Assembly (NCBI RefSeq): GCF_000379965.1
Contig: NZ_KB904327.1
Span: 558,001 to 622,000 of the forward strand
Source: Hoylesella nanceiensis DSM 19126 = JCM 15639
Lineage (GTDB): Bacteria > Bacteroidota > Bacteroidia > Bacteroidales > Bacteroidaceae
DNA: 64,000 nt
Direction: 5' to 3'
Part shown: piece after piece, positions 1 through 64,000 of the stretch
Position numbering within the stretch: the first letter of the stretch is position 1
Layout of the letters: each line of letters begins with the position of its first letter
Notes under the pieces: model-generated
Seen by the model: only the letters and a program-made list of their open reading frames with translations
Database searches by the model: none
What the model was told of the DNA's origin: nothing
Translations under genes and position numbers: made by a program

Positions 1-1
1 T

Positions 2-463
2 TCTTTCATTATTGATGAAGACCCACAAAGCGTTCAAATTGAGATAAAAAACCAACTCCACAAGAGTGTTAAGGCGTCAATTAAAGACCAAATGCTTACC
101 CTTAAAGGACTACAATTTGGCGAATCTACTCTTTCTTTATTGCTAACTGATAAGCATAATCAAACAAGTAGCGTTGATATTACACCTTATGTATATATGA
201 ACAAAGGCATTCTTAGTCTGTTCCCAACCATTGCAAATAAGAATGTTTATATCAAACTAGGTGACAAAATACAAAACAATGTGAAGATTGAGATACGCAA
301 TAGTGCCAATAAAATGGTGTTTGAACAAAGTTATAACACATCAACTATCAACTCATCTCAAAACACTTTACACATTAACACTAGCTCTTTCGCACCAGGA
401 AGATATCAAGTGGTGTTGAAAGCAAACAACCAACAATATCAAGAATATTTCTTTAAGCAATAG
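2..463 (+). CDS. C-terminal part of a secreted protein, possible T9SS cargo (partial)
   Basis: The reading frame is open from the first bases of the window, so the true start lies to the left. The last 75 or so residues look like a small beta-sandwich: alternating hydrophobic strands (NVYIKL, VKIEIRN), then an APGRYQVVL segment, ending in a short tail YFFKQ. This layout resembles the type A C-terminal sorting domain that directs proteins to the type IX secretion system (T9SS): conserved GxY followed by a Lys-rich end. The stop is 4 nt before the next start, and that gene encodes a PorV/PorQ-like outer membrane barrel, so the two probably form one transcript. The domain assignment rests on pattern only; an ordinary Ig-like module is the alternative. 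Confidence 0.55.
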   Translation, partial: SFIIDEDPQSVQIEIKNQLHKSVKASIKDQMLTLKGLQFGESTLSLLLTDKHNQTSSVDITPYVYMNKGILSLFPTIANKNVYIKLGDKIQNNVKIEIRNSANKMVFEQSYNTSTINSSQNTLHINTSSFAPGRYQVVLKANNQQYQEYFFKQ

Positions 464-467
464 ATTT

Positions 468-1409
468 ATGAGAAATGTCATTATAACAACATTGGGCTTA
501 CTAGCCTTTTCATCACAAGCCAATGCCCAAAGTCGCCCTATGCCCCTACTAGAAATGCCTGTTTCGGCAGAGGCATTATCAGTTGGTAACACCTTAAAGG
601 GTAGCCAACAAAGTCACTATATATTCACTAATCCATCTTCTATGATGCAACAAGGCTCTAAAATGAATATTAGTTATGGGTCTGAACTTATTTCTTCAAA
701 AGGCAACACTTCCTCTCTTCATATCATTGATGGAGCTATTAAACATCAAAAGAATGCTTTCTTTGCAGGCGTAAGATATTGGCATATTGGCAGTAAAGAT
801 ACCTTTGTGGGTTTAACTGAGCACGAAACAAATCATAAGAAGATAACTGAAATAGCTTTTTCTATTGATTTAGGCTATGCCTATCAGTGGAATAAGCACC
901 TAACATCATATGTAACAACGGGCTATTCACACGAATCAGGCGTTACAAAACAACACGCTTGGCAAAATAATATTGGTATTACATGGAACGATTCTACGCA
1001 CTTGATAGGAAAAGACTTTACTTATAACATTGGAATATCTGCCGATCATTTAGGTGTTATCAGTTATCGTAAGGTAACTAAAGCACTTTCTCCTCGCTTA
1101 TCTGTTGGTGGAAGTGCTCATATGATGCTCACAAATGCTCACCAAATAGAACTATTTGCAGATGCAGGCCTATACCCTTCTATCCAAAAAAGAAAGTCAT
1201 CTACAGAATGTTCTCTTGGTATTGGATATGCTCTCAATAATAAAATTAGAGTTAGGATGGGTCGCCATTTAGGTGACAAGGATAATTATTGGACTATGGG
1301 CGCAGGCTATACTACTCCAAAATTCAATATTTTTGCAGCTGCAAAGCTTACTCCAAGTAGCGAACAACCTAATATTTATATGCTCAATCTAGGATTTAAT
1401 ATTAAGTAA
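468..1409 (+). CDS. PorV/PorQ-like outer membrane beta-barrel protein
   Basis: A 313-residue protein with a clear signal peptide (MRNVIITTLGLLAFSSQANA, cleavage before QSRP). The mature part begins with a segment near residues 30-60 (SAEALSVGNT... NPSSM) similar to the amino-terminal hatch region of FadL/PorV/PorQ barrels, then alternating amphipathic strands to the last residues LGFNIK, the usual barrel end. PorV and PorQ are T9SS outer-membrane components that bind cargo signal domains or act in LPS attachment. The start is 4 nt after the upstream stop, which suggests translational coupling with the possible T9SS substrate. It is followed by a strong terminator at 1453-1499. The barrel is well supported; the PorQ versus PorV identity is not. 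Confidence 0.6.
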   Translation: MRNVIITTLGLLAFSSQANAQSRPMPLLEMPVSAEALSVGNTLKGSQQSHYIFTNPSSMMQQGSKMNISYGSELISSKGNTSSLHIIDGAIKHQKNAFFAGVRYWHIGSKDTFVGLTEHETNHKKITEIAFSIDLGYAYQWNKHLTSYVTTGYSHESGVTKQHAWQNNIGITWNDSTHLIGKDFTYNIGISADHLGVISYRKVTKALSPRLSVGGSAHMMLTNAHQIELFADAGLYPSIQKRKSSTECSLGIGYALNNKIRVRMGRHLGDKDNYWTMGAGYTTPKFNIFAAAKLTPSSEQPNIYMLNLGFNIK

Positions 1410-1452
1410 AAACATCATTAAACTATTTCACCTAGATAGTAATAACATAGAA

Positions 1453-1499
1453 AAAGACCTTTAGATCATTCAAACTTATGAACCAATCTAAAGGTCTTT
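1453..1499. terminator. Bidirectional rho-independent terminator
   Basis: A perfect 14-bp stem (AAAGACCTTTAGAT at 1453-1466 with its complement at 1486-1499) is followed by a T-rich run on the + strand and preceded by an A-rich run. It lies between the convergent barrel gene (+) and sialidase gene (-) and can stop both. Confidence 0.85.
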
Positions 1500-1527
1500 C
1501 TTTTATTTATATATCAAAAAGCTTATC

Positions 1528-2751
1528 TTATTTCTTTCTATAAGTGTACTTACCTGCTGTGATTGTCTCAATAGAAAGCGGTAAATAAGTTAGCTCGTGA
1601 AGGTCTTTTGGTGCTTCTTCATAGAAAAATCCTAGCTTACCATCTGCTTGAACACACATTGTACTATAAGAAGAATTGGTGTTTGACACTTTATAAACGC
1701 CGTTCCAATCAGATGCAATGTCCATAGAAGAAATGCTATTCTTCTTATTTTTGATTAAAGATCCCATGTCTTTATAATACACAGAAACATCTTTTCTACC
1801 AGGACCAGCAGGTATACTTTGTAAAAGTAGATATGTTTTTGCTCCTGTTAGTGTTTCTTTTGCAGGAACTAAAAGTACTTCTCCGTTGCAAGGTGTACCA
1901 GCATTAGCTATTCCTCCCTTTGCTTTTCTTGAGTCAACTTCTACTTCCCAAGCTCCAATAGCTTTCTTTAAATCTTTGAAATGGAAGATATTGAAATAGC
2001 GACCACCATCTTTTCTACTTGAAATAATTACTGAACCATCTGGCAACTCTTCGCATTTCACTTCGTCACCTTGAGGTGCACACGATTCTGTTGCACTGCC
2101 AAGAACATTCCAAGTATCTCCAAAATCATCAGAATAAACTACAAAGTTGCCCTTACGTGTACACAAAGCGGCATAAACACGATAATATTTTCCTACCTTT
2201 ACAATTGACGATTGGCACACTTTTCCAGACGACATAAACATACTTGGATTAGTGTTATTAAAGAGTTTGTTATAGAACTCGTTTGTATGGTCTTTTGGTT
2301 TTGTCCAAACCCATTGTTTCTTTATATTATCATAAGACGCTCTTAAGGTCTCAATTCTCATAGGATGCTCAACGGTTGAACGTTGATAAGGAATATCACC
2401 TGATGCGCATACCAATAAAAGTTCATTATTTTTACGATCTGCAACCAAGCAAGCATCACCATAACCAGCATCTACTCCTTTACCAGTTCCTTCGATAATG
2501 ATTTGCTCATCACTCCAAGTTTTTCCGTTATCTTTACTTGTTTTCATAACAAGGTCTACCCTTCCATAGCCAATATCGGCACCACAAGGACGATAATCGA
2601 CAATGGCAACGAGCTCACCTTTTACAGTATTAACGATAGCAGGAATACGATAAGGATACTTTCTTACGCTATCTGTCTTAAACAAAACGGTTTGTGCAGC
2701 TACAGAAAGAGTGCAACAAAAAAGTAAAATGAGTGTGTAAAAACGGTTCAT
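1528..2751 (-). CDS. nanH: Exo-alpha-sialidase (GH33, BNR/Asp-box)
   Basis: A 407-residue secreted glycoside hydrolase that would remove terminal sialic acids from host glycoproteins, outside the cytoplasmic membrane. Seen: signal peptide MNRFYTLILLFCCTLSVAAQ; the YRIP motif (residues 34-37) carrying the first arginine of the catalytic triad; an Asp-box SxDxGxTW at residues 72-79; a second Asp-box around residue 207 (SDDFGDTWN); further Arg and acidic residues towards the C-terminus (FYEE). Length fits a single six-bladed propeller without extra carbohydrate-binding modules. No sialate lyase or transport genes are adjacent, so it is a lone enzyme here. A TATCTTTG -7 box lies upstream at 2802-2809. 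Confidence 0.9.
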   Translation of the reverse strand: MNRFYTLILLFCCTLSVAAQTVLFKTDSVRKYPYRIPAIVNTVKGELVAIVDYRPCGADIGYGRVDLVMKTSKDNGKTWSDEQIIIEGTGKGVDAGYGDACLVADRKNNELLLVCASGDIPYQRSTVEHPMRIETLRASYDNIKKQWVWTKPKDHTNEFYNKLFNNTNPSMFMSSGKVCQSSIVKVGKYYRVYAALCTRKGNFVVYSDDFGDTWNVLGSATESCAPQGDEVKCEELPDGSVIISSRKDGGRYFNIFHFKDLKKAIGAWEVEVDSRKAKGGIANAGTPCNGEVLLVPAKETLTGAKTYLLLQSIPAGPGRKDVSVYYKDMGSLIKNKKNSISSMDIASDWNGVYKVSNTNSSYSTMCVQADGKLGFFYEEAPKDLHELTYLPLSIETITAGKYTYRKK

Positions 2752-2801
2752 AATTGTTTATTTTATGTTTTTAATAACTGTTTTATATCAATACTATATT
2801 A

Positions 2802-2809
2802 CAAAGATA
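2802..2809 (-). promoter_or_regulatory. -7 promoter box for sialidase
   Basis: TATCTTTG on the - strand matches the Bacteroidota -7 consensus TAnnTTTG, about 50 nt upstream of the sialidase ATG. I see no good -33 TTTG at the usual spacing. Confidence 0.5.
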
Positions 2810-2858
2810 AAGAATTTAAATGACATTCCATAATATGTTTTATCTTTCTTTTAAAGAA

Positions 2859-2945
2859 CAGCTATCTTATTGCATTGTAAAAGAGATGTTATTACATAGT
2901 AAAAGCATTGCTTTTGAAACTCAAAAACAATGCTTTTATAATATC
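2859..2945 (+). repeat. 22-bp degenerate tandem repeat array (copy A)
   Basis: Four imperfect units with a period of about 22 bp, around the core TTACATAGTAAAAGCATTG. It lies between the ABC ATPase and sialidase genes and belongs to the same family as the arrays at 15647, 28139, 38511, 47169, 52145, 55504, 62549 and 62690. Confidence 0.65.
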
Positions 2946-2988
2946 AATAATATGCTATCATTTTCTATTCAGTAAGGAACTAAAAATA

Positions 2989-3705
2989 TTAAGATTCGAA
3001 ATAAGTTTGTAGTTCAGCCTCGGCTACCTTATTAGTATTCTCGAGATCTTTAATGATATTCCCTTTCTCAAGTAATAATATACGCTGTGAAATATCAATG
3101 GTATGTTGAATATTATGACTGCTTATTATCACTATAGCTTGATGTTCTTCACAATATGCTTGCAACAGATGCTTTAATATATTTTGAGAAGAAGGGTCTA
3201 GGAAGTTAAAAGGTTCATCTAATAGCACCAATGAAGGATGTAACAAGAATGCAGCCACTATGCCTACCTTTTGTTTGTTGCCTGCAGATAAATTGCGAAT
3301 GAGCATATTTGTGCCCAAAATATCGCCTCCTATAAAACGTGAGAAGAAAGTTAAATTATTCTCTAACTGCTCGTCTGAGATATTAGAAAGCTGTGCAATA
3401 AAACGTAAATATTCGTCTGCTGTCAAGAAATCAATTAAAAACGAATTATCAACAAAAGCACCTACAAATGGTTTCCACTTATCATTTTCGGTAGAAGAAT
3501 AAGTGAGTTGCTCGTCAATATGATAATTAACAACTCCCGAAGTGGCACGAAGCAAATCTAACATCAGCATAAAAAGAGTTGTTTTTCCTGCTCCATTGTT
3601 TCCAACAAGTCCTACTATTCCAGGCTTTTCAATATCAAGGTACTCGATATTAAGGACTGTTTTATTATCGTATTGCTTTGTGAGTTGATTGATTTCGACC
3701 TTCAT
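2989..3705 (-). CDS. ABC transporter ATP-binding protein
   Basis: A 238-residue ATPase subunit. Seen: Walker A GNNGAGKTT near residue 35, signature NLSAGNKQK, Walker B LVLLDEP followed by a D-loop, and an H-loop in SSHNIQH. The start is placed at ATG 3705 (MKVEINQLTKQY) because this is where ABC homology begins; an upstream in-frame Met would add 20 unrelated residues that overlap the secA terminator. No permease gene is adjacent, so the partner membrane subunit must be encoded elsewhere, or the protein belongs to a two-gene exporter split across the genome. The form (short, SAG signature, multidrug or ABC-2 type) suggests an exporter. Substrate unknown. Confidence 0.85.
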   Translation of the reverse strand: MKVEINQLTKQYDNKTVLNIEYLDIEKPGIVGLVGNNGAGKTTLFMLMLDLLRATSGVVNYHIDEQLTYSSTENDKWKPFVGAFVDNSFLIDFLTADEYLRFIAQLSNISDEQLENNLTFFSRFIGGDILGTNMLIRNLSAGNKQKVGIVAAFLLHPSLVLLDEPFNFLDPSSQNILKHLLQAYCEEHQAIVIISSHNIQHTIDISQRILLLEKGNIIKDLENTNKVAEAELQTYFES

Positions 3706-3727
3706 AAATAGTTCTAATCTAAAAATA

Positions 3728-3770
3728 AAGAGGTAGAAGCAAGAGCTTTCGCTCTCCTCTTCCACCTCTT
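3728..3770 (-). terminator. Rho-independent terminator after secA
   Basis: A long hairpin lies on the - strand, with an outer stem of AAGAGGTGGAAGAG paired to CTTCTACCTCTT (one mismatch, small bulge) and an inner GAGAGC-GAAA-GCTCTT. It is followed by TTTATTTTTAG. It separates secA from the ABC ATPase gene. Confidence 0.8.
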
Positions 3771-3802
3771 ATTATAATTAATTTCTTATAAGAAAAGAAT
3801 GT

Positions 3803-6800
3803 TTAAACAATGCCTTTTCCATGGCAATTCTTAAACTTCTTACCGCTTCCACATGGACATGGGTCATTACGTCCAGGCTCTTTATCTTTCACATAAGGTG
3901 TATGATTCACCTGGTCTGCACCTTCTCGGGTATCGTAATTAGCCGCTTGTTGATGTGCTTCACGATCTAAATCTTCCTTTTGTTCAGTGTATTGTTGTGA
4001 ATGTTGCTCTGGTGCAGCCTCTTGAACCTCATCTCCTGGAGCCTCTAAGATTTGTGCACGCATCAAGATACTAACAATCTTGTTGTTCATCTCATTCACC
4101 ATTGAGTCGAATAGCTTAACACTTTCGAGTTTAAACACTAACAATGGGTCTTTTTGTTCATATGAAGCATTTTGCACACTGTGGCGAAGTTCATCTAATT
4201 GACGTAGATTCTCTTTCCAACAATCATCGATTGTGCCTAGAATAATGGTACGTTCGAATTGCTTAACCACATCTTTTGCTTCTGTATCGTAAGCTTCTTT
4301 CAAATTACAAGGAATGTTGTAACCACGTTGTCCATCTACAATAGGAACAAGAATACGTTCGTATCTGTCGCCTTGTTCTTCGTAAATAGGCTTAATTACG
4401 TTCCAAGCTACACTTTGAATTCTGTCTGTTTTACGTTTGAATGCAGCCATTGCAGATTGGAATGCACGCTCACAAAGATCTATTCTGTTTGCATTATTGA
4501 ATTCATTCTCATCGAATGGCAATTCCATTGCAAGGACTTTCAAGAATGATTCTTTACAACCTTCAAAGTCGTTTGTCTCAATAATATTAACAACTCGGTC
4601 CCAAATGATGTTCACAATGTCCATACCTATACGCTCACCCATCAATGCATGACGACGTTTTTCATAGATAACGGTACGTTGTTTATTCATAACATCATCG
4701 TATTCAAGTAGATGTTTACGAATACCGAAGTTGTTTTCTTCTACCTTCTTCTGTGCTCTTTCGATACTCTTAGAGATCATTGGAGCCTCAATTCGTTCAC
4801 CTTCCTTAAATCCAAGACGGTCCATTATGCTCGCAATACGCTCAGATGCGAACAAACGCATAAGCTTATCTTCTAGAGATACATAGAAAACAGAAGAACC
4901 TGGGTCTCCTTGTCGACCTGCACGACCACGTAACTGACGGTCAACACGACGGCTTTCGTGTCTTTCTGTACCTATAATTGCAAGACCACCAGCATCTTTT
5001 ACTTCTTGAGAAAGCTTGATGTCGGTACCACGTCCCGCCATGTTTGTTGCAATAGTAACGGCACCCTTACCGTCTTTACTTTGTCCTGCTTCAGCCACAA
5101 TGAGTGCTTCTTGCTGGTGAAGTTTAGCATTAAGAACATTATGAGGAATGTTTCTGAGTTTCAACATACGTGAAAGTAGCTCAGAAATCTCTACAGATGT
5201 AGTACCAACAAGACAAGGACGACCGCTATTACGCATTTCTTCTACCTCATCAATCACAGCAGCATATTTCTCACGTGCAGTCTTATAAACTCTATCGTCC
5301 ATATCTTTTCGCAAGATAGGTTTATTAGTTGGGATCTCAACTACATCCAATTTATAGATATCCCAAAGCTCTCCTGCCTCAGTACTTGCAGTACCTGTCA
5401 TACCTGAAAGCTTGTGATACATACGGAAATAGTTCTGCAATGTGATAGTAGCAAATGTCTGAGTTGCAGCCTCAACCTTTACATGTTCTTTCGCTTCGAT
5501 AGCTTGATGCAAACCATCACTCCATCTTCTACCATCCATAATACGACCTGTTTGCTCGTCAACGATCTTCACTTCACCGTCCATAATAACGTATTCGTCG
5601 TCTTTATTGAACATAGTGTAAGCCTTAAGCAATTGTTGTAGAGTGTGAACACGTTCGCTTTGTACTGCAAAATGGTTGAGAAGAGCATCTTTCTTATCCA
5701 ATCTTTCTTGGTCAGACAAGTTAGTTTCTTTCTCAAGTTCAGACAATTGAGTTGCAATATCGGGTAGAACGAATAGTTCTTTGTTATTTACTTCTTTAGC
5801 TAACCAATCGGTTCCACGGTCTGTAAGGTCACAACCATTCTGCTTTTCATCAACAACAAAGAATAAAGGTTCAACCGCTTTAGGCATCTCACGGTTATTG
5901 TTTTGCATGTAATACTCTTCTGTTTTGAGCATACCTGCTTTGATTCCTTCTTCTGAAAGGAACTTAATGAGAGGCTTATTCTTAGGCAATGATTTATAAG
6001 AACGATAGAGAGCAAGGAATCCTTCCTCTGTTAATTTATCGTCTTTCTTCTCTCTTCCCTCAGCAATTTTTTGCTTAGCCTCGCTTAAATATTGTGTTGC
6101 TAGACGGCGTTGAACCTCTACAAGGCGTTCAACTAGTGGTTGATACTCTTCGAACATTTGATCATCTCCCTTAGGAATAGGACCTGATATAATCAAAGGA
6201 GTACGAGCATCGTCAATCAATACCGAGTCAACCTCATCGACAATAGCATAGTTATGCTTACGTTGTACAAGGTCTGCAGGAGATATTGCCATGTTATCAC
6301 GAAGATAATCGAAACCAAATTCATTATTTGTTCCAAAGGTAATATCTGCTTCATACGCCTTTCTTCTCTCTGGAGAGTTAGGACGATGCTTATCAATACA
6401 ATCAACTTTAAATCCATGGAACTCGTAAAGTGGACCCATCCACTCGCTATCTCGTTTTGCAAGATAATCGTTTACGGTTACGACATGAACGCCATTACCT
6501 GTTAAGGCATTAAGGAATACAGGCAAAGTAGACACCAATGTCTTACCTTCACCAGTGGCCATTTCGGCAATTTTACCTTGATGTAGAGCGATACCACCGA
6601 AGATTTGAACATCATAGTGAATCATTTCCCACTTCAAGTCGTTACCACCTGCAGTCCAGTGGTTATGGTATATCGCTTTGTCACCATCGATAGTTACAAA
6701 GTCTTTGCTTGGATCTGCCGCCAAATCTCTATCGTAATCAGTTGCAGTTACAACTGTTTCTTCGTTTTGAGCAAAGCGTCTTGCAGTATCTTTTACAATT

Positions 6801-7135
6801 GAGAATGCAACAGGCATCACTTCATTTAGAGCTGTTTCATATATCTCTAAGACTTCTTTTTCTAGCTTATCGATCTGATTAAAAATAGCTTCTCTCTCGT
6901 CAATAGGAGTTTCTTCAATGCTTGCTTTAAGCTTTGCTATCTCTTCTTTTTGCGCTTCTCCAGAGTTTTGAACATAGTTCTTTATTTCTAAAGTCTTTGC
7001 TCTTAGTTCGTCGTTACTTAACTTTTCAATCTCGGGATATACAGCTTTTACTTTCTCAACAAGTGGTTGTATGAGCTTCATGTCACGTGTTGACTTGTTT
7101 CCGAAGAGTGATTGTAGGAATTTATTAAAATTCAT
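3803..7135 (-). CDS. secA: Preprotein translocase ATPase SecA
   Basis: A 1110-residue motor ATPase that drives unfolded proteins through SecYEG. Seen: Walker A in MATGEGKTL near residue 190; [19 protein letters not shown]; helicase motifs [12 protein letters not shown] and [12 protein letters not shown]; and the C-terminal zinc-binding SEC-C motif [18 protein letters not shown]. The start is set at ATG 7135 ([18 protein letters not shown]), matching the usual SecA amino-terminus; an upstream frame would add 33 residues lying over the promoter. The protein is longer than E. coli SecA because of insertions between helicase motifs and in the linker, as is common in Bacteroidota. Transcription probably starts from TATATTTG at 7199-7206 and ends at the hairpin at 3728-3770. 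Confidence 0.97.
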
Positions 7136-7198
7136 TTGTATGATGTTTTTATTATTTACGGACTTAATTTGAATTAATGTAAAGTGCTGCAAATTTAA

Positions 7199-7206
7199 CA
7201 AATATA
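7199..7206 (-). promoter_or_regulatory. -7 promoter box for secA
   Basis: TATATTTG on the - strand matches TAnnTTTG, about 64 nt upstream of the chosen secA ATG. It supports the shorter secA start, because the longer frame would begin upstream of the transcript. Confidence 0.45.
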
Positions 7207-7238
7207 ATTCAGAAAATAGCACTTTTAATGGCACTTCT

Positions 7239-8597
7239 TTAGAAAAGAGGTGCTAAAGCACATGCATTTGGGGCACGAATGTGTATTGCATTCGCTATTG
7301 TTGGTGCAATATGCTCTACAAGAACACGTTCCTTTACTTGTTCTGGCTTAAGATTTAAGCCGTAAAAAATAATGGGGAAAGGAACAAAAGAAAGTCTTGA
7401 AATAACCGAGTGATGTGTATCTTCATTTAACAATCTCCACCCTGGAGTAATATCTAAAATGATATCACCACTTACCGCTGTAGGATATACTGATTTATGA
7501 ACATCTACAACTCCTGCATTTTGTTTAAGAAAATCTTTTGATTTATTGTATACTTCATCTAAAGAAAGACGTTTGTCTTCTATAAACTTACGATTTAAGT
7601 AAATCTGATTATTGTAATATGCATCTACATATTTGCCTTGTCCATACACAGCACTTAAGAACATGTTCAGCAAAGATGCAGTTCTATTGATGTAGAAAGT
7701 GCCTGTTGGGATCTTATATTTCGAATAATCAATTGCGTTTTCTGTATCATATCCAGTGCTTGTCAACACAAACAGCACCTTATCACGTCCTATTTTATTT
7801 TCAATATGTTGAATAAGACGGGTTAGAACTCTATCAAGTCCAATATAAACACCTTCAAAACCATTCTTTTCTTGTTGAGCAACTTCATTACTTGCGCTTA
7901 AAGTTATGGCCAAATAATCAGTTATTTCATCTCGTCCAATAGCATTACCATCAAGACATTCTAATGCCAAATGTGCCACATTGTCATTATCCTTAGTCTC
8001 TTGCTTTCCTCCAAGAAGACTATTAAATGCTTTTATCCACTTTTGAATAGACAAAGGATAATAATCTGAAGTTCTCCATTTCTTTGTCTTTTCATCAAGC
8101 CATAAAGCCCCATCAGCAGCATGACCTACAGACAAAACGGCAGCATCTCGATCTTTTGCAACGCTATAAACAAGAGCACTTCCTGCCGATGCTATTTTCA
8201 ATTCATCTGCAAGTGTAGTTGTTGCGATGAATGATGGAGATGTATGATACTTCAAATCGTCAACACTCGACTCTATTTTTAAGGTCCTTCTATTAAGCCA
8301 ATTGTTTGCAACAATACCGTTATACAAAGGAGAAGTACCTGTTGATAAAGCAGCAACAGCCGACGATCGGTCTAAAGGAGAGAATGAATAAGAGGCTTGT
8401 TTATATACTTTTCCTTCTGAGAAAAGTTTCTTAAATCCTCCAGTTCCATATAAAGCGGCAAAGCGTTCGATATAATCTGTTCTCAATTGGTCGATAGTTA
8501 TATTCACAACTAATCGAGGAGCTTTAAGCATTTGCTGTGCATGAATGCCTAAACCCGATAACATTGCCAATATGAAAGCAGAAAGATATCTATTCAT
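7239..8597 (-). CDS. Alkaline-phosphatase-fold protein, probable pseudoenzyme
   Basis: A 452-residue secreted protein (signal peptide ends GLGIHAQ) of the alkaline phosphatase/nucleotide pyrophosphatase fold, closest in layout to PafA-type phosphatases. Conserved: the first metal-site Asp (D36 in IDQLR), the STGTSP turn, an Asn in VANNW (~N98), and the phosphate-binding pair K148/R150 (AKDRDA). Apparently lost: the nucleophile Thr region reads LDRSSAV instead of T-x-x-GHA; the D-x-x-x-H metal pair is N237/Q241 (SASNEVAQQ); the DHG motif is TSTGYD at 279-284; the late HGS motif is absent. It is therefore probably not a phosphatase and may bind ligands or partners. It directly abuts the DUF4105 gene upstream (no gap), so the two are likely cotranscribed. 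Alignment was by eye. Confidence 0.75.
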
Positions 8598-9800
8598 TTA
8601 CTTTACCTTATCCAAGTATTTTATATTTACTACACATCTTATTAACAAAGATAATGCCAAAAAATACATTCCTTCGGCATAGGTTTGAAATAAACCTAAG
8701 AACATAAAGAGCAAAATAAAGCCTGCAAGTACTTTCCAATAAGTATGTGCTTTATGCTTCATTTCTTTCGAAACCACAGACCATAACATAATGAGCGACA
8801 GCGGATTGAGCAGTAATATCTGGAAGTTTAACTGCACTGTTGGATGCTGTGAGAATATCATTGCAAATAGAATCAATCCTGAAAGGCCTGTTATTAGCAG
8901 TAAAAAGGCATCTAAATACCACATAATTACATTGTTTTTAACCTGCAAAAGCGATGCTATTACAACGCAACAAAATACACCTATTATTATATATAGAGGA
9001 CGAATAGGTCCTGGAGCGCCTTTGCTTTCTTCTGAATTAGGTAGAATTTGTATGGTCTCGGTAACCAACTTACGTTTTATTTGCTGATCAGAAACAATGC
9101 TTGCGGTACCAAAATCGACCATTAATTGATGTGGTAAAAATTGCTTTTGCTCAAAACTTAAAGGCTTATCTGCCATCACTCCCAATAAAAGATCATTTCC
9201 AAAACGTGCCCATAAATGGTTCTCTGTGCATTGATGAACAACAGTTCTATAAGTCACAAGCACTTCTTTTCTACCCCAATATTGCACCTTTCCATTTATA
9301 TTATCTAACAAAATATCACGTGCTCGTGTTGTGCAATTATCATAAAAATAGTTGTATCGGTAAACTTTATTATTGGGTTCAGCATTTCTTTGTAATGCAC
9401 TTATAATCCGTTGTTTATCTTCATTTGTTAGATTTAGTTTTTGTTGAACTACCTCACAGCCATAAGTTGCATATTCTGCAACGAAATATTCAAATGGTTC
9501 TATGCCCATTTCATAGTCGGTTAGTCCAAAAACAAAACGCAAAATAAAGTATGGCTTTTTGAAAGAAAACATGCCATAATTCACCACAACATCATCACCT
9601 GTTTCTTTATTGAACACTCGCAATGCAGTATGTCCATACAAACTATATATCTGATTGTGTGGAGCACAAGTCAATAAACTTATCTCTACAGAATCTAGTT
9701 GAATGGAATTATTCAAAGACTCTTGAGCAGATGCTTTGTAAGAAACGAGCAATAATATTACTAAAAATATTGCCTTTATTTTGTATTTTATATATTCCAC
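8598..9800 (-). CDS. DUF4105 / Lnb-like periplasmic-membrane protein
   Basis: About 400 residues. The N-terminal half is a DUF4105 domain, the family of the periplasmic domain of the lipoprotein N-acyltransferase Lnb. The putative catalytic pair is the His of YGHTALRV (about residue 57) and the Cys of YDNCTTRARD (about residue 156). The C-terminal third has several hydrophobic membrane segments. A GTG at 9800 is chosen as start because it gives a normal signal peptide (positive n-region, then AIFLVILLLVSYKASA). A TTG at 9857 would add 19 residues over a -7 box. Role in lipoprotein N-acylation is inferred from the family. It is adjacent to the phosphatase-fold gene with no spacing. A late start or leaderless message is possible. 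Confidence 0.75.
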   Translation of the reverse strand: MEYIKYKIKAIFLVILLLVSYKASAQESLNNSIQLDSVEISLLTCAPHNQIYSLYGHTALRVFNKETGDDVVVNYGMFSFKKPYFILRFVFGLTDYEMGIEPFEYFVAEYATYGCEVVQQKLNLTNEDKQRIISALQRNAEPNNKVYRYNYFYDNCTTRARDILLDNINGKVQYWGRKEVLVTYRTVVHQCTENHLWARFGNDLLLGVMADKPLSFEQKQFLPHQLMVDFGTASIVSDQQIKRKLVTETIQILPNSEESKGAPGPIRPLYIIIGVFCCVVIASLLQVKNNVIMWYLDAFLLLITGLSGLILFAMIFSQHPTVQLNFQILLLNPLSLIMLWSVVSKEMKHKAHTYWKVLAGFILLFMFLGLFQTYAEGMYFLALSLLIRCVVNIKYLDKVK

Positions 9801-9804
9801 GATG

Positions 9805-9812
9805 CAAAAATA
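9805..9812 (-). promoter_or_regulatory. -7 promoter box abutting the DUF4105 start
   Basis: TATTTTTG on the - strand ends 4 nt before the GTG at 9800. With normal spacing the transcript would begin at or next to the start codon. Confidence 0.4.
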
Positions 9813-9857
9813 ACTTATATTTCCCACTTGTAATGCTCTTATCTCGTTTTTTTTCAA

Positions 9858-9865
9858 TAATTTTG
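9858..9865 (+). promoter_or_regulatory. -7 promoter box for the OmpP1/FadL-like gene
   Basis: TAATTTTG matches TAnnTTTG 28 nt upstream of the ATG at 9894. The divergent DUF4105 promoter lies about 50 bp away on the other strand. Confidence 0.5.
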
Positions 9866-9893
9866 CAACGAAAACATTGTAACATTACAATCA

Positions 9894-11195
9894 ATGAAGA
9901 AAATAATATCATCTGTTCTAATGTGCGTTGCTTGTGCAACCTCATACGCTCAAAGCGGAACAAACTCACCTTATAGTCAATATGGGATAGGTGTTTTATC
10001 TGAAAATCCAGGCGCTCAAAGTCGTGGTATGAATGGTTTAGGAATTGGATTTCATGAAAACAATCAAGTAAACTACCTAAACCCAGCTTCTTATTCGTCT
10101 ATAGATTCACTCAGCTTTATATTCGATGCAGGTGCATCTGGTCAGATTACCCAATTTAAAGAGCAAGGTTCTACGTTTAATGCACGCAACGGAAACTTTG
10201 AATATATTATTGCTGGACTAAGACTTGCAAAGCATTTAGGAGCAAGTTTTGGTTTTGTTCCTTTTACAAACGTTGGATATAGCTATTCTAACTCAGGAAA
10301 GATTGTAAATCCTAACGATGGAACAGTAACTCCATATACCAATACTTATAATGGTGTGGGTGGCTTACATCAAGCTTATTTAGGCTTAGGTTGGATGCCA
10401 ATAAAGAACTTCTCTATCGGAGTTAATGCTTCATATATGTGGGGAAGTTATGAAAGAAGCGTTGTGAATCAATATACTGATGCTTCTATCAACACTCTTT
10501 CACGTAATTACACAGCTGATTTCAATAGTATTCACACTACTCTTGGATTCCAATATACACACGCTTTGAGTAAGAAAGATGCTGTTACTTTAGGTGCTAC
10601 CTATAGTTTTGCACACCAATTAGGCGCAGAACCTGTATTTTCTATTATTTCAAAGAATAGCCAGACCAGTGTTTCTGACACTACAACCTATAACGCAGGT
10701 AAGGGTATGAACTTGCCTTCAACTTTGTCTTTAGGTCTTATGTGGAATCATGGTCAGCGCTTAAAGCTAGGAGTTGACTATTCTTTACAAAAATGGTCGA
10801 CTGCAAAAACACCTGTATATACAGAAACAAACAATGTAGGTTCATACGTGTTAGTTAATAATATGTATAACGACAGACACAAAGTAACACTTGGTGGAGA
10901 GTTTTGTCCAAACGTTTCATCTCGTCATTTCTTCTCTCGTATACGCTATAGATTCGGTGCTTCTCTTGCAAGTTCATATCTAAAGATTAACAATATCGAT
11001 GGACCTAAGGAGTTTAGCATGAGTGCTGGTGTCGGAATTCCTATCATGAATGCATACAATTCACGCTCGCTTCTTAATATTTCAGCACAATGGGTAAACC
11101 AAAACAGTAGCTCTTTCATCAAAGAAAATAGCTTCCGCATTAATATTGGTTTAACATTTAACGAGCGTTGGTTCGCAAAATGGAAAGTAGAATAA
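9894..11195 (+). CDS. OmpP1/FadL-like outer membrane protein
   Basis: A 433-residue outer membrane barrel. Signal peptide MKKIISSVLMCVACATSYAQ, then the typical Bacteroidota start NSPYSQYGIGVL and GMNGLGIGF, followed by NPASYSSIDSL, the hatch-like region of the FadL/OmpP1 family. Repeated amphipathic strands with Tyr/Trp girdles run to the end. Probable role is transport of hydrophobic compounds, by family only. lptC starts inside its last codons (16-nt overlap), so the barrel and LptC are made from one message, which fits a shared envelope function. Confidence 0.75.
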   Translation: MKKIISSVLMCVACATSYAQSGTNSPYSQYGIGVLSENPGAQSRGMNGLGIGFHENNQVNYLNPASYSSIDSLSFIFDAGASGQITQFKEQGSTFNARNGNFEYIIAGLRLAKHLGASFGFVPFTNVGYSYSNSGKIVNPNDGTVTPYTNTYNGVGGLHQAYLGLGWMPIKNFSIGVNASYMWGSYERSVVNQYTDASINTLSRNYTADFNSIHTTLGFQYTHALSKKDAVTLGATYSFAHQLGAEPVFSIISKNSQTSVSDTTTYNAGKGMNLPSTLSLGLMWNHGQRLKLGVDYSLQKWSTAKTPVYTETNNVGSYVLVNNMYNDRHKVTLGGEFCPNVSSRHFFSRIRYRFGASLASSYLKINNIDGPKEFSMSAGVGIPIMNAYNSRSLLNISAQWVNQNSSSFIKENSFRINIGLTFNERWFAKWKVE

Positions 11196-11854
11196 TAATT
11201 GTGTCAAAACATTTAATACATATTCTATTTACAATAACTACGGTATGTTCCTTTGTTTGCTGTTCAGAACAAAAGGAACATACCGCTCCTGCTATTCATG
11301 AACGTGACTCTGCGTCTGTAATGACATCGTATGGCGTTAATACTTTGATATCAGATTCAGGCGTAATTAAATATCGTATTGTTACAGAACGATGGGAAGT
11401 GAACGAAATTAGAAATCCTAAACGATGGATTTTTGAAAAGAGTTTATTCCTAGAACAATTCGATGAGAAATTTCATGTCCAAGCTTTTATCCAATGTGAT
11501 ACGGCTTATTATTTCACTGAACAAAAGCTTTGGGAACTAAGAGGACGTGTAAGAGTGTTAACAAAGGAAGGCTTACGCTATTTTAGTGAGCAGCTCTTTT
11601 GGGATCAATCTAAGCATGAAATATACTCACATGTGTACTCTCGCATTGTAACTCCTGAGCGAACACTTCAAGGAAGCTATTTCCGTAGCGATGAAAAGAT
11701 GACCCGTTATAACATATATAACACTAAGGGTTCATTTGAAAAGGGTGACTTTGGTAGTAAAGAGTCTGAATCTAGTGCTCCAACTGATACCCTACAACAA
11801 ATAATGAGACAGCCCGCAAGCCCACATCCAAAGCTTAACAGCAATTCATTATAA
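11180..11854 (+). CDS. lptC: LPS export protein LptC
   Basis: A protein of about 224 residues with an N-terminal hydrophobic anchor (HILFTITTVCSFVCC) that could serve as a membrane anchor or a lipobox, followed by the single LptC/OstA-like beta-jellyroll (IKYRIVTERWEV; FEKSLFLEQFDEK; CDTAYYFTEQKLWELRGRVRV; LFWDQSKHEIYS; LQGSYFRSDEK). LptC sits in the inner membrane and passes LPS to LptA. ATG 11180 is preferred over an upstream TTG (11168). The start overlaps the 3' end of the upstream barrel gene. The next gene, a CBS-domain membrane protein, follows 44 nt downstream. Confidence 0.8.
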   Translation: MESRIIIVSKHLIHILFTITTVCSFVCCSEQKEHTAPAIHERDSASVMTSYGVNTLISDSGVIKYRIVTERWEVNEIRNPKRWIFEKSLFLEQFDEKFHVQAFIQCDTAYYFTEQKLWELRGRVRVLTKEGLRYFSEQLFWDQSKHEIYSHVYSRIVTPERTLQGSYFRSDEKMTRYNIYNTKGSFEKGDFGSKESESSAPTDTLQQIMRQPASPHPKLNSNSL

Positions 11855-11898
11855 TACATATTACACAGAAAACAATTATTTAAAACTATATTACTCAA

Positions 11899-13161
11899 TT
11901 GGATTTACCACTTATTATAGGAATTATTACCACGCTCATTCTATCTGGTTTCTTTTCAGGAATGGAGATTGCATTCGTCTCTAGCAATAGAATGAGAGCA
12001 GAAATTGATAAAGAAAAGAAGTCAATTTCTACAAAGTTTATAGATTTCTTTTATCGACATCCAAATGGATTTGTCAGCACTATGCTCGTAGGAAACAACA
12101 TTGTGTTGGTTATTTATGGTATTCTTACAGCACAATTACTAGACAACACTATCTTTAAAGGATTCGATGCGGGTTTAAGAGTAACGTTAGATACCATCTT
12201 TTCTACCATTCTTGTAATCTTTGTTGGTGAGTTTATTCCTAAAACAATCTTTAAGAATAATCCAAATAGTAAGCTTAGTTTTTTCTCACTTCCTGCCTAT
12301 TTATTTTATTGTTTGCTATGGCCTATAAGCAAAATTACAACCTTTTTATCTAAGGTTGTATTAAAAATATTGGGCAAAAAGCTAGAACATGCTCCTGATG
12401 ATGGAGAGTTTACAAAGTTAGACCTCGACTATTTGGTACAATCTAGTATTGATAATGCCAAAGGCGATAGCGACATGGTGGAAGAAGTAAAGATCTTTCA
12501 CAACGTATTAGACTTGTCTGATACTCGTGTTCGTGACTGTATGATTCCACGAACTGAAATTAATGCGATCGATATTAAGACTTGCACAGACCAAGAACTC
12601 ATGCAACGTTTCACCGAAAGTGGACACTCCAAAATCATTGTTTATAAAGAAAATATCGATAATATCATTGGTTATATCCACAGTTCAGAGATGTTTCATC
12701 AAGAAAGAGATTGGAGAACAAGAATTCTTGAGATGCCTTTTGTACCTGAAACAATGGCAGTTAAGAAGCTTATGTCTATTTTCTTGCAACGCAAAAAGAG
12801 TCTTGGTGTGGTGATAGATGAGTTCGGTGGCACCAGTGGTTTAATCTCTTTAGAAGACATTGTCGAAGAAATCTTCGGTGAAATTGAAGACGAACACGAT
12901 AATAAAAAGTACATTGCAAAGCAAACTGAAGATGGACAATACGTTCTATCTGCCCGCTTAGAGATTGATAAAGTAAATGAAATGTTTGACTTAGACATCC
13001 CTGAAAGCGATGATTATATGACCATTGGAGGCTTTATATTGCATCACTTCCAAACGTTTCCAAAGCTTAACGAAATCGTAAATATAGACAAGTACGAATT
13101 TAAAATTATAAAGAACACCCAAACAAAGATTGAGCTTGTAAAACTAAAAGTAAAGCAATAG
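11899..13161 (+). CDS. CNNM/CorC-type CBS-domain membrane protein (hemolysin family)
   Basis: A 420-residue protein with an N-terminal DUF21/CNNM membrane region (segments at about 3-22, 60-85, 95-120 and 130-150; motif GFFSGMEIAF), two CBS domains (starting VRDCMIPRTEI at about 213, and ending VVIDEFGGTSGLISLEDIVEEIFGE at about 305-330) and a C-terminal CorC_HlyC domain. Family members act in magnesium/cobalt efflux or homeostasis; GldE, involved in gliding/T9SS in Flavobacteria, is a close relative. Start is TTG at 11899, chosen because the first membrane segment begins right after it; the first in-frame ATG would remove most of that segment. Confidence 0.88.
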   Translation: MDLPLIIGIITTLILSGFFSGMEIAFVSSNRMRAEIDKEKKSISTKFIDFFYRHPNGFVSTMLVGNNIVLVIYGILTAQLLDNTIFKGFDAGLRVTLDTIFSTILVIFVGEFIPKTIFKNNPNSKLSFFSLPAYLFYCLLWPISKITTFLSKVVLKILGKKLEHAPDDGEFTKLDLDYLVQSSIDNAKGDSDMVEEVKIFHNVLDLSDTRVRDCMIPRTEINAIDIKTCTDQELMQRFTESGHSKIIVYKENIDNIIGYIHSSEMFHQERDWRTRILEMPFVPETMAVKKLMSIFLQRKKSLGVVIDEFGGTSGLISLEDIVEEIFGEIEDEHDNKKYIAKQTEDGQYVLSARLEIDKVNEMFDLDIPESDDYMTIGGFILHHFQTFPKLNEIVNIDKYEFKIIKNTQTKIELVKLKVKQ

Positions 13162-13184
13162 AGCCGTTTTTTAAGGTAAATATG

Positions 13185-13214
13185 TTGTTATTCAATAACT
13201 TTTTAGTATTTTTG
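13185..13214 (+). promoter_or_regulatory. Promoter for ppiD: -33 TTG, 19-nt spacer, -7 TATTTTTG
   Basis: TTG at 13185-13187 and TATTTTTG at 13207-13214 match the Bacteroidota sigma-ABfr promoter (TTTG-N19-TAnnTTTG). The leader to the ATG at 13325 is about 100 nt. Confidence 0.65.
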
Positions 13215-13324
13215 TGCTCACTTTGTGTTTGCAATGAATCACAAGTTAACACTACTAATGTAACGATTCTTTTGCAACTCACTTAGTATTCATTCAGAAA
13301 ATAATAATAAAAACAAAATAAACA

Positions 13325-15466
13325 ATGTCAGTATTAGGAAAAATCAGAAGCAAAGGCGCTGTCCTTGTAGGCGTTATAGGATTTGCCCTATTTGCCTTTA
13401 TTGCCGAAGAAGCATTCCGTTCGTGGGAATCTAACCGCAATAACGATCGCCAACAATTAGGTAAAGTGTTGGGAAAGAAACTTGATGTACAAGAATTTCA
13501 AAAGCTTGTTGAAGAGTATTCTGAAGTAATTAAGATGCAACAAGGTAAAGAAAGCCTTAGTGAAGAAGAGCAAACTCAAATCAGAGACATGGTTTGGAAC
13601 ACTTTTGTTCAAAACAAAATTGTTGAGAAAGAGGCTGAAGCTCTTGGCTTAACTGTTACAGATGGAGAAATTCAAAACGTGCTAAAGGCTGGTACAAACC
13701 AAATGCTTATGGGCACACCATTCGTTAATCAACAAACAGGTCGATTCGATGTTAATGCTTTAAAGAAATTCTTAGCAGACTATAAGACACAGAAAAGCAC
13801 TAATCCTCAAATGGCTCAACAGTATGAAAACTTGTATAAATACTGGGTTTTCATCGAAAAGAACCTTCGTCAACAATTGCTTGCACAAAAATATCAAGCT
13901 CTTTTTGCTAACTGCTTACTTTCAAATCCAGTAGAAGCTAAGATGGCTTTCAAAGATAATACAGAAGAAAGTAATATCCAATTGGCTTCATTCCCCTACT
14001 CTTCTATTGATGATAGCAAGATTACTGTGACTGAATCTGACTTAAAGAGCAAATACGATGAGCTAAAAGAACGTTTCAAACAACCAGTAGAAACACGTAA
14101 TATCAAATACATCGACATTCAGGTTAAGCCTTCAACAAAAGACACTGAAGATCTTAAGAAGCAATTTGCTGGATACGCAAAAGATCTTTCTGAGACTACA
14201 GATGTAAACAATGTTGTTCGCAGAAGCACATCACTTATTCCTTACCTTGGTGTTGCTGTAACAAAGAATGCATATCCACAAGATATTGCTAGCAAGCTAG
14301 ATTCAATGGCAGTAGGCCAAGTTTCTAACGTATTCGAAAGCAACTTGGATAACACTCTTAATGTTGTTAAACTTGTAAGCAAGCAACAATTGCCCGATTC
14401 TGTACAATACAGACAAATCCAAATCGGTGGTGCTACATCAGAACAAGCACACAAAACAGCTGATTCTGTTTATCAAGCACTTAAAGGTGGAGCTGACTTT
14501 GAAGTTCTTGCAAAGAAATATGGACAAACAGGAGATAAGGTTTGGTTAACTACTTCACAATACCAAACCGCACCATCTCTAGACAATGACACAAAAACTC
14601 TTATTGAAACATTGAACACTCTACCTGTAAACGAAATTAAAAACATTGCTTTCACACAAGGCAACATGATCGTTCAGGTTCTTAATCGTTCAGCTTTCAC
14701 AAACAAATATGTAGCTGCAGTAGTGAAGAAAAACATCGATTTCTCTCAAAACACCTACACAACAGCATACAACAAGTTTAGCTCTTTTGTTAGTGCAAAC
14801 ACAACTCCTGAGGCTATAACAAAGAACGCTGCAAAGAGTGGTTACACTGTATTAGAACGTAAAGACGTTACAACTGCAGAACACTATCTTGCAGGAATTC
14901 ACGGAACTCGTGACGCTTTGAAATGGTTGTTCGATGCAAAAGAAGGCGAAGTGTCACCAATGTATCAATGTGGAGATAACGATCACCTTCTACTTGTTAT
15001 CCTAGATAAGGTTAATCCTAAAGGCTATCGTGCTGTAACAGACCCACAAGTTAAGGAAATTGTTAAGGCTGAAGTAATCAAAGACAAAAAGGCTGAACAA
15101 CTAATTGCAAAGGCTAAGGGTGTGAATAGCATTAACGCTGCAAAAGCAAAGGGTGCAACTATCTCTGAAGTAGCACAAATAACATTCGCTGCACCAGTAT
15201 TTATTCCTGCTACAGGAGCAAGTGAACCAGCTCTAAGTGGTGCTGTTTCTGCTACTGCAAAGGGTAAGTTCAGTGCACAACCAGTTAAGGGTAACGCTGC
15301 AGTTTACCTATTCCAAGTAACAGGAAAGGCAACAAACAACGTTCCATTTAAGGCTACTGAAGAAGAACAAAAGCTTCGTCAAAAGTACATGCAATATGCA
15401 GGTTCATTCATGAACGAGCTTTATCTCAATGCAAACGTAACCGATAACCGTTATTTATTCTTTTAA
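13325..15466 (+). CDS. ppiD: PpiD-like peptidyl-prolyl isomerase/periplasmic chaperone
   Basis: A 713-residue protein with one N-terminal membrane anchor (about residues 11-28, GAVLVGVIGFALFAFIAEE), a SurA_N-type helical chaperone domain (about 35-230) and a parvulin-type rotamase segment (about 350-450; SVQYRQIQIGG, LKGGADFEVLAKKYGQTGD), then a long C-terminal helical part. It would help fold outer membrane proteins in the periplasm. It is monocistronic: its own promoter at 13185-13214 and a strong terminator at 15508-15549. It is the last chromosomal gene before the foreign element. Confidence 0.9.
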   Translation: MSVLGKIRSKGAVLVGVIGFALFAFIAEEAFRSWESNRNNDRQQLGKVLGKKLDVQEFQKLVEEYSEVIKMQQGKESLSEEEQTQIRDMVWNTFVQNKIVEKEAEALGLTVTDGEIQNVLKAGTNQMLMGTPFVNQQTGRFDVNALKKFLADYKTQKSTNPQMAQQYENLYKYWVFIEKNLRQQLLAQKYQALFANCLLSNPVEAKMAFKDNTEESNIQLASFPYSSIDDSKITVTESDLKSKYDELKERFKQPVETRNIKYIDIQVKPSTKDTEDLKKQFAGYAKDLSETTDVNNVVRRSTSLIPYLGVAVTKNAYPQDIASKLDSMAVGQVSNVFESNLDNTLNVVKLVSKQQLPDSVQYRQIQIGGATSEQAHKTADSVYQALKGGADFEVLAKKYGQTGDKVWLTTSQYQTAPSLDNDTKTLIETLNTLPVNEIKNIAFTQGNMIVQVLNRSAFTNKYVAAVVKKNIDFSQNTYTTAYNKFSSFVSANTTPEAITKNAAKSGYTVLERKDVTTAEHYLAGIHGTRDALKWLFDAKEGEVSPMYQCGDNDHLLLVILDKVNPKGYRAVTDPQVKEIVKAEVIKDKKAEQLIAKAKGVNSINAAKAKGATISEVAQITFAAPVFIPATGASEPALSGAVSATAKGKFSAQPVKGNAAVYLFQVTGKATNNVPFKATEEEQKLRQKYMQYAGSFMNELYLNANVTDNRYLFF

Positions 15467-15507
15467 TTAAGAAGGTAACCTATTAGGTTTTCGAATTATA
15501 ACTCATC

Positions 15508-15549
15508 ATCCGCAATGTTCAATATCGAACATTGCGGATTTTTATTTTT
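15508..15549 (+). terminator. Rho-independent terminator after ppiD
   Basis: A perfect 13-bp stem (ATCCGCAATGTTC, 15508-15520 with 15527-15539), 6-nt loop, followed by TTTTATTTTTC. Confidence 0.9.
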
Positions 15550-15646
15550 CCCCTATTCCATTGTAAATGAGCAGATCTATTCTACTACAAGAATAGAAAC
15601 TTAGAATGTACAAGCAAGAAATTGAATTTCAACACCTTTCCTATTC

Positions 15647-15698
15647 CTGTGTAAAAGCTATCCTTTTATCAAACAAAAGCATTGAGATGGCATTGTAA
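15647..15698 (+). repeat. 22-bp degenerate tandem repeat array (copy B)
   Basis: About two degenerate units (GTGTAAAAGCTAT, CAAACAAAAGCATTG) of the chromosomal intergenic repeat family. It lies just left of the proposed left end of the mobile element and so marks native sequence. Confidence 0.5.
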
Positions 15699-15824
15699 CT
15701 AATCAAAGAAAATGAAGAAAGGTCGAAGTTGGAGTAAACTAACTGACAATGAGTGAGAAATGGAACGATTTGCATAAAAGTACTCTTTTCAAAAAGGGTA
15801 GGAATATGCAGATTTAGGCAAAAG

Positions 15825-15889
15825 TTCAGTTACTAAAGCATTACCTGATTTTGGGATAGGTAACGATGGAGTAATGTCCGGTAACTGAA
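15825..15889. repeat. Nested inverted repeats, candidate left attachment region
   Basis: Outer arms TTCAGTTAC (15825-15833) and GTAACTGAA (15881-15889) enclose TTACCTG (15841-15847) and AGGTAAC (15858-15864). The inner pair recurs at the right end (28070-28099). This arrangement is plausible for recombinase binding. Confidence 0.4.
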
Positions 15890-15945
15890 TTATTTTCGCT
15901 CGTGTGGCTGTTGCTGTGGTCGGCAGTTTTCTGCATAAGTGGGGA

Positions 15946-15987
15946 ACGCTTTAATTCGGGTAACTTTGTCCATAAAAATTAAAGCGT
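15946..15987 (+). promoter_or_regulatory. Integrase promoter: -7 box between perfect inverted repeats
   Basis: ACGCTTTAATT (15946-15956) and its exact complement (15977-15987) flank TAACTTTG (15961-15968), a -7 box. The integrase ATG follows immediately at 15988. The palindrome is likely an operator or, in RNA, a hairpin at the start of the message. Confidence 0.5.
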
Positions 15988-17220
15988 ATGAAAAATGAAA
16001 AGATGAAGGTGTTGCTCTACCTCAAAAAGAGCGGTTTGGACAAGTCGGGCAAGGCTCCGATTATGGGACGCATCACACTTGGAAGGAATGTTGCGCAGTT
16101 CAGTTGTAAACTCTCCTGCAATCCAGAGTTGTGGAATCCACGAGAGAGTAGGATGGACGGCAAGAGTCGTGAAGCGGTGGAGATAAACGTCAGGTTGGAG
16201 AGTTTGCTGTTGTCTGTCCAGTCGGCTTATCAGTCCCTGCTCTCCAAAGGTTGCCCGTTTGACGCAACCGAAGTGAAAGAGCTGTTCCAAGGGAGCGTAC
16301 AGACTCGCTGTATGCTTATCGAAAGGCTGGATATGCTCATCAAGGAGAAAGAAAGCCATATCGGTGTGGACATCAAGAAAGAGTCCCTGTCAAGTTATCA
16401 TTCTACGAGAAACCGCTTGCAGGAGTTCATTCAAAAGAGATACAAGGTTTCTGATTTGGCTTTCTCACAATTGACAGAGAACTTTATCTATGAGTTTCGC
16501 CAATACTACTTGGGAGTATGCGGTTTCCAAGAAAGTTCTTTCTTCGCAGTGGCATATCCCAGTTGAAAACAGTCTGTAAGTTGGCTTATCGCGAGGGGAT
16601 AGCCGATACTCTGATGTTTGACAAAGCCCATATAGAAAGGGGAGACAAGAAAATTCCAAAGGCACTTGACAGGGAAGCATTGGACAAGTTAAAGGTTCTC
16701 CGCCTTAATGACTTGGAGGAGGAAATGAAAACGGCAAGGGATATTTTCCTCTTTGCCTGTTATACAGGTGCTGCGTATTGCGATTTGATGGAACTTGGTA
16801 AATCTTCATCTTGTCCGTGATGACGAGGGAAGTTTGTGGCTGAAGTTCAACCGTCAAAAGACAGGCGTATTCTGCCGTGTCAAACTGCTGCCGGAAGCTA
16901 TTAGGCTGATGGAGAAACTTCGCAGCGATGAAAGGGAAACGCTGCTTCCATACATGAAGTACAAGAACTATCAGACCTGCCTGAAAGCCCTGCGGCTTCG
17001 TGCAGGTATATCATTTCCCTTTACCACGCATACCGCAAGGCACACTTTCGCAACGCTCATCACGCTTGAACAGGGCGTGCCCATTGAAACGGTGAGCAAG
17101 ATGCTCGGACATAGCAACGTGAGTATGACCGAGCGCTATGCAAAAGTAACACCACAGAAACTCTTTGAGGAATTTGACTGCTTCCTTTCTTTCACCGAAG
17201 ATATGCAACTGGCTATCTGA
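15988..17220 (+). pseudogene. Tyrosine recombinase (integrase) 1, two frameshifts
   Basis: Reads as one integrase of about 410 residues spread over two frames. Residues from 15988 give the arm-binding domain and SAM-like core-binding domain (SSYHSTRNRLQEFIQKRYK). A shift near 16500-16560 moves to another frame (SQLKTVCKLAYREG, then FACYTGAAYCDLMEL). A second shift near 16795 returns to the first frame for the catalytic part: KTG..CRVKL, the HTARHTFATL box, MLGHSNVSMTERYAK with the nucleophile Tyr. All catalytic boxes are still recognisable, so decay is recent. Its promoter is at 15946-15987. It lies just before a second integrase, a pairing common in Bacteroidota elements. Confidence 0.85.
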
Positions 17221-17285
17221 CCATTTGCTTTCATTTAACATAGTATTTAGTCAAATAAAAAACGGACAATTCAATCAAGACCATT

Positions 17286-18570
17286 ATGAGAAGTACATTC
17301 AAGATACTGTTCTATATCAACAGACAGAAGACAAAGGCGGACGGCAACACCGCCATTCTCTGCCGTATCACGATAGACGGAAAAAGCGCAGCCATTACCA
17401 CAGGCGAAGAGTGCCAGCCCTCCGAGTGAAACGCTAAACAAGGGCTGACAACCAACAAGAAGACAAACCAAAGAATCAATGAGTTTAAGGAACTTGTTGA
17501 GAGAACGTATAGAGATTTACTGAAAAAGGACGGAGTGGTAAGCGTGGAACTTATCAAGAACCGCTTGCAAGGCTTTGCCACCAATCCCACTACTCTCCTT
17601 GCCATGAGTAAGGCGGAACTGCAATCCGTCAAATAGTCAGTAGGTAAGTCAAAGGCTGCGGGAACTTATCAGAACCTGTATTACTCAGACAAGATGCTCA
17701 CGGAGTTTGTAAAGGACATAGGAAATGAGGATATACCCATTATTGCCATCACGGAGGATTTGTTTGATGAATACCGTTTCTTCTTGAAGAAGCGCGAATA
17801 TGCCGCATCGACTATTAACCGTTACCTTTGTTGGCTGAGCCGACTGATGTTTCGTGCGGTGAGCAGCAGGATTATCCGCTGCAATCCCTTTGAGAACGCC
17901 AAGTATGAGAATGAAGAAAAGAAGATACGCTTCCTGCAAAAGAGCGATGTAATGAAACTTATGGCAATGAAAATGAACGACAGAGAATCTGAGTTGGCAC
18001 GGCTGATGTTTGTTTTTTCCTGCTTTACAGGGTTGGCAATCGTCGATATGGAAAGTTTAGAATACAGCCATATCCAAACAGCAGCAGACGGACAGAAGTA
18101 TATCCGCAAGGAGCGTCAGAAGACAAAGGTTGAGTTTGTCGTACCGTTACACCCCATAGCTGAAACCATCATCAGCCATTGCAGGAATGCGCAGGCAGGA
18201 AACGAAGAACAGCAGACGGTGAAAGAAAAAGGCGACACAACCGCATTGCAGCCGTAGCGTGATGAGCAAGAACCTGTGCATTGTGGGCAAGGCTTGCGGT
18301 ATCAGACAGCGATTGTCGTACCATATTGCACGGCACACTTTCGGTACGATGAGCCTAAGTTCAGGCATACCTATTGAGAGCATAGCCAAGATGATGGGGC
18401 ACGCTTCCATATCAAGCGCTCAAGTTTATGCGCAGGTGACGGATAACAAGATTTCAGAGGATATGGACAGGCTCATCGCCAAGCAATCGGAAAAGGAGAA
18501 AGAAATAGTGGAGAGAGAGGCTTGTGAATCTTCGGATATTGTAACCTGTAAAATGGAGGAAACGGCATGA
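17286..18570 (+). pseudogene. Tyrosine recombinase (integrase) 2, two nonsense codons and a frameshift
   Basis: Starts MRSTFKILFYINRQKTK with an arm-binding beta-sheet domain. An in-frame TGA at 17427-17429 stands where the family has Trp (W-NAKQG). A TAG at 17634-17636 stands in VK-stop-SVGKSKAAGTYQ, where Gln is plausible. The central part is open (SAM-like core domain, then FSCFTGLAIVDMESL). A frameshift near 18250 moves to the frame holding the catalytic end: SYHIARHTFGTMSL, MMGHASISSAQVYAQVT, with the nucleophile Tyr. The 3' end overlaps the next small ORF by ATGA. Confidence 0.85.
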
Positions 18571-18943
18571 AGACAAACAACAATCCAAACATAAGAACAA
18601 ACACTGTCAATCATCGTAGTTATTTTGATTGGGGCAGCAAAATGCAAGTCATTCGCAAAGGAAACGGAGAGATAGCTATGACAGAGAGTGAACTTGTGAG
18701 GTTCTTCGGGGTTACATGGAGGAAACTCAACCATAGCTGCAAACGATAATAAAATCCTCCAACCTACATCCCGATGAGAGGGTTGCAGGTGAGGAAGTTA
18801 TCAAGAAGGGAAAGACCGTAAGTTATTCACCACTCTATCCCCTTCCTGTCATCATCGCCCTGTCCTTTCTATTGGACAGCATGGAAGCGCATTTATTCAG
18901 AAAGCAATCAATAAAAGATTGCAGACAGAGGCTTCCATTGTAA
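18567..18943 (+). pseudogene. Small element-encoded protein of unknown function, frameshifted
   Basis: Starts at the ATG overlapping the integrase 2 stop (ATGA). The first 60 residues (MKTNNNPNIRTN... GSKMQVIRKGNGEIAMTESELVRFFGVTWRKL) end at a stop near 18749. The -1 (+2) frame then continues coherently from about 18746 (SSNLHPDERVAGEEV... YPLPVIIALSFLLDSMEAHLF) to TAA 18941-18943. It originally encoded about 125 residues. The TESELVRFFGVTWRKL stretch could be a helix-turn-helix. I do not recognise the family; position suggests an accessory of integration or regulation. Confidence 0.55.
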
Positions 18944-19912
18944 CGCCAATCTTCCTATTGGACAATACCAAGAACTGATGAATATATTTCTTTTTCTTTC
19001 ACTGATTATATCTTTTACAACATAACTACAATAAGGAGTAAGACGGCAAAAGAGAAAGGATTGGCGTGTAGTCAAAAAATGACCATTCTCATTACTACGA
19101 CATGACTACATACTACGTCAATGACAGAACGAAGAATATGATTGTAATATATAAAGGTACATTCGTGTCGCACACGAATTCCATATCTAATTATTTTTTT
19201 ACAAGTTTCAGGAACTTTGATAATCTTTACACCCGATTATAACTATCACTAAGTGAATAGATTAGAGAGTAACAGATCTCGGCAGTATCCTTCCTTATAT
19301 AATATAAGGTGTATGTACAGCGCAGGGAAACAGAGGCTTTGCTGTAGATTCCCGTATGTATCTTTTACGGATTGTCATGTGAAAAATGCCGTGAATTTGT
19401 TGTCAGATTAATTTGGCAGTTCCAAATAACTTATTACTCTCTCATAGGGACACCATCGCAAACTCCTTCCATAAATATCTTACTATACGCGTGCGTGAAA
19501 AACTGCAAGAAGCCTTTGGATAGGGGAATTGCAAGATATTTCGTTGCCTGTTTTGTCATGCCTGTTGACCAAGTCTTTGCCAACGGATAATAGTATGGCA
19601 TTCAGTCATGAACCATAGAAGGCGATGAACTCAATGCGAAGAAGAATATCTTCTTCGACGAGGAAGAGGACTGGGGGAAACCGTGCTTCAATGCTTGGAA
19701 AGACTGATACAACATAATACCACGCTCCCCTTCACTGATGGTGAGGTGTGATTTTCCGTTTCAAGTAGAACAGATACTATTGACAACATTTATTAACTAA
19801 TCGAGAAGCGGTGCAAAAACAGACCTTGCCTGAATATACCTCAGTGGGGCACTACTTATACTTTAGTTGTTATTAACATTCCGCAGCCTTCCAGCACAAG
19901 ACAATCAAACCT
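18944..19912. other. Decayed non-coding stretch inside the element
   Basis: No convincing gene. It contains the 8-bp inverted repeat ATTCGTGT-CGC-ACACGAAT at 19162-19180. It also holds short coding-like scraps, for example LNAKKNIFFDEEEDWGKPC around 19630-19690 and FHKYLTIRVREKLQEAFG around 19465-19520. These could be remnants of lost genes, but I cannot assign them. Confidence 0.4.
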
Positions 19913-20360
19913 ATGGCATTCAACAAGAAAATGAAAGTAAACGACAAGTGGTATCCCAAGTTCGTTCTCGTTGGCCCCGTCATCACAACGGATCAAGTAG
20001 CAAAGTATTTGGCGGTCAAATTAATGGTATGCCCTTCCGATGTACGTGTTGTACTCACGACATTAAGCGGCGTGATGGACGACTATATGGCACAGAGGTG
20101 CTCGGTGAAGTTCGACGGAATCGATCGTCCTACTTCACGGCAGCAATGAACAATAACGGCATGCGCGTGCGCTTCATTCCCACAATCCGCTTCTGTGGGG
20201 TGGCAAGAGAAATACAGGTGGCGGTTGTCATGTTGTACGTGGACTGACGGATATGGACATCGAGTGGGAGGAATGGAAAGGCGAAGTCGACTCTGATGAT
20301 TCTGGCTCAACACCGAGCAATGAGAATATTCATCCTAGTGACTTTTTTATAAATCTCTAA
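19913..20360 (+). pseudogene. HU/IHF-like DNA-binding protein, two frameshifts
   Basis: The Bacteroidota HU-like protein can be followed through three frames. MAFNKKMKVNDKWYPKFV and VITTDQVAKYLAV... GVMDDYMAQ come first. Near 20130 a shift gives SYFTAAMNNNGMRVRFIPTIR. Near 20205 another shift gives VVRGLTDMDIEWEEWKG and an acidic/Ser-rich tail ending at TAA 20358-20360. An intact gene would give about 148 residues. Such proteins bind and bend DNA and often accompany mobile elements. The gene lies directly upstream of the cargo gene on the same strand. Confidence 0.7.
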
Positions 20361-20532
20361 TTTCTATGGCGCAAGGGTTGTTGGGGAATAGCATTTGCCC
20401 CTATTGTATTTAATTAATCAATGTTTCATTTTTACGATTATCTTATTTCTTGTATTTTATCTAAAATTAATATATTAATTCTGTGAGAACATTATTAGAA
20501 TTATTTGTATGTAAGAATTCGTTTATTTTCAT

Positions 20533-20540
20533 TATCTTTG
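20533..20540 (+). promoter_or_regulatory. -7 promoter box for the phosphoesterase-STAND gene
   Basis: TATCTTTG lies 22 nt upstream of the ATG. A TTTG at 20504-20507 is 25 nt upstream, longer than the usual 19-21 nt spacing. The cargo therefore probably has its own promoter and does not rely on the decayed upstream genes. Confidence 0.5.
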
Positions 20541-20562
20541 CAATAAATTAGATAAAAGCAAA

Positions 20563-23500
20563 ATGAGAATAATACATCTTTCCGATTTCCATTTAGATAA
20601 GTCTAAACTGACACCATTTAATAACATTGTATATCAATTAGAGTGCGCACTCAAAATGATTAATGAAGAAAAGAAAATAGATTTAATCATATTTACAGGT
20701 GACATGATTAACCAAGGCGGAAGAAGCTTTCCTACTATAGAAGACGCGTTCGAAGCTTTTAAAAAAATTTTCATTATTCGTTTATGTACTGCTATAAAGC
20801 TTCCTCTCAACCGTTTTATTTTCACGATGGGTAATCATGATGTCAGAAGGGACAAAGATAGTAAAGCTACAGAAATAGGCTTGCAATCTTTACTAAAAGA
20901 CTTGAATTCTGTTAGTGACATTATAGATAATGAAGATTCTGATAATAGCGTGAACAGAATTGTACCATTCAAGGAATTTGAAAAAGGATTTTATTCTGGT
21001 ATTTTAACGTCTGATGAGTATAAATTCTCAAAATTTTGTTCAAATTTTAAATTGCAAATAGAAGAACATCGCATTGGCATCTCTACATTAAATACGGCAT
21101 GGAGATGTTGGGATTCTGATAAGGATAGAGGAAATATCTGGATGGGACCATCACAAATTCGAAATTCTATTGAATTCCTTTCTGATTGTGATTTAAAGGT
21201 TGCGATTTCTCATCACAAATACGAATGGCTAAAAGCTGAAGAAAGATTGAATGACGAGCAATTGTTAGCGAAAAATTATGATATGTATTTTTGTGGACAT
21301 ACTCATAGTTCTACCAGTGATTATAAATTATCACCTAATGGAAATTCGTTCGAGGTTGTAGCACCTGGTATTCTATCTGACAATATAAATGAAACTAATT
21401 ACAACTATAAGAATGGTTTCGGATTAATAGATTACGACTTTGATGAAAGTAGAATTAGCACATCAGTTTTTAAACAAATAGATGGTGAAAGTTTTTGTAA
21501 AGATTTAAATTTTGGGAATAATGGTTTATGGACGATAGATATTCCTCAAGGCGAAATTGCTACTGTCGCTAAAAAGAGGAAAGAGGCACTAATGCTTGTT
21601 AGAGAGAACATTTCTGAAATGGATCGACATTTGTTAAGTTATAACACTAATTCCAATGCTCCCAAATCAATTCAGGAAATATTTGTTATGCCACATTTGA
21701 CCAAGATAGATAAATTGGAAGAGTCTGAGGGGGAATTCAAAGAGAGCACAATAGATAACTTTGAGGATATTATAAATTCTGATGACAACTTCATAATCTT
21801 TGGAATAAAAGAGGCTGGTAAGACTATTATGCTTGATAGAATACTGTTAGAATTTATTGAAAAAAGAAAAGATATTTTACCTGCACGTCTTGATTTTCAT
21901 GATATCAATAAGGATATTGTGCTGATTCTACGTAATATATGGGGAGTTAATAAGAGTAATTGTGAAAAAATATTAGCTAGTGGAAATGTTGTCATATTGA
22001 TTGATAATATTTCTTTCACTATGGACTCTCAAGATAGACTTTTTATTTTAAATGAATTTTGCAGAAAATATACAGGATGTAGATTCATAGGAACAAGTCT
22101 TGAAAAGAAATTTAGGGACCTTTCTTTTAATGCAGATTCTCTGTCTATAATAGATTATCAGCGGATTGAAATCGCGCAATTTAGAACAAAACAGATTAAA
22201 GAATTAGCAAGGAAATGGATTTCCAAAAAAGGTACAGGTATCAATGTGAAAAAACTCAATACTTTGTTAGAGGCCTTTTCACATTTTAATCTCCCTCGTA
22301 CCCCATTTTCTGTATCTATGTTTCTTTGGATTTTAGAACGTGAGGATTCATATAGAGCATTAAATAATTCTGTTTTAATTGAAAGTTTTATTATTGAATT
22401 ACTCAAAGCAAAAGATGGTAAATCTATTGGGGAACGTGCTATTTTTGATTATAGCAATAAACTCGTTCTCCTTTCGGAAATAGCAGAACAGATGTTAAGG
22501 GAAAATAAAGACAATTATGCTCTATCACACTCTTCTATTTTAAAATTTATAGAAAATTATTTAACAGCATTGGATTTTAACAACTTATATCAACCTTATA
22601 GAATCCTCAATGATTTGTTAGACACAGGGATTCTTATTGAAGACGGCTCTAACATCCGATTTAAATTTGCTTGTTTCTTTGAATTTATGTTGGCTAAGCG
22701 AATGGAGTTTAGTGCGGAATTCAAAAAAGAAGTATTGGATGAGAATAAGTTTTTCTATTTCTATAATGAAATCATATATTATACGGGTTTGCATCGTGGA
22801 GAAAAGGAAATTCTGCAAATGTTGATAGATCAATTAGAATATTACTATATAGATATAAATGATATTGTATTTAAAAGAGTGAATTCTATTGATGATTTTT
22901 TCAATGTAGACAGGAGTTTGGTTGAACAAATCACTGCAGATGATTTATTTAATGTCCTCCCTGAGAAAGAGACAGAAGAAGAAAAGAATATTAAAGTAGA
23001 TAGAAAATATGAGGTTCGATCAAATGGGCAAGATCAAAATATAATAAAAAGAAAAAATACCAATAAATTCGAAAATTATAATAAAATTCTTCTACTTACA
23101 ATGAATGTGTTAAGGAATTCTGAAGAGATCAAAGAGGAAAACATGAAGTATAACTCATACAAAATAATTTTGAGGAATTCGATTGCATATTGTATGCTGT
23201 ATAAATTGATATGTGAAAGTTTTGTTAGACATTCCAATAAATTTCCAAGTAATCGTATTGAAGAATTTATGTTTATCCTTCGTATTCTACCAAATATTCA
23301 TCAAGAATTATTAAGTAATAATCTTGGAACATTTAAATTATCAGAGGTCTTTTATAAGAAAGTAGAGGAAGATAATCTGAATATTACGAATGTCTCTGAA
23401 TTTGAGAGATTCCTTTCTGTCTTTATGTATGCAGATGTTAGAGGAGCTGAGTTTAAAAATGTTACTGCCCAATTTATCCAGAACTTTAATAAAAAGTACG

Positions 23501-23703
23501 TTGCAGACGCATGTTACCTAAAACTTTTATTCTATTATTATAAGTCATCAGAAAAGAATTTCGATGATTTCCTTTTAAAGAATCTTGTTAGCCTCTATAT
23601 AAGAGTAAATGAAAATAAAAATGGCAAAAAACGTATAGATAGAAGTAAAATAATCCAACAATTAAAAGATAGACGAAAAGAAATTCAAAGAGATACAAAG
23701 TAA
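20563..23703 (+). CDS. Calcineurin-like metallophosphoesterase fused to a STAND/NACHT-type NTPase
   Basis: A 1046-residue intact protein. Residues 1-330: calcineurin-like phosphoesterase with every metal motif present: D8-x-H10, G46-D47, G90-N91-H92-D93, H217-H218, G245-H246-x-H248. Residues ~400-715: P-loop NTPase with Walker A GIKEAGKT (414-421, K420), Walker B VVILID (476-481), a LPRTPFSVSMFL segment like the NACHT/STAND GxP helix, and an RFKFACFFEFMLAKR element near 698-712 like the winged-helix end of NACHT proteins. Residues ~715-1046: helical, Lys/Glu/Asn-rich, no repeat recognised; probable sensor. No signal peptide, so cytoplasmic. Likely a single-gene anti-phage protein in which ligand binding by the C-terminus triggers NTPase oligomerisation and phosphoesterase activity (inference). 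Much more AT-rich than the element backbone. Substrate unknown. Confidence 0.85.
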   Translation: MRIIHLSDFHLDKSKLTPFNNIVYQLECALKMINEEKKIDLIIFTGDMINQGGRSFPTIEDAFEAFKKIFIIRLCTAIKLPLNRFIFTMGNHDVRRDKDSKATEIGLQSLLKDLNSVSDIIDNEDSDNSVNRIVPFKEFEKGFYSGILTSDEYKFSKFCSNFKLQIEEHRIGISTLNTAWRCWDSDKDRGNIWMGPSQIRNSIEFLSDCDLKVAISHHKYEWLKAEERLNDEQLLAKNYDMYFCGHTHSSTSDYKLSPNGNSFEVVAPGILSDNINETNYNYKNGFGLIDYDFDESRISTSVFKQIDGESFCKDLNFGNNGLWTIDIPQGEIATVAKKRKEALMLVRENISEMDRHLLSYNTNSNAPKSIQEIFVMPHLTKIDKLEESEGEFKESTIDNFEDIINSDDNFIIFGIKEAGKTIMLDRILLEFIEKRKDILPARLDFHDINKDIVLILRNIWGVNKSNCEKILASGNVVILIDNISFTMDSQDRLFILNEFCRKYTGCRFIGTSLEKKFRDLSFNADSLSIIDYQRIEIAQFRTKQIKELARKWISKKGTGINVKKLNTLLEAFSHFNLPRTPFSVSMFLWILEREDSYRALNNSVLIESFIIELLKAKDGKSIGERAIFDYSNKLVLLSEIAEQMLRENKDNYALSHSSILKFIENYLTALDFNNLYQPYRILNDLLDTGILIEDGSNIRFKFACFFEFMLAKRMEFSAEFKKEVLDENKFFYFYNEIIYYTGLHRGEKEILQMLIDQLEYYYIDINDIVFKRVNSIDDFFNVDRSLVEQITADDLFNVLPEKETEEEKNIKVDRKYEVRSNGQDQNIIKRKNTNKFENYNKILLLTMNVLRNSEEIKEENMKYNSYKIILRNSIAYCMLYKLICESFVRHSNKFPSNRIEEFMFILRILPNIHQELLSNNLGTFKLSEVFYKKVEEDNLNITNVSEFERFLSVFMYADVRGAEFKNVTAQFIQNFNKKYVADACYLKLLFYYYKSSEKNFDDFLLKNLVSLYIRVNENKNGKKRIDRSKIIQQLKDRRKEIQRDTK

Positions 23704-23793
23704 ATGATATTCTACGAGTACAGAATGGGGAGAATTTTGTCAATAATGAGAAGTTGATAGAAAGCCCATGTTTTTAGGGAAATGTCACATTTT

Positions 23794-24099
23794 TTACATT
23801 TTTAATTTGCTGTTTTTAAAGTTTTTCTCCAAGATTCTTTCCAAATCCGACTCCTTATAGAGAATCTTCCCTGCAAACTGCGTGTAGGGGATAATCCTCC
23901 TGTCCCGATAGTCCTGCAAGGTGCGGGGGCTGATATACAGCCTCTCGCATACTTCCTCACCTGTGAGAAAGTGCTCACCGCCAAACAACAGCTTGTGTAT
24001 CTGTGCCACTTCCTTAATTCTCTTGCTTACTCCGCTGATAGCTGACAGCACCACCTGCATATCGCCAGCCTCCATATTCAAATCTCTTACGTGTTCCAT
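23794..24099 (-). CDS. Helix-turn-helix protein, excisionase/MerR-like
   Basis: A 101-residue protein. N-terminal helix (VLSAISGVSKRIKEVAQIHKLL), then a winged HTH: FLTGEEVCERLYISPRTLQDYRDRRIIPYTQFAGKILYKESDLERIL. This is the HTH_17/excisionase form found in Bacteroidota conjugative and mobilizable transposons, where such proteins act in excision or its control. It is intact and follows a paralogous HTH gene by 16 nt on the same strand, so the two form an operon transcribed towards the cargo gene (convergent with it). Confidence 0.8.
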   Translation of the reverse strand: MEHVRDLNMEAGDMQVVLSAISGVSKRIKEVAQIHKLLFGGEHFLTGEEVCERLYISPRTLQDYRDRRIIPYTQFAGKILYKESDLERILEKNFKNSKLKM

Positions 24100-24115
24100 A
24101 ACCTACGTGTTTATT

Positions 24116-24403
24116 TTATTTTTCCGTTTTTGATTTCTCTGTTTTGGTTTGGAGCAACCGTTCCACGTCCTCACGCTTGTAATAGCACTTATGCCCGATT
24201 TGGGAAAATGGCAGCACGCCTGTATCACGGTAGTGCTGCAAGGTTCGCTTACTGATGTTGAGTAGCCTGCACACATCACCATTGTGCAGCCACTCAGTGT
24301 GCCTGCTCTGTTCTCCAAATGCCTTGTGGCAGGTCTCGGCAAGATTGAGTATCTCGTACCTCAGCTTTGCCCAATTTGAATCCGTAATGATAAAATATCC
24401 CAT
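24116..24403 (-). CDS. Helix-turn-helix protein, excisionase-like (paralogue)
   Basis: About 95 residues from ATG 24403 (MGYFIITDSNWAKLRYEIL); an upstream in-frame start at 24454 would add 17 residues. HTH: WLHNGDVCRLLNISKRTLQHYRDTGVLPFSQIGHKCYYKREDVERLL. It shares the RTLQxYRD recognition helix with the downstream gene. The pair resembles the two small DNA-binding proteins of Bacteroides element excision operons (Xis2c/Xis2d type). A -7 box TACTTTTG lies at 24493-24500. Confidence 0.8.
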   Translation of the reverse strand: MGYFIITDSNWAKLRYEILNLAETCHKAFGEQSRHTEWLHNGDVCRLLNISKRTLQHYRDTGVLPFSQIGHKCYYKREDVERLLQTKTEKSKTEK

Positions 24404-24492
24404 AGTTTTATTGTTATTTTGTTTGTAATTCTGCCTTATTGGTATTGACAACACCTTTGCCTGTTCTGCGTTTCATTGTACGTTTATGCCAA

Positions 24493-24500
24493 CAAAAGTA
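24493..24500 (-). promoter_or_regulatory. -7 promoter box for the HTH pair
   Basis: TACTTTTG on the - strand, about 90 nt upstream of ATG 24403. A second match, TATCTTTG, lies further upstream at 24639-24646 (- strand). Confidence 0.4.
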
Positions 24501-24996
24501 TGATGAGTTTGTCATATTTCAAAGCAGCAGGGAACAGCAGGGAAACATCGGGAAGTAGAAGGAAAAGCTAACGCATTTTTTATCGGTAGCCGTTTGTACA
24601 TTCTTTCCCTGTTTTCTTCTTTCGCCGTCCGTCTGGTGCAAAGATAGGGCAGTGCATGTCCTATTCAATAATTCTTCGTTCAAGTGACACCTTGTAACAC
24701 TTTTAGTGTGGACAAACGCTACCCTATTTCTGTGCTGATTCTATTGTTTGCAGTATCGGTGCAGAATACTGCAAACGTGTGCAAAAGGTACGTTTCTATC
24801 TCTGCCTTTCCTTGCTATTTTATACCCAGTTTTGACTTAATTCGTGTTTAAATCAGTCATTTCTTTTCCTGTCTCCATAAAAATCCGTGCGAACTTTATT
24901 GCCAATGAACGCAACATTATGCAAGCACTCCCTGAATGCTTGGAACTTTGACATTCTCTTCCTAACTTCACTCTCGGAAAGAAAACCAAGCATATA
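24501..24996. other. No gene recognised
   Basis: About 500 bp between the HTH promoter and the VirE-type pseudogene. It holds a second -7-like box (24639-24646, - strand). I see no reading frame with family resemblance. Confidence 0.4.
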
Positions 24997-25509
24997 ATGA
25001 AAAGGAATGCAGATAAAGACAATTCTGTGGGCGAAAATAATACGCCCAAGCAAAGGAAGACTTCCTCCCCAAAAGGTGAGATAGAAACCTATCTCTCCTC
25101 CTATTATTAGTTCAGATATAACACGATATTAGGTAGAACCGAATACAGGGGCAAGGAGGATGCTCACTTCTCAAAAGTGGGGCGCTATGAAATCAACGCG
25201 CTCCGCAGGGAACTTGACAACGATGTGGGGATTATCACATCTTCCGACAACCTCTATTCAATTATTGAGAGCAGCTTCTCTCCACGTGTCAATCCCATAC
25301 AGGAGTATTTCAAAAGGTTGCCATTGTTGGATGTAAGTAGCAGTTCTCCCTTTTCACTGAAAGCCATTCCCCACTTGGCAAGTTTCGTGGCATCGGTAAA
25401 CGACAATGATTTTCTTACAGCCCCTACAGGAAGCAGACGATTTTTTGCTATTTGTTTAGCAGTTGCAGTAGTCGATGTAGTAAGCCTATGTCGTAAGTTA
25501 GTAGTATGA
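24997..25509 (+). pseudogene. VirE-family (primase/helicase-like) protein remnant with internal deletion
   Basis: From ATG 24997: a basic start, then YLSSYY, a TAG at 25108-25110, and FRYNTILGRTEYRGKEDAHF, LRRELDNDVGIITSSDNLYSIIESSF, NPIQEYFKRLP. This is the N-terminal portion of the VirE-family proteins of Bacteroidota elements. After about ten residues it jumps to PHLASFVASVNDNDFLTAPTGSRRFF, a block that in intact members lies more than a hundred residues further on. The central P-loop part is therefore deleted, and the tail after SRRF is out of register. It was probably involved in element replication or maintenance; it is now nonfunctional. Confidence 0.7.
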
Positions 25510-25632
25510 GTAAATACTACAAGGTGCGATTGATTATCAGTTCCTTAGCACAAAATAGTATGTAGTAAGAAGAAAGATGAAAAAGTTTGGAGAGAAAATC
25601 AAAACAGGTCAAACATAAAATGAGATAGAACT

Positions 25633-26154
25633 ATGGAAAAGAAAACAACAGGTAGCAAAAAAATGGAGAATACTAACCACGCCACCAACCAGTCTTTAGG
25701 ACTAAACCAAATTGAAGGCTCGTCAGAATATATCATTGCCGAACTTAAGTCAAGCAAAGCCTGATTTATTCAAGCCTTAAACAAGCAGGACACAGAGAAT
25801 ACCATGCACTCTGAGCCTGCACGGAATACTGAGAACGTAACCGTTCAGAAACACATCAGTGCCAAGATGAGAAAGAAAACATTCGAAGCCTACAAGCAAG
25901 CCAATCTTGTGCCGACCAAGTTAAACAACCGTAAGGCTGTCTATCTGAGCAGGGAGACACAGGAACGTGCCGACTTCATTGTGCGTAGGTTAGGCGACAG
26001 GGGCAGCAACCTTTCAAGCTTTGTTGAGAACATCGTTCGTCAGCATCTGGAGGAATATGGTGAAGACATGGAGAAGACTGTAAACCACAAGGAAAAGGTA
26101 GACGGTTTTCAGGGAAAAGGTCTACCTTTTCTTCTTCGGCTTAGTTCTCTATGA
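25633..26154 (+). pseudogene. DUF3408 family protein with in-frame TGA
   Basis: From ATG 25633 (MEKKTTGSKKMENTN) the frame reads to SSKA, a TGA at 25762-25764, then FIQALNKQDTENT and the conserved part: KAVYLSRETQERADFIVRRLGDRGSNLSSFVENIVRQHLEEYG, the ribbon-helix-helix-like core of DUF3408 proteins, which accompany mobilization genes in Bacteroidota transposons. An ATG at 25804 could still make a shortened protein holding the core. The last 20 residues (KVDGFQGKGLPFLLRLSSL) look unlike the family and may follow a shift. It is likely a relaxosome or partition accessory. Confidence 0.6.
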
Positions 26155-26255
26155 GAATGCCACGAACGCAGTTAGTCATAGAATGCACGGCATTCGTTTT
26201 TAGGCTATAAAACGTTTTAAGCGTATATAATTTGTTCGGTAGCATTGCAAGACGT

Positions 26256-26306
26256 CAGTTTGTACCCACAAACTGCTCTTGCTCCCCTCGTCGGACTGTC
26301 GGGGAG
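26256..26306. other. Candidate oriT
   Basis: A perfect palindrome CAGTTTGT-ACCC-ACAAACTG (26256-26275) is followed closely by CTCCCC...GGGGAG (26282-26287 and 26301-26306). It lies in the 245-bp gap directly upstream of mobC and the relaxase gene, where origins of transfer usually sit in these elements. Functional assignment is by position and structure only. Confidence 0.5.
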
Positions 26307-26399
26307 ATAAGACCGTAATCACTCCGTTCTCATCGGTCAGTATTCAAGAATTAAGAGACAATGAATCATCTATAATGATTAACTTTCAAGGAAGCTTAT

Positions 26400-26831
26400 A
26401 TGAACAGATATGATAAAAAGACAGCTAAATGGCAGCAACAGAATAAGGAAGAGCAGAAGATGAACAAGACAGAATTCATCAAGGTAAGATGCACCTTAGA
26501 GGAAAAGCAGCGTATCAAGTCTAAGGCGGAAAGTGCGGGGTGTAAGTTCTCCGATTACTGCCGTGAGATATTACTTAATGGAGAGGTAACAGCTGTTCCT
26601 AAGATGACCGAAAATGAGAGGGAAGCCATTTGTATACTTCAGCATACGGGCAGGTTCTATGGGCAGATTTCTAACCTTATCAAGGTTAAGGATGAAAGGT
26701 GGGTACATATCACTAAGAACCTTTCGCTATGTGCCAAAGAGGCATTTAAGAGATTCTACAACCCTCATTTTCGTGTAGACGATGAGATATATAAAGTCTT
26801 AAATATGAGAAGAGATGATAGGAAAGTGTAA
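26400..26831 (+). CDS. MobC-like relaxosome accessory protein
   Basis: A 143-residue protein with a ribbon-helix-helix-type start (KTEFIKVRCTLEEKQRIKSKAESAGCKFSDYCREILL) and a helical C-terminal part with an LQHTGRFYGQISNLIK segment, as in MobC/BmgB-type proteins that help the relaxase at oriT. It is intact. The relaxase ATG (26815) lies inside its last codons (17-nt overlap), the usual mobC-mobA coupling. A later Met (26461, MNKTEF) is an alternative start. Confidence 0.8.
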   Translation: MNRYDKKTAKWQQQNKEEQKMNKTEFIKVRCTLEEKQRIKSKAESAGCKFSDYCREILLNGEVTAVPKMTENEREAICILQHTGRFYGQISNLIKVKDERWVHITKNLSLCAKEAFKRFYNPHFRVDDEIYKVLNMRRDDRKV

Positions 26832-27894
26832 GGCGATAGCGCATGGCAGCACGGCTTTAGACTATATTTTCAGCGAGGGCAAACTCGGCAGTCGGCTTGC
26901 CTTACACAATCTTTGCAGCAGAGAGCCAAAGACTATCTATGAGGAAATGAAAGTGGTCAGCAACTATAACAGCCGTTGCAGGAACGAGTTTCTCCGTATC
27001 GAAATAGGCATCGCACCGCAGGACGAGAAAAGATTGTCTGTATCCGAGCTTATGGGAATAGCTCATTTGTTTGCCAAGCGAATGGGACTTGACAACCACC
27101 AATGGGTAGCGGTAACGCACAAGGACACCGATAATAGACACATTCACATTATTGCCAACCGTATCAGCCTTTACGGAGAGGTCTATGATACCACCTTTGT
27201 GAGCAACAAGGCAGAGAGAGTGGCGGAGGAAATAAGCAGAGAGAAAGGCTCGACCATCGCAAAGGAGGTCAAGGCGGAGAAGAAATATCAAAAGACAAAA
27301 GCCAGTCCAATGAGAGAGCAAACAAAGAAAGAGGTACAGCAAATCTGTTATTCCCTGCTTGACAAGTACAAAGGAACAGGTATCACAGGGCATTCCATGT
27401 TCCTCTACGACCTTAACAAGAGTGGTGTAACCATCGAACGCTTGAAGAACAAGTAGGGCAATGTCTATGGCTTGAAATTCTCATACGCAGGACAATCCTT
27501 CAAGGCTTCCAAGATAGGCAGGGAGTTCGGCTACCGTTCCTTGCAGAAGAACTTTGAGATTGCCAATAAAGCCGAAACAAAGGAGACGATAACAAAAGCT
27601 CACACATTGGCACACGAGACTACAAAAGATAAAACCCACTCAGACACAAGCTATCAACTTGTTCCTCCCAGTCGTTCGTACATACCACCTACAAAAGCAA
27701 ACGAAAGTTCATCTATTGCACAAGCCGTAGGAAATGTAGCAAGCACCGCCTTGAAAGCAGCCGAAGAAATGATTTCGGGAGCAGGTAGACTTATCAATCC
27801 ACAGACACACGGTGATGATTATGCCGAGATGGCTTGGCAACGAAAACTCAGAAGCCAAGCCAAGAAAAAGAAGAAAAGAGGAAGAAGTATATAA
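26815..27894 (+). pseudogene. Relaxase/mobilization nuclease interrupted by one amber codon
   Basis: A 359-codon frame with a single TAG at 27454-27456. Before it: the relaxase domain with KCKAIAHGSTALDYIF, SNYNSRCRNEF, the histidine motif HKDTDNRHIHIIANRI (HxDxDNxHxH type, metal-binding) and YDTTF. After it: GNVYGLKFSYAGQSFKASKIGREFGYRSL and a basic C-terminus (KKKKKRGRS). The sequence around the stop (LKNK-stop-GNVYGL) fits a Gln codon in family members, so CAG to TAG is likely. A truncated 213-residue protein keeps the catalytic histidines and might still nick DNA. It would mobilize the element with help from a coresident conjugative element. Confidence 0.8.
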
Positions 27895-27963
27895 CAGCTC
27901 CTATCTATTTCCAATCGCTCAAAAACTCAAGGATGAAGTAAAAGAGCGAAAATTTTATCAAAA

Positions 27964-28017
27964 ACGCTTGTTATTCAAAGCAAATTATTATCTTTGCAAA
28001 CAGAATAACAAGCGTTC
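27964..28017. repeat. 14-bp inverted repeat around a -7 box at the right end
   Basis: AACGCTTGTTATTC (27964-27977) and its exact complement (28004-28017) surround a TATCTTTG box at 27991-27998 and an inner GCAAA/TTTGC pair. The layout mirrors the integrase promoter at 15946-15987 (arms also begin ACGCTT). No gene follows it. Confidence 0.5.
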
Positions 28018-28068
28018 TTTGTTGATGTAGAAACATGCGACAGAAAGCACTTCGCTCGTTTCCAAATC

Positions 28069-28099
28069 GTTACCTGTTTAGTTTGTATCACAAGGTAAC
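28069..28099. repeat. Inverted repeat, candidate right attachment region
   Basis: GTTACCTG (28069-28076) and AGGTAAC (28093-28099) repeat the TTACCTG/AGGTAAC pair seen at the left end (15841-15864), with a 16-nt instead of 10-nt centre. TTCGCTCGT also occurs at both ends (15895-15903 and 28051-28059). Confidence 0.35.
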
Positions 28100-28138
28100 T
28101 TCTTCTTTCTCAATTAGATACATTTTAAGAATTATCTT

Positions 28139-28192
28139 ACCATGTAAAAGCATTTCTTTTACACTATAAAACGATAGCTATTACTCTCAACA
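28139..28192 (+). repeat. 22-bp degenerate tandem repeat array (copy C)
   Basis: About 2.5 units (CATGTAAAAGCATTTC, CACTATAAAACGATAGC, ...) of the chromosomal repeat family. It lies just right of the proposed right end of the element. Confidence 0.55.
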
Positions 28193-28219
28193 GGCGATAG
28201 CAATAAAAAGAATAAGATG

Positions 28220-29767
28220 TTAGTAAGGGGCAATTATCTGCGAGCGATACACCTTAATACATATTTTTACCACCCAAAAGAGCAAGACAATTAAGATATA
28301 ACACAATCCAACTTGCAACTCATCAATATACACATCTGCAATAAAAGCATAAGGAAGCTTTGCAATCCACCTTAAAACAGCATTAAGTTTATCAATCAAG
28401 TCACAAGCAATAGTCATTAAAACAATAATCTTTCCATACAAAACACTACCTAATAATGCCATAAAAGCCGTATAAACTACTACTATAAACACAGGAACAG
28501 CTATAATATTTGCAAGTAGGAAATAAGTAGGAAAACCACCAAAGTAGTATAAAACCAATGGAGCTACACCAATTTGGGCAGATAAACTCACAGCTATCAT
28601 CTTCATAATAGCATTCAAAAGCCTACCAATAAGCGATGTCGCAGGACTTAAACAAAAAGTGAAAAGAGGATAAAATAAAAAGATGGCCAACACAGAAAGG
28701 AACGACATTTGAAACGACACGTCCCATAATAGCAAAGGATTAGCAAACAACAATACCAAAGCGGCACACGAAAGAGAATTCAAAGAGAATGCTTTCCGAT
28801 TCAAAAGCTGTATAAATGTCAAGATAGAAAACATTACAGCAGCACGTAAAACACTAACAGGTAAGCCCACTATAAAGGCATAAATCCATATAGAAGTAAG
28901 TACAATACAAGCTCTTATCAATGCAGAAAAGAGCGATCTCGTTAATAATAGCAAGAGAGAAAAGATGACACTGAGATGCAATCCCGATAAAGCCAACAGA
29001 TGAGAGGTGCCTGTTTGACTATAAGTTACTCGCAAAGATTTGCTTAAACTTGTCTTTTCGCCTAATATAACAGCTTTCAATATCGCCTTCGACTCATTAC
29101 TTCCGCTCACCTTTTCCATTTGTTTCAGCAATCCATAGCGCACCTTCAAAGCCTTTATCTTTATTTGCTCAAACACAGAAAGGAATTCTACTCCTTTACC
29201 ACAATATTGCCAATTAGAGGGAAGAATAAAAGTTTTACCTACTATCCTAGCACACTTCAAACGCTTAAAATAGCTTTCTAACCTGCTATCTGTAGATGTT
29301 TCAAAGTTCGTTAATTCTGAATTTATCCCTAACCAACTGCCCATTGTCACTTGTTTAAGTTCCTTTTCACTTTCAGAAATAAAGAAACTTGCCTGAACTT
29401 TCATTCCCTCCCATTCGCCATCCATAATCATTAACGGAGCCATAACAACTTTTCCATATCGCTCGGGCATATCCAAAACCACAGCATTATAACATGCTGA
29501 GCTAGAATTAATAGATCTTTCATCTTCTAACTGCATACTATGTAGACGCCAACCACCTACAGAAAAGGCGCAAAGGAACAACAATAAACTCGCCATTATT
29601 TCTCGACTGCGAAAGAAAAAGAAAGCAACAATCGTCGAAATAATCATTGTCTGCCAAAAGAAAGGTGGCAACTCTGCCCCCAAATAATAAGTCGTTAAGA
29701 TGCCTAAGATAAACACTACGACAATACGCAACATGGGGTTGCATAGTAAGAATTGTTTAGTAGTCAT
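28220..29767 (-). CDS. comEC: ComEC/Rec2-family DNA uptake channel
   Basis: A 515-residue membrane protein. N-terminal membrane segments and a DUF4131-like region (residues ~1-180), then the Competence domain with GTSHLLALSGLHLSVIFSLLLLL at about 250 and many hydrophobic segments to the C-terminus. ComEC carries single-stranded DNA across the inner membrane in natural transformation. The metallo-beta-lactamase-like C-terminal domain of longer ComEC proteins is absent: the protein ends right after the last membrane helix, about 120 bp before the proposed edge of the foreign element. The ending looks natural (basic tail), so I do not call it truncated. Confidence 0.88.
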   Translation of the reverse strand: MTTKQFLLCNPMLRIVVVFILGILTTYYLGAELPPFFWQTMIISTIVAFFFFRSREIMASLLLFLCAFSVGGWRLHSMQLEDERSINSSSACYNAVVLDMPERYGKVVMAPLMIMDGEWEGMKVQASFFISESEKELKQVTMGSWLGINSELTNFETSTDSRLESYFKRLKCARIVGKTFILPSNWQYCGKGVEFLSVFEQIKIKALKVRYGLLKQMEKVSGSNESKAILKAVILGEKTSLSKSLRVTYSQTGTSHLLALSGLHLSVIFSLLLLLTRSLFSALIRACIVLTSIWIYAFIVGLPVSVLRAAVMFSILTFIQLLNRKAFSLNSLSCAALVLLFANPLLLWDVSFQMSFLSVLAIFLFYPLFTFCLSPATSLIGRLLNAIMKMIAVSLSAQIGVAPLVLYYFGGFPTYFLLANIIAVPVFIVVVYTAFMALLGSVLYGKIIVLMTIACDLIDKLNAVLRWIAKLPYAFIADVYIDELQVGLCYILIVLLFWVVKICIKVYRSQIIAPY

Positions 29768-29804
29768 TGGATAATAGTTCTTTGATAATTAAGGTGTGAT
29801 CGGA

Positions 29805-30512
29805 TTAGGGTTCGTAATCGGCAATAACATCATTCATAAAGTCCATCATTGGTTTTCCTATCTTAAAGATTCTCACCACTTCTTCAATCCATTTATCACC
29901 CTCAAAGAAATCATCTGGCAAGCGAACCCATGCACAATAGTCTTTCATTCTTAAGTAATTCATGTATTCATAATCACGTGGAAAGTCTTTAGGACAACTC
30001 TTTAAGCACTCAAGACCAAATCCTTTAGAATGTTCATCGCCCCATTTTGAAGTATTAGGAGTGCCGTATGTTTCAACAAACTCTTTGTTTTCCACTCTCG
30101 TTCTCCACTCATCTATATTGCCCATTATCTCATTTCGACATGCTGTTAAAATGTTGGTTGGCAAGAAATAAGCACCTATGGCAACAAGAGTTTGCCCTTT
30201 TTCTATATGAATATAATAGCCTCCGCAAAGCGACTTGCGTCCATTCATACAGATATAAGCACCAAGATGGTTTTTATAAGGAGACTTATCAGGCGAGAAA
30301 CGAGTATCTCTATTAAAACGATAGGTGCAATCTTTTACTGTTAAATGGGCTATAGTTGGATCGAATTGGGCTATTGCTGTAATGAGCTTTGTTATTCCCT
30401 CTTCGAAAGAAGCTCTACAAGCCGTATATTCTTCTTTATGTTCTAAAAACCATTCTCTATTATTATTGGCGGTGATATCTGCCAAAAACTTATTTATTCG
30501 CTTTGCTTGCAT
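29805..30512 (-). CDS. DUF2461 (TIGR02453) family protein
   Basis: A 235-residue cytoplasmic protein with family hallmarks: NNREWFLEHKEEY near the N-terminus, YRFNRDTRFSPDKSPYKNHLGAY (about residues 64-86), GYYIHIEKG, and a C-terminal segment DDFFEGDKWIEEVVRIFK. The family is widespread, with no established function. It is followed by comEC 37 nt downstream on the same strand. Confidence 0.85.
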   Translation of the reverse strand: MQAKRINKFLADITANNNREWFLEHKEEYTACRASFEEGITKLITAIAQFDPTIAHLTVKDCTYRFNRDTRFSPDKSPYKNHLGAYICMNGRKSLCGGYYIHIEKGQTLVAIGAYFLPTNILTACRNEIMGNIDEWRTRVENKEFVETYGTPNTSKWGDEHSKGFGLECLKSCPKDFPRDYEYMNYLRMKDYCAWVRLPDDFFEGDKWIEEVVRIFKIGKPMMDFMNDVIADYEP

Positions 30513-30572
30513 AATCTATCTTACAATTATATTAATAACGATATAATGATATTTTATTAGATGCGATAAGAG

Positions 30573-31223
30573 TTATTCCAACTTTGAACCTTCGAGTAGT
30601 TTAGGACAAATCTTATCGAAAACACACTTCGCACATTGTGGAGTTCTACTTAAACAAACATATCTTCCATGCAATATAAGCCAATGATGAGCATTGGGAA
30701 CATCTTCTGCTGGAATGTATTTATAGAGTGTTTCTTCCACTTTCAATGGCGTATTGGCAGTCTTTGGTACAAGTCCCATGCGATGACTAACACGATAAAC
30801 GTGCGTATCTACAGCCATTGTTGCCTTTCCAAACCACACTGCTTGCACCACATTTGCGGTCTTTCGCCCCACACCAGGAAGCTTCATAAGGTCTTCTCTC
30901 TTCTCTGGAACTTCTCCATTGAATTGCTCTACCAACATTTTAGCCATCTCAATAAGATGCTTTGCCTTTGCATTGGGATAGCTTACACTACGTATATACT
31001 CAAAAACCTCATATACTTCTGCTTGCGACATCGCCAAAGGTGTGGGATAGGCAGCAAACAATTCGGGGGTTACTTGGTTAATTCTTTTATCAGTACACTG
31101 CGCACTTAACAACGTTGCAACAATCAATTCGAAAGCTGTTGTGAATTGTAATTCAGTGGTTGTGATGGGCATTTCTTTTCTAAAATATGCCAAAATATAC
31201 TCATAACGTTCTTTACGTGTCAT
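30573..31223 (-). CDS. nth: Endonuclease III
   Basis: A 216-residue bifunctional DNA glycosylase/AP lyase of base excision repair, removing oxidised pyrimidines. Seen: helix-hairpin-helix LPGVGRKTANVV with the catalytic Lys, the catalytic Asp in VDTHVYR, and the C-terminal iron-sulfur ligands C-x6-C-x2-C-x5-C (CLSRTPQCAKCVFDKIC). ATG 31223 (MTRKERYEYIL) is chosen because the -7 box TATATTTG (31228-31235) lies directly in front; an in-frame start 15 nt upstream would lie inside it. Confidence 0.95.
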   Translation of the reverse strand: MTRKERYEYILAYFRKEMPITTTELQFTTAFELIVATLLSAQCTDKRINQVTPELFAAYPTPLAMSQAEVYEVFEYIRSVSYPNAKAKHLIEMAKMLVEQFNGEVPEKREDLMKLPGVGRKTANVVQAVWFGKATMAVDTHVYRVSHRMGLVPKTANTPLKVEETLYKYIPAEDVPNAHHWLILHGRYVCLSRTPQCAKCVFDKICPKLLEGSKLE

Positions 31224-31227
31224 ATTG

Positions 31228-31235
31228 CAAATATA
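31228..31235 (-). promoter_or_regulatory. -7 promoter box for nth
   Basis: TATATTTG on the - strand ends 4 nt before the nth ATG, which implies a very short or absent leader. Confidence 0.4.
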
Positions 31236-31367
31236 CAAAAAACAAAGAAAAGAGCCCTTTTATATCTTGCTTTTTAGTAATTTTGCAAACGATTATTGAT
31301 AAATTACTGACAATAATAAAGGAATTGAGAGGTAATTCCATTCTTTTTAATACACTTCAGGATAAAT

Positions 31368-32150
31368 ATGATAAAAGCATTATTCTTTGATATCGACGGA
31401 ACTTTGGTGAGTTTCAACACTCACAAGATAGCCCAATCAACTATAGATGGTTTAAATATTGCCAAAGAAAGAGGCATTAAGATATTCATTTCGACAGGAC
31501 GTCCTTTGTCTTTCATCAACAATTTAGGCGATATAGAACATCTTATTGATGGTTATATCACCACCAATGGATCGTACAACTTTATGGGAAAGTCTGTTAT
31601 ATCAATGCATTCCATTCCCAAAGAAGGGGTATTGACTCTTGTCGACTATCTAAATAAGCACGAATATCCCGCTATCTTGGTGGGAACTGATAACACTGCA
31701 GTTATCAATCACAAGCCCATTGTTGATCGGATAGTCATCGATACTCTCAATATTACGAATATCGACTTCTCAATAACCGCCAAAACGATTCTTCAACAAG
31801 ACATTCTTCAAATCACACCATTCATCACTCAGGAACAACAAGACATCATTATGCCTCAAATTCCTCATTGTACAAGTGAGAGATGGCATCCTGAATTCAT
31901 TGATACTGTAAACAAACAAGCCTCTAAAGGTAAAGCTTTATCGGATATTGTTGCATACAACGACTTGCTAATTAGCGAGACTATGGCTTTCGGAGACGGC
32001 GGAAATGACATTTCAATGCTGTTAAAAGCGGGTGTTGGAGTGGCTATGGGAAATGCTAATGACAATGTAAAAGCAATGGCAAATTATGTTACTTCATCGG
32101 CAGATGACGACGGTATATACAAAGCACTCAAGCATTTTGAAGTAATATAA
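31368..32150 (+). CDS. Cof-type HAD phosphatase
   Basis: A 260-residue HAD-IIB hydrolase. Motif I FFDIDGTLV with nucleophile Asp (residue 8), motif II ISTGRP (Thr ~43), motif III Lys in ASKGKAL, motif IV FGDGGNDISML. Members dephosphorylate sugar phosphates, pyridoxal phosphate or flavin precursors; the substrate cannot be told from sequence. It stands alone, divergent from nth and ending in a strong bidirectional terminator. Confidence 0.9.
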   Translation: MIKALFFDIDGTLVSFNTHKIAQSTIDGLNIAKERGIKIFISTGRPLSFINNLGDIEHLIDGYITTNGSYNFMGKSVISMHSIPKEGVLTLVDYLNKHEYPAILVGTDNTAVINHKPIVDRIVIDTLNITNIDFSITAKTILQQDILQITPFITQEQQDIIMPQIPHCTSERWHPEFIDTVNKQASKGKALSDIVAYNDLLISETMAFGDGGNDISMLLKAGVGVAMGNANDNVKAMANYVTSSADDDGIYKALKHFEVI

Positions 32151-32168
32151 CAAATTGATAAGATACAA

Positions 32169-32214
32169 AAAATGATTCTTTAAAGGCTCAACTGGCATTT
32201 TAAAGAATCATTTT
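32169..32214. terminator. Bidirectional rho-independent terminator
   Basis: A 16-bp stem AAAATGATTCTTTAAA (32169-32184) pairs with its complement at 32199-32214. It has A-rich and T-rich flanks and lies between the convergent HAD phosphatase and MurF-Alr genes. Confidence 0.85.
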
Positions 32215-32231
32215 CTTTTAACAACTTACTG

Positions 32232-34709
32232 CTAATCTTGGAAATATACCCTCTTAACTCGTTCGCTTATAGAGGTTAAAACCTCATAAGGAATGGTACC
32301 TAAGGTGTCTGATAGCACTGTAACGGGCAACTTATCACCAAATATTTCCACACTATCTCCTTCTTTACAAGGTATATCTGTGACATCAATCATAGCGACA
32401 TCCATACATATATTGCCTAAATATGGAGCCTTATGTCCATTTACTAAGCAGTAACAATTTCTGTTTCCAAGACGTCTATCCAATCCATCTGCATAACCAA
32501 TCGGTATTGCTGCCACTATAGTTTCACGCTCAACAGTACCCTTTCTGCTATATCCTACAGTTTCATTGCGACCTATTTTGTGCATTTGCAATATGGTAGT
32601 ACGCAACGAACATACATTATTTATAATTTGATTGTCACGACTATTGATGCCATATAGGCCTAAACCAAGTCTACACATATCGAGTTGTCGATCTGGAAAG
32701 TGAAGTATTCCTGCACTATTGTCAATATGTCGCAAGATATGATGTGTAAAAGCTGCTTGCAATTGCTTGCTCGCTTTATCGAAAAGAGTGAACTGCTGTG
32801 CTGAGAAGTCATCGAAATTATCACTATCTGAACCTACAAAATGTGAGAAAACACTACGTGGAATAATGGTATTTTGGTGCTTCTTTAAGATCGAGATCAA
32901 TCGTTCTATATCGTGAATAGGATCGAATCCCAATCTATGCATACCCGTATCGAGCTTAATATGTATTGGACATTGAGTGATTCCTTCCTTCTCTGCTTCT
33001 TCAATTAAAGCCTCTAAAAGACGGAATGAATATACTTCTGGCTCGAGTTCATAATCGAATATCGTTTTAAAAGACGACATCTCAGGATTCATAATCATGA
33101 CATTTGCAGTCACACCGTGCTTTCTTAGCGCCACACCTTCATCGGCGACAGCCACCGCAAGATAGTCAACTCGATGGTCTTGGAGGGTCTTTGCCACTTC
33201 AACAGCACCCGAACCATATCCATTAGCCTTAATCATACATACCAATTTCGTATCTTGTTTCAAATAAGAACGATAGAAATTGAGATTCTGAACCAAAGCA
33301 CTTAGATTCACTTCTAATGTTGTTTCGTGTACTTTCTTCACCAAAAGCTCGGTTATTTTATCAAAACCAAAGCGACGTGCACCTTTTAATAAGATGATAT
33401 TATCACGCAAATTCGAAAACAATTCGCTATCAATAAAATCTTGAACTGTTATAAAGAATGAGCTATTTGGTAATTGGAAACAATCTTGATGAGCACATAT
33501 TTCAGGTCCAATGCCTATAAATTGGTCTACACCTCGTTGTTTCATCAACGCAGAAACCTCGCTATAAAGCAGAGAAAGAGGCTTGCCTGTTTGATAAATG
33601 TCGCTTAATATCAATACTCTTTGACGCTCTTTAGCATCTGGTCGACGGCTCATAAAGTCTAAAGCAATATCGAGTGAGTTGATATCTGAATTGTAAGAAT
33701 CGTTGATAAGCGTACAATCATGTCTGCCTTCTTTCACCTCTAATCGCATAGCAACAGGCTCCAAAGAAGTCATTCGCTCTTCTATTGCATTCTTATCTAT
33801 ACCTAAATATAAGCCAACAGCTAAACACTCAATAGAATCTTCGATAGAAGCTTCATCAATAAAAGGTATCTTATAACTACCTTCTACACCTTTATACGAA
33901 TAAGATATAACGCTATCTGTATTATTTTTCAACACATTAGAAACATAAAGGGTTGCCTTTTCATTCTGTCTTGATAACGAAAAGCGTTGTCCTTTAAATG
34001 AAAATTGCTCTACACAACGTTTCACTAAGCTATCATCTTCATTATAAATAAGAAGCTTTGAATCTGTAAATAGCTTTAATTTCTCATTACATTTCTCTTC
34101 TAAAGAAGTGAAATTCTCTTGGTGTGCATCGCCAATGGTTGTTAATATGCCTATTGTTGGCTGAATAATGTCACGCAATGAGTCCATTTCTCCAGGCTCA
34201 CTTATTCCCGCTTCGAATACTCCCAGCTGCGTATTGTTGGTTAATAACCATACAGAAAGAGGCACTCCTGTTTGAGAATTGTAGCTTCTTGGACTACGAG
34301 TAACAACCAATGAGGGTGAAAGGAGTTGATAAATCCACTCTTTCACCATTGTTTTTCCGTTACTACCAGTTATTCCTATCACTGGAATAGCAAACTCATC
34401 ACGATGTCTTTCGGCTAATCTTTGAAGGGCATCAAGGGTATTTGACACCTTAAGAAAATTGGAATTAGGGTATAATACCTCGTAATTATCAGGAACTTCA
34501 TTCACAACAAAGTTGCGAACGCCACGCTTATACAAGTCGGATAAATATCTACTTCCGTCATTACTCATTGTTTTTATAGCAAAAAACAATGTTTCTTCTG
34601 CAAAACATAACGACCTACTGTCTGTTAATAAGAATACAATAGAAGCGTTAGTTCTACCATATCGGCGTGCTCCTATCAATGCTGTTATTCTCTCAATTGT
34701 ATAAGTCAT
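32232..34709 (-). CDS. Bifunctional MurF-alanine racemase
   Basis: An 825-residue fusion typical of Bacteroidota. Residues 1-450: MurF-like ligase (GITGSNGKTMVKEW ATP loop, NDSYNSDINSLDIAL, RRVLIL-type C-terminal domain) that adds D-Ala-D-Ala to the UDP-MurNAc-tripeptide. Residues 455-825: alanine racemase with the pyridoxal-phosphate Lys in CMIKANGYGSGAVEVA, HIKLDTGMHRLGF, and the catalytic Tyr in VGYSRKGT. One protein thus makes D-Ala and uses the dipeptide in peptidoglycan synthesis in the cytoplasm. The first codons are ATGATG; the second is used here. It ends against a bidirectional terminator. Confidence 0.95.
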   Translation of the reverse strand: MTYTIERITALIGARRYGRTNASIVFLLTDSRSLCFAEETLFFAIKTMSNDGSRYLSDLYKRGVRNFVVNEVPDNYEVLYPNSNFLKVSNTLDALQRLAERHRDEFAIPVIGITGSNGKTMVKEWIYQLLSPSLVVTRSPRSYNSQTGVPLSVWLLTNNTQLGVFEAGISEPGEMDSLRDIIQPTIGILTTIGDAHQENFTSLEEKCNEKLKLFTDSKLLIYNEDDSLVKRCVEQFSFKGQRFSLSRQNEKATLYVSNVLKNNTDSVISYSYKGVEGSYKIPFIDEASIEDSIECLAVGLYLGIDKNAIEERMTSLEPVAMRLEVKEGRHDCTLINDSYNSDINSLDIALDFMSRRPDAKERQRVLILSDIYQTGKPLSLLYSEVSALMKQRGVDQFIGIGPEICAHQDCFQLPNSSFFITVQDFIDSELFSNLRDNIILLKGARRFGFDKITELLVKKVHETTLEVNLSALVQNLNFYRSYLKQDTKLVCMIKANGYGSGAVEVAKTLQDHRVDYLAVAVADEGVALRKHGVTANVMIMNPEMSSFKTIFDYELEPEVYSFRLLEALIEEAEKEGITQCPIHIKLDTGMHRLGFDPIHDIERLISILKKHQNTIIPRSVFSHFVGSDSDNFDDFSAQQFTLFDKASKQLQAAFTHHILRHIDNSAGILHFPDRQLDMCRLGLGLYGINSRDNQIINNVCSLRTTILQMHKIGRNETVGYSRKGTVERETIVAAIPIGYADGLDRRLGNRNCYCLVNGHKAPYLGNICMDVAMIDVTDIPCKEGDSVEIFGDKLPVTVLSDTLGTIPYEVLTSISERVKRVYFQD

Positions 34710-35018
34710 CACCCTATTTCCTTATCTTTTCTTTTATTTCTTCTTTGTATTTGTCTGCCATTTCAATGAAATCGAATTACAAAAGCCTTCTCTTTTCATT
34801 CTTATAACCGACATACATTACTTTAATAGTTGCACAAAAGTACAATAAAATTTGAAATGCTACATCAATATTACACAAAAAACAGAATAAAAGTTCAACT
34901 CTATTGCATCACACTTGTTTATCTTCTCGAAATAAACACATTGCTTATTGTCATAAAACAAGAATACATTTAGTTCATCTTTTTTCATTAACTTTGCAAC
35001 AATAATATAAAAAGAAAA
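34710..35018. other. Divergent promoter region between murF-alr and tex
   Basis: AT-rich 310-bp gap. It contains the -7 box TAACTTTG at 34989-34996 for tex (23 nt before its ATG). No gene or RNA is recognised otherwise. Confidence 0.5.
34989..34996 (+). promoter_or_regulatory. -7 promoter box for tex
   Basis: TAACTTTG matches TAnnTTTG, 22 nt upstream of the ATG at 35019. Confidence 0.5.
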
Positions 35019-37160
35019 ATGAATAAGTTTACATCTAAGATAGCGAAAGAACTGAATCTTTCTGCCAAAGTGGTAGAGAATACCTTGGAACTCCTAAACA
35101 ATGGAGCAACAATTCCATTCATTAGTAGATATAGAAAGGAGCAAACCGGAGGCTTAGACGAGGTTAATATTGGCTTAATAAAGGACTTATACGACAAAGA
35201 AGTGGAGCTTTCTAAACGCAAAGAGACCGTTATCAAAACCATAACAGAAGTAGGAAAGATGACAAAAGAATTGCTCCAACAAATTGAAGAATGCCCCACT
35301 GCTGCACAATTAGAAGACCTTTACCTGCCATTTAAGCCTAAACGCCGTACAAAAGCACAGATAGCGAAGGAAAAAGGACTTGAACCTCTTGCGCAATTCA
35401 TCATGATTCAGCGTGAAAACAATATTGAACAAAAAGCAAGAGCATTTCTTTCTCCCGATATTAAAGATGTGAACGAAGCCATAAAAGGTGCTCAAGACAT
35501 TATTGCTGAATTGTTTTCTGAAGACCAAAGAGCACGACAAATGCTCAGAAAGAACATGCAATACGAGGCAGTTGTTGTGGCAAAGCAGAAAAAAGGCATT
35601 GAACTTACAGAGGAAGCACTTAAATATAAGGATTATTTCAACTATTCTGAACGCTTAAAAAGATGTTCTTCTCATCGTCTGTTAGCTATTAATAGAGGCG
35701 AGAAAGAAGGCTTTTTGTCTATTAATATTGAGTTAGACGATGATGCTTTCATTCAAAGAATTGCCCGTTTCTTTATTAAATCGAATGGAAAAGCAGCCCA
35801 ACTTATTCACGAAGCCATTGAAGATGGATACAAACGACTTCTTTTTCCAGCTATAAAGAATGAGGTTTTGGCACTAGCAAAGGAACAAGCAGACGCTGAA
35901 ACCATTAAAGTTTTTGCCGAAAATCTACGCCAACTACTCCTTGCAGCACCATTGGGACAAAAGAGAACTTTAGGTATTGACCCTGGATTTAGAACTGGTT
36001 GTAAGGTAGTTTGTCTGAATTCTGAAGGCAATCTATTACAGCATACGGTTATTTTCCCTAACGCTCCGCATAATAAAACAAAAGAAGCGCAAGACACCAT
36101 CAAACAACTTACGTCTAAATACGATATTGAAGCCATTGCAATTGGTAATGGAACGGCAAGCAGAGAAACGCTTTCTATTGTTAAAGGAATTGACTTTACA
36201 AAGCAACTCGATGTTTTTGTAGTGAGCGAAGATGGTGCTTCTATCTATTCTGCATCAAAAATTGCCCGTGAAGAGTTCCCAAATGAAGATGTAACTGTGC
36301 GTGGAGCAGTTTCTATTGCACGCAGATTGATGGACCCTTTGGCTGAACTTGTGAAGATAGATGCCAAAAACATTGGTGTAGGTCAGTATCAACACGATGT
36401 TGATCAGAATGCTCTTAAAAAGAGTTTAGATGTAGTTGTGGAGAGTTGTGTTAACTCTGTGGGAGTGAATCTCAATACTGCTAGTAGCTCTTTACTCACT
36501 TATGTAAGTGGACTTGGTCCTTCTTTGGCTCAGAACATTATTGATTTTAGAAGTAAAAATGGTGCTTTTAACTCACGTTCTCAATTGAAAAAGGTACCTC
36601 GTTTAGGCGATATTGCTTTTCAACAATGCGCTGGTTTCCTTCGTATTCCTAACGGAAAGCACCCTTTAGACAATACTGCAGTACACCCAGAGAGCTACCA
36701 TATTGTTGAAAAAATGGCAAAAGACGCTCGCTGTAGCATTGAAATGCTTATTCAAGACAAAGCAAAACAAAAGGCAATTGACCTTAACTTGTACGTTACT
36801 AATGAGATAGGACTCCCTACTCTACAAGATATTATGACCGAATTAGATAAGCCAGGGCGTGATCCAAGAATGCAATTAGAATATTTTGAGTTTGATTCTA
36901 GAGTCAAAGAAATAGGTGATTTATCTATAGGAATGGTGCTTCCTGGCATTATAACCAATATAACTAACTTTGGAGTATTTGTTGATATTGGTGTACATAA
37001 CGATGGATTAGTTCATATTTCGCAAATAACCAACAGATATATCAGTAGTCCTACCGATGTAGTTAAACTGCATCAACACGTCCAAGTCAAGGTTATTGAG
37101 GTGGACTTACAACGCAAACGAATTGCACTATCAATGCGTTTGAACGAGAACGAGAAATAA
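35019..37160 (+). CDS. tex: Tex family RNA-binding transcription accessory protein
   Basis: A 713-residue cytoplasmic protein with the full Tex order: N-terminal helical domain (ISRYRKEQTGGLDE near 36-50), YqgF/RuvX-like domain (TLGIDPGFRTGCKVV near 320), helix-hairpin-helix repeats (SGLGPSLAQNIIDFR near 500) and a C-terminal S1 RNA-binding domain (GMVLPGIITNITNFGVFVDIGVHNDGLVHISQI, split over residues 640-675). Tex binds RNA and influences transcription and gene expression broadly. The flavoprotein gene follows 36 nt downstream, so cotranscription is likely. Confidence 0.95.
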   Translation: MNKFTSKIAKELNLSAKVVENTLELLNNGATIPFISRYRKEQTGGLDEVNIGLIKDLYDKEVELSKRKETVIKTITEVGKMTKELLQQIEECPTAAQLEDLYLPFKPKRRTKAQIAKEKGLEPLAQFIMIQRENNIEQKARAFLSPDIKDVNEAIKGAQDIIAELFSEDQRARQMLRKNMQYEAVVVAKQKKGIELTEEALKYKDYFNYSERLKRCSSHRLLAINRGEKEGFLSINIELDDDAFIQRIARFFIKSNGKAAQLIHEAIEDGYKRLLFPAIKNEVLALAKEQADAETIKVFAENLRQLLLAAPLGQKRTLGIDPGFRTGCKVVCLNSEGNLLQHTVIFPNAPHNKTKEAQDTIKQLTSKYDIEAIAIGNGTASRETLSIVKGIDFTKQLDVFVVSEDGASIYSASKIAREEFPNEDVTVRGAVSIARRLMDPLAELVKIDAKNIGVGQYQHDVDQNALKKSLDVVVESCVNSVGVNLNTASSSLLTYVSGLGPSLAQNIIDFRSKNGAFNSRSQLKKVPRLGDIAFQQCAGFLRIPNGKHPLDNTAVHPESYHIVEKMAKDARCSIEMLIQDKAKQKAIDLNLYVTNEIGLPTLQDIMTELDKPGRDPRMQLEYFEFDSRVKEIGDLSIGMVLPGIITNITNFGVFVDIGVHNDGLVHISQITNRYISSPTDVVKLHQHVQVKVIEVDLQRKRIALSMRLNENEK

Positions 37161-37196
37161 ATTAGCACAAACTATATTTTGATAAAGAGGAAAGAG

Positions 37197-38420
37197 ATGA
37201 AGAATATTGCTATTATTGGTGGTGGAGCTGCTGGTTTCTTTGCTGCTATTACAGCAAAGAAACAAAATAAAAACAATGAAGTTTTTATCTTCGAACGTAG
37301 TAAAAAGGTTCTTGCTAAGGTGGCAATAACAGGCGGTGGACGATGTAATGTAACCAATTCGTTCAACGAAATATCATCCCTTACAACAGCTTATCCACGT
37401 GGTCACAAGCTATTAAAACGTTTGTTTAACATATTCGACTATACTTCTTGCTATCAATGGTTTGAAAAACATGGAGTAAAACTTATAACACAAGAAGATA
37501 ATTGTGTTTTTCCTCAATCTCAAGATGCCCAAAGTATCGTTCAATGTTTGGTGAATGAAGCTCACAAATTGGGTGTCAAAGTAATTACAGATCATTGGTT
37601 AGAAAACATCGAAGCACAAGAAAACGGAACTATATGCTTGCACTTCAAAGACAAAGGGAAAAGATGTTTCGATGCTGTTGCTATAACAACAGGCGGTTCT
37701 CCACGCATAGAAGCATTGCAATACCTTGCAAAATGTGGCCATAAGATAGAACAACCTGTCCCCTCTCTCTTCACCTTTAACATCAACAACAATAGTTTAA
37801 AGTCGCTAATGGGAACGGTTATACCCAACGCCAGTCTACATATTCCAGGCTCAAAGATCAATAGTAGTGGTGCACTTCTCATCACTCACTGGGGTATTAG
37901 CGGTCCTGCCACCCTTAAACTATCTTCGTATGCTGCCCGAATTGCTAAAGAACAGAATTATAAAATATCTATTGCAATTAACTGGGCAAATGGCTTTAGT
38001 ATTGCAGAAGTTGAGAAATTATTAAAAGACACCATACAGAACAATCCGCAAAAGCAGATTTCATCTATCCGTTTTCTAGATATAACCAATCGTGTTTGGA
38101 CCTTCCTTTTATCACGTGCAGACATAGATTGCCAAAAGAAATGCAATGAGTTGAGTAAGAAGATGATTAACAAACTCATTGAAACGCTTACAAATGACAT
38201 TTATACCACCAACGGGAAAGGAGCCTTTAAGGAAGAATTTGTGACCTGTGGAGGCGTTTCTTTGAAAAGTATTAATAGCAATACGTTAGAGAGTAAGCAT
38301 ATTCCTAACTTATATTTCGCAGGTGAAGTGCTCGACATTGATGCTATTACGGGTGGCTTTAACTTGCAAGCTGCATGGACAACAGGCTACGTTGTGGGCT
38401 TAAACATTGGCAAAGAATAA
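37197..38420 (+). CDS. HI0933-family FAD-dependent oxidoreductase
   Basis: A 407-residue flavoprotein: dinucleotide-binding motif IIGGGAAGFFAAI at residues 5-17, the family motif VAITGGGRCNVTNS at about 47-60, GGSPRIEALQYLAKCGH, and the C-terminal TCGGVSLKSIN and GEVLDIDAITGGFNLQAAW. Members of this group (BaiN/RdsA, YhiN) are FAD-dependent reductases of uncertain substrate. ATG 37197 is chosen, preceded by GAGGAAAGAG; a TTG 18 nt upstream would add six residues before the nucleotide-binding fold. Confidence 0.9.
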   Translation: MKNIAIIGGGAAGFFAAITAKKQNKNNEVFIFERSKKVLAKVAITGGGRCNVTNSFNEISSLTTAYPRGHKLLKRLFNIFDYTSCYQWFEKHGVKLITQEDNCVFPQSQDAQSIVQCLVNEAHKLGVKVITDHWLENIEAQENGTICLHFKDKGKRCFDAVAITTGGSPRIEALQYLAKCGHKIEQPVPSLFTFNINNNSLKSLMGTVIPNASLHIPGSKINSSGALLITHWGISGPATLKLSSYAARIAKEQNYKISIAINWANGFSIAEVEKLLKDTIQNNPQKQISSIRFLDITNRVWTFLLSRADIDCQKKCNELSKKMINKLIETLTNDIYTTNGKGAFKEEFVTCGGVSLKSINSNTLESKHIPNLYFAGEVLDIDAITGGFNLQAAWTTGYVVGLNIGKE

Positions 38421-38510
38421 CCCTGCTTTAGGCTTATTTCCCCTACAACACATACAACATATAACTCTTTTACAATCAATACTATATACGACCTCAATAA
38501 AAGTAATTAA

Positions 38511-38592
38511 TAAAAGCATAGTTTTTACCAATCAAAAGCTATGATATTACATCGTAAAAGCATTGCTATTATCGTGTAAAAGCAATGTAATT
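38511..38592 (+). repeat. 22-bp degenerate tandem repeat array (copy D)
   Basis: Three to four units, among the clearest in the window: AAAAGCATAG, ATTACATCGTAAAAGCATTG, TTATCGTGTAAAAGCAATG. Period 21-22 bp. It lies between convergent genes. Confidence 0.7.
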
Positions 38593-38624
38593 GGAATATA
38601 AGAATAAAAGAATTGTTTTATTGA

Positions 38625-39458
38625 CTACAAGCTTTCGAAATGTTGTAGCTCGTTAGTTACATCAAGTAAGGGGTATTTTCCCGCAATACTATTGAGTTTT
38701 TCAATACTTGATTGCTTAAACTTTATAAACTCATTTGATGTTGCATCGAGCACTTTATGCGCCAAAGCTTGTTTAAGGGGACGCCATTCTGCAATAAAAT
38801 CTGCAGTTGATGGGCTGAAATAGGTATCACTAAATCGTTCCCAAATATAGTCTACTGCCTGCTCTGTGGGGTGCAACATATCTGCAGCATAAAAACGATA
38901 ATCTCTCAACTCATCATTCACTATCTCGTAAGCAGGGAAATACTCTACTCTATCGGGATAGCGTTCTAAAAGTTGTTGCGATGCAAGTAAGAGGGTTGCT
39001 TTCGATAACTGACTGCCATGGAAGCCGTATTTAGCATATCGAATAGGACTAACTGTGACAATAATTTTGATGTCTTTATTGAGTTCTATTAGTCTATCAA
39101 TAGCCAAACTCAAATAGTTTACACATTCTTCAATGCTCAATTGCTCCTCACGAAACAAATTTTGAGGTTGCTTTCGGCAATTATCTACAATCTCATTGGT
39201 TTCTTTTAAGATATAAACTCTATTAGTTCCTAAAGTAAGAATAGCATAATCTGGAACAAAGGAGATACGTTGAATGGTGTGATAAACACTCGCTGGATTA
39301 TACATTACACCATAAGGATTCACCAAAGTGTTGAACTTTTCGGCAGTAAACTTCTTACCCATATTGTCTGCAAAGCATGAGCCTACAAACAACATACGTG
39401 CAAATGGATCGATAGAAAAACTGCTCTTGGGTATATCTACAATTGTTCTAAACTTCAT
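38625..39458 (-). CDS. GSCFA domain protein
   Basis: A 277-residue protein named by its motif: FVGSCFADNMG at about residue 21-31, followed by NPYGVMYNPASVYHTI, LTLGTNRVYI, TVSPIRYAKYGFHGSQLSKATLL and ADMLHPTEQAVDYIWERF. The GSC and DxxHP motifs suggest an SGNH/GDSL-like hydrolase fold with a nucleophile Ser and late Asp/His. Substrate unknown. ATG 39458 has a good ribosome site (AAGAGGTG) and lies 14 nt after the stop of the PAP2 gene, so the two are cotranscribed. Confidence 0.88.
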   Translation of the reverse strand: MKFRTIVDIPKSSFSIDPFARMLFVGSCFADNMGKKFTAEKFNTLVNPYGVMYNPASVYHTIQRISFVPDYAILTLGTNRVYILKETNEIVDNCRKQPQNLFREEQLSIEECVNYLSLAIDRLIELNKDIKIIVTVSPIRYAKYGFHGSQLSKATLLLASQQLLERYPDRVEYFPAYEIVNDELRDYRFYAADMLHPTEQAVDYIWERFSDTYFSPSTADFIAEWRPLKQALAHKVLDATSNEFIKFKQSSIEKLNSIAGKYPLLDVTNELQHFESL

Positions 39459-39472
39459 ATTACACCTCTTCT

Positions 39473-41128
39473 TTAAAATAAAAGACACATTCCAAATCCT
39501 AAACTAAGCGAATTAAACGATATCTTTCTACTGAAAGAATCTTTTATCTTCATTACACTTCCTTCTGACGAAAGCCCCCATCGGCTCTTAACATCATAAG
39601 AGAAAGGTGCTCTTGAATGATCGTAATTAAGTTGAACTCTAAATGCTATTCCTTCTTTATGTGCCCAAATGCACGACAAGCCTGCCCCATATACCCAAGA
39701 AGGTTTGGAAGATAAGCTCATAAACTCGGTAGAACTGTACACCGACTCGCCATTTAAAGGTTCTAAATGTTTTAAGATTGTGGTGCGTTCGCCTGCTTTT
39801 ACGCCTGTTGCTGGACTGCTATTTTGTAGTTGTATCAACTCACTTTTCATTCTATTGGCATTGATATCCAACACAGCATCTACCTTATAATCCATTAAAA
39901 AACGTTGTCCTACAAGAAGGTTTGCGCCAAGTCGCAATCTAGAAGACAAAGGATAAGAGAAATATAGACCTGCCTGATAATCGAAAGCACCCATATGTGT
40001 AGACTCAACTCCAACGAATTGTGCATTAGATTTCAAGATATTAGCAAGCGATTGATCCTCTGTTACATAATAACGAAAACCATTCGACAGATCAACTGTT
40101 GCTGTTACGGGTACCGATATCACACGAAGTTTACCTCCAACACCGATATTTGGATGAAAGAAATAGGCACCTTCGAGATTCACTGACGATCCTGTTCCAA
40201 AGTGAAGTTCTAATCCTAATGGATTACTTACGCCTCTACTATCATTTAAAGCGTATGGATTTCCATTTGAATCGTAATGATCATAGATATTGTTAAGGGC
40301 AATTTTATTCGGTCCATCATATACTTGTACACCCAAACTCAAGAAAGATGGATGTTTAGAAACATCGTAAATGCCTGTTTGTCTACTACCCCTTTGGATT
40401 CCTTTTTGCTTGAGAATAACATCTGAAAGGAAGTAACCTAGGTCGGTAGAGACGATTCCTATGCCCGCACCAACTAAGACATCACTTACCCAATGGCGGT
40501 TATTTAGCACTCGACCAACTCCTGTTATGGTTGCTAAAGAATAACCTGCAATACTATAGAGTGGACTTCTTGTCTGCCCATATTCCTTATGTAATATCGT
40601 AGCTGCAGCGAAAGCGAAGGCCGTATGGCCTGAAGGAAAACTGTTTTTTGTGCTTCCATCGGGGCGCATCTCACGCACTGAGTATTTCATACTGTTTGTT
40701 GCTATCCCCATAAAGGCAAGCGAAAGAGCATTACTTAATGCCAACCCTTTCCACGAACTACGTCCTTCTACACCTGAAGCCTTTAATGCCCATGTTCCAA
40801 TTAAAGGCATATACTGGGTGTAATTATCGAAAGATTTATGATAACGGGGCGTGAAATAGTGCCTCATACTTCTGAATTGCTCTTTCTGATGCTTAATAAA
40901 AAAGCCTGAAGTGATAAAACCTAAGCCTACATAAGAAAAGTGATAATTGAACGCATTGCGGTTAAACGACTTTTGATTGAAGGCCGTATCAACTGCAATT
41001 GAATCTTTATACTGAAGCGGAAGAATACTATCTTGCTCAATAACAATACTATCATTGGCTGCAATGTTACCCAAAGTAGCCAAACAAGATAGTAGAATGA
41101 ATATTCGTTTCTTTATATTTATGAACAT
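39473..41128 (-). CDS. PAP2 phosphatase with a C-terminal barrel-like domain
   Basis: A 551-residue envelope protein. Signal peptide to about residue 24 (LATLGNIAANDS). PAP2 acid phosphatase domain at ~90-235 with the three motifs: KYSVREMRP, PSGHTAFAFA, and GVGRVLNNRHWVSDVLVG. The remaining ~300 residues are beta-rich with alternating strands (LGVQVYDGPNKIAL, GLYFSYPLSSRLRLGANLLVGQ, and a final FNSLSLGFGMCLLF), like an outer membrane barrel. A likely role is lipid A or undecaprenyl-type phosphate removal at the envelope. The fusion places the phosphatase next to or within the outer membrane (inference). Operon with the GSCFA gene downstream. Confidence 0.85.
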   Translation of the reverse strand: MFINIKKRIFILLSCLATLGNIAANDSIVIEQDSILPLQYKDSIAVDTAFNQKSFNRNAFNYHFSYVGLGFITSGFFIKHQKEQFRSMRHYFTPRYHKSFDNYTQYMPLIGTWALKASGVEGRSSWKGLALSNALSLAFMGIATNSMKYSVREMRPDGSTKNSFPSGHTAFAFAAATILHKEYGQTRSPLYSIAGYSLATITGVGRVLNNRHWVSDVLVGAGIGIVSTDLGYFLSDVILKQKGIQRGSRQTGIYDVSKHPSFLSLGVQVYDGPNKIALNNIYDHYDSNGNPYALNDSRGVSNPLGLELHFGTGSSVNLEGAYFFHPNIGVGGKLRVISVPVTATVDLSNGFRYYVTEDQSLANILKSNAQFVGVESTHMGAFDYQAGLYFSYPLSSRLRLGANLLVGQRFLMDYKVDAVLDINANRMKSELIQLQNSSPATGVKAGERTTILKHLEPLNGESVYSSTEFMSLSSKPSWVYGAGLSCIWAHKEGIAFRVQLNYDHSRAPFSYDVKSRWGLSSEGSVMKIKDSFSRKISFNSLSLGFGMCLLF

Positions 41129-41220
41129 AATTCGTTCGTGGTTCTACTCTTTTCCTATGAATACTAAGACTTAAAAGTACTTCTTTCTATTTATTATTTA
41201 TCTTTTTACCTTTAATAATA

Positions 41221-42210
41221 TTATAGTTCTTCGACAAAAGGAGCAGCATTAACACATTTGATATTCTGCGCTAATTGTTCGACACTACTTGCTCCTATAA
41301 TAACAGAAGTTACGCCTCTTTGAGCCAACACCCATGCAAGTGCCATCTCAGCAAGCGACTCTTGTCTGTCTGAAGCAAGTGAGTTGAGGTGCTTTAAATA
41401 AGCGAGTAGCTCTGGAGTAAGTACCTTTTTTTGCAAGAAAAGGTTCTGTTCCATTCGTGAATGTGCTGGTACTCCATTGAGATACTTATTGGTTAGCAAT
41501 CCTTGAGCTAAGGGAGAGAATGACACAAAGCCTGCTCCTACTTCCCTACAAAAACTCAATATTCCTTCATTTTGAGGTTTTCTATCCAATAAGTTCAATC
41601 TATCTTGAACTGTAAGAACCTTTACATCACGCTCTGCAAGATAATTATAAGCTTTTTTTAGCTGTTCTAATGGCCATCGAGAGATACCAATATACAATGC
41701 TTTTCCTTGCTTAACAACATCTACAAGAGCATTAAGTGTTTCTTCAATAGGTGTGTTTGGGTCATAACGGTGACTATAAAAGAGGTCAACATAATCGAGT
41801 TTCATTCGAGATAAGCTTTGATCTAAACTCGAAATGATATGCTTTCGACTTCCCCAATTGCCGTAAGGACCTTCCCACATCTCATATCCTGCCTTCGTTG
41901 CGATAAACATTTCGTCTCTAAAAGGCTTGAAATCACTTTGAAAAATCTTTCCAAATGTTTGCTCTGCATAGCCTTTTGGAGGTCCATAATTATTGGCTAA
42001 GTCAAAGTGAACAATACCATTATCAAAGGCATAACGTAGTATTGAACGGCAGATATCAATGTCATTTGCTTGTCCGAAGTTATGCCATAGACCCAAAGAA
42101 ACCTTTGGAAGCATTACACCTGAACGTCCACAACGATTGTAAAACAACTCAGATGCCTCATAACGAGTAGCTGAAGGAGTATAATTTTCTAATGAATCGT
42201 TTATTATCAT
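41221..42210 (-). CDS. Aldo/keto reductase (YghZ-like)
   Basis: A 329-residue NADPH-dependent oxidoreductase of the TIM-barrel fold: GLWHNFG, FDLANNYGPPKGYAE with the catalytic Asp/Tyr, TKAGYEMWEGPYGNWGSRKHI (catalytic Lys), DLFYSHRYDPNTP (catalytic His) and the cofactor-binding end VIIGASSVEQLAQN. Closest in form to L-glyceraldehyde 3-phosphate reductases that detoxify methylglyoxal. ispG lies 125 nt upstream on the same strand. Confidence 0.92.
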   Translation of the reverse strand: MIINDSLENYTPSATRYEASELFYNRCGRSGVMLPKVSLGLWHNFGQANDIDICRSILRYAFDNGIVHFDLANNYGPPKGYAEQTFGKIFQSDFKPFRDEMFIATKAGYEMWEGPYGNWGSRKHIISSLDQSLSRMKLDYVDLFYSHRYDPNTPIEETLNALVDVVKQGKALYIGISRWPLEQLKKAYNYLAERDVKVLTVQDRLNLLDRKPQNEGILSFCREVGAGFVSFSPLAQGLLTNKYLNGVPAHSRMEQNLFLQKKVLTPELLAYLKHLNSLASDRQESLAEMALAWVLAQRGVTSVIIGASSVEQLAQNIKCVNAAPFVEEL

Positions 42211-42335
42211 GTTCTTGTTCGCTTTATATCCAATTATTATTTACATTGAAAAATGTCTACCCTTATAATAAAGACAACATCTATTTGATCTTAAATTACA
42301 ATATCAGTGCTTTTCAATTAGAGCACTATTCAGAA

Positions 42336-44243
42336 TTACTTCTGTTCTTCTTTGTCTCTATTTATCAAGGCAAGAAGACGATCTACCGCCTCTTCTTCAC
42401 TGATATTTCTTTCTACACACTCTTGTTTTCGATACAAAGAGACCTTTCCAGGACCTGCTCCTACATAGCCATAGTCGGCATCTGCCATCTCACCTGGGCC
42501 GTTAACGATACATCCCATGATGCCTATTTTGAGGCCTTTCATACCCTCAGTGGCTGCTTTTATGCGTGCAATTGTACTGCGAAGGTCGTAAAGTGTGCGT
42601 CCACAACCAGGACAACTGATGTATTCTGTCTTGCTTACACGAAGTCTTGCAGCTTGAAGTATACCGAAAGAGGTATGCTCTACGATTGCATTAGGTAAGC
42701 TTCCTGCATTCATTAGCCATATTCCATCAGTCAAACCATCAACCATTAAGGCTCCCATATCAGCTGCTGCTTCAAGAAGAAACTCGCTTTGTTCCTCTGA
42801 AGAGTGCATATATAGCTGCGCAAAGATAACTGGATTGGTGACATTATGATTCATTAAGTCGTGAACTAGAGCTCTATGACGACCTAATTGATTATCTTTT
42901 CCAGCCATTGAGATTACAACTACCTCTGGATGTGCCTTTAAACAAGCTACATACTCATCGCTATCAGCCCCATATTGCAATACAAGGAACTTTATATCTG
43001 ATTGAATATGAGAGATAAAAGGAACTGCATTATAGGGAAATATGGGATATAACATCAAGTCAGAGTGTTGCTCTTTCAATTCATTATATACACCATAATC
43101 AACGATGTAACGACGTTTTTTATCAATATGCTGTGGTAATTCGCTACCAACATACACGTAATCGGCCTTAGGTGCTTGTGGTTTATCACTAGAAATGATC
43201 ACCACTTCTTCCTCATCTTTAGGCTCTTCAAACATAGAAGAAGGCTTAGATACTATCACAACTGGAACCTTTTCTCCTCCAATATTACCCACTTGGCAAG
43301 TAGAACGACGTGTAGGATGAGTGTAATTGAAATCCTTTGCAGATGTTTCAGGCAATGTAACAGGAGCCACTTTACTTGTAATATAATCACAAAGATGCTT
43401 TGCTACGGGTATTTCTTCTTCGGGTTCTTCACTCAAAGACACTCTTATTGTATCGCCAATACCATCAGATAGCAAGGCACCAATACCCACTGCACTCTTT
43501 ATTCTGCCGTCTTCTCCTTCGCCAGCTTCGGTTACTCCGAGGTGAAGAGGATAGCTCATACCCTCTTTCTCCATTGCTTCTACAAGCAAACGCATAGACC
43601 GAACCATGATAACTGTGTTAGAAGACTTTATCGAAATCACCACATCATTAAATGATTCACGTTGACATATACGCAAGAACTCTAAGCAACTTTCTACAAT
43701 TCCTTCTGGAGTATCTCCGTATCTATTACGTATTCGGTCTGAAAGAGAGCCATGATTCACGCCTATTCTTATTCCAGTTTTATTCTCTTTGCATATATTT
43801 AAGAAAGGAATAAAGCGTTCTTCTATTTTTAATAGCTCATGAGCATACTCCTCATCAGTATATTCTAGCTTCTTAAAAGTACGTGCAGGATCTACATAAT
43901 TACCTGGATTTATACGTACTTTCTGTGTTGTTGTGGCAGCAACATCGGCAACTCTGGGATTAAAATGCACGTCAGCCACTAAAGGAACATCATATCCTTT
44001 AGCTTTAAGAGCATCGTTAATGCACTTCATGTTTTCGGCTTCACGAACTCCTTGAGTTGTTAAACGAACCAATTCGCCACCTTTTTGAATAATACGTTCA
44101 GCCTGTTCAACACACGCTTGAGTATCATTTGTATCGGTAGTTGTCATCGATTGTACTCTAATTGGATTTTCTCCTCCTATTAAAAGGTTTCCAATTTTAG
44201 CAACACTCGATTTTCTTCGCTGATAATTAAATAAATCAATCAT
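42336..44243 (-). CDS. ispG: 4-hydroxy-3-methylbut-2-en-1-yl diphosphate synthase IspG, long form
   Basis: A 635-residue iron-sulfur enzyme of the MEP isoprenoid pathway, converting MEcPP to HMBPP. N-terminal TIM barrel (NPIRVQSMTTTDT, VADVHFNPRVA, INPGNY, GVNHGSLSDR), an inserted central domain of about 250 residues that marks the long Bacteroidota/plant form, and a C-terminal 4Fe-4S domain with CPGCGRTLYDL and GIMGCIVNGPGEMADADYGYVG. Start is taken at ATG 44243 (MIDLFNYQRRKS); another Met lies 21 nt upstream. purE lies 69 nt further upstream on the same strand. Confidence 0.95.
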   Translation of the reverse strand: MIDLFNYQRRKSSVAKIGNLLIGGENPIRVQSMTTTDTNDTQACVEQAERIIQKGGELVRLTTQGVREAENMKCINDALKAKGYDVPLVADVHFNPRVADVAATTTQKVRINPGNYVDPARTFKKLEYTDEEYAHELLKIEERFIPFLNICKENKTGIRIGVNHGSLSDRIRNRYGDTPEGIVESCLEFLRICQRESFNDVVISIKSSNTVIMVRSMRLLVEAMEKEGMSYPLHLGVTEAGEGEDGRIKSAVGIGALLSDGIGDTIRVSLSEEPEEEIPVAKHLCDYITSKVAPVTLPETSAKDFNYTHPTRRSTCQVGNIGGEKVPVVIVSKPSSMFEEPKDEEEVVIISSDKPQAPKADYVYVGSELPQHIDKKRRYIVDYGVYNELKEQHSDLMLYPIFPYNAVPFISHIQSDIKFLVLQYGADSDEYVACLKAHPEVVVISMAGKDNQLGRHRALVHDLMNHNVTNPVIFAQLYMHSSEEQSEFLLEAAADMGALMVDGLTDGIWLMNAGSLPNAIVEHTSFGILQAARLRVSKTEYISCPGCGRTLYDLRSTIARIKAATEGMKGLKIGIMGCIVNGPGEMADADYGYVGAGPGKVSLYRKQECVERNISEEEAVDRLLALINRDKEEQK

Positions 44244-44312
44244 ATCTAAGCAATGAGTAATCATAAAGGAGAAGAGCAGATTTCACCACCCCACTCCTTT
44301 ACTTTCATCATT

Positions 44313-44819
44313 TTAGTTGGTTTTAAATGCGTACTTAATTTCGGCTAATTCTCTATTAGCCTTTTCAATTTTTGAACCTAATCCAGCCTTGTATTCCATC
44401 ACTTTCTGCTTTACTTCGCTATCAGAAATTGAGATAATTTGAGCTGCAAGGATAGCTGCATTGAGTGAACCATTCACTCCTACAGTTGCAACAGGAATGC
44501 CAGGAGGCATTTGAACGATACTCAATAGGGAATCTAATCCATCTAACATTCCTTTAATAGGAACACCAATAACGGGTAAAGATGTTGAAGCTGCAACAAC
44601 ACCAGGTAGAGCTGCGGCCATACCAGCAGCGGCAATGATAACCTCTATACCACGAGATGCAGCGTTTTTAGCAAATGTTTCGACTGCATCGGGAGTGCGA
44701 TGAGCTGACAAAGCATTTACCTCGAATGGTATTTCCATATCATTTAAAAATTCACAAGCTTTTTCCATAACTTTCAAATCGCTTGTACTTCCCATTATTA
44801 TGCTAACTTTTGGATTCAT
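44313..44819 (-). CDS. purE: N5-carboxyaminoimidazole ribonucleotide mutase PurE
   Basis: A 168-residue class I PurE of purine synthesis. Hallmarks: IIMGSTSDLKVM at residues 7-18, the SAHRTPD motif (catalytic His), IIAAAGMAAALPGVVA, PVIGVPI and LLSIVQMPPGIPVATV. The class I form converts N5-CAIR to CAIR and normally works with PurK, which is not in the window. Same strand and close to ispG and the PAP2-like gene. Confidence 0.95.
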   Translation of the reverse strand: MNPKVSIIMGSTSDLKVMEKACEFLNDMEIPFEVNALSAHRTPDAVETFAKNAASRGIEVIIAAAGMAAALPGVVAASTSLPVIGVPIKGMLDGLDSLLSIVQMPPGIPVATVGVNGSLNAAILAAQIISISDSEVKQKVMEYKAGLGSKIEKANRELAEIKYAFKTN

Positions 44820-44841
44820 ATTATTATTGTTTTTAGTTGTT

Positions 44842-45453
44842 TTATAGAATGATTAAAAATGCTGTAACGAGTCCTATTCCAAATCCAGTTAATACCTGAG
44901 ACAATGAATGTTGCAACAAAATCATACGGCTTGAGCCCACTATTCCAGCTACAAAGAATACCAAACACACCCAAAGTGTTGGATTAAAGTTGAATAAAAA
45001 GGCAAAAGCCATCAGTGCACCAAGCACACCTCCGATGGCAGCAGTATGCGTTGAGACCTTCCACCATACGTTGATTAGAGCACAAATAACCTGAATTAAG
45101 AGTGCAGCAATTAGTATTCTACCCACGAAACTTGCTACATTATAACGGCTGAGCAAATAAAAACACGTGAAATAGCATATAATTGAGATGATGTAAGGAA
45201 ACATTCTTCGGTCTCGAATACCTAATTCTAAAAGCGACCAGCCTTGATATCGCCTATAAAAATGAATGAGCAGAGTTGGAAGAAGTATTGTAAATATATA
45301 CACAACACCAAGAATCGAAAGTCGATAAGCTAACGACATTTGACTTAAGTAGGTCAAAAAGAATAGTATGAGCATGCCAAAGAGTGGCAAATAGAATGGT
45401 GTAAAGACCATACTTACTATTCTTGAAACCAATATAATGTTCTTTTCGTTCAT
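44842..45453 (-). CDS. PAP2-like integral membrane protein
   Basis: A 203-residue protein with six hydrophobic segments. The region WWKVSTHTAAIGGVLGAL and the later SSRMILLQHSLSQVLTGFGIG correspond in place to PAP2 motifs 2 and 3, but PSGH is replaced by VSTH and the final Asp of HxxxD is Gln. It may be a degenerate phosphatase or a lipid-binding relative. It sits 22 nt upstream of purE on the same strand and 46 nt downstream of rpoN. Function unknown. Confidence 0.65.
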   Translation of the reverse strand: MNEKNIILVSRIVSMVFTPFYLPLFGMLILFFLTYLSQMSLAYRLSILGVVYIFTILLPTLLIHFYRRYQGWSLLELGIRDRRMFPYIISIICYFTCFYLLSRYNVASFVGRILIAALLIQVICALINVWWKVSTHTAAIGGVLGALMAFAFLFNFNPTLWVCLVFFVAGIVGSSRMILLQHSLSQVLTGFGIGLVTAFLIIL

Positions 45454-45499
45454 CCTGATATTCTTCTTTTATCTATCAATATTAGATGTTTTTCGATGT

Positions 45500-46993
45500 T
45501 TATGCTTTACGAAGACGAGCAACAGGTATTCCTAATTGTTCACGATATTTAGCTATTGTGCGTCTAGCAATAGGAAAACCACGCTTCGCCATCTCACTTG
45601 TTAGCTTGTCGTCGCTCATTGGTTTGCTCTTATCCTCAGCATCTATCAGTTCTTTAAGAGCCACTTTCATTTTGCGAGTAGACATCTCTTCACCATCTTC
45701 AGTGGTGTATCCATCGCTAAAGAAGTAACGAAGAGGGAATGTTCCCCACTTTGTTTGGGCATATTTCATATTACTAACTCGTGAAATAGTAGAAATATCG
45801 AGCCCCGTTTTCTCTGCAATATCTTTCAAAATCATAGGCTTTAAGTCAGCTTCATCGCCATCTTGAAAGAATTTCAGTTGCCAATCGATAATGGCTTTCA
45901 TCGTTGTTACAAGCGTATTGTGGCGCTGTTTGATAGCTTCTATAAAGCCTTGCGCTCTTTCTACCTTTTCTTTAGCATACAACAAACCCTCTTTCTGTTG
46001 ACGAGACATGCCTTGTTTGTTGTTTTTATACTCATGAACCATATCTGAAAACGATTGAGATATCTTCAATTCAGGTATATCTCCCCGATTCAAAGTAAAC
46101 GAAACGCTATTGTCTTCGGCTGTTTCTACAATAAAATCAGGTGTTATCTGTTGCAAACTTCGGCCTTGCGTCTCACCCAAAGCAGCCCCTGGTTTAGGGT
46201 TTAGTTTGTGAAGTTCGTGTTGAAGTACTTCTTTCTGTTCTTCATTTAAACCTAATTGAGCTTTTATTTTATCCCAATGTTTCTTGGTAAATTCATCAAA
46301 GTATTTTTCAAGAACAGTGCGCATCAGTTTTTTTAAGGTTCCTTCCGATTTGCGTTCTACCTGCAAAAGCAAACATTCTTGCAACGAACGTGCACCAATG
46401 CCAGCAGGATCGAATGTTTGAAGAATTGCCAATACATCTTCAATCTCCTCTACACTGATATCAATACCATTATAAATAGCAAGTTCATCGCTTATTGTAT
46501 CGAGGCTTTTTCGTAGCAAACCATCATCATCTAAAGAGCCAATGAGATACTCCATCACCTTGTTTTGCTCTTCAGTGAGATTAACTTCGCTCATTTCTTC
46601 TTTGAGTTTATCATAAAAAGAAATAGTATCTCCGTAAATCATCTCCTCGTGTTCGGCATTATTCGATTCGTTTTTACCATACACTTGGGGCATTTCATCA
46701 TCTCCACCGATAGTCTCTAAAGCTCTCTCCAAAGCATCTTCACGCTCTTCTCTCTCACTTTTTTCCTCTTCAGTCAATTCAGAATCACCATCTAAAAGAT
46801 TGGTATCAGCAGATTGTGGTTCGTCATTCTCACCCATTTCGAGTGCTGGATTGTCATCGAGTTCAGAGTTAATACTTTCTTCTAGCTCAGTTAAAGGCAT
46901 CTCTAACAGTTTCACTTGCAACATTTGTTGCTGTGAAAGACGCTGAATTTGTATTTGTTTTTGTTCTTGTGTTTGTATGAGTTTCTGAGCCAT
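45500..46993 (-). CDS. rpoN: RNA polymerase sigma-54 factor RpoN
   Basis: A 497-residue sigma factor. Gln-rich region I (QTQEQKQIQIQRLSQQQMLQVKLLEMP), an acidic region II with many Glu/Asp, the core-binding region (FDPAGIGARSLQECLLLQ), an HTH (LKDIAEKTGLDISTISRVSN) and the RpoN box ARRTIAKYRE about 20 residues before the end. It directs transcription from -24/-12 promoters with an enhancer-binding activator; no such activator lies in this window. Confidence 0.96.
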   Translation of the reverse strand: MAQKLIQTQEQKQIQIQRLSQQQMLQVKLLEMPLTELEESINSELDDNPALEMGENDEPQSADTNLLDGDSELTEEEKSEREEREDALERALETIGGDDEMPQVYGKNESNNAEHEEMIYGDTISFYDKLKEEMSEVNLTEEQNKVMEYLIGSLDDDGLLRKSLDTISDELAIYNGIDISVEEIEDVLAILQTFDPAGIGARSLQECLLLQVERKSEGTLKKLMRTVLEKYFDEFTKKHWDKIKAQLGLNEEQKEVLQHELHKLNPKPGAALGETQGRSLQQITPDFIVETAEDNSVSFTLNRGDIPELKISQSFSDMVHEYKNNKQGMSRQQKEGLLYAKEKVERAQGFIEAIKQRHNTLVTTMKAIIDWQLKFFQDGDEADLKPMILKDIAEKTGLDISTISRVSNMKYAQTKWGTFPLRYFFSDGYTTEDGEEMSTRKMKVALKELIDAEDKSKPMSDDKLTSEMAKRGFPIARRTIAKYREQLGIPVARLRKA

Positions 46994-47168
46994 CTGTCTC
47001 TCGTTATGTCTTATTTTGAGATGTTATCCCGTTGAGGATATTATTAGTTTAAATAAAAAGTGACTGCTTTGCAAACCGAATTGCATCACCTTTACACATT
47101 GCTTATTTGCAATGATTTGCTACATACATTGCAAAGGTAAATATTTATCACCACAATAACAAAAAAAT

Positions 47169-47249
47169 AGCTATGTTATTACACTCTAAAAGCAATGTTT
47201 TTACCAACCAAAAGCATTGATATTGCACTGCAAAAGTTATCCTTTTAGA
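47169..47249 (+). repeat. 22-bp degenerate tandem repeat array (copy E)
   Basis: Three units: TATTACACTCTAAAAGCAAT, TTTACCAACCAAAAGCATTG, ATTGCACTGCAAAAGTTAT; period 21-22 bp. Confidence 0.7.
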
Positions 47250-47305
47250 AATCAATTGAATAAGAGGCATTTAAAGATTATCTATCCTTTAATTGATATT
47301 TTCTA

Positions 47306-47336
47306 TTGCTCATGTTTCATTTAAATATTATTTTTG
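47306..47336 (+). promoter_or_regulatory. Promoter for msrAB: -33 TTG, 20-nt spacer, -7 TATTTTTG
   Basis: TTG at 47306-47308 and TATTTTTG at 47329-47336, about 70 nt upstream of the ATG. Confidence 0.6.
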
Positions 47337-47404
47337 TAATAAGCTATTATGCTTTATGCAATTAGCCACAAACCAATTATAACTTTAAAACAACAAATAT
47401 TAAA

Positions 47405-48499
47405 ATGAAAACAAATAGATTATTTATCAAAGTATTATTCTTAACTTTGTGTTTATCAACTTTTTGCTTCTCATGTACCAGTAGAAACAAAACAAACAAC
47501 AATAAAACAATGAACAATAACGCTGAAATATACTTAGCAGGTGGCTGCTTCTGGGGAACAGAACATTATCTTAAACAAATTAATGGGGTGTTAAAAACAG
47601 AAGTAGGCTATGCAAATGGCAATATAAAGAACCCCACTTATAAAGACGTTTGCACTGATGCAACGGGCTTTGCAGAGACTGTTCGTGTGGAATATAACCC
47701 AGAAGTACTACCTCTTTCACTCCTACTTCAATTGTATTTCGAGAGCATCGACCCTACATCGGTTAATCAACAGGGAAACGATAGAGGTTCTCAATATCGC
47801 ACAGGGGTGTATTATACCAATAAAGAAGACCTACCTTTGATTAGAGCTGAGCTAACAAAACTAGAAGGACAATACTCTGATTATCTTGCGGTTGAGGTAC
47901 TCCCACTACGCAATTTCTACACAGCCGAGGAATATCACCAAAACTATCTTGATAAAAACCCTACGGGTTATTGTCACCTTCCCAAAGCTCTTTTCGAGCA
48001 TGCACGCAAAGCAAACGATTCAACAGCTAAGCCTATGCAATTCAAGAGAGCCACGACTGAGGAATTAAAGAACAAGCTCACTGCTCTACAATATGAGGTT
48101 ACGCAACACGAAGCCACAGAAAGACCATTCGAAAACGAATATAATAAGGAGTTCAGACCAGGTATTTACGTAGATATAACCACTGGTGAACCTTTGTTTT
48201 TAAGTAGCGATAAGTTTGAATCGGGCTGTGGTTGGCCTGCTTTTTCAAAGCCAATTGACAACCACTTACTCAATATTAGCACCGACACTTCACACGGAAT
48301 GGTTCGTAATGAGGTAAAAAGTAAGAAGGGAAACGCCCATCTTGGACATGTATTTGAAGATGGCCCAACAGAAACAGGCGGTCTTAGATATTGCATCAAC
48401 AGCGCTTCTTTGCGCTTTATTCCTAAAGAAGAGATGGAAAAAGAGGGCTACGGAGCTTATATTAAACTAATAACTCCACCCAAGCCACATCAACATTAG
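47405..48499 (+). CDS. msrAB: Bifunctional peptide methionine sulfoxide reductase MsrAB, lipoprotein
   Basis: A 364-residue exported repair enzyme. A signal sequence ends CFSC-TSRNK (lipobox-like, Cys about residue 24). MsrA domain from residue ~40 with catalytic [10 protein letters not shown] and GYANG; MsrB domain from ~235 with [12 protein letters not shown] and the catalytic Cys in [13 protein letters not shown]. It reduces both S- and R-epimers of methionine sulfoxide in envelope proteins. Monocistronic, own promoter. Its MsrA-MsrB order matches the Bacteroidota fusion. Confidence 0.95.
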
Positions 48500-48617
48500 G
48501 ATTTAAAGAATATGCTTATTTAAGTAAAGCATAAAGATGCAAACGTCTATGTTTTAATTAATTATAAGACGAATAACATCCTACCAGCCAACAAAAGGAT
48601 AATAAATATATTTCATT

Positions 48618-49343
48618 ATGTCATTAAGAGAACTATTAGAGTTTCGTCGTGCGGTGAGAAGTTACGACGCTTCGAAAGAGATTAACACAGAGACCGTGAA
48701 GCAATGTATAGAGTTAGCCACTCTAGCTCCAACAAGTTCGAACCTTCAATTATGGGAAGCTTATCATGTAATAGATAAAGATTGTTTAAAGAAAATAAGT
48801 AAAGCATGTTTCGATCAGTCTGCAACAAGAACTGCAAAACAGGTTGTTGTATTCGTAACAAAGCAGGGTTTACATCGCAATCACGCTCAACAAGTATTAG
48901 CTTTTGAACGTGAGAACATTAAAAGAAACAGTCCTTTAGAACGCCAAGAACCACGAATTAAGCGAATGGAGTTATACTATAATAAGGTAATGCCTTTCCT
49001 TTATGGTCGCTTTTTCGGTCTATTAGGTCTTTTTAGAAAAGCTCTTGCACAAACAATAGGACTCTTCCGCCCCATCGTTCGCCAAGTTTCAGAAGGCGAA
49101 ATGAAAGCGGTTGTACATAAGAGTTGCGCTTTAGCGGTGCAAACATTTATGATTGCAATGGCAGAAGCAGGCTATGATACTTGTCCTTTAGAGGGGTTTG
49201 ATAGCAAACTCATCAAAAAAGCACTTCATCTACCTTATGATTGTCAAATCAATATGGTGATTACATGTGGTATTAGAAATGAGCATGGGGTGCGTGGTGA
49301 CCGCTGTCGCATTCCATTTGAAGAGGTTTATCATTCTGTATAA
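48618..49343 (+). CDS. Nitroreductase family protein
   Basis: A 241-residue flavin-binding protein. FMN contacts at RRAVRSYD (residues 9-16) and LAPTSSNLQLWEAY; a long mid-insert (residues ~95-150) with basic residues; C-terminal CPLEGFDSKLIKKALHLP and VITCGIRNEHGVRGDRCRIPFEEVY. It reduces nitro or quinone compounds using NAD(P)H; exact substrate unknown. It ends in the terminator at 49459-49497. Confidence 0.88.
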   Translation: MSLRELLEFRRAVRSYDASKEINTETVKQCIELATLAPTSSNLQLWEAYHVIDKDCLKKISKACFDQSATRTAKQVVVFVTKQGLHRNHAQQVLAFERENIKRNSPLERQEPRIKRMELYYNKVMPFLYGRFFGLLGLFRKALAQTIGLFRPIVRQVSEGEMKAVVHKSCALAVQTFMIAMAEAGYDTCPLEGFDSKLIKKALHLPYDCQINMVITCGIRNEHGVRGDRCRIPFEEVYHSV

Positions 49344-49458
49344 AATGATTTGAAGAGGCAAAGCCAATACGACTGCCATTTACTTACGCTAAAACAAGCA
49401 TAGAATTAAAACAAAAATAAACTTTTATATTTACCGATATATAAAGTAGTTACAAAAC

Positions 49459-49497
49459 AAATCGAGTCGACTTCTATAATGAAAGTCGACTCGATTT
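49459..49497. terminator. Bidirectional rho-independent terminator
   Basis: A perfect 14-bp stem AAATCGAGTCGACT (49459-49472) with 49484-49497, 11-nt loop, between convergent nitroreductase and YfhO genes. Confidence 0.85.
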
Positions 49498-49518
49498 ATT
49501 CTATCTAATACCTAAATA

Positions 49519-52020
49519 TTATTTTGTTATGTTGCTATTCTTTCTCTTTTTATATTCAAGAAAAGCAATAAGAGCAATTAAAATCAATAGAACTGTAAAC
49601 GAAACAGTCGCTATTGTTTCTGTTGTATGAACGCTTTGAGGATCGAAAGTCAATTCAATAGTATGCTTTCCTTTCTCTACATTCAACGCTCTTAATATGT
49701 AATTAACACGTCCTAATTCTGCTTTTTGTCCGTCAATTGTGGCTGTCCAACCTGGATAATATATCTCAGAGAACACCACTACTCCACCTTTTTCAGACGA
49801 TACATTATACTTTAACTTATTAGGAGCATAGTTTACCAACTCTACTTGCGACACATTTCCTTGAGCATTAGATGCTTTAAGGGTTGTTTCAAACTGCTTA
49901 TCAGCTACCGCTTCATGGCGTAAATCAATCTTTCCAACCTTATCTATTTCTTCATTTGCATTGTTTACATAAGTAACTTTATCAACAAACCAAGCGTTTC
50001 CATAAGTATATGGGTTTAATACAGGAGCTGTTTGGTTGCCTTGAAGGGGAAGAATGAAATACTTAGTATTAAGCATATTCAATATAGGATAAATGCTTCT
50101 GCCATCTACTTTGCTCATATCTCCACCCGCAGTCATAATCGCTTGCATCGTTTTTTGCATCTCTGGAGCAATATAATGCTCAATCATTTCTTGATAACGA
50201 CGCAATTTTGCTGGGTGATATCCACCAATACTCTTATGGAAATAAGATGTTTCATTTTCATTAAAAGTATTTGATGCCAAATTAAGTACACGATAATCGA
50301 GCGACTTATCTTGCAGAATAATCTTATCTGTATTGCTCATTTCTGGCTCATTATCTCTCACACTGCGCTCTACGAACATTGCATCATTAAGATATCTCTT
50401 ATTCACCATCCACATATCCACTAAGCATAAAGCAGCGATGATCACTACCATTACATTTGCTTTTAGTTTGTTATAGCGATAAAGAACAAGTAGTGCGGTT
50501 CCAATAACAATGATAAAGACAGTTCTATAGCAGTCTGCTGAGAACATTGCCTCACGCATTTGGGTAAGATTAGCCATCAACGGAGATAGATATTCTGCTG
50601 GAATATTCTTCAAAGCCTGCATCTCTGCATCTGAAATGAAGCTACTAAAGAAGAGCGAAGGCGCAAGAGCAAAGAGTAAAGCGACCCCTGCTGTTAAACC
50701 AAAGCTGATATATACATACTTCATATTTTGCTTTAAAGCCTCTTTTTCTTCGATAAGTGTCTTTAAAGCCATCACTGCAAGCAATGGAATAGTAAACTCT
50801 GCAATAACCAATATCGATGCAACGGTTCGGAATTTTGCATACATCGGAACATAATCGATAAAGAAATCGGTTAAAGGCATGAAGTTTCTACCCCATGAAA
50901 GCAATATTGAAAGGATCGTTGCAGCGAGCAATGCCCACTTCATTGGAGTCTTTACAATAAACAATCCCAATATAAATAGCATCAAGACGAACGCTCCTAC
51001 ATACACAGGACCGCTTGTTCCAGGTTGATTTCCCCAGTATTGACCAAGCTGTTCATATACTTGCATAAACTGAGGGTCGGCCTTTTTCATTGCAATTTCG
51101 TTACTTGCTAAAGGCACCGAAGCTCCTCCTTTGGCATTAGGAATAAGCAATGTCCATGTTTCTCCTATTCCATAACTCCATTGAGTGATATAATCTCTCT
51201 CTAAACCACTATTGGTTTGATTGGCAGAATTCTTCTTTACAAGCTCGCTTTTACCACGCATACTCTCCTTACCATACTCCCATGTGTGGTAAAGGTTACT
51301 GCTATTGATCAATATACCCAACGCTGCTCCAGCCACACAAACGCCTGTTGCCTTGGCAAAATGGGCAAATTTCTTTTGCTTTATCGCCTCAACGAGGTAG
51401 GCAATAACCATAAAGAACACCACGAATAAATAATAATAGGTCATTTGAACGTGGTTAGCTTTCACCTCAAATGCAGTGAAAAGCGCAGTAACTAATAGTC
51501 CCCAAAGGTATTTTCCACGATAAGCAAGTACTACACCCGCTATCATTGGAGGCAAATAAGCAAGCGCCCACACTTTCCAGATGTGTCCAGCGGCAATAAT
51601 AATAAAGAAATAAGAGGAGAATGCCCATATAATGGAACCTAAAGCGGCTAGCTCTTTACGGAAATTAAAGGCACGAAGAAGGATATAAAAGCCCAACAAA
51701 TAAGCAAAAACATACCACACATTATCAGGAAGTCCTAAGTGATACACTTGCATTATCTTTGATAATACGTCGGTACTCTTATAAGATGGGGCCGTTTGAT
51801 ATGTTGGCATACCACTAAATGCTGAGTTACTCCAACGGGTATGCTCACCTGTTTGCTCATAATAGGTTTGTAACTCATGTCCAAGTCCACGTCCTGCCGA
51901 TGCATCATGTTGGTATAATATTCTACCATCGATATCTGCTGGAACAAAATAAGCGAACGAGATAGCTGCAAAAAGGGCAACTACCACCACATCAATCCAA
52001 TACTTTTTTAAGAGATTCAT
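49519..52020 (-). CDS. YfhO-type polytopic membrane protein
   Basis: An 833-residue protein with about twelve hydrophobic segments: one at residues 8-27, then an exposed loop (QHDASAGRGLGHELQTY), a dense membrane region from ~90 to ~530, a periplasmic beta-rich domain (FSEIYYPGWTATIDGQKAELGRVNYILRAL split across ~750-790) and a last helix near the C-terminus. The PGW-x-A-x-(I/V)-DG pattern is the YfhO family signature. Relatives are needed for glycosylation of lipoteichoic acids in Firmicutes; the role in Bacteroidota is not known. ATG 52020 (MNLLKKYWIDVVVV) is chosen over an upstream frame that overlaps the -7 box at 52046-52053. Confidence 0.88.
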   Translation of the reverse strand: MNLLKKYWIDVVVVALFAAISFAYFVPADIDGRILYQHDASAGRGLGHELQTYYEQTGEHTRWSNSAFSGMPTYQTAPSYKSTDVLSKIMQVYHLGLPDNVWYVFAYLLGFYILLRAFNFRKELAALGSIIWAFSSYFFIIIAAGHIWKVWALAYLPPMIAGVVLAYRGKYLWGLLVTALFTAFEVKANHVQMTYYYLFVVFFMVIAYLVEAIKQKKFAHFAKATGVCVAGAALGILINSSNLYHTWEYGKESMRGKSELVKKNSANQTNSGLERDYITQWSYGIGETWTLLIPNAKGGASVPLASNEIAMKKADPQFMQVYEQLGQYWGNQPGTSGPVYVGAFVLMLFILGLFIVKTPMKWALLAATILSILLSWGRNFMPLTDFFIDYVPMYAKFRTVASILVIAEFTIPLLAVMALKTLIEEKEALKQNMKYVYISFGLTAGVALLFALAPSLFFSSFISDAEMQALKNIPAEYLSPLMANLTQMREAMFSADCYRTVFIIVIGTALLVLYRYNKLKANVMVVIIAALCLVDMWMVNKRYLNDAMFVERSVRDNEPEMSNTDKIILQDKSLDYRVLNLASNTFNENETSYFHKSIGGYHPAKLRRYQEMIEHYIAPEMQKTMQAIMTAGGDMSKVDGRSIYPILNMLNTKYFILPLQGNQTAPVLNPYTYGNAWFVDKVTYVNNANEEIDKVGKIDLRHEAVADKQFETTLKASNAQGNVSQVELVNYAPNKLKYNVSSEKGGVVVFSEIYYPGWTATIDGQKAELGRVNYILRALNVEKGKHTIELTFDPQSVHTTETIATVSFTVLLILIALIAFLEYKKRKNSNITK

Positions 52021-52045
52021 TATTATAAGATTATTATTTTGTCTA

Positions 52046-52053
52046 CAAAAATA
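52046..52053 (-). promoter_or_regulatory. -7 promoter box for the YfhO gene
   Basis: TATTTTTG on the - strand, 25 nt upstream of ATG 52020. Confidence 0.5.
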
Positions 52054-52144
52054 CAAAAAACATTTGATTTTTATCATCTTATTTAGATAATATTCTCTCT
52101 ACAAAAGGATAAGAAATTTGAATTAAATAAATTGTTTATTAAAT

Positions 52145-52240
52145 GCAATTAGACTGCAATTACATTATAAAAGAATCGCTATTACAACCTAATTACATAC
52201 CTATTACATAGCAATAAGTATGTTTTTACTCTCAACAAGA
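52145..52240 (+). repeat. 22-bp degenerate tandem repeat array (copy F)
   Basis: About four weaker units (TTACATTATAAAAGAATCG, TTACAACCTAATTACATAC, TTACATAGCAATAAGTATG, TTACTCTCAACAAGAATGG) with a 22-bp period. Confidence 0.55.
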
Positions 52241-52257
52241 ATGGAAAGATACAAAAG

Positions 52258-52303
52258 AAAGAGACTTTCTCTGCCCCAAAAGGAAGCTAGAAAAAGTCTC
52301 TTT
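52258..52303 (-). terminator. Rho-independent terminator after rpsO
   Basis: Stem AAAGAGACTTT (52258-52268) with AAAGTCTCTTT (52293-52303); on the - strand it is followed by TTCTTTTGT. Confidence 0.75.
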
Positions 52304-52327
52304 AATGCGTTTAAGCAATACGAACGA

Positions 52328-52597
52328 TTATCGACGAAGACCTAAAGCCTTGATAATTGCACGATAACGCTCGATGTCTCTGTCATAAAGATAGTCAAGT
52401 AAAGCACGACGCTTACCAACTAACTTTGTCAAAGAACGTGCAGTTGTATAATCTTTACGGTTCTTTTTAAGGTGTTCCGTCAAGTGGGAAATACGGTATG
52501 AGAACAATGCTATCTGGCTTTCTGCTGATCCAGTATCAGTGTTAGACTTTCCGTATTGTCCAAAGATTTCTTGTTTTTTTGCTTGATCTAAATACAT
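52328..52597 (-). CDS. rpsO: 30S ribosomal protein S15
   Basis: An 89-residue primary 16S rRNA-binding protein of the small subunit. Family features: GSAESQIALFSYRISHLTEHLK, the DYTTARSLTKLVGKRRALLDYL core and an ALGLRR end. Monocistronic, with its own -7 box (52642-52649) and terminator. Confidence 0.97.
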   Translation of the reverse strand: MYLDQAKKQEIFGQYGKSNTDTGSAESQIALFSYRISHLTEHLKKNRKDYTTARSLTKLVGKRRALLDYLYDRDIERYRAIIKALGLRR

Positions 52598-52641
52598 AGA
52601 ACTTTTAAATTATTAATTTGTTATTTTGCAAAATGCGACTG

Positions 52642-52649
52642 CAAAGGTA
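52642..52649 (-). promoter_or_regulatory. -7 promoter box for rpsO
   Basis: TACCTTTG on the - strand, 44 nt upstream of the ATG. Confidence 0.5.
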
Positions 52650-52713
52650 ATGATAATTATTTAGAATCAAGCAAATAAAAGTGTTTTTTTTATCCATTAT
52701 GGATTAAAATAAC

Positions 52714-52721
52714 TACCTTTG
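52714..52721 (+). promoter_or_regulatory. -7 promoter box for typA
   Basis: TACCTTTG, 25 nt before ATG 52747 and 13 nt before the alternative ATG 52735. Confidence 0.55.
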
Positions 52722-52746
52722 CAGCGAATTTTATATGGTAAAAGCA

Positions 52747-54549
52747 ATGCAGGATATAAGAAATATTGCAATTATTGCACACGTAGACCATGGTAAGACA
52801 ACTCTTGTTGATAAGATGATGCTTGCCGGAAAGCTATTTAGAGAGGGACAAGACAACAGTGATCAAGTTTTAGATGCTAACGATTTGGAGCGTGAAAGAG
52901 GTATTACTATTCTTTCAAAGAACGTTTCTATCAATTGGAAAGGCACTAAAATCAATATTATAGATACTCCAGGACACTCGGATTTCGGTGGAGAAGTGGA
53001 GCGAGTACTGAATATGGCAGATGGTTGTATTCTACTTGTTGATGCTTTTGAAGGCCCAATGCCACAAACAAGATTCGTACTTCAAAAGGCACTAGAAATT
53101 GGATTGAAACCTATTGTAGTTGTAAATAAGGTAGATAAACCAAACTGTAGACCTGAAGAAGTTTACGAAATGGTTTTCGATTTGATGTTTTCTCTTAACG
53201 CAACCGAAGACCAATTAGATTTTCCAGTTGTGTATGGAAGTGCAAAGAATGGTTGGATGGCTGCCGATTGGAAGCAACCTTCAGACAACATAGATTACCT
53301 TCTTGATGAAATTGTTAAGCATATTCCTGCTCCAAAGCAACTTGAAGGAACTCCCCAAATGCTCATTACATCTTTAGATTATTCTAATTATACAGGAAGA
53401 ATCGCCGTTGGACGTGTTCATCGTGGTACTTTAAAAGATGGAATGAATGTAACTATCTGCCACAGAGATGGTTCTAAGGAAAAAACTAAGATCAAAGAGC
53501 TTAGAACTTTTGAAGGAATGGGACACGCTAAGACTGAAGAAGTGAGCTCAGGAGACATCTGTGCGGTAGTAGGTCTTGATAAATTTGAAATTGGAGACAC
53601 TATTGCTGACTTCGAAAACCCTGAACCTCTTCCACCATTAGCTATCGATGAGCCTACCATGAGTATGCTCTTTACAATTAACGATAGTCCTTTCTTTGGT
53701 AAAGAAGGTAAGTTTGTTACAAGTAGACACATTAATGAACGTCTTCAAAAAGAGCTTGAAAAGAACCTTGCTCTACGAGTTCGTCCATTTGAAGACAGCA
53801 CAGATAGCTGGATTGTTAGTGGACGTGGTGTGCTTCACCTATCGGTTTTAATTGAAACCATGCGTCGTGAAGGATACGAACTACAAGTTGGTCAGCCTCA
53901 AGTTATCTACAAAGAGATTAACGGAGTGAAACATGAACCAATCGAAGAGCTAACAATCAATGTTCCTGAAGAGTTCGCAAGTAAGATGATTGACATGGTT
54001 ACTCGCCGTAAAGGTGAGATGACTTCGATGGAAAGTCAAGGCGACCGTGTGAATATTGAGTTCAATATATCTTCAAGAGGTATTATTGGTTTGCGTACAA
54101 ACGTGCTTACAGCAAGTCAGGGAGAAGCTATTATGGCTCACCGTTTCAAAGAATATCAACCTTTTAAAGGTGAAATTACTCGCCGAGTTAATGGCTCTAT
54201 GATTGTTATGGAAACAGGAACCGCCTTTGCTTACTCACTAGATAAGCTTCAAGATCGTGGTAAGTTCTTTATCGATCCAGGTGAAGATGTTTACTACGGA
54301 CAAGTAGTTGGTGAGCATGTTCACGATAATGACTTGGTTATCAACGTAACTAAAGCAAAGCAGTTAACTAACGTTCGTGCTTCTGGTAGTGATGATAAGG
54401 CTCGTGTTATTCCTAAGACTGTAATGAGTTTAGAGGAATGTTTGGAATATATCAAGGCAGACGAATATGTTGAAGTTACTCCTTTAAACATGAGAATGCG
54501 TAAGATTATTCTTGATCACAACGACAGAAAACGAGCAAACAAAGACTAA
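52747..54549 (+). CDS. typA: GTPase TypA/BipA
   Basis: A 600-residue ribosome-associated translational GTPase. G1 [10 protein letters not shown], switch [12 protein letters not shown]3 DTPGHSDF, G4 [10 protein letters not shown], then domain II, EF-G-like domains III/V ([21 protein letters not shown]) and the TypA-specific C-terminus ([29 protein letters not shown] split over residues ~495-525). It acts in ribosome assembly and stress. ATG 52747 ([13 protein letters not shown]) is chosen as the typical start; an in-frame ATG at 52735 would add MVKA, whose codons overlap a copy of GTAAAAGCAATG, the repeat core. Confidence 0.95.
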
Positions 54550-54574
54550 AGTTGAGTCTTACACATATACAAAG

Positions 54575-54616
54575 AGAGAACCTTTCTATATGCCCACGGC
54601 AATGGAAAGGTTCTCT
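54575..54616 (+). terminator. Rho-independent terminator after typA
   Basis: Stem AGAGAACCTTTC (54575-54586) with GAAAGGTTCTCT (54605-54616), followed by TCATTTAT. Confidence 0.75.
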
Positions 54617-54706
54617 TCATTTATAAAGGTCTCATTATTTTACAAAAACATACAATCTACATTATCTTGACATAAATACCGCTTCATGTCCTTTAATAAA
54701 CATATC

Positions 54707-55147
54707 CTATCTTTGAGAGTGACTTAACTTATGCTTGGTGTATACAGAATATATTGCAACTCCAATAATTGGCAAGCATATTAAGAAGACATACATTGGA
54801 ACATAGCCTGCGATTGCAATCGTTAGATATAGCAATAAAGTAGTAACCAGCAACTGAACGATGCTGTAATAACGGCAAAGCAATTCTGTATTATGCTCAT
54901 TTTGTACTATTCGAGCTCTCGTATTCATTTTATATGGGTTCTTACTATAAGAATATAGCATAAGAAAAATCAACAGAGAAATAAGAGGTAACAGCAAAAT
55001 GAGATATTTAGGGCCATAATCATCTGCCTGACCTGTGATATTCCAATGCAAAATAATCTGGTCTTCACCTACAAATAATCTTACAACAGCAACTATGATA
55101 GTTAGAACTACCCATGCTAAAGACACTTTATTGATACTTAGTTTCAT
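54707..55147 (-). CDS. DUF1648 membrane protein
   Basis: A 146-residue protein with four hydrophobic segments (about 9-25, 45-65, 95-115, 120-138). The stretch IILHWNITGQADDYGPKYLIL carries the DUF1648 pattern (HWN-x-x-G-x-x-D). Relatives include SdpI-type immunity proteins and small regulators of envelope stress, but the second SdpI domain is absent. Function unknown. It stands alone, followed on its 3' side by the typA terminator. Confidence 0.75.
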   Translation of the reverse strand: MKLSINKVSLAWVVLTIIVAVVRLFVGEDQIILHWNITGQADDYGPKYLILLLPLISLLIFLMLYSYSKNPYKMNTRARIVQNEHNTELLCRYYSIVQLLVTTLLLYLTIAIAGYVPMYVFLICLPIIGVAIYSVYTKHKLSHSQR

Positions 55148-55503
55148 AATACTGAATATTTAGATGTAATAATTTTCTTAATTGATAGAGGTTTCTTCTA
55201 TAGTATTTAAGTTTTGTAATGACAAATATATTTATATAAATTCAATTGAACAAGTAAATATAAATATTTTATATCGACACATACAAAATATTAAATGTAA
55301 CCAAAATATGAATAATCAGTTAGCAAATTAGGAATCATTCTTCACACAAGAAGATGGTATTAAGCCCAATCTTTCACAACATAAACAAGACCGAAAGCAC
55401 TTTACTTATAATTAATACCTCACTATTTTCCGTTAATTATTCTGTTTACAATCTTTCTTTAGGGCATAACTGTAGAATAGTCTATATTTGATTCTTTTAT
55501 ACA

Positions 55504-55593
55504 AGCATTGAGTTGATACATTAAAAGCAATGTGATTGAATTGCAAAAGAACTGTTATTGCATAGCAAAATCACTGCATTTATTATAAAACAC
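55504..55593 (+). repeat. 22-bp degenerate tandem repeat array (copy G)
   Basis: About four units (GATACATTAAAAGCAATG, GATTGAATTGCAAAAGAACTG, ATTGCATAGCAAAATCACTG, TTTATTATAAAACACCAACG) with a 22-bp period. Confidence 0.65.
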
Positions 55594-55721
55594 CAACGCT
55601 CTTACATTACACAAGAAACGAGAAAAAGCCTCAAACCTCTCACTATCTACATTCTAGCTTAAAAGAAAATACACCCCTCTCCCATTCCTACTTTAAGAGA
55701 TTTTCATTTTAACACAAACAA

Positions 55722-55757
55722 AACCGACTGCCCTTAAAATGTAAAGGGCAGTCGGTT
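55722..55757 (-). terminator. Rho-independent terminator after ompH
   Basis: A perfect 14-bp stem AACCGACTGCCCTT (55722-55735) with 55744-55757; on the - strand it is followed by TTGTTTGTG. Confidence 0.85.
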
Positions 55758-55781
55758 GACAATCTTTCTATATTAAAGAGC

Positions 55782-56399
55782 TTATTTTTTATCTTCTTTT
55801 TTCATTGCAGCAGAAGGCTTATAAGCTTTATTCAAACCAGCAATTACGTCTTTTGTAATGTTGTATGATTCGTTAGCATATAAGATATTATCGCCTGCTT
55901 TGCTCAAAATAAGCGCATATTTCTTATCTTTATTATACTCTGCAAGGAAGTGTTGAATACTATCTCTTAAAGCTTTGTTATACTTTTCTGTTTCAACTTG
56001 GAACTCATTGCTTAAACGTTGGTTCAAAACTTGCAAGTCGTTTTGTTGCTTTTGCAAACCAGCTCCAATAGATTGAGCCTGCTCTTGAGTGTAAGCATTT
56101 TGTTGAACCTTTTGTTGGAAGTTAGCAGCTGCAGCTTGAAGTTGACGTTGCTTAGCCTCTAAAGTATTCTGAATATTCTGTCCTTTCTTTTGAAGAATCA
56201 ACGAATAGTCTTTACAAAAGGTGTAATTTGTCATAATACTATCCACTTCTACATAAGCAATCTTCATACCTTCTGCAGGTGTTGCTTTCTCTGTTTGTGG
56301 AGTTTGAGGTTCTTGTGTTTTTGATTTATCACACGAAGACATTGACAATGTTATAGCAGAAGCCAACAATGTAACACCAAAAAGCATTTTCTTTTTCAT
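55782..56399 (-). CDS. OmpH/Skp-family periplasmic chaperone, lipoprotein
   Basis: A 205-residue protein. The N-terminus MKKKMLFGVTLLASAITLSMSSC-DKS has a lipobox, so it is predicted to be lipid-anchored, unlike soluble Skp. The central 110 residues form a long coiled coil rich in Gln (KKGQNIQNTLEAKQRQLQ... QKQQNDLQVLNQRLSNEF), as in Skp, ending in strands (KYALILSKAGDNILYANES) and a basic tail. It would hold unfolded outer membrane proteins in the periplasm. It is the second gene after the 64-residue membrane protein (37-nt gap). Confidence 0.9.
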   Translation of the reverse strand: MKKKMLFGVTLLASAITLSMSSCDKSKTQEPQTPQTEKATPAEGMKIAYVEVDSIMTNYTFCKDYSLILQKKGQNIQNTLEAKQRQLQAAAANFQQKVQQNAYTQEQAQSIGAGLQKQQNDLQVLNQRLSNEFQVETEKYNKALRDSIQHFLAEYNKDKKYALILSKAGDNILYANESYNITKDVIAGLNKAYKPSAAMKKEDKK

Positions 56400-56436
56400 A
56401 CTATTATGTATTTAATTTATCTTGTTATACTTTCGA

Positions 56437-56631
56437 TTAATAAGCTTTGCCTTGTTTTCTGGCAGCTTTATCTTGATCCATCACACAATGAATGCCCTTC
56501 TCTCTCAATGCTTCACTATCGTGAATATGTTGAGAAGAGAAGCTTCCGTCCTTCTTAAATATAAGTTTTACGCTCAATAAAGCTATTGCAATAGCAATTA
56601 TTAACACGCTTATAATTAAAGTTTCTACCAT
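56437..56631 (-). CDS. Small single-pass membrane protein
   Basis: 64 residues: one membrane helix (residues 4-25, LIISVLIIAIAIALLSVKLIF) then a soluble tail SSQHIHDSEALREKGIHCVMDQDKAARKQG with conserved-looking His and Cys. It is cotranscribed with ompH from a -7 box at 56698-56705. I recall similar small proteins beside OmpH in Bacteroidales, but know no function. The His/Cys tail could bind metal or form a disulfide (inference). Confidence 0.7.
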   Translation of the reverse strand: MVETLIISVLIIAIAIALLSVKLIFKKDGSFSSQHIHDSEALREKGIHCVMDQDKAARKQGKAY

Positions 56632-56637
56632 TTTTTG

Positions 56638-56645
56638 TATATTTG
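56638..56645 (+). promoter_or_regulatory. Possible -7 box for pepD
   Basis: TATATTTG on the + strand, 109 nt upstream of the pepD ATG. Confidence 0.35.
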
Positions 56646-56697
56646 CAGTATACCTATTATATTTTATATTCTATGTGATTTATCATTTAGAATGGTG

Positions 56698-56705
56698 CAA
56701 AGATA
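56698..56705 (-). promoter_or_regulatory. -7 box for the small membrane protein and ompH
   Basis: TATCTTTG on the - strand, 66 nt upstream of ATG 56631. It overlaps the divergent pepD promoter region. Confidence 0.45.
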
Positions 56706-56754
56706 ATAGAAAACACGTAAACAACAAAAAGAAATAAATAAAAAGAACAAAACA

Positions 56755-58209
56755 ATGGATAAAACAAACTTAACTCCTGCTCGTGTTTTTGAGCAGTTTG
56801 CAAAGATTAATGAAATTCCTCGTCCATCAAAACACGAAGAGAAGATTATTGCTTACCTAAAAGAATTTGGTGAAAGCCGTGGTTTAGAAACACTAGTTGA
56901 CGAATGCGGAAACGTACTTATTAGAAAACCAGGAACAAAGGGTCACGAGAATAGAAAGACAGTTGTACTTCAAAGTCACACCGACATGGTTTGCGATAAA
57001 CTTGTTGATGTGGAGTTTGACTTTATGAATGACCCTATTCAAACATATATCGACGGTGAATGGCTCACTGCAAAAGGAACTACATTAGGTGCTGACGACG
57101 GTATTGGAGTGGCTATTGAGCTTGCAATTCTTGATAGTGACGATATCGAACATGGTCCTATTGAATGTCTATTTACAAAGGACGAAGAAACTGGTTTAAC
57201 TGGTGCTGAGAACCTTCAACCTGGCTTCTTAAAGGGAGATATGCTTATTAACCTTGACTCTGAAGATGAAGGTCAAATCTTTGTATCATGCGCTGGTGGT
57301 GTAACTAGCTATGCAAAATTTGAGTTTAATCGTGAAGAAGCTCCACAAGGTTGGGCGTTTATTAAAGCATCTGTGAAAGGTTTAACAGGTGGTCACTCTG
57401 GAGATGACATCAACAAGAAGCGTGCTAATGCTATAAAATTGCTTTCTCGTTACTTATATACTATCAATCAAGAATATGGTTTGCGTCTTGCTAGCTTCCA
57501 ATCAGGTAAAATGCACAACGCTATTCCAAGAGATGGACAAATTATATTCGCTGTTAAAGCTGAAGATAAAGAAGCTGTTAAAACAGCATGGAATAAGTTC
57601 TTCGAAGATGTTAAGGAGGAATTCCACGTTACAGATACTAACATTGTAAATAACATTGAAGACACTACTGCTACACCTGTTATTGAAAAGGCTGTTGCAG
57701 ACAAGATTATCTTGGCTCTACAAGCTGTAGATAATGGTATATATACAATGTGTCAAGATGAAGCTCTTGAATGGTTGGTTGAAACTTCAAGTAATATTGC
57801 AAGTGTTGCAACTGACGAAAAGGAAATGAACATCGTGGCTAGCCAACGTTCTAACGTTTCAAGTAACCTTAAAAACATGGCTAACACTGTTAGAGCTACA
57901 TTCCAACTAGCTGGCGCAACCGTAACAGGTGGTGACGGATATCCTGCTTGGAAGATGAATCCAAATAGCCTTTTAACTAAGATTGCTGTAGATTCTTATA
58001 AGAAACTATTTAACAAAGAACCTAAGGTACTTGGTATTCACGCTGGACTTGAATGTGGATTATTCTCTGAAAAGTATCCAAATCTAGACATGGTTTCATT
58101 CGGTCCTACTCTAAGATATGTTCACACACCAGAAGAACGCTTGTTAATTCCAACTGTTCAGATGGTTTGGGATCACCTATTAGACATTCTAAAAAATATT
58201 CCTGAATAA
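56755..58209 (+). CDS. pepD: Aminoacyl-histidine dipeptidase PepD
   Basis: A 484-residue M20-family metallopeptidase that hydrolyses Xaa-His and related dipeptides in the cytoplasm. Metal ligands and catalytic residues: HTDMV (about residue 80), GADDGIG with the bridging Asp, KDEETGLTGA with catalytic Glu, GGHSGDDI, and the C-terminal HAGLECG/HTPEE segment. Length and the two-domain arrangement fit E. coli PepD. The stop codon overlaps the start of the next gene (TAATG). Confidence 0.95.
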   Translation: MDKTNLTPARVFEQFAKINEIPRPSKHEEKIIAYLKEFGESRGLETLVDECGNVLIRKPGTKGHENRKTVVLQSHTDMVCDKLVDVEFDFMNDPIQTYIDGEWLTAKGTTLGADDGIGVAIELAILDSDDIEHGPIECLFTKDEETGLTGAENLQPGFLKGDMLINLDSEDEGQIFVSCAGGVTSYAKFEFNREEAPQGWAFIKASVKGLTGGHSGDDINKKRANAIKLLSRYLYTINQEYGLRLASFQSGKMHNAIPRDGQIIFAVKAEDKEAVKTAWNKFFEDVKEEFHVTDTNIVNNIEDTTATPVIEKAVADKIILALQAVDNGIYTMCQDEALEWLVETSSNIASVATDEKEMNIVASQRSNVSSNLKNMANTVRATFQLAGATVTGGDGYPAWKMNPNSLLTKIAVDSYKKLFNKEPKVLGIHAGLECGLFSEKYPNLDMVSFGPTLRYVHTPEERLLIPTVQMVWDHLLDILKNIPE

Positions 58210-58598
58210 TGAAGAAAATATCAATTAAGGATATATTAAAAGGGGTAGTTGCAGTAATTGCTGCTGCTACCCTTTCTTCTTGTGGCGAAAAGACACAAAG
58301 TGAGAAGGTGATTAAGGATTTTATTGAAACCTATTCAATACATAAAGATTATAGCAATATCAATTTTTCTAAGATCGACTCAACTTTCTATCTAAAGCAA
58401 AAGGATATTGCAAAAATGCTAGAAAACAAAGCTATTAAGCAGGTATATAACAGCAACTACAAATTCCCTACATATAAAGATGGTGACAAACTTATCTTTA
58501 TTAAGGTGGACTATGTTGCTGCTGATGGTAAGAAACACACCCAAACATTCTATCTTGATAAAGATATAAAGACGGTTGTTGCTGTCAAAGAGAATTAA
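58209..58598 (+). CDS. Small lipoprotein of unknown function
   Basis: A 129-residue protein starting on the last base of the pepD stop (TAATG), so translation is coupled to pepD. Signal with lipobox: AAATLSSC-GEK (Cys ~27). The mature part is an alpha/beta domain with KVIKDFIETYSIHKDYSNINFSKIDSTFY and a strand pair KLIFIKVDYVAADGKKHTQTFYLD, reminiscent of NTF2-like or cystatin-like folds. No family recognised. Confidence 0.75.
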   Translation: MKKISIKDILKGVVAVIAAATLSSCGEKTQSEKVIKDFIETYSIHKDYSNINFSKIDSTFYLKQKDIAKMLENKAIKQVYNSNYKFPTYKDGDKLIFIKVDYVAADGKKHTQTFYLDKDIKTVVAVKEN

Positions 58599-58760
58599 GC
58601 CTTTATTGTTTTGAATTCTTAAATAGTTGTATATAATATACAACAAAAGCAAATATAAGAAACAAGCATTCACTCTAAGGAATAAAAAAAAAGCATATAA
58701 GATAAAAATAAGTATTTATAATCAAAGTAAAAATCTTACTTATAAGATACGAAAAGAAAA

Positions 58761-58790
58761 AGAGAAACAACTAAAAAAATTGTTTCTCTT
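58761..58790 (-). terminator. Terminator after tRNA-Pro
   Basis: Stem AGAGAAACAA (58761-58770) with TTGTTTCTCT (58781-58790); on the - strand it is followed by TTTTTCTTTTCG. Confidence 0.75.
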
Positions 58791-58798
58791 TCCTATTG

Positions 58799-58871
58799 TC
58801 GGGATGACAGGACTCGAACCTGCGACCACCTGGTCCCAAACCAGGTACACTACCAACTGTGCTACATCCCG
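58799..58871 (-). tRNA. tRNA-Pro (UGG)
   Basis: 73 nt on the - strand: acceptor CGGGATG/CATCCCG with discriminator A, D-arm with GTTGGTA, anticodon arm CCTGG-TTTGGGA-CCAGG with anticodon TGG, T-arm GTTCGAGTC. CCA is not encoded. A TACCTTTG -7 box lies at 58904-58911 (- strand). Confidence 0.95.
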
Positions 58872-58903
58872 CTTTGCAGAAGTGTTCCCTTATTTTTGCG
58901 TTG

Positions 58904-58911
58904 CAAAGGTA
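58904..58911 (-). promoter_or_regulatory. -7 promoter box for tRNA-Pro
   Basis: TACCTTTG on the - strand, 32 nt upstream of the mature tRNA. Confidence 0.5.
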
Positions 58912-58948
58912 ATACTTTTTTTTTACTCCTGCAAATATTTTTCAAAAA

Positions 58949-60136
58949 TTATTTTATTATTCCTTGTTCAACAAAGATTTTTTTCAAGATTTGAACTCCA
59001 CGCTCTACTTGTTCTTCTGTATGTGTAGCCATAAGCGCTAAACGAACAAGTGTATCTTGAGGAGCACATGCTGGTGGAATAACAGGATTAATAAATACTC
59101 CATTATCAAATGCAAGTTTTGTTACAATAAATGTCTTATCGATATCTCTTACATATAAAGGAATAATAGGACTCTCTGTATCTCCAATCTCAAAACCTTC
59201 TTCTCTAAAACGTTTCAATGCGTAATTAGTAATTTTCCAAAGGTTTGTCATTCTTTCTGGCTCAGCTTGTAGAATATGTAATGCCTCTAAAGCGGCAGCT
59301 GTTGCAGCAGGAGTATTAGATGCACTGAATATATATGAGCGACAATTATGACGCAAGAAGTTTATTGTATCTTTATCTCCAGCGATGAAACCACCAATAG
59401 ATGCTAAGCTTTTTGAGAAAGTTCCCATAATAAGGTCAACCTCATCAAGGAGTCCAAAATGATCACATACACCACGACCGCATTCTCCGAATACACCAAG
59501 TGAATGTGCTTCGTCAACCATTACCGAGCAATTGTATTTCTTCTTTAGACGTATAATTTCAGGAAGATTAGCTAAATCGCCTTCCATAGAGAATACTCCA
59601 TCAACTACAATAAGCTTAACTGCTTCGTGAGGAAGCTTTTGCAAGATACGCTCAAGGTCTTCCATATCGTTGTGTTTGTAGCGAAGTTGAGTTGCAAAAG
59701 ACAATCTTCTTCCATCTACAATACTTGCATGATCTCTATCATCACAAATGATATAGTCGCCACGTTGTGCAACAACAGCTAATACACCTTGATTTACTGA
59801 GAAACCAGTAGAGAAACATAATGCATCGTCTTTGTGTTCAAAGGCAGCTAATTCTTTTTCTAATTGAACATGAAGGTCAAGTGTTCCATTCAAGAAACGA
59901 CTTCCAGCACATCCAGAACCATATTTATCTAAAGCTGCTTTTGCTGCATCTATAACACGTTGATCACCAGTTAAACCTGTATAACAATTAGAACCGAACA
60001 TAAGTACCTTATGTCCTTCCATCTCAACTTCTTCGCCTTGTTTGCTAGTTATAGCTCGAAAATAAGGATAAACGCCTGCTTCTATAAATTTTTGAGGCTC
60101 TCTATATGCCTTATATCTGTCTTGTAATTGTCCCAT
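58949..60136 (-). CDS. spt: Serine palmitoyltransferase-like alpha-oxoamine synthase
   Basis: A 395-residue pyridoxal-phosphate enzyme. It shows the family residues: NCYTGLTG, GSGCAGSRFLNGT, LCFSTGFSVNQG, DDRDHASIVDG, VDEAHSLGVFG and the PLP Lys in GTFSKSLASIGG. Among alpha-oxoamine synthases (Kbl, BioF, HemA, Spt) the N-terminus KAYREPQKFIEAGVYPYFR and overall pattern match Bacteroidota Spt, the first step of sphingolipid synthesis (Ser + acyl-CoA to 3-ketosphinganine). The divergent neighbour is a lipid kinase, which fits. BioF or Kbl remain possible. -7 box TATCTTTG at 60177-60184. Confidence 0.85.
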   Translation of the reverse strand: MGQLQDRYKAYREPQKFIEAGVYPYFRAITSKQGEEVEMEGHKVLMFGSNCYTGLTGDQRVIDAAKAALDKYGSGCAGSRFLNGTLDLHVQLEKELAAFEHKDDALCFSTGFSVNQGVLAVVAQRGDYIICDDRDHASIVDGRRLSFATQLRYKHNDMEDLERILQKLPHEAVKLIVVDGVFSMEGDLANLPEIIRLKKKYNCSVMVDEAHSLGVFGECGRGVCDHFGLLDEVDLIMGTFSKSLASIGGFIAGDKDTINFLRHNCRSYIFSASNTPAATAAALEALHILQAEPERMTNLWKITNYALKRFREEGFEIGDTESPIIPLYVRDIDKTFIVTKLAFDNGVFINPVIPPACAPQDTLVRLALMATHTEEQVERGVQILKKIFVEQGIIK

Positions 60137-60176
60137 TTTAATAGGTCTATAAACTTTTATTTATTTTTTCAGTGTG

Positions 60177-60184
60177 CAAAGATA
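60177..60184 (-). promoter_or_regulatory. -7 promoter box for spt
   Basis: TATCTTTG on the - strand, 40 nt upstream of ATG 60136. Confidence 0.5.
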
Positions 60185-60277
60185 CAAAAAAGATAGTATA
60201 AAAAGAGATTTTATTAAGAAATAATGCATAAATGCAATTTTTAGAGAGAACAAAATATACATTCCATTCGTTTTTAT

Positions 60278-60285
60278 TATCTTTG
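60278..60285 (+). promoter_or_regulatory. -7 promoter box for the lipid kinase
   Basis: TATCTTTG on the + strand, 58 nt upstream of ATG 60344. Confidence 0.5.
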
Positions 60286-60343
60286 CCAAAAAGATGAATA
60301 TACATTCTTTTTACACTCAAATTCTTTCACTAATAGAACTAAA

Positions 60344-61372
60344 ATGAAGAAGAAAATAGTGTTCATTATGAACCCAATATCGGGTACAAGTGACAAAAAA
60401 GATATACCTTATTTAATAGAGGAGCTGTTAGATAAGGAGCAATTCGACTATTCTATTCGAGAAACAGAATACGCTGGACATGCTTATGAGATTGCAAAAG
60501 AATTTAAAGAACAAGGAATTGACATTGTAGTTGCTGTTGGTGGAGATGGAACAGTGAATGAAGTTGGTAGAGCACTTGTGCACTCTAACACTGCTTTAGG
60601 TATCATTCCCACTGGTTCGGGCAATGGACTTGCACGCCATCTGCTTATCCCCATGAAGATAAAAGGAGCTATCCAGGTTCTTAACGACTGTGAGATAACC
60701 GACCTCGACTATGGAATTATCAATGAACATCCTTTCTTTTGTACTTGCGGAGTGGGCTTTGACGCTTTTATTAGCGAGAAATTTGCAGAAGCAGGCAAGC
60801 GAGGTCCAATTACATACTTAGAGAATATCCTTAAAGAAGGTTTGAAATATGAACCTGAAACCTATGAGATTGAGGCAGAAAATGGCACTATTAAAAAGAA
60901 AGCTTTCCTTATTTCGTGCGCCAATGCATCACAATATGGCAACAATGCCTATATTGCTCCACAAGCATCGATGAGTGATGGCATGATAGACGTCATTATT
61001 ATGGAACCTTTCGACGCCCTCGAAGCTTCACAGATAAGTATCGAAATGTTCAACAAAACACTCGATAAAAACAATAAGATAAAGACTTTCAGAAGCAAAG
61101 AGATTAAGATTTACCGAAAAGCACCAGGCGTAATTCATTACGATGGTGACCCGATTGATACAGGAAAGGAAATTGTTGTAACAGTAAAAGAAAAGGGAAT
61201 AAAAATACTTACCAACCCAAAAGCCGACAGAAGCTTACGACAACCCAATCAAATTCAAAATGCAGCGGCTGAATTATTCTCCGAATTAACTCAGATAAGA
61301 GAAGATGTTACCAAGCAAACTCGCAACATCAAAGCGATTGGAAAGAAGATTCAACGCAAACTAAACATCTAA
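60344..61372 (+). CDS. Diacylglycerol/sphingosine kinase-like lipid kinase
   Basis: A 342-residue DAGK_cat protein: IMNPISG at residues 8-14, VAVGGDGTVNEVGRAL (nucleotide loop), GIIPTGSGNGLARHL, then the C-terminal beta domain with CGVGFDAFIS, GMIDVIIMEP and IHYDGDPIDTGKE. It phosphorylates a lipid hydroxyl (diacylglycerol, ceramide or sphinganine). The C-terminal 45 residues are an extra helical, basic extension (SELTQIREDVTKQTRNIKAI). Placed divergently from spt, so a role in sphingolipid metabolism is reasonable but inferred. Confidence 0.88.
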   Translation: MKKKIVFIMNPISGTSDKKDIPYLIEELLDKEQFDYSIRETEYAGHAYEIAKEFKEQGIDIVVAVGGDGTVNEVGRALVHSNTALGIIPTGSGNGLARHLLIPMKIKGAIQVLNDCEITDLDYGIINEHPFFCTCGVGFDAFISEKFAEAGKRGPITYLENILKEGLKYEPETYEIEAENGTIKKKAFLISCANASQYGNNAYIAPQASMSDGMIDVIIMEPFDALEASQISIEMFNKTLDKNNKIKTFRSKEIKIYRKAPGVIHYDGDPIDTGKEIVVTVKEKGIKILTNPKADRSLRQPNQIQNAAAELFSELTQIREDVTKQTRNIKAIGKKIQRKLNI

Positions 61373-61408
61373 CTTACGCTCAATATTTTTATTATCCCAA
61401 TACAAGAT

Positions 61409-61439
61409 AAAAGCCTTCTACCACAAATAGAAGGCTTTT
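61409..61439. terminator. Bidirectional rho-independent terminator
   Basis: A perfect 12-bp stem AAAAGCCTTCTA (61409-61420) with 61428-61439, between convergent genes; the stem overlaps the trmN stop codon. Confidence 0.8.
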
Positions 61440-62137
61440 GTTATTTCATCATACCAAAGAGATGGCTTTCCTTCAGCATCTTTCAACACTTGTTCCTCGT
61501 ATTTTTCCTCTTCACAAGTTCCTTTTACTAAGCACAACAGATGCCTTTTTGCAATTTTATTCTCCACAGTTTTAATTGCAACATGATGCATCAGCAACAA
61601 ACCACAGATATAACTCTCGCTTAAAAAGTCGTTCAACACTTCTGAAGGAATAATGCAACTAAAGGTACCTTGTTCTCGAAGTAGAAAAGAAACCCAGCGC
61701 AACAACTCAGCAAACGATAGCGTATCAGTATGCCGAGCCATCGTTCTACTATCGCCTTTACTTTTTAAGGAGTTCACAAAGAAGGGAGGATTGCTCACTA
61801 TAGCATCAAAAGAGCCTTCTAACTCTGTTTTATTTGCTTTGCAATAGTCTTGTAACGATGCGTGCACAACAGCAACTCTATCACTAAAAACACTTTCTTC
61901 AACATTGCTAACAGCTTGCTTATAGGCTCCTTCATCAATATCTAAAGCCACGATTTGTGCCAAAGGACATCGTTGAGCCATCATCAATGCAATCAGTCCG
62001 CTACCTGTTCCAACATCAAGAATACGTTCACCGCCTCTTGCCCACGCACCAAGTAACACACCATCTGTACCCACTTTCATGGCACAACCAGATTGTTCTA
62101 TCTTAAATTGCTTAAATGTAAATACACTATTTGCCAT
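61418..62137 (-). CDS. trmN: tRNA1(Val) (adenine37-N6)-methyltransferase-like protein
   Basis: A 239-residue SAM-dependent methyltransferase of the TrmN6/YfiC group: start FTFKQFKIEQSGCAMKVGTDGVLLGAW, SAM loop LDVGTGSGLIAL, acidic residue in VALDID, and the catalytic NPPFF motif typical of N6-adenine methyltransferases. It would modify A37 of tRNA-Val. The C-terminal third has the family's IIPSEVLNDF and KIAKRHLLCLVKG. Ends inside a bidirectional terminator. Confidence 0.88.
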   Translation of the reverse strand: MANSVFTFKQFKIEQSGCAMKVGTDGVLLGAWARGGERILDVGTGSGLIALMMAQRCPLAQIVALDIDEGAYKQAVSNVEESVFSDRVAVVHASLQDYCKANKTELEGSFDAIVSNPPFFVNSLKSKGDSRTMARHTDTLSFAELLRWVSFLLREQGTFSCIIPSEVLNDFLSESYICGLLLMHHVAIKTVENKIAKRHLLCLVKGTCEEEKYEEQVLKDAEGKPSLWYDEITKAFYLW

Positions 62138-62548
62138 TTCCTATTGTTTCTTTATCCTTCACAAAGTAGACACAACGCCCCTTTCCGTCTTCTTGTTTAA
62201 CGTATTTTTCTTTTAAATATTACACATTCTGAGGGTGAACTCCAAAAGTTTTCAATTCGATATAAACAAACAACGGAACACAAAGTTAATCTTTCATAAA
62301 TAAAAGAGAGGAGAATTTATAATACATACCAATATTTTGAAGGAGAGAAGAAAGACGTGCAAGTATTGTATTTTATAAGTAGAAATTTTCAATTAAAATG
62401 AGCAACTCTTCTAATAACACTAACACTCCCCGCACAACTCCACAAGTTTAAACACCTACCAATCAACAACTTACAATAAAACATAGCAAAAATTTGCCAA
62501 AAAAATATTACTTTTCAAACCTTATTACTATCATATTCTCCCCTAATA

Positions 62549-62615
62549 TCAATGCTTTTTCTTCATAAAAGCCATGCAATTACACTTCAACTGCATTGCT
62601 TTTTATCCACCTTTT
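62549..62615 (+). repeat. 22-bp degenerate tandem repeat array (copy H)
   Basis: About three units (CTTCATAAAAGCCATG, TTACACTTCAACTGCATTG, CTTTTTATCC) with a period near 22 bp. Confidence 0.5.
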
Positions 62616-62689
62616 CACCCTATTAAGACAGTAAATGTAGCTCTTTTCTAACTCAATCTACACCTCACTCTCCTACCCCCAACACCATT

Positions 62690-62750
62690 TTAGAATTATA
62701 AAAGCATTGCTTTTAACAACAAAACATGCTCATTAGCAAACAATCTATCT
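62690..62750 (+). repeat. 22-bp degenerate tandem repeat array (copy I)
   Basis: About two and a half units (TAGAATTATAAAAGCATTG, TTTTAACAACAAAACATGC, ATTAGC) of the same family. Confidence 0.5.
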
Positions 62751-63020
62751 CATAATAATAATGCAAAACGCCCGAAACACTCATTAAATGAGCTAGAAAG
62801 ACAATGAATTCGTACCCATCTACAACACAAAATATGTTAACATTTTTATATTTGGCTCATTTTTTGTTATTCAATATTACACTTTATAAAATACAAGAAA
62901 TAAACATATAACACGACATTAAAAAGACAAGATAATACAAAAATAAGGTCATTACAACTCAAGTGCGTGCTCAATAACGAGTTTTAGTACACCTTATTAT
63001 AATATATCAATTATTATTTG

Positions 63021-63028
63021 TACCTTTG
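63021..63028 (+). promoter_or_regulatory. -7 promoter box for lon
   Basis: TACCTTTG, 20 nt upstream of ATG 63049. Confidence 0.55.
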
Positions 63029-63048
63029 TCGCCTAAAAAACAAACAAT

Positions 63049-64000
63049 ATGGACAACAAAATAAATGGCTCAATACAGATGATTGCCGACTATGATGGCG
63101 ATATTTCTACTCTTTTCAACACTACTGTTGAGGGTGAAATACCCATTCTTGCAACCCGCAATCTCATGCTCTTCCCAGGCGTTTTAACTCCTATTCTCAT
63201 CGGAAGAAAACAAAGTTTAAGCCTAATCAACAAGATATCAAAGAAAGAAGACCAAACTTTTGCCATCTTTTGTCAAAAAGATGCTGACGTAGACTCACCA
63301 AAGAAAGAAGATCTTTTCCACTATGGTGTATACGCAAAGCTTGTTCGTATCATTGAAATACCTAACAGTGGCAACAACGTAACAGCTGTTGTTCAAGGTC
63401 TTGGACGCTGTTCTTTAAGCGAAATAACAAAAGAAAAGCCTCATATTCAAGGTATAACAGCTAACGAGCAAGAAAAGATGCCAACCAAAAGAGATAAAGA
63501 ATTCTCTATGGCTATCGACGATTTACGCAAGCAAACAGCTGAATATATATTGAGAAACGAAGATATTCCAAGCGAATCTCAATTCGCAATGAATAACATT
63601 CGTAACAACATCGTTGCATTGAACTATATCTGTTCGAACTTACCTTTCAGCATTGAAGACAAATATAAATTGCTTTCAACTCCTGAAATCAAAGAAAGAA
63701 CCTTTATTGCATTGCAACTCCTTGACCAAGAAATACAAAAATTGGATCTCATTCAAAGTATTCGTTCAAAGACAAGAGAAGACCTTGATGAGCAACAAAA
63801 GGAATATTTCTTGCAACAACAAATAAAAAATATCAAGAGAGAGCTTAACAATGGCGAAGGAAGTCCTGAGAAATTGGCTCTTCGCAAGAAAGCTCTTAAG
63901 AAAGATTGGAACGAGAACATTAGCGAAGTATTCTACAAAGAGCTCGAGAAATTGGATATGTATAATCCTCAAAGTCCCGAGTATAGCATTCAACTTAACT
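63049..64000 (+). CDS. lon: ATP-dependent protease Lon (partial, cut by window end)
   Basis: 317 codons from ATG 63049 (MDNKINGSIQMIADYDG), open to the end of the window. The LON N-terminal substrate-binding domain starts at about residue 30 (IPILATRNLMLFPGVLTPILIGR) and continues through VVQGLGRCSL; the coiled linker follows with RSKTREDLDEQQKEYFLQQQIKNIK, the well conserved Lon block just before the AAA+ domain. The ATPase and Ser-Lys protease domains lie beyond the window. Lon degrades misfolded and regulatory proteins in the cytoplasm. Confidence 0.95.
   Translation, partial: MDNKINGSIQMIADYDGDISTLFNTTVEGEIPILATRNLMLFPGVLTPILIGRKQSLSLINKISKKEDQTFAIFCQKDADVDSPKKEDLFHYGVYAKLVRIIEIPNSGNNVTAVVQGLGRCSLSEITKEKPHIQGITANEQEKMPTKRDKEFSMAIDDLRKQTAEYILRNEDIPSESQFAMNNIRNNIVALNYICSNLPFSIEDKYKLLSTPEIKERTFIALQLLDQEIQKLDLIQSIRSKTREDLDEQQKEYFLQQQIKNIKRELNNGEGSPEKLALRKKALKKDWNENISEVFYKELEKLDMYNPQSPEYSIQLN

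Follow-up and report, generated by a model that had tools for sequence, protein, structure and literature searches.

Avs and bNACHT proteins are STAND defence proteins with an effector-NTPase-sensor plan, and Avs proteins combine an Avs-type NTPase with a large TPR sensor. In E. coli, phage protection by DS-8 depends on one protein, a metallophosphatase joined to a NACHT domain, and is lost when either domain is mutated (DeWeirdt, Mahoney and Laub, Science 2026, PMC13092281). The accessible sections of that paper name no substrate or trigger for DS-8, and its authors link bacterial defence with human SMPDL3A. Among the N-terminal domains that STAND and other multidomain proteins interchange are calcineurin-like phosphoesterases (Aravind and colleagues, PMC8195603), for which a role as nucleotidyl phosphodiesterase effectors has been predicted in other systems (PMC7159879). 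The architectures in the accessible parts of these two papers (bDLD3/EAD10, TRADD-N and GAP1 systems) differ from the single-gene form described here. No paper pairing "bNACHT" with "phosphoesterase" was found in the literature searched.

The gene under study lies in a 64,000-nucleotide stretch of the Hoylesella nanceiensis genome (the window, to which coordinates refer unless a locus is named; Table 1). With a probability of roughly three in four (0.77), it codes for a STAND-type protein of the PDC-S60/DS-8 kind that serves, as a one-gene system, in defence against phages (mobile elements). This reading is based on full-length DS-8 homology, metal-site residues, a NACHT fold, a patchy distribution and relatives on mobile DNA. 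A defence role had been put forward in a first-pass annotation made from the sequence alone, and the homology, distribution and mobile-DNA relatives support it.

Table 1. Features of the gene and of the element that carries it
Feature	Coordinates	Strand	Basis or remark
MPE-NACHT gene, PDC-S60 / DS-8-like, 1046 aa	20563..23703	+	one intact open frame of 1046 codons
Calcineurin-like metallophosphoesterase, residues 1-330, predicted effector	20563..21552	+	
NACHT/STAND P-loop NTPase, residues ~370-620	21670..22422	+	NLRP3/NLRC4/NOD2 fold matches; NLRC4 profile match, positions 362-634
Walker A, residues 414-421 (GIKEAGKT)	21802..21825	+	
Walker B, residues 476-481 (VVILID), ending at D481	21988..22005	+	
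Helical/winged-helix arm with FxF...EfmlA-type motif, residues ~621-745	22423..22797	+	motif conservation
All-helical C-terminus, residues ~746-1046, predicted sensor	22798..23700	+	region identities; structure prediction
Decayed mobilizable element carrying the gene, approximate extent, ~12.4 kb	15690..28139	.	alignment limits common to several related elements
Variable cargo slot	19144..23799	.	no match >=120 nt in any of 9 related stretches
Tyrosine integrase 1, broken, pieces in different frames	15988..17220	+	
Tyrosine integrase 2, broken	17694..18570	+	
Two HTH_17 (excisionase-type) genes	23794..24454	-	
DUF3408 gene and NikA-like mobilization gene	25804..26831	+	
MobA/VirD2-type relaxase, stop codon interrupting	26815..27894	+	second piece alone without Pfam match
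TATCTTTG, possible Bacteroidetes -7 element	20533..20540	+	sequence

Domain architecture and family assignment

The first-pass annotation proposed one intact 1046-residue protein with a complete calcineurin-like metallophosphoesterase, Walker A and B motifs, NACHT/STAND-like helices and a long helical C-terminus. The protein is encoded in a single open frame, and every residue number given for the metal site and the Walker motifs was correct. Residues 1 to ~330 match Pfam PF00149 (E = 1.6e-15). The predicted structure has the NACHT/STAND fold, seen as a P-loop NTPase with a STAND-type helical/winged-helix extension, and Foldseek returned a match to Avs4 (8dgf, E = 6e-6). The motif in the arm is one that we take to be a STAND motif, and the equivalent stretch of the closest relative, L068, matches Pfam nSTAND_NTPase4. 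Residues 700-1046, predicted alone, are all helices (pLDDT 79.4), as anticipated; the C-terminus gave no confident structural match in the PDB, and no fold was identified for it. The protein shares the effector-NTPase-sensor plan of Avs and bNACHT but differs from them in its N-terminal effector.

Residue conservation was read from a 28-row alignment of the query and 27 hand-picked relatives. D8, H10, D47, N91, H92, D93, N177, H217, H246 and H248 are identical in all rows, and H218 is kept in 27. The Walker A lysine K420 is kept in 21 rows and replaced by R in 3 and L in 4, so dependence on the NTPase may not be universal, judging from these substitutions. Four relatives have an intact phosphoesterase and a degenerate Walker A with L for K (L103:9980-13114, L105:9977-12967, L094:9980-13171 and L071:7605-10628), and possibly work without ATP hydrolysis.

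PADLOC model PDLC05051 (PDC-S60) matches the protein end to end (E = 1.1e-119; residues 1-1040, profile 1-1021 of 1027), which overturns the earlier view that it could not be assigned to a named system. PDC-S60 has the same single gene and domain order. The window protein scores 399 bits on this model against 1233 bits for relative L081, which marks it as a diverged member. Only PDC-S60 and a weak PDC-S10 match were listed by PADLOC at E up to 1. The system itself is a bioinformatic candidate, and the name PDC-S60 was not found in the literature searched. PDCs are described, in the accessible part of the source, as candidates from guilt-by-embedding that are mostly unvalidated (PMC12988326).

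The NCBIfam model NF053861 (DS8_antiphage) aligns to residues 5-846 with a score of 191.6 bits, far short of its equivalog cut-off of 790. Among the matches listed, proteins in 3 of the 296 phylum genomes sampled exceed this cut-off. Two proteins above it, L078 and L080, have a second PDC-S60 model, PDLC05050, as best PADLOC match (E = 2.5e-131 and 1.3e-65), so PADLOC places both types under one candidate name. An hhalign comparison of a query-side set with the DS-8 clade gave a probability of 100 (E = 3.8e-47, 941 columns). The DS-8 clade has five rows in the 28-row tree, three over the NF053861 cut-off and two (L074, L075) not scored on that model, and is supported at 100/100. The query pairs with L068 (100/100) within a six-row set (100/99), and lies in a 16-row set without the DS-8 clade (82/87), and thus outside it.

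The window protein resembles DS-8 in carrying an N-terminal metallophosphatase with intact catalytic residues and a NACHT domain in one protein, in its SMPDL3A-like fold and, as profile comparison shows, in homology along the whole length. Against DS-8-clade proteins, identity is about 11-21% by region and only 11-15% in the C-terminus. With this identity and the NF053861 cut-off missed widely, function is transferred over a long distance. GHEH stands at the last metal motif in 5/5 DS-8-clade rows and 0/23 other rows. By sequence, the window protein is sister to the experimentally validated DS-8 and has diverged from it. The first protein of DS-9 (NCBIfam NF053862), a related defence metallophosphatase, matches weakly at residues 2-102 (E = 2.2e-5); unlike the single-gene window protein, DS-9 is a two-gene system with a HAD phosphatase (PMC13092281).

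The phosphoesterase as predicted effector

The phosphoesterase domain has the fold of SMPDL3A-like cyclic nucleotide phosphodiesterases. An alternative with the same architecture, which we hold to be a tentative but serious one, is that this domain is chiefly an SbcD/Mre11-like nuclease that cuts phage or host nucleic acid and not a nucleotide or cyclic-nucleotide phosphodiesterase. Sequence matches to the profile include SbcD/Mre11 chains, and the PADLOC "Effector, Endonuclease" N-terminal model matches L068, L065, L066, L067, L072 and L069. The same model has no match in L081, L078 or L080, and none in the window protein at E up to 1. By fold, the listed matches fall among nucleotide phosphodiesterases, sphingomyelinase-like enzymes and acid phosphatases and not with SbcD/Mre11; this preference does not settle the substrate question.

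Related phosphoesterases are also found on other proteins. In L069 and L070 (same family) and L076 (same order), proteins of 1407-1422 residues carry a phosphoesterase 34-37% identical to that of the window protein. There it is joined to a different NTPase/C-terminus (L069:4437-8705, L070:6088-10356, L076:8983-13206), forming a candidate effector-swapped defence family. The remainder of L069 matches PADLOC PD-Lambda-4_A (E = 9e-16, residues 391-887); this HMM match comes from L069 only, and L070 and L076 are linked to it by alignment. L072 combines a related phosphoesterase domain with a repeat region (NCBIfam FlcA_CTERM match). In L086:6136-9837, a calcineurin-like phosphoesterase and a GHKL/HSP90-like ATPase (HATPase) domain share one 1233-residue protein.

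It is possible, at a little under even odds, that the phosphoesterase is a portable defence effector mounted on several sensors that are unrelated to one another: two deeply split NACHT clades, the PD-Lambda-4-like NTPase (L069, L070, L076), the repeat protein (L072) and the GHKL/HSP90-like ATPase (L086). As part of the same proposal, the window clade, with a residue other than E at GHEH and a barely similar C-terminus, would answer a different phage signal from DS-8 and perhaps use a different substrate.

Relatives and their neighbourhoods

Among 399 same-family genomes, four have a match at E 1e-10. The homologues do not have the look of core housekeeping genes: whole-length matches occur in two of the 399, the window genome and G1011 (47%), and other homologues lie on plasmids and viral contigs, some beside restriction-modification genes. 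In G820 and G775, only residues 1-330 (the phosphoesterase) match, and the C-terminus is different. Raw tallies of 155/393 and 135/296 genomes were rejected as gene counts because most listed rows are only partial matches, mostly to the first ~90-260 positions (generic phosphoesterases) or to the NTPase stretch alone.

By tblastn, three relatives turned up among 72,556 plasmid records, in Klebsiella, Sphingomonas and Sinorhizobium. Scanned viral contigs held 8 loci with relatives; tblastn of an annotated phage collection found none. Similar plasmid DNA was not found. Genome contigs scanned for close relatives with a single protein as query gave none, and an alignment-based scan of genome contigs gave at least 29 loci. 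Pfam-confirmed phage-type genes lie near the viral-contig relatives L120 (terminase, lysozyme), L117 (tail protein) and L118 (integrase), and tested neighbours of L116 and L122 matched nothing in Pfam. L119:3311-6493, L120:9992-13144 and L121:7977-11129 form a phosphoesterase-NACHT subfamily on viral contigs; L120, with its terminase and lysozyme neighbours, resembles a prophage cargo gene.

The C-terminus is the least conserved region in L116, L087 and L088 (22-26% identity, versus 32-35% for the phosphoesterase), as expected of a sensor. The NTPase of L087 and L088 is 27% identical, hardly above the C-terminus. In the closest relative, L068, every region is equally similar (45-48%), which counts against this pattern.

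Neighbourhoods of 21 relatives were covered by annotations and open frames, with selected genes HMM-tested and two contigs short. Restriction-modification genes are present in 5 of the 21, and no such system was recognised in the other 16. HsdM and HsdS lie directly upstream of L088 (Flavobacterium frigoris), with AbiEi/AbiEii downstream. In the DS-8 clade, HsdR, HsdM and HsdS precede L075, and a piece of HsdR lies downstream of L078. A C5 methyltransferase and a weak match to a type II enzyme lie near L118; at L066, genes annotated as cytosine methyltransferase, HNH and Vsr are ~4-6.5 kb off. These neighbours back a defence role in a supportive, not statistical, way. An annotated VapBC-type toxin-antitoxin pair lies near L067, a distant gene at L081 partially matches Argonaute-associated models, and a neighbour of L120 resembles a phage adenine methyltransferase by eye.

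The mobilizable element and a proposed mechanism

The gene was thought at first to sit on a mobilizable element as defence cargo. An element is present, and the location fits defence cargo; the element is decayed, and the slot is not dedicated to defence. Related DNA was found as 9 stretches, from six other genomes of 201 searched and as a second copy elsewhere in the window genome. Alignment reaches parts of both flanks in seven of the 9; for L130, and for L129, which a contig end cuts short, it is confined to the right side. Two related elements align further right, to 28163 and 28183, and no att repeat above chance was found. GC content is 29.9% in the gene, ~43% in the remaining element and 36-37% in the flanks.

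The slots listed for 8 of the 9 related stretches hold other cargo that, by eye, is mostly non-defence in appearance: arsenic genes (L126), efflux genes (L128, L133) and SAM-synthetase plus radical-SAM genes (L125, L127). The L131 slot has PrimPol- and UvrD-like genes (PADLOC matches). Because such slots carry mostly non-defence cargo, location alone is weak evidence, and 19144..23799 is a cargo slot that fits defence cargo without proving it. The window genome has two related mobilizable elements, at 15690-28139 in the window and at about 178000-196500 of G000:C1 (L133), and the efflux-type cargo of the second (by eye) is unlike the defence gene of the first. Overlapping frames at 19867-20249, upstream of the gene, have a translation that by eye looks like that of a broken HU-like DNA-binding gene.

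The varied cargo of related slots, together with relatives on plasmids and viral contigs, would suit a protein outside phage defence, either the mobile element's own conflict or regulatory protein (e.g. for exclusion of rival elements) or general cargo. We consider this unlikely, given full-length homology with experimentally validated DS-8-type anti-phage proteins and the restriction-modification and AbiE genes beside some relatives. Decay of the element has left both integrases and the relaxase broken, and no convincing promoter was found, TATCTTTG being a possible -7 element with no -33 partner at the spacing searched. The window copy may therefore be a non-functional relic that looks intact but is not expressed. 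We hold this to be quite improbable, as a 1046-codon frame and every catalytic residue intact amid broken element genes suggest selection on the gene itself.

For the preferred reading as a defence protein, we infer C-terminal sensing, NACHT assembly, phosphoesterase activation and growth arrest or phage block by analogy with DS-8 and with STAND proteins in general. At rest, the NACHT module would be closed and nucleotide-bound. Binding of a phage product by the helical C-terminus would lead the NACHT domain to exchange nucleotide and oligomerize, and the clustered N-terminal phosphoesterases would become active. Their target would be a phosphodiester substrate, whether a nucleotide, a cyclic nucleotide or nucleic acid, and its hydrolysis would stop phage replication or the infected cell.

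With the window gene, a validated defence type would gain a second clade, one that is deeply diverged and is carried here on a mobile element of a Bacteroidota host. Residues kept across both clades, set against the more variable C-terminus, may guide the separation of effector from sensor. A free or cyclic nucleotide as substrate would strengthen the link that the DS-8 authors draw to SMPDL3A, and nucleic acid as substrate would weaken it.
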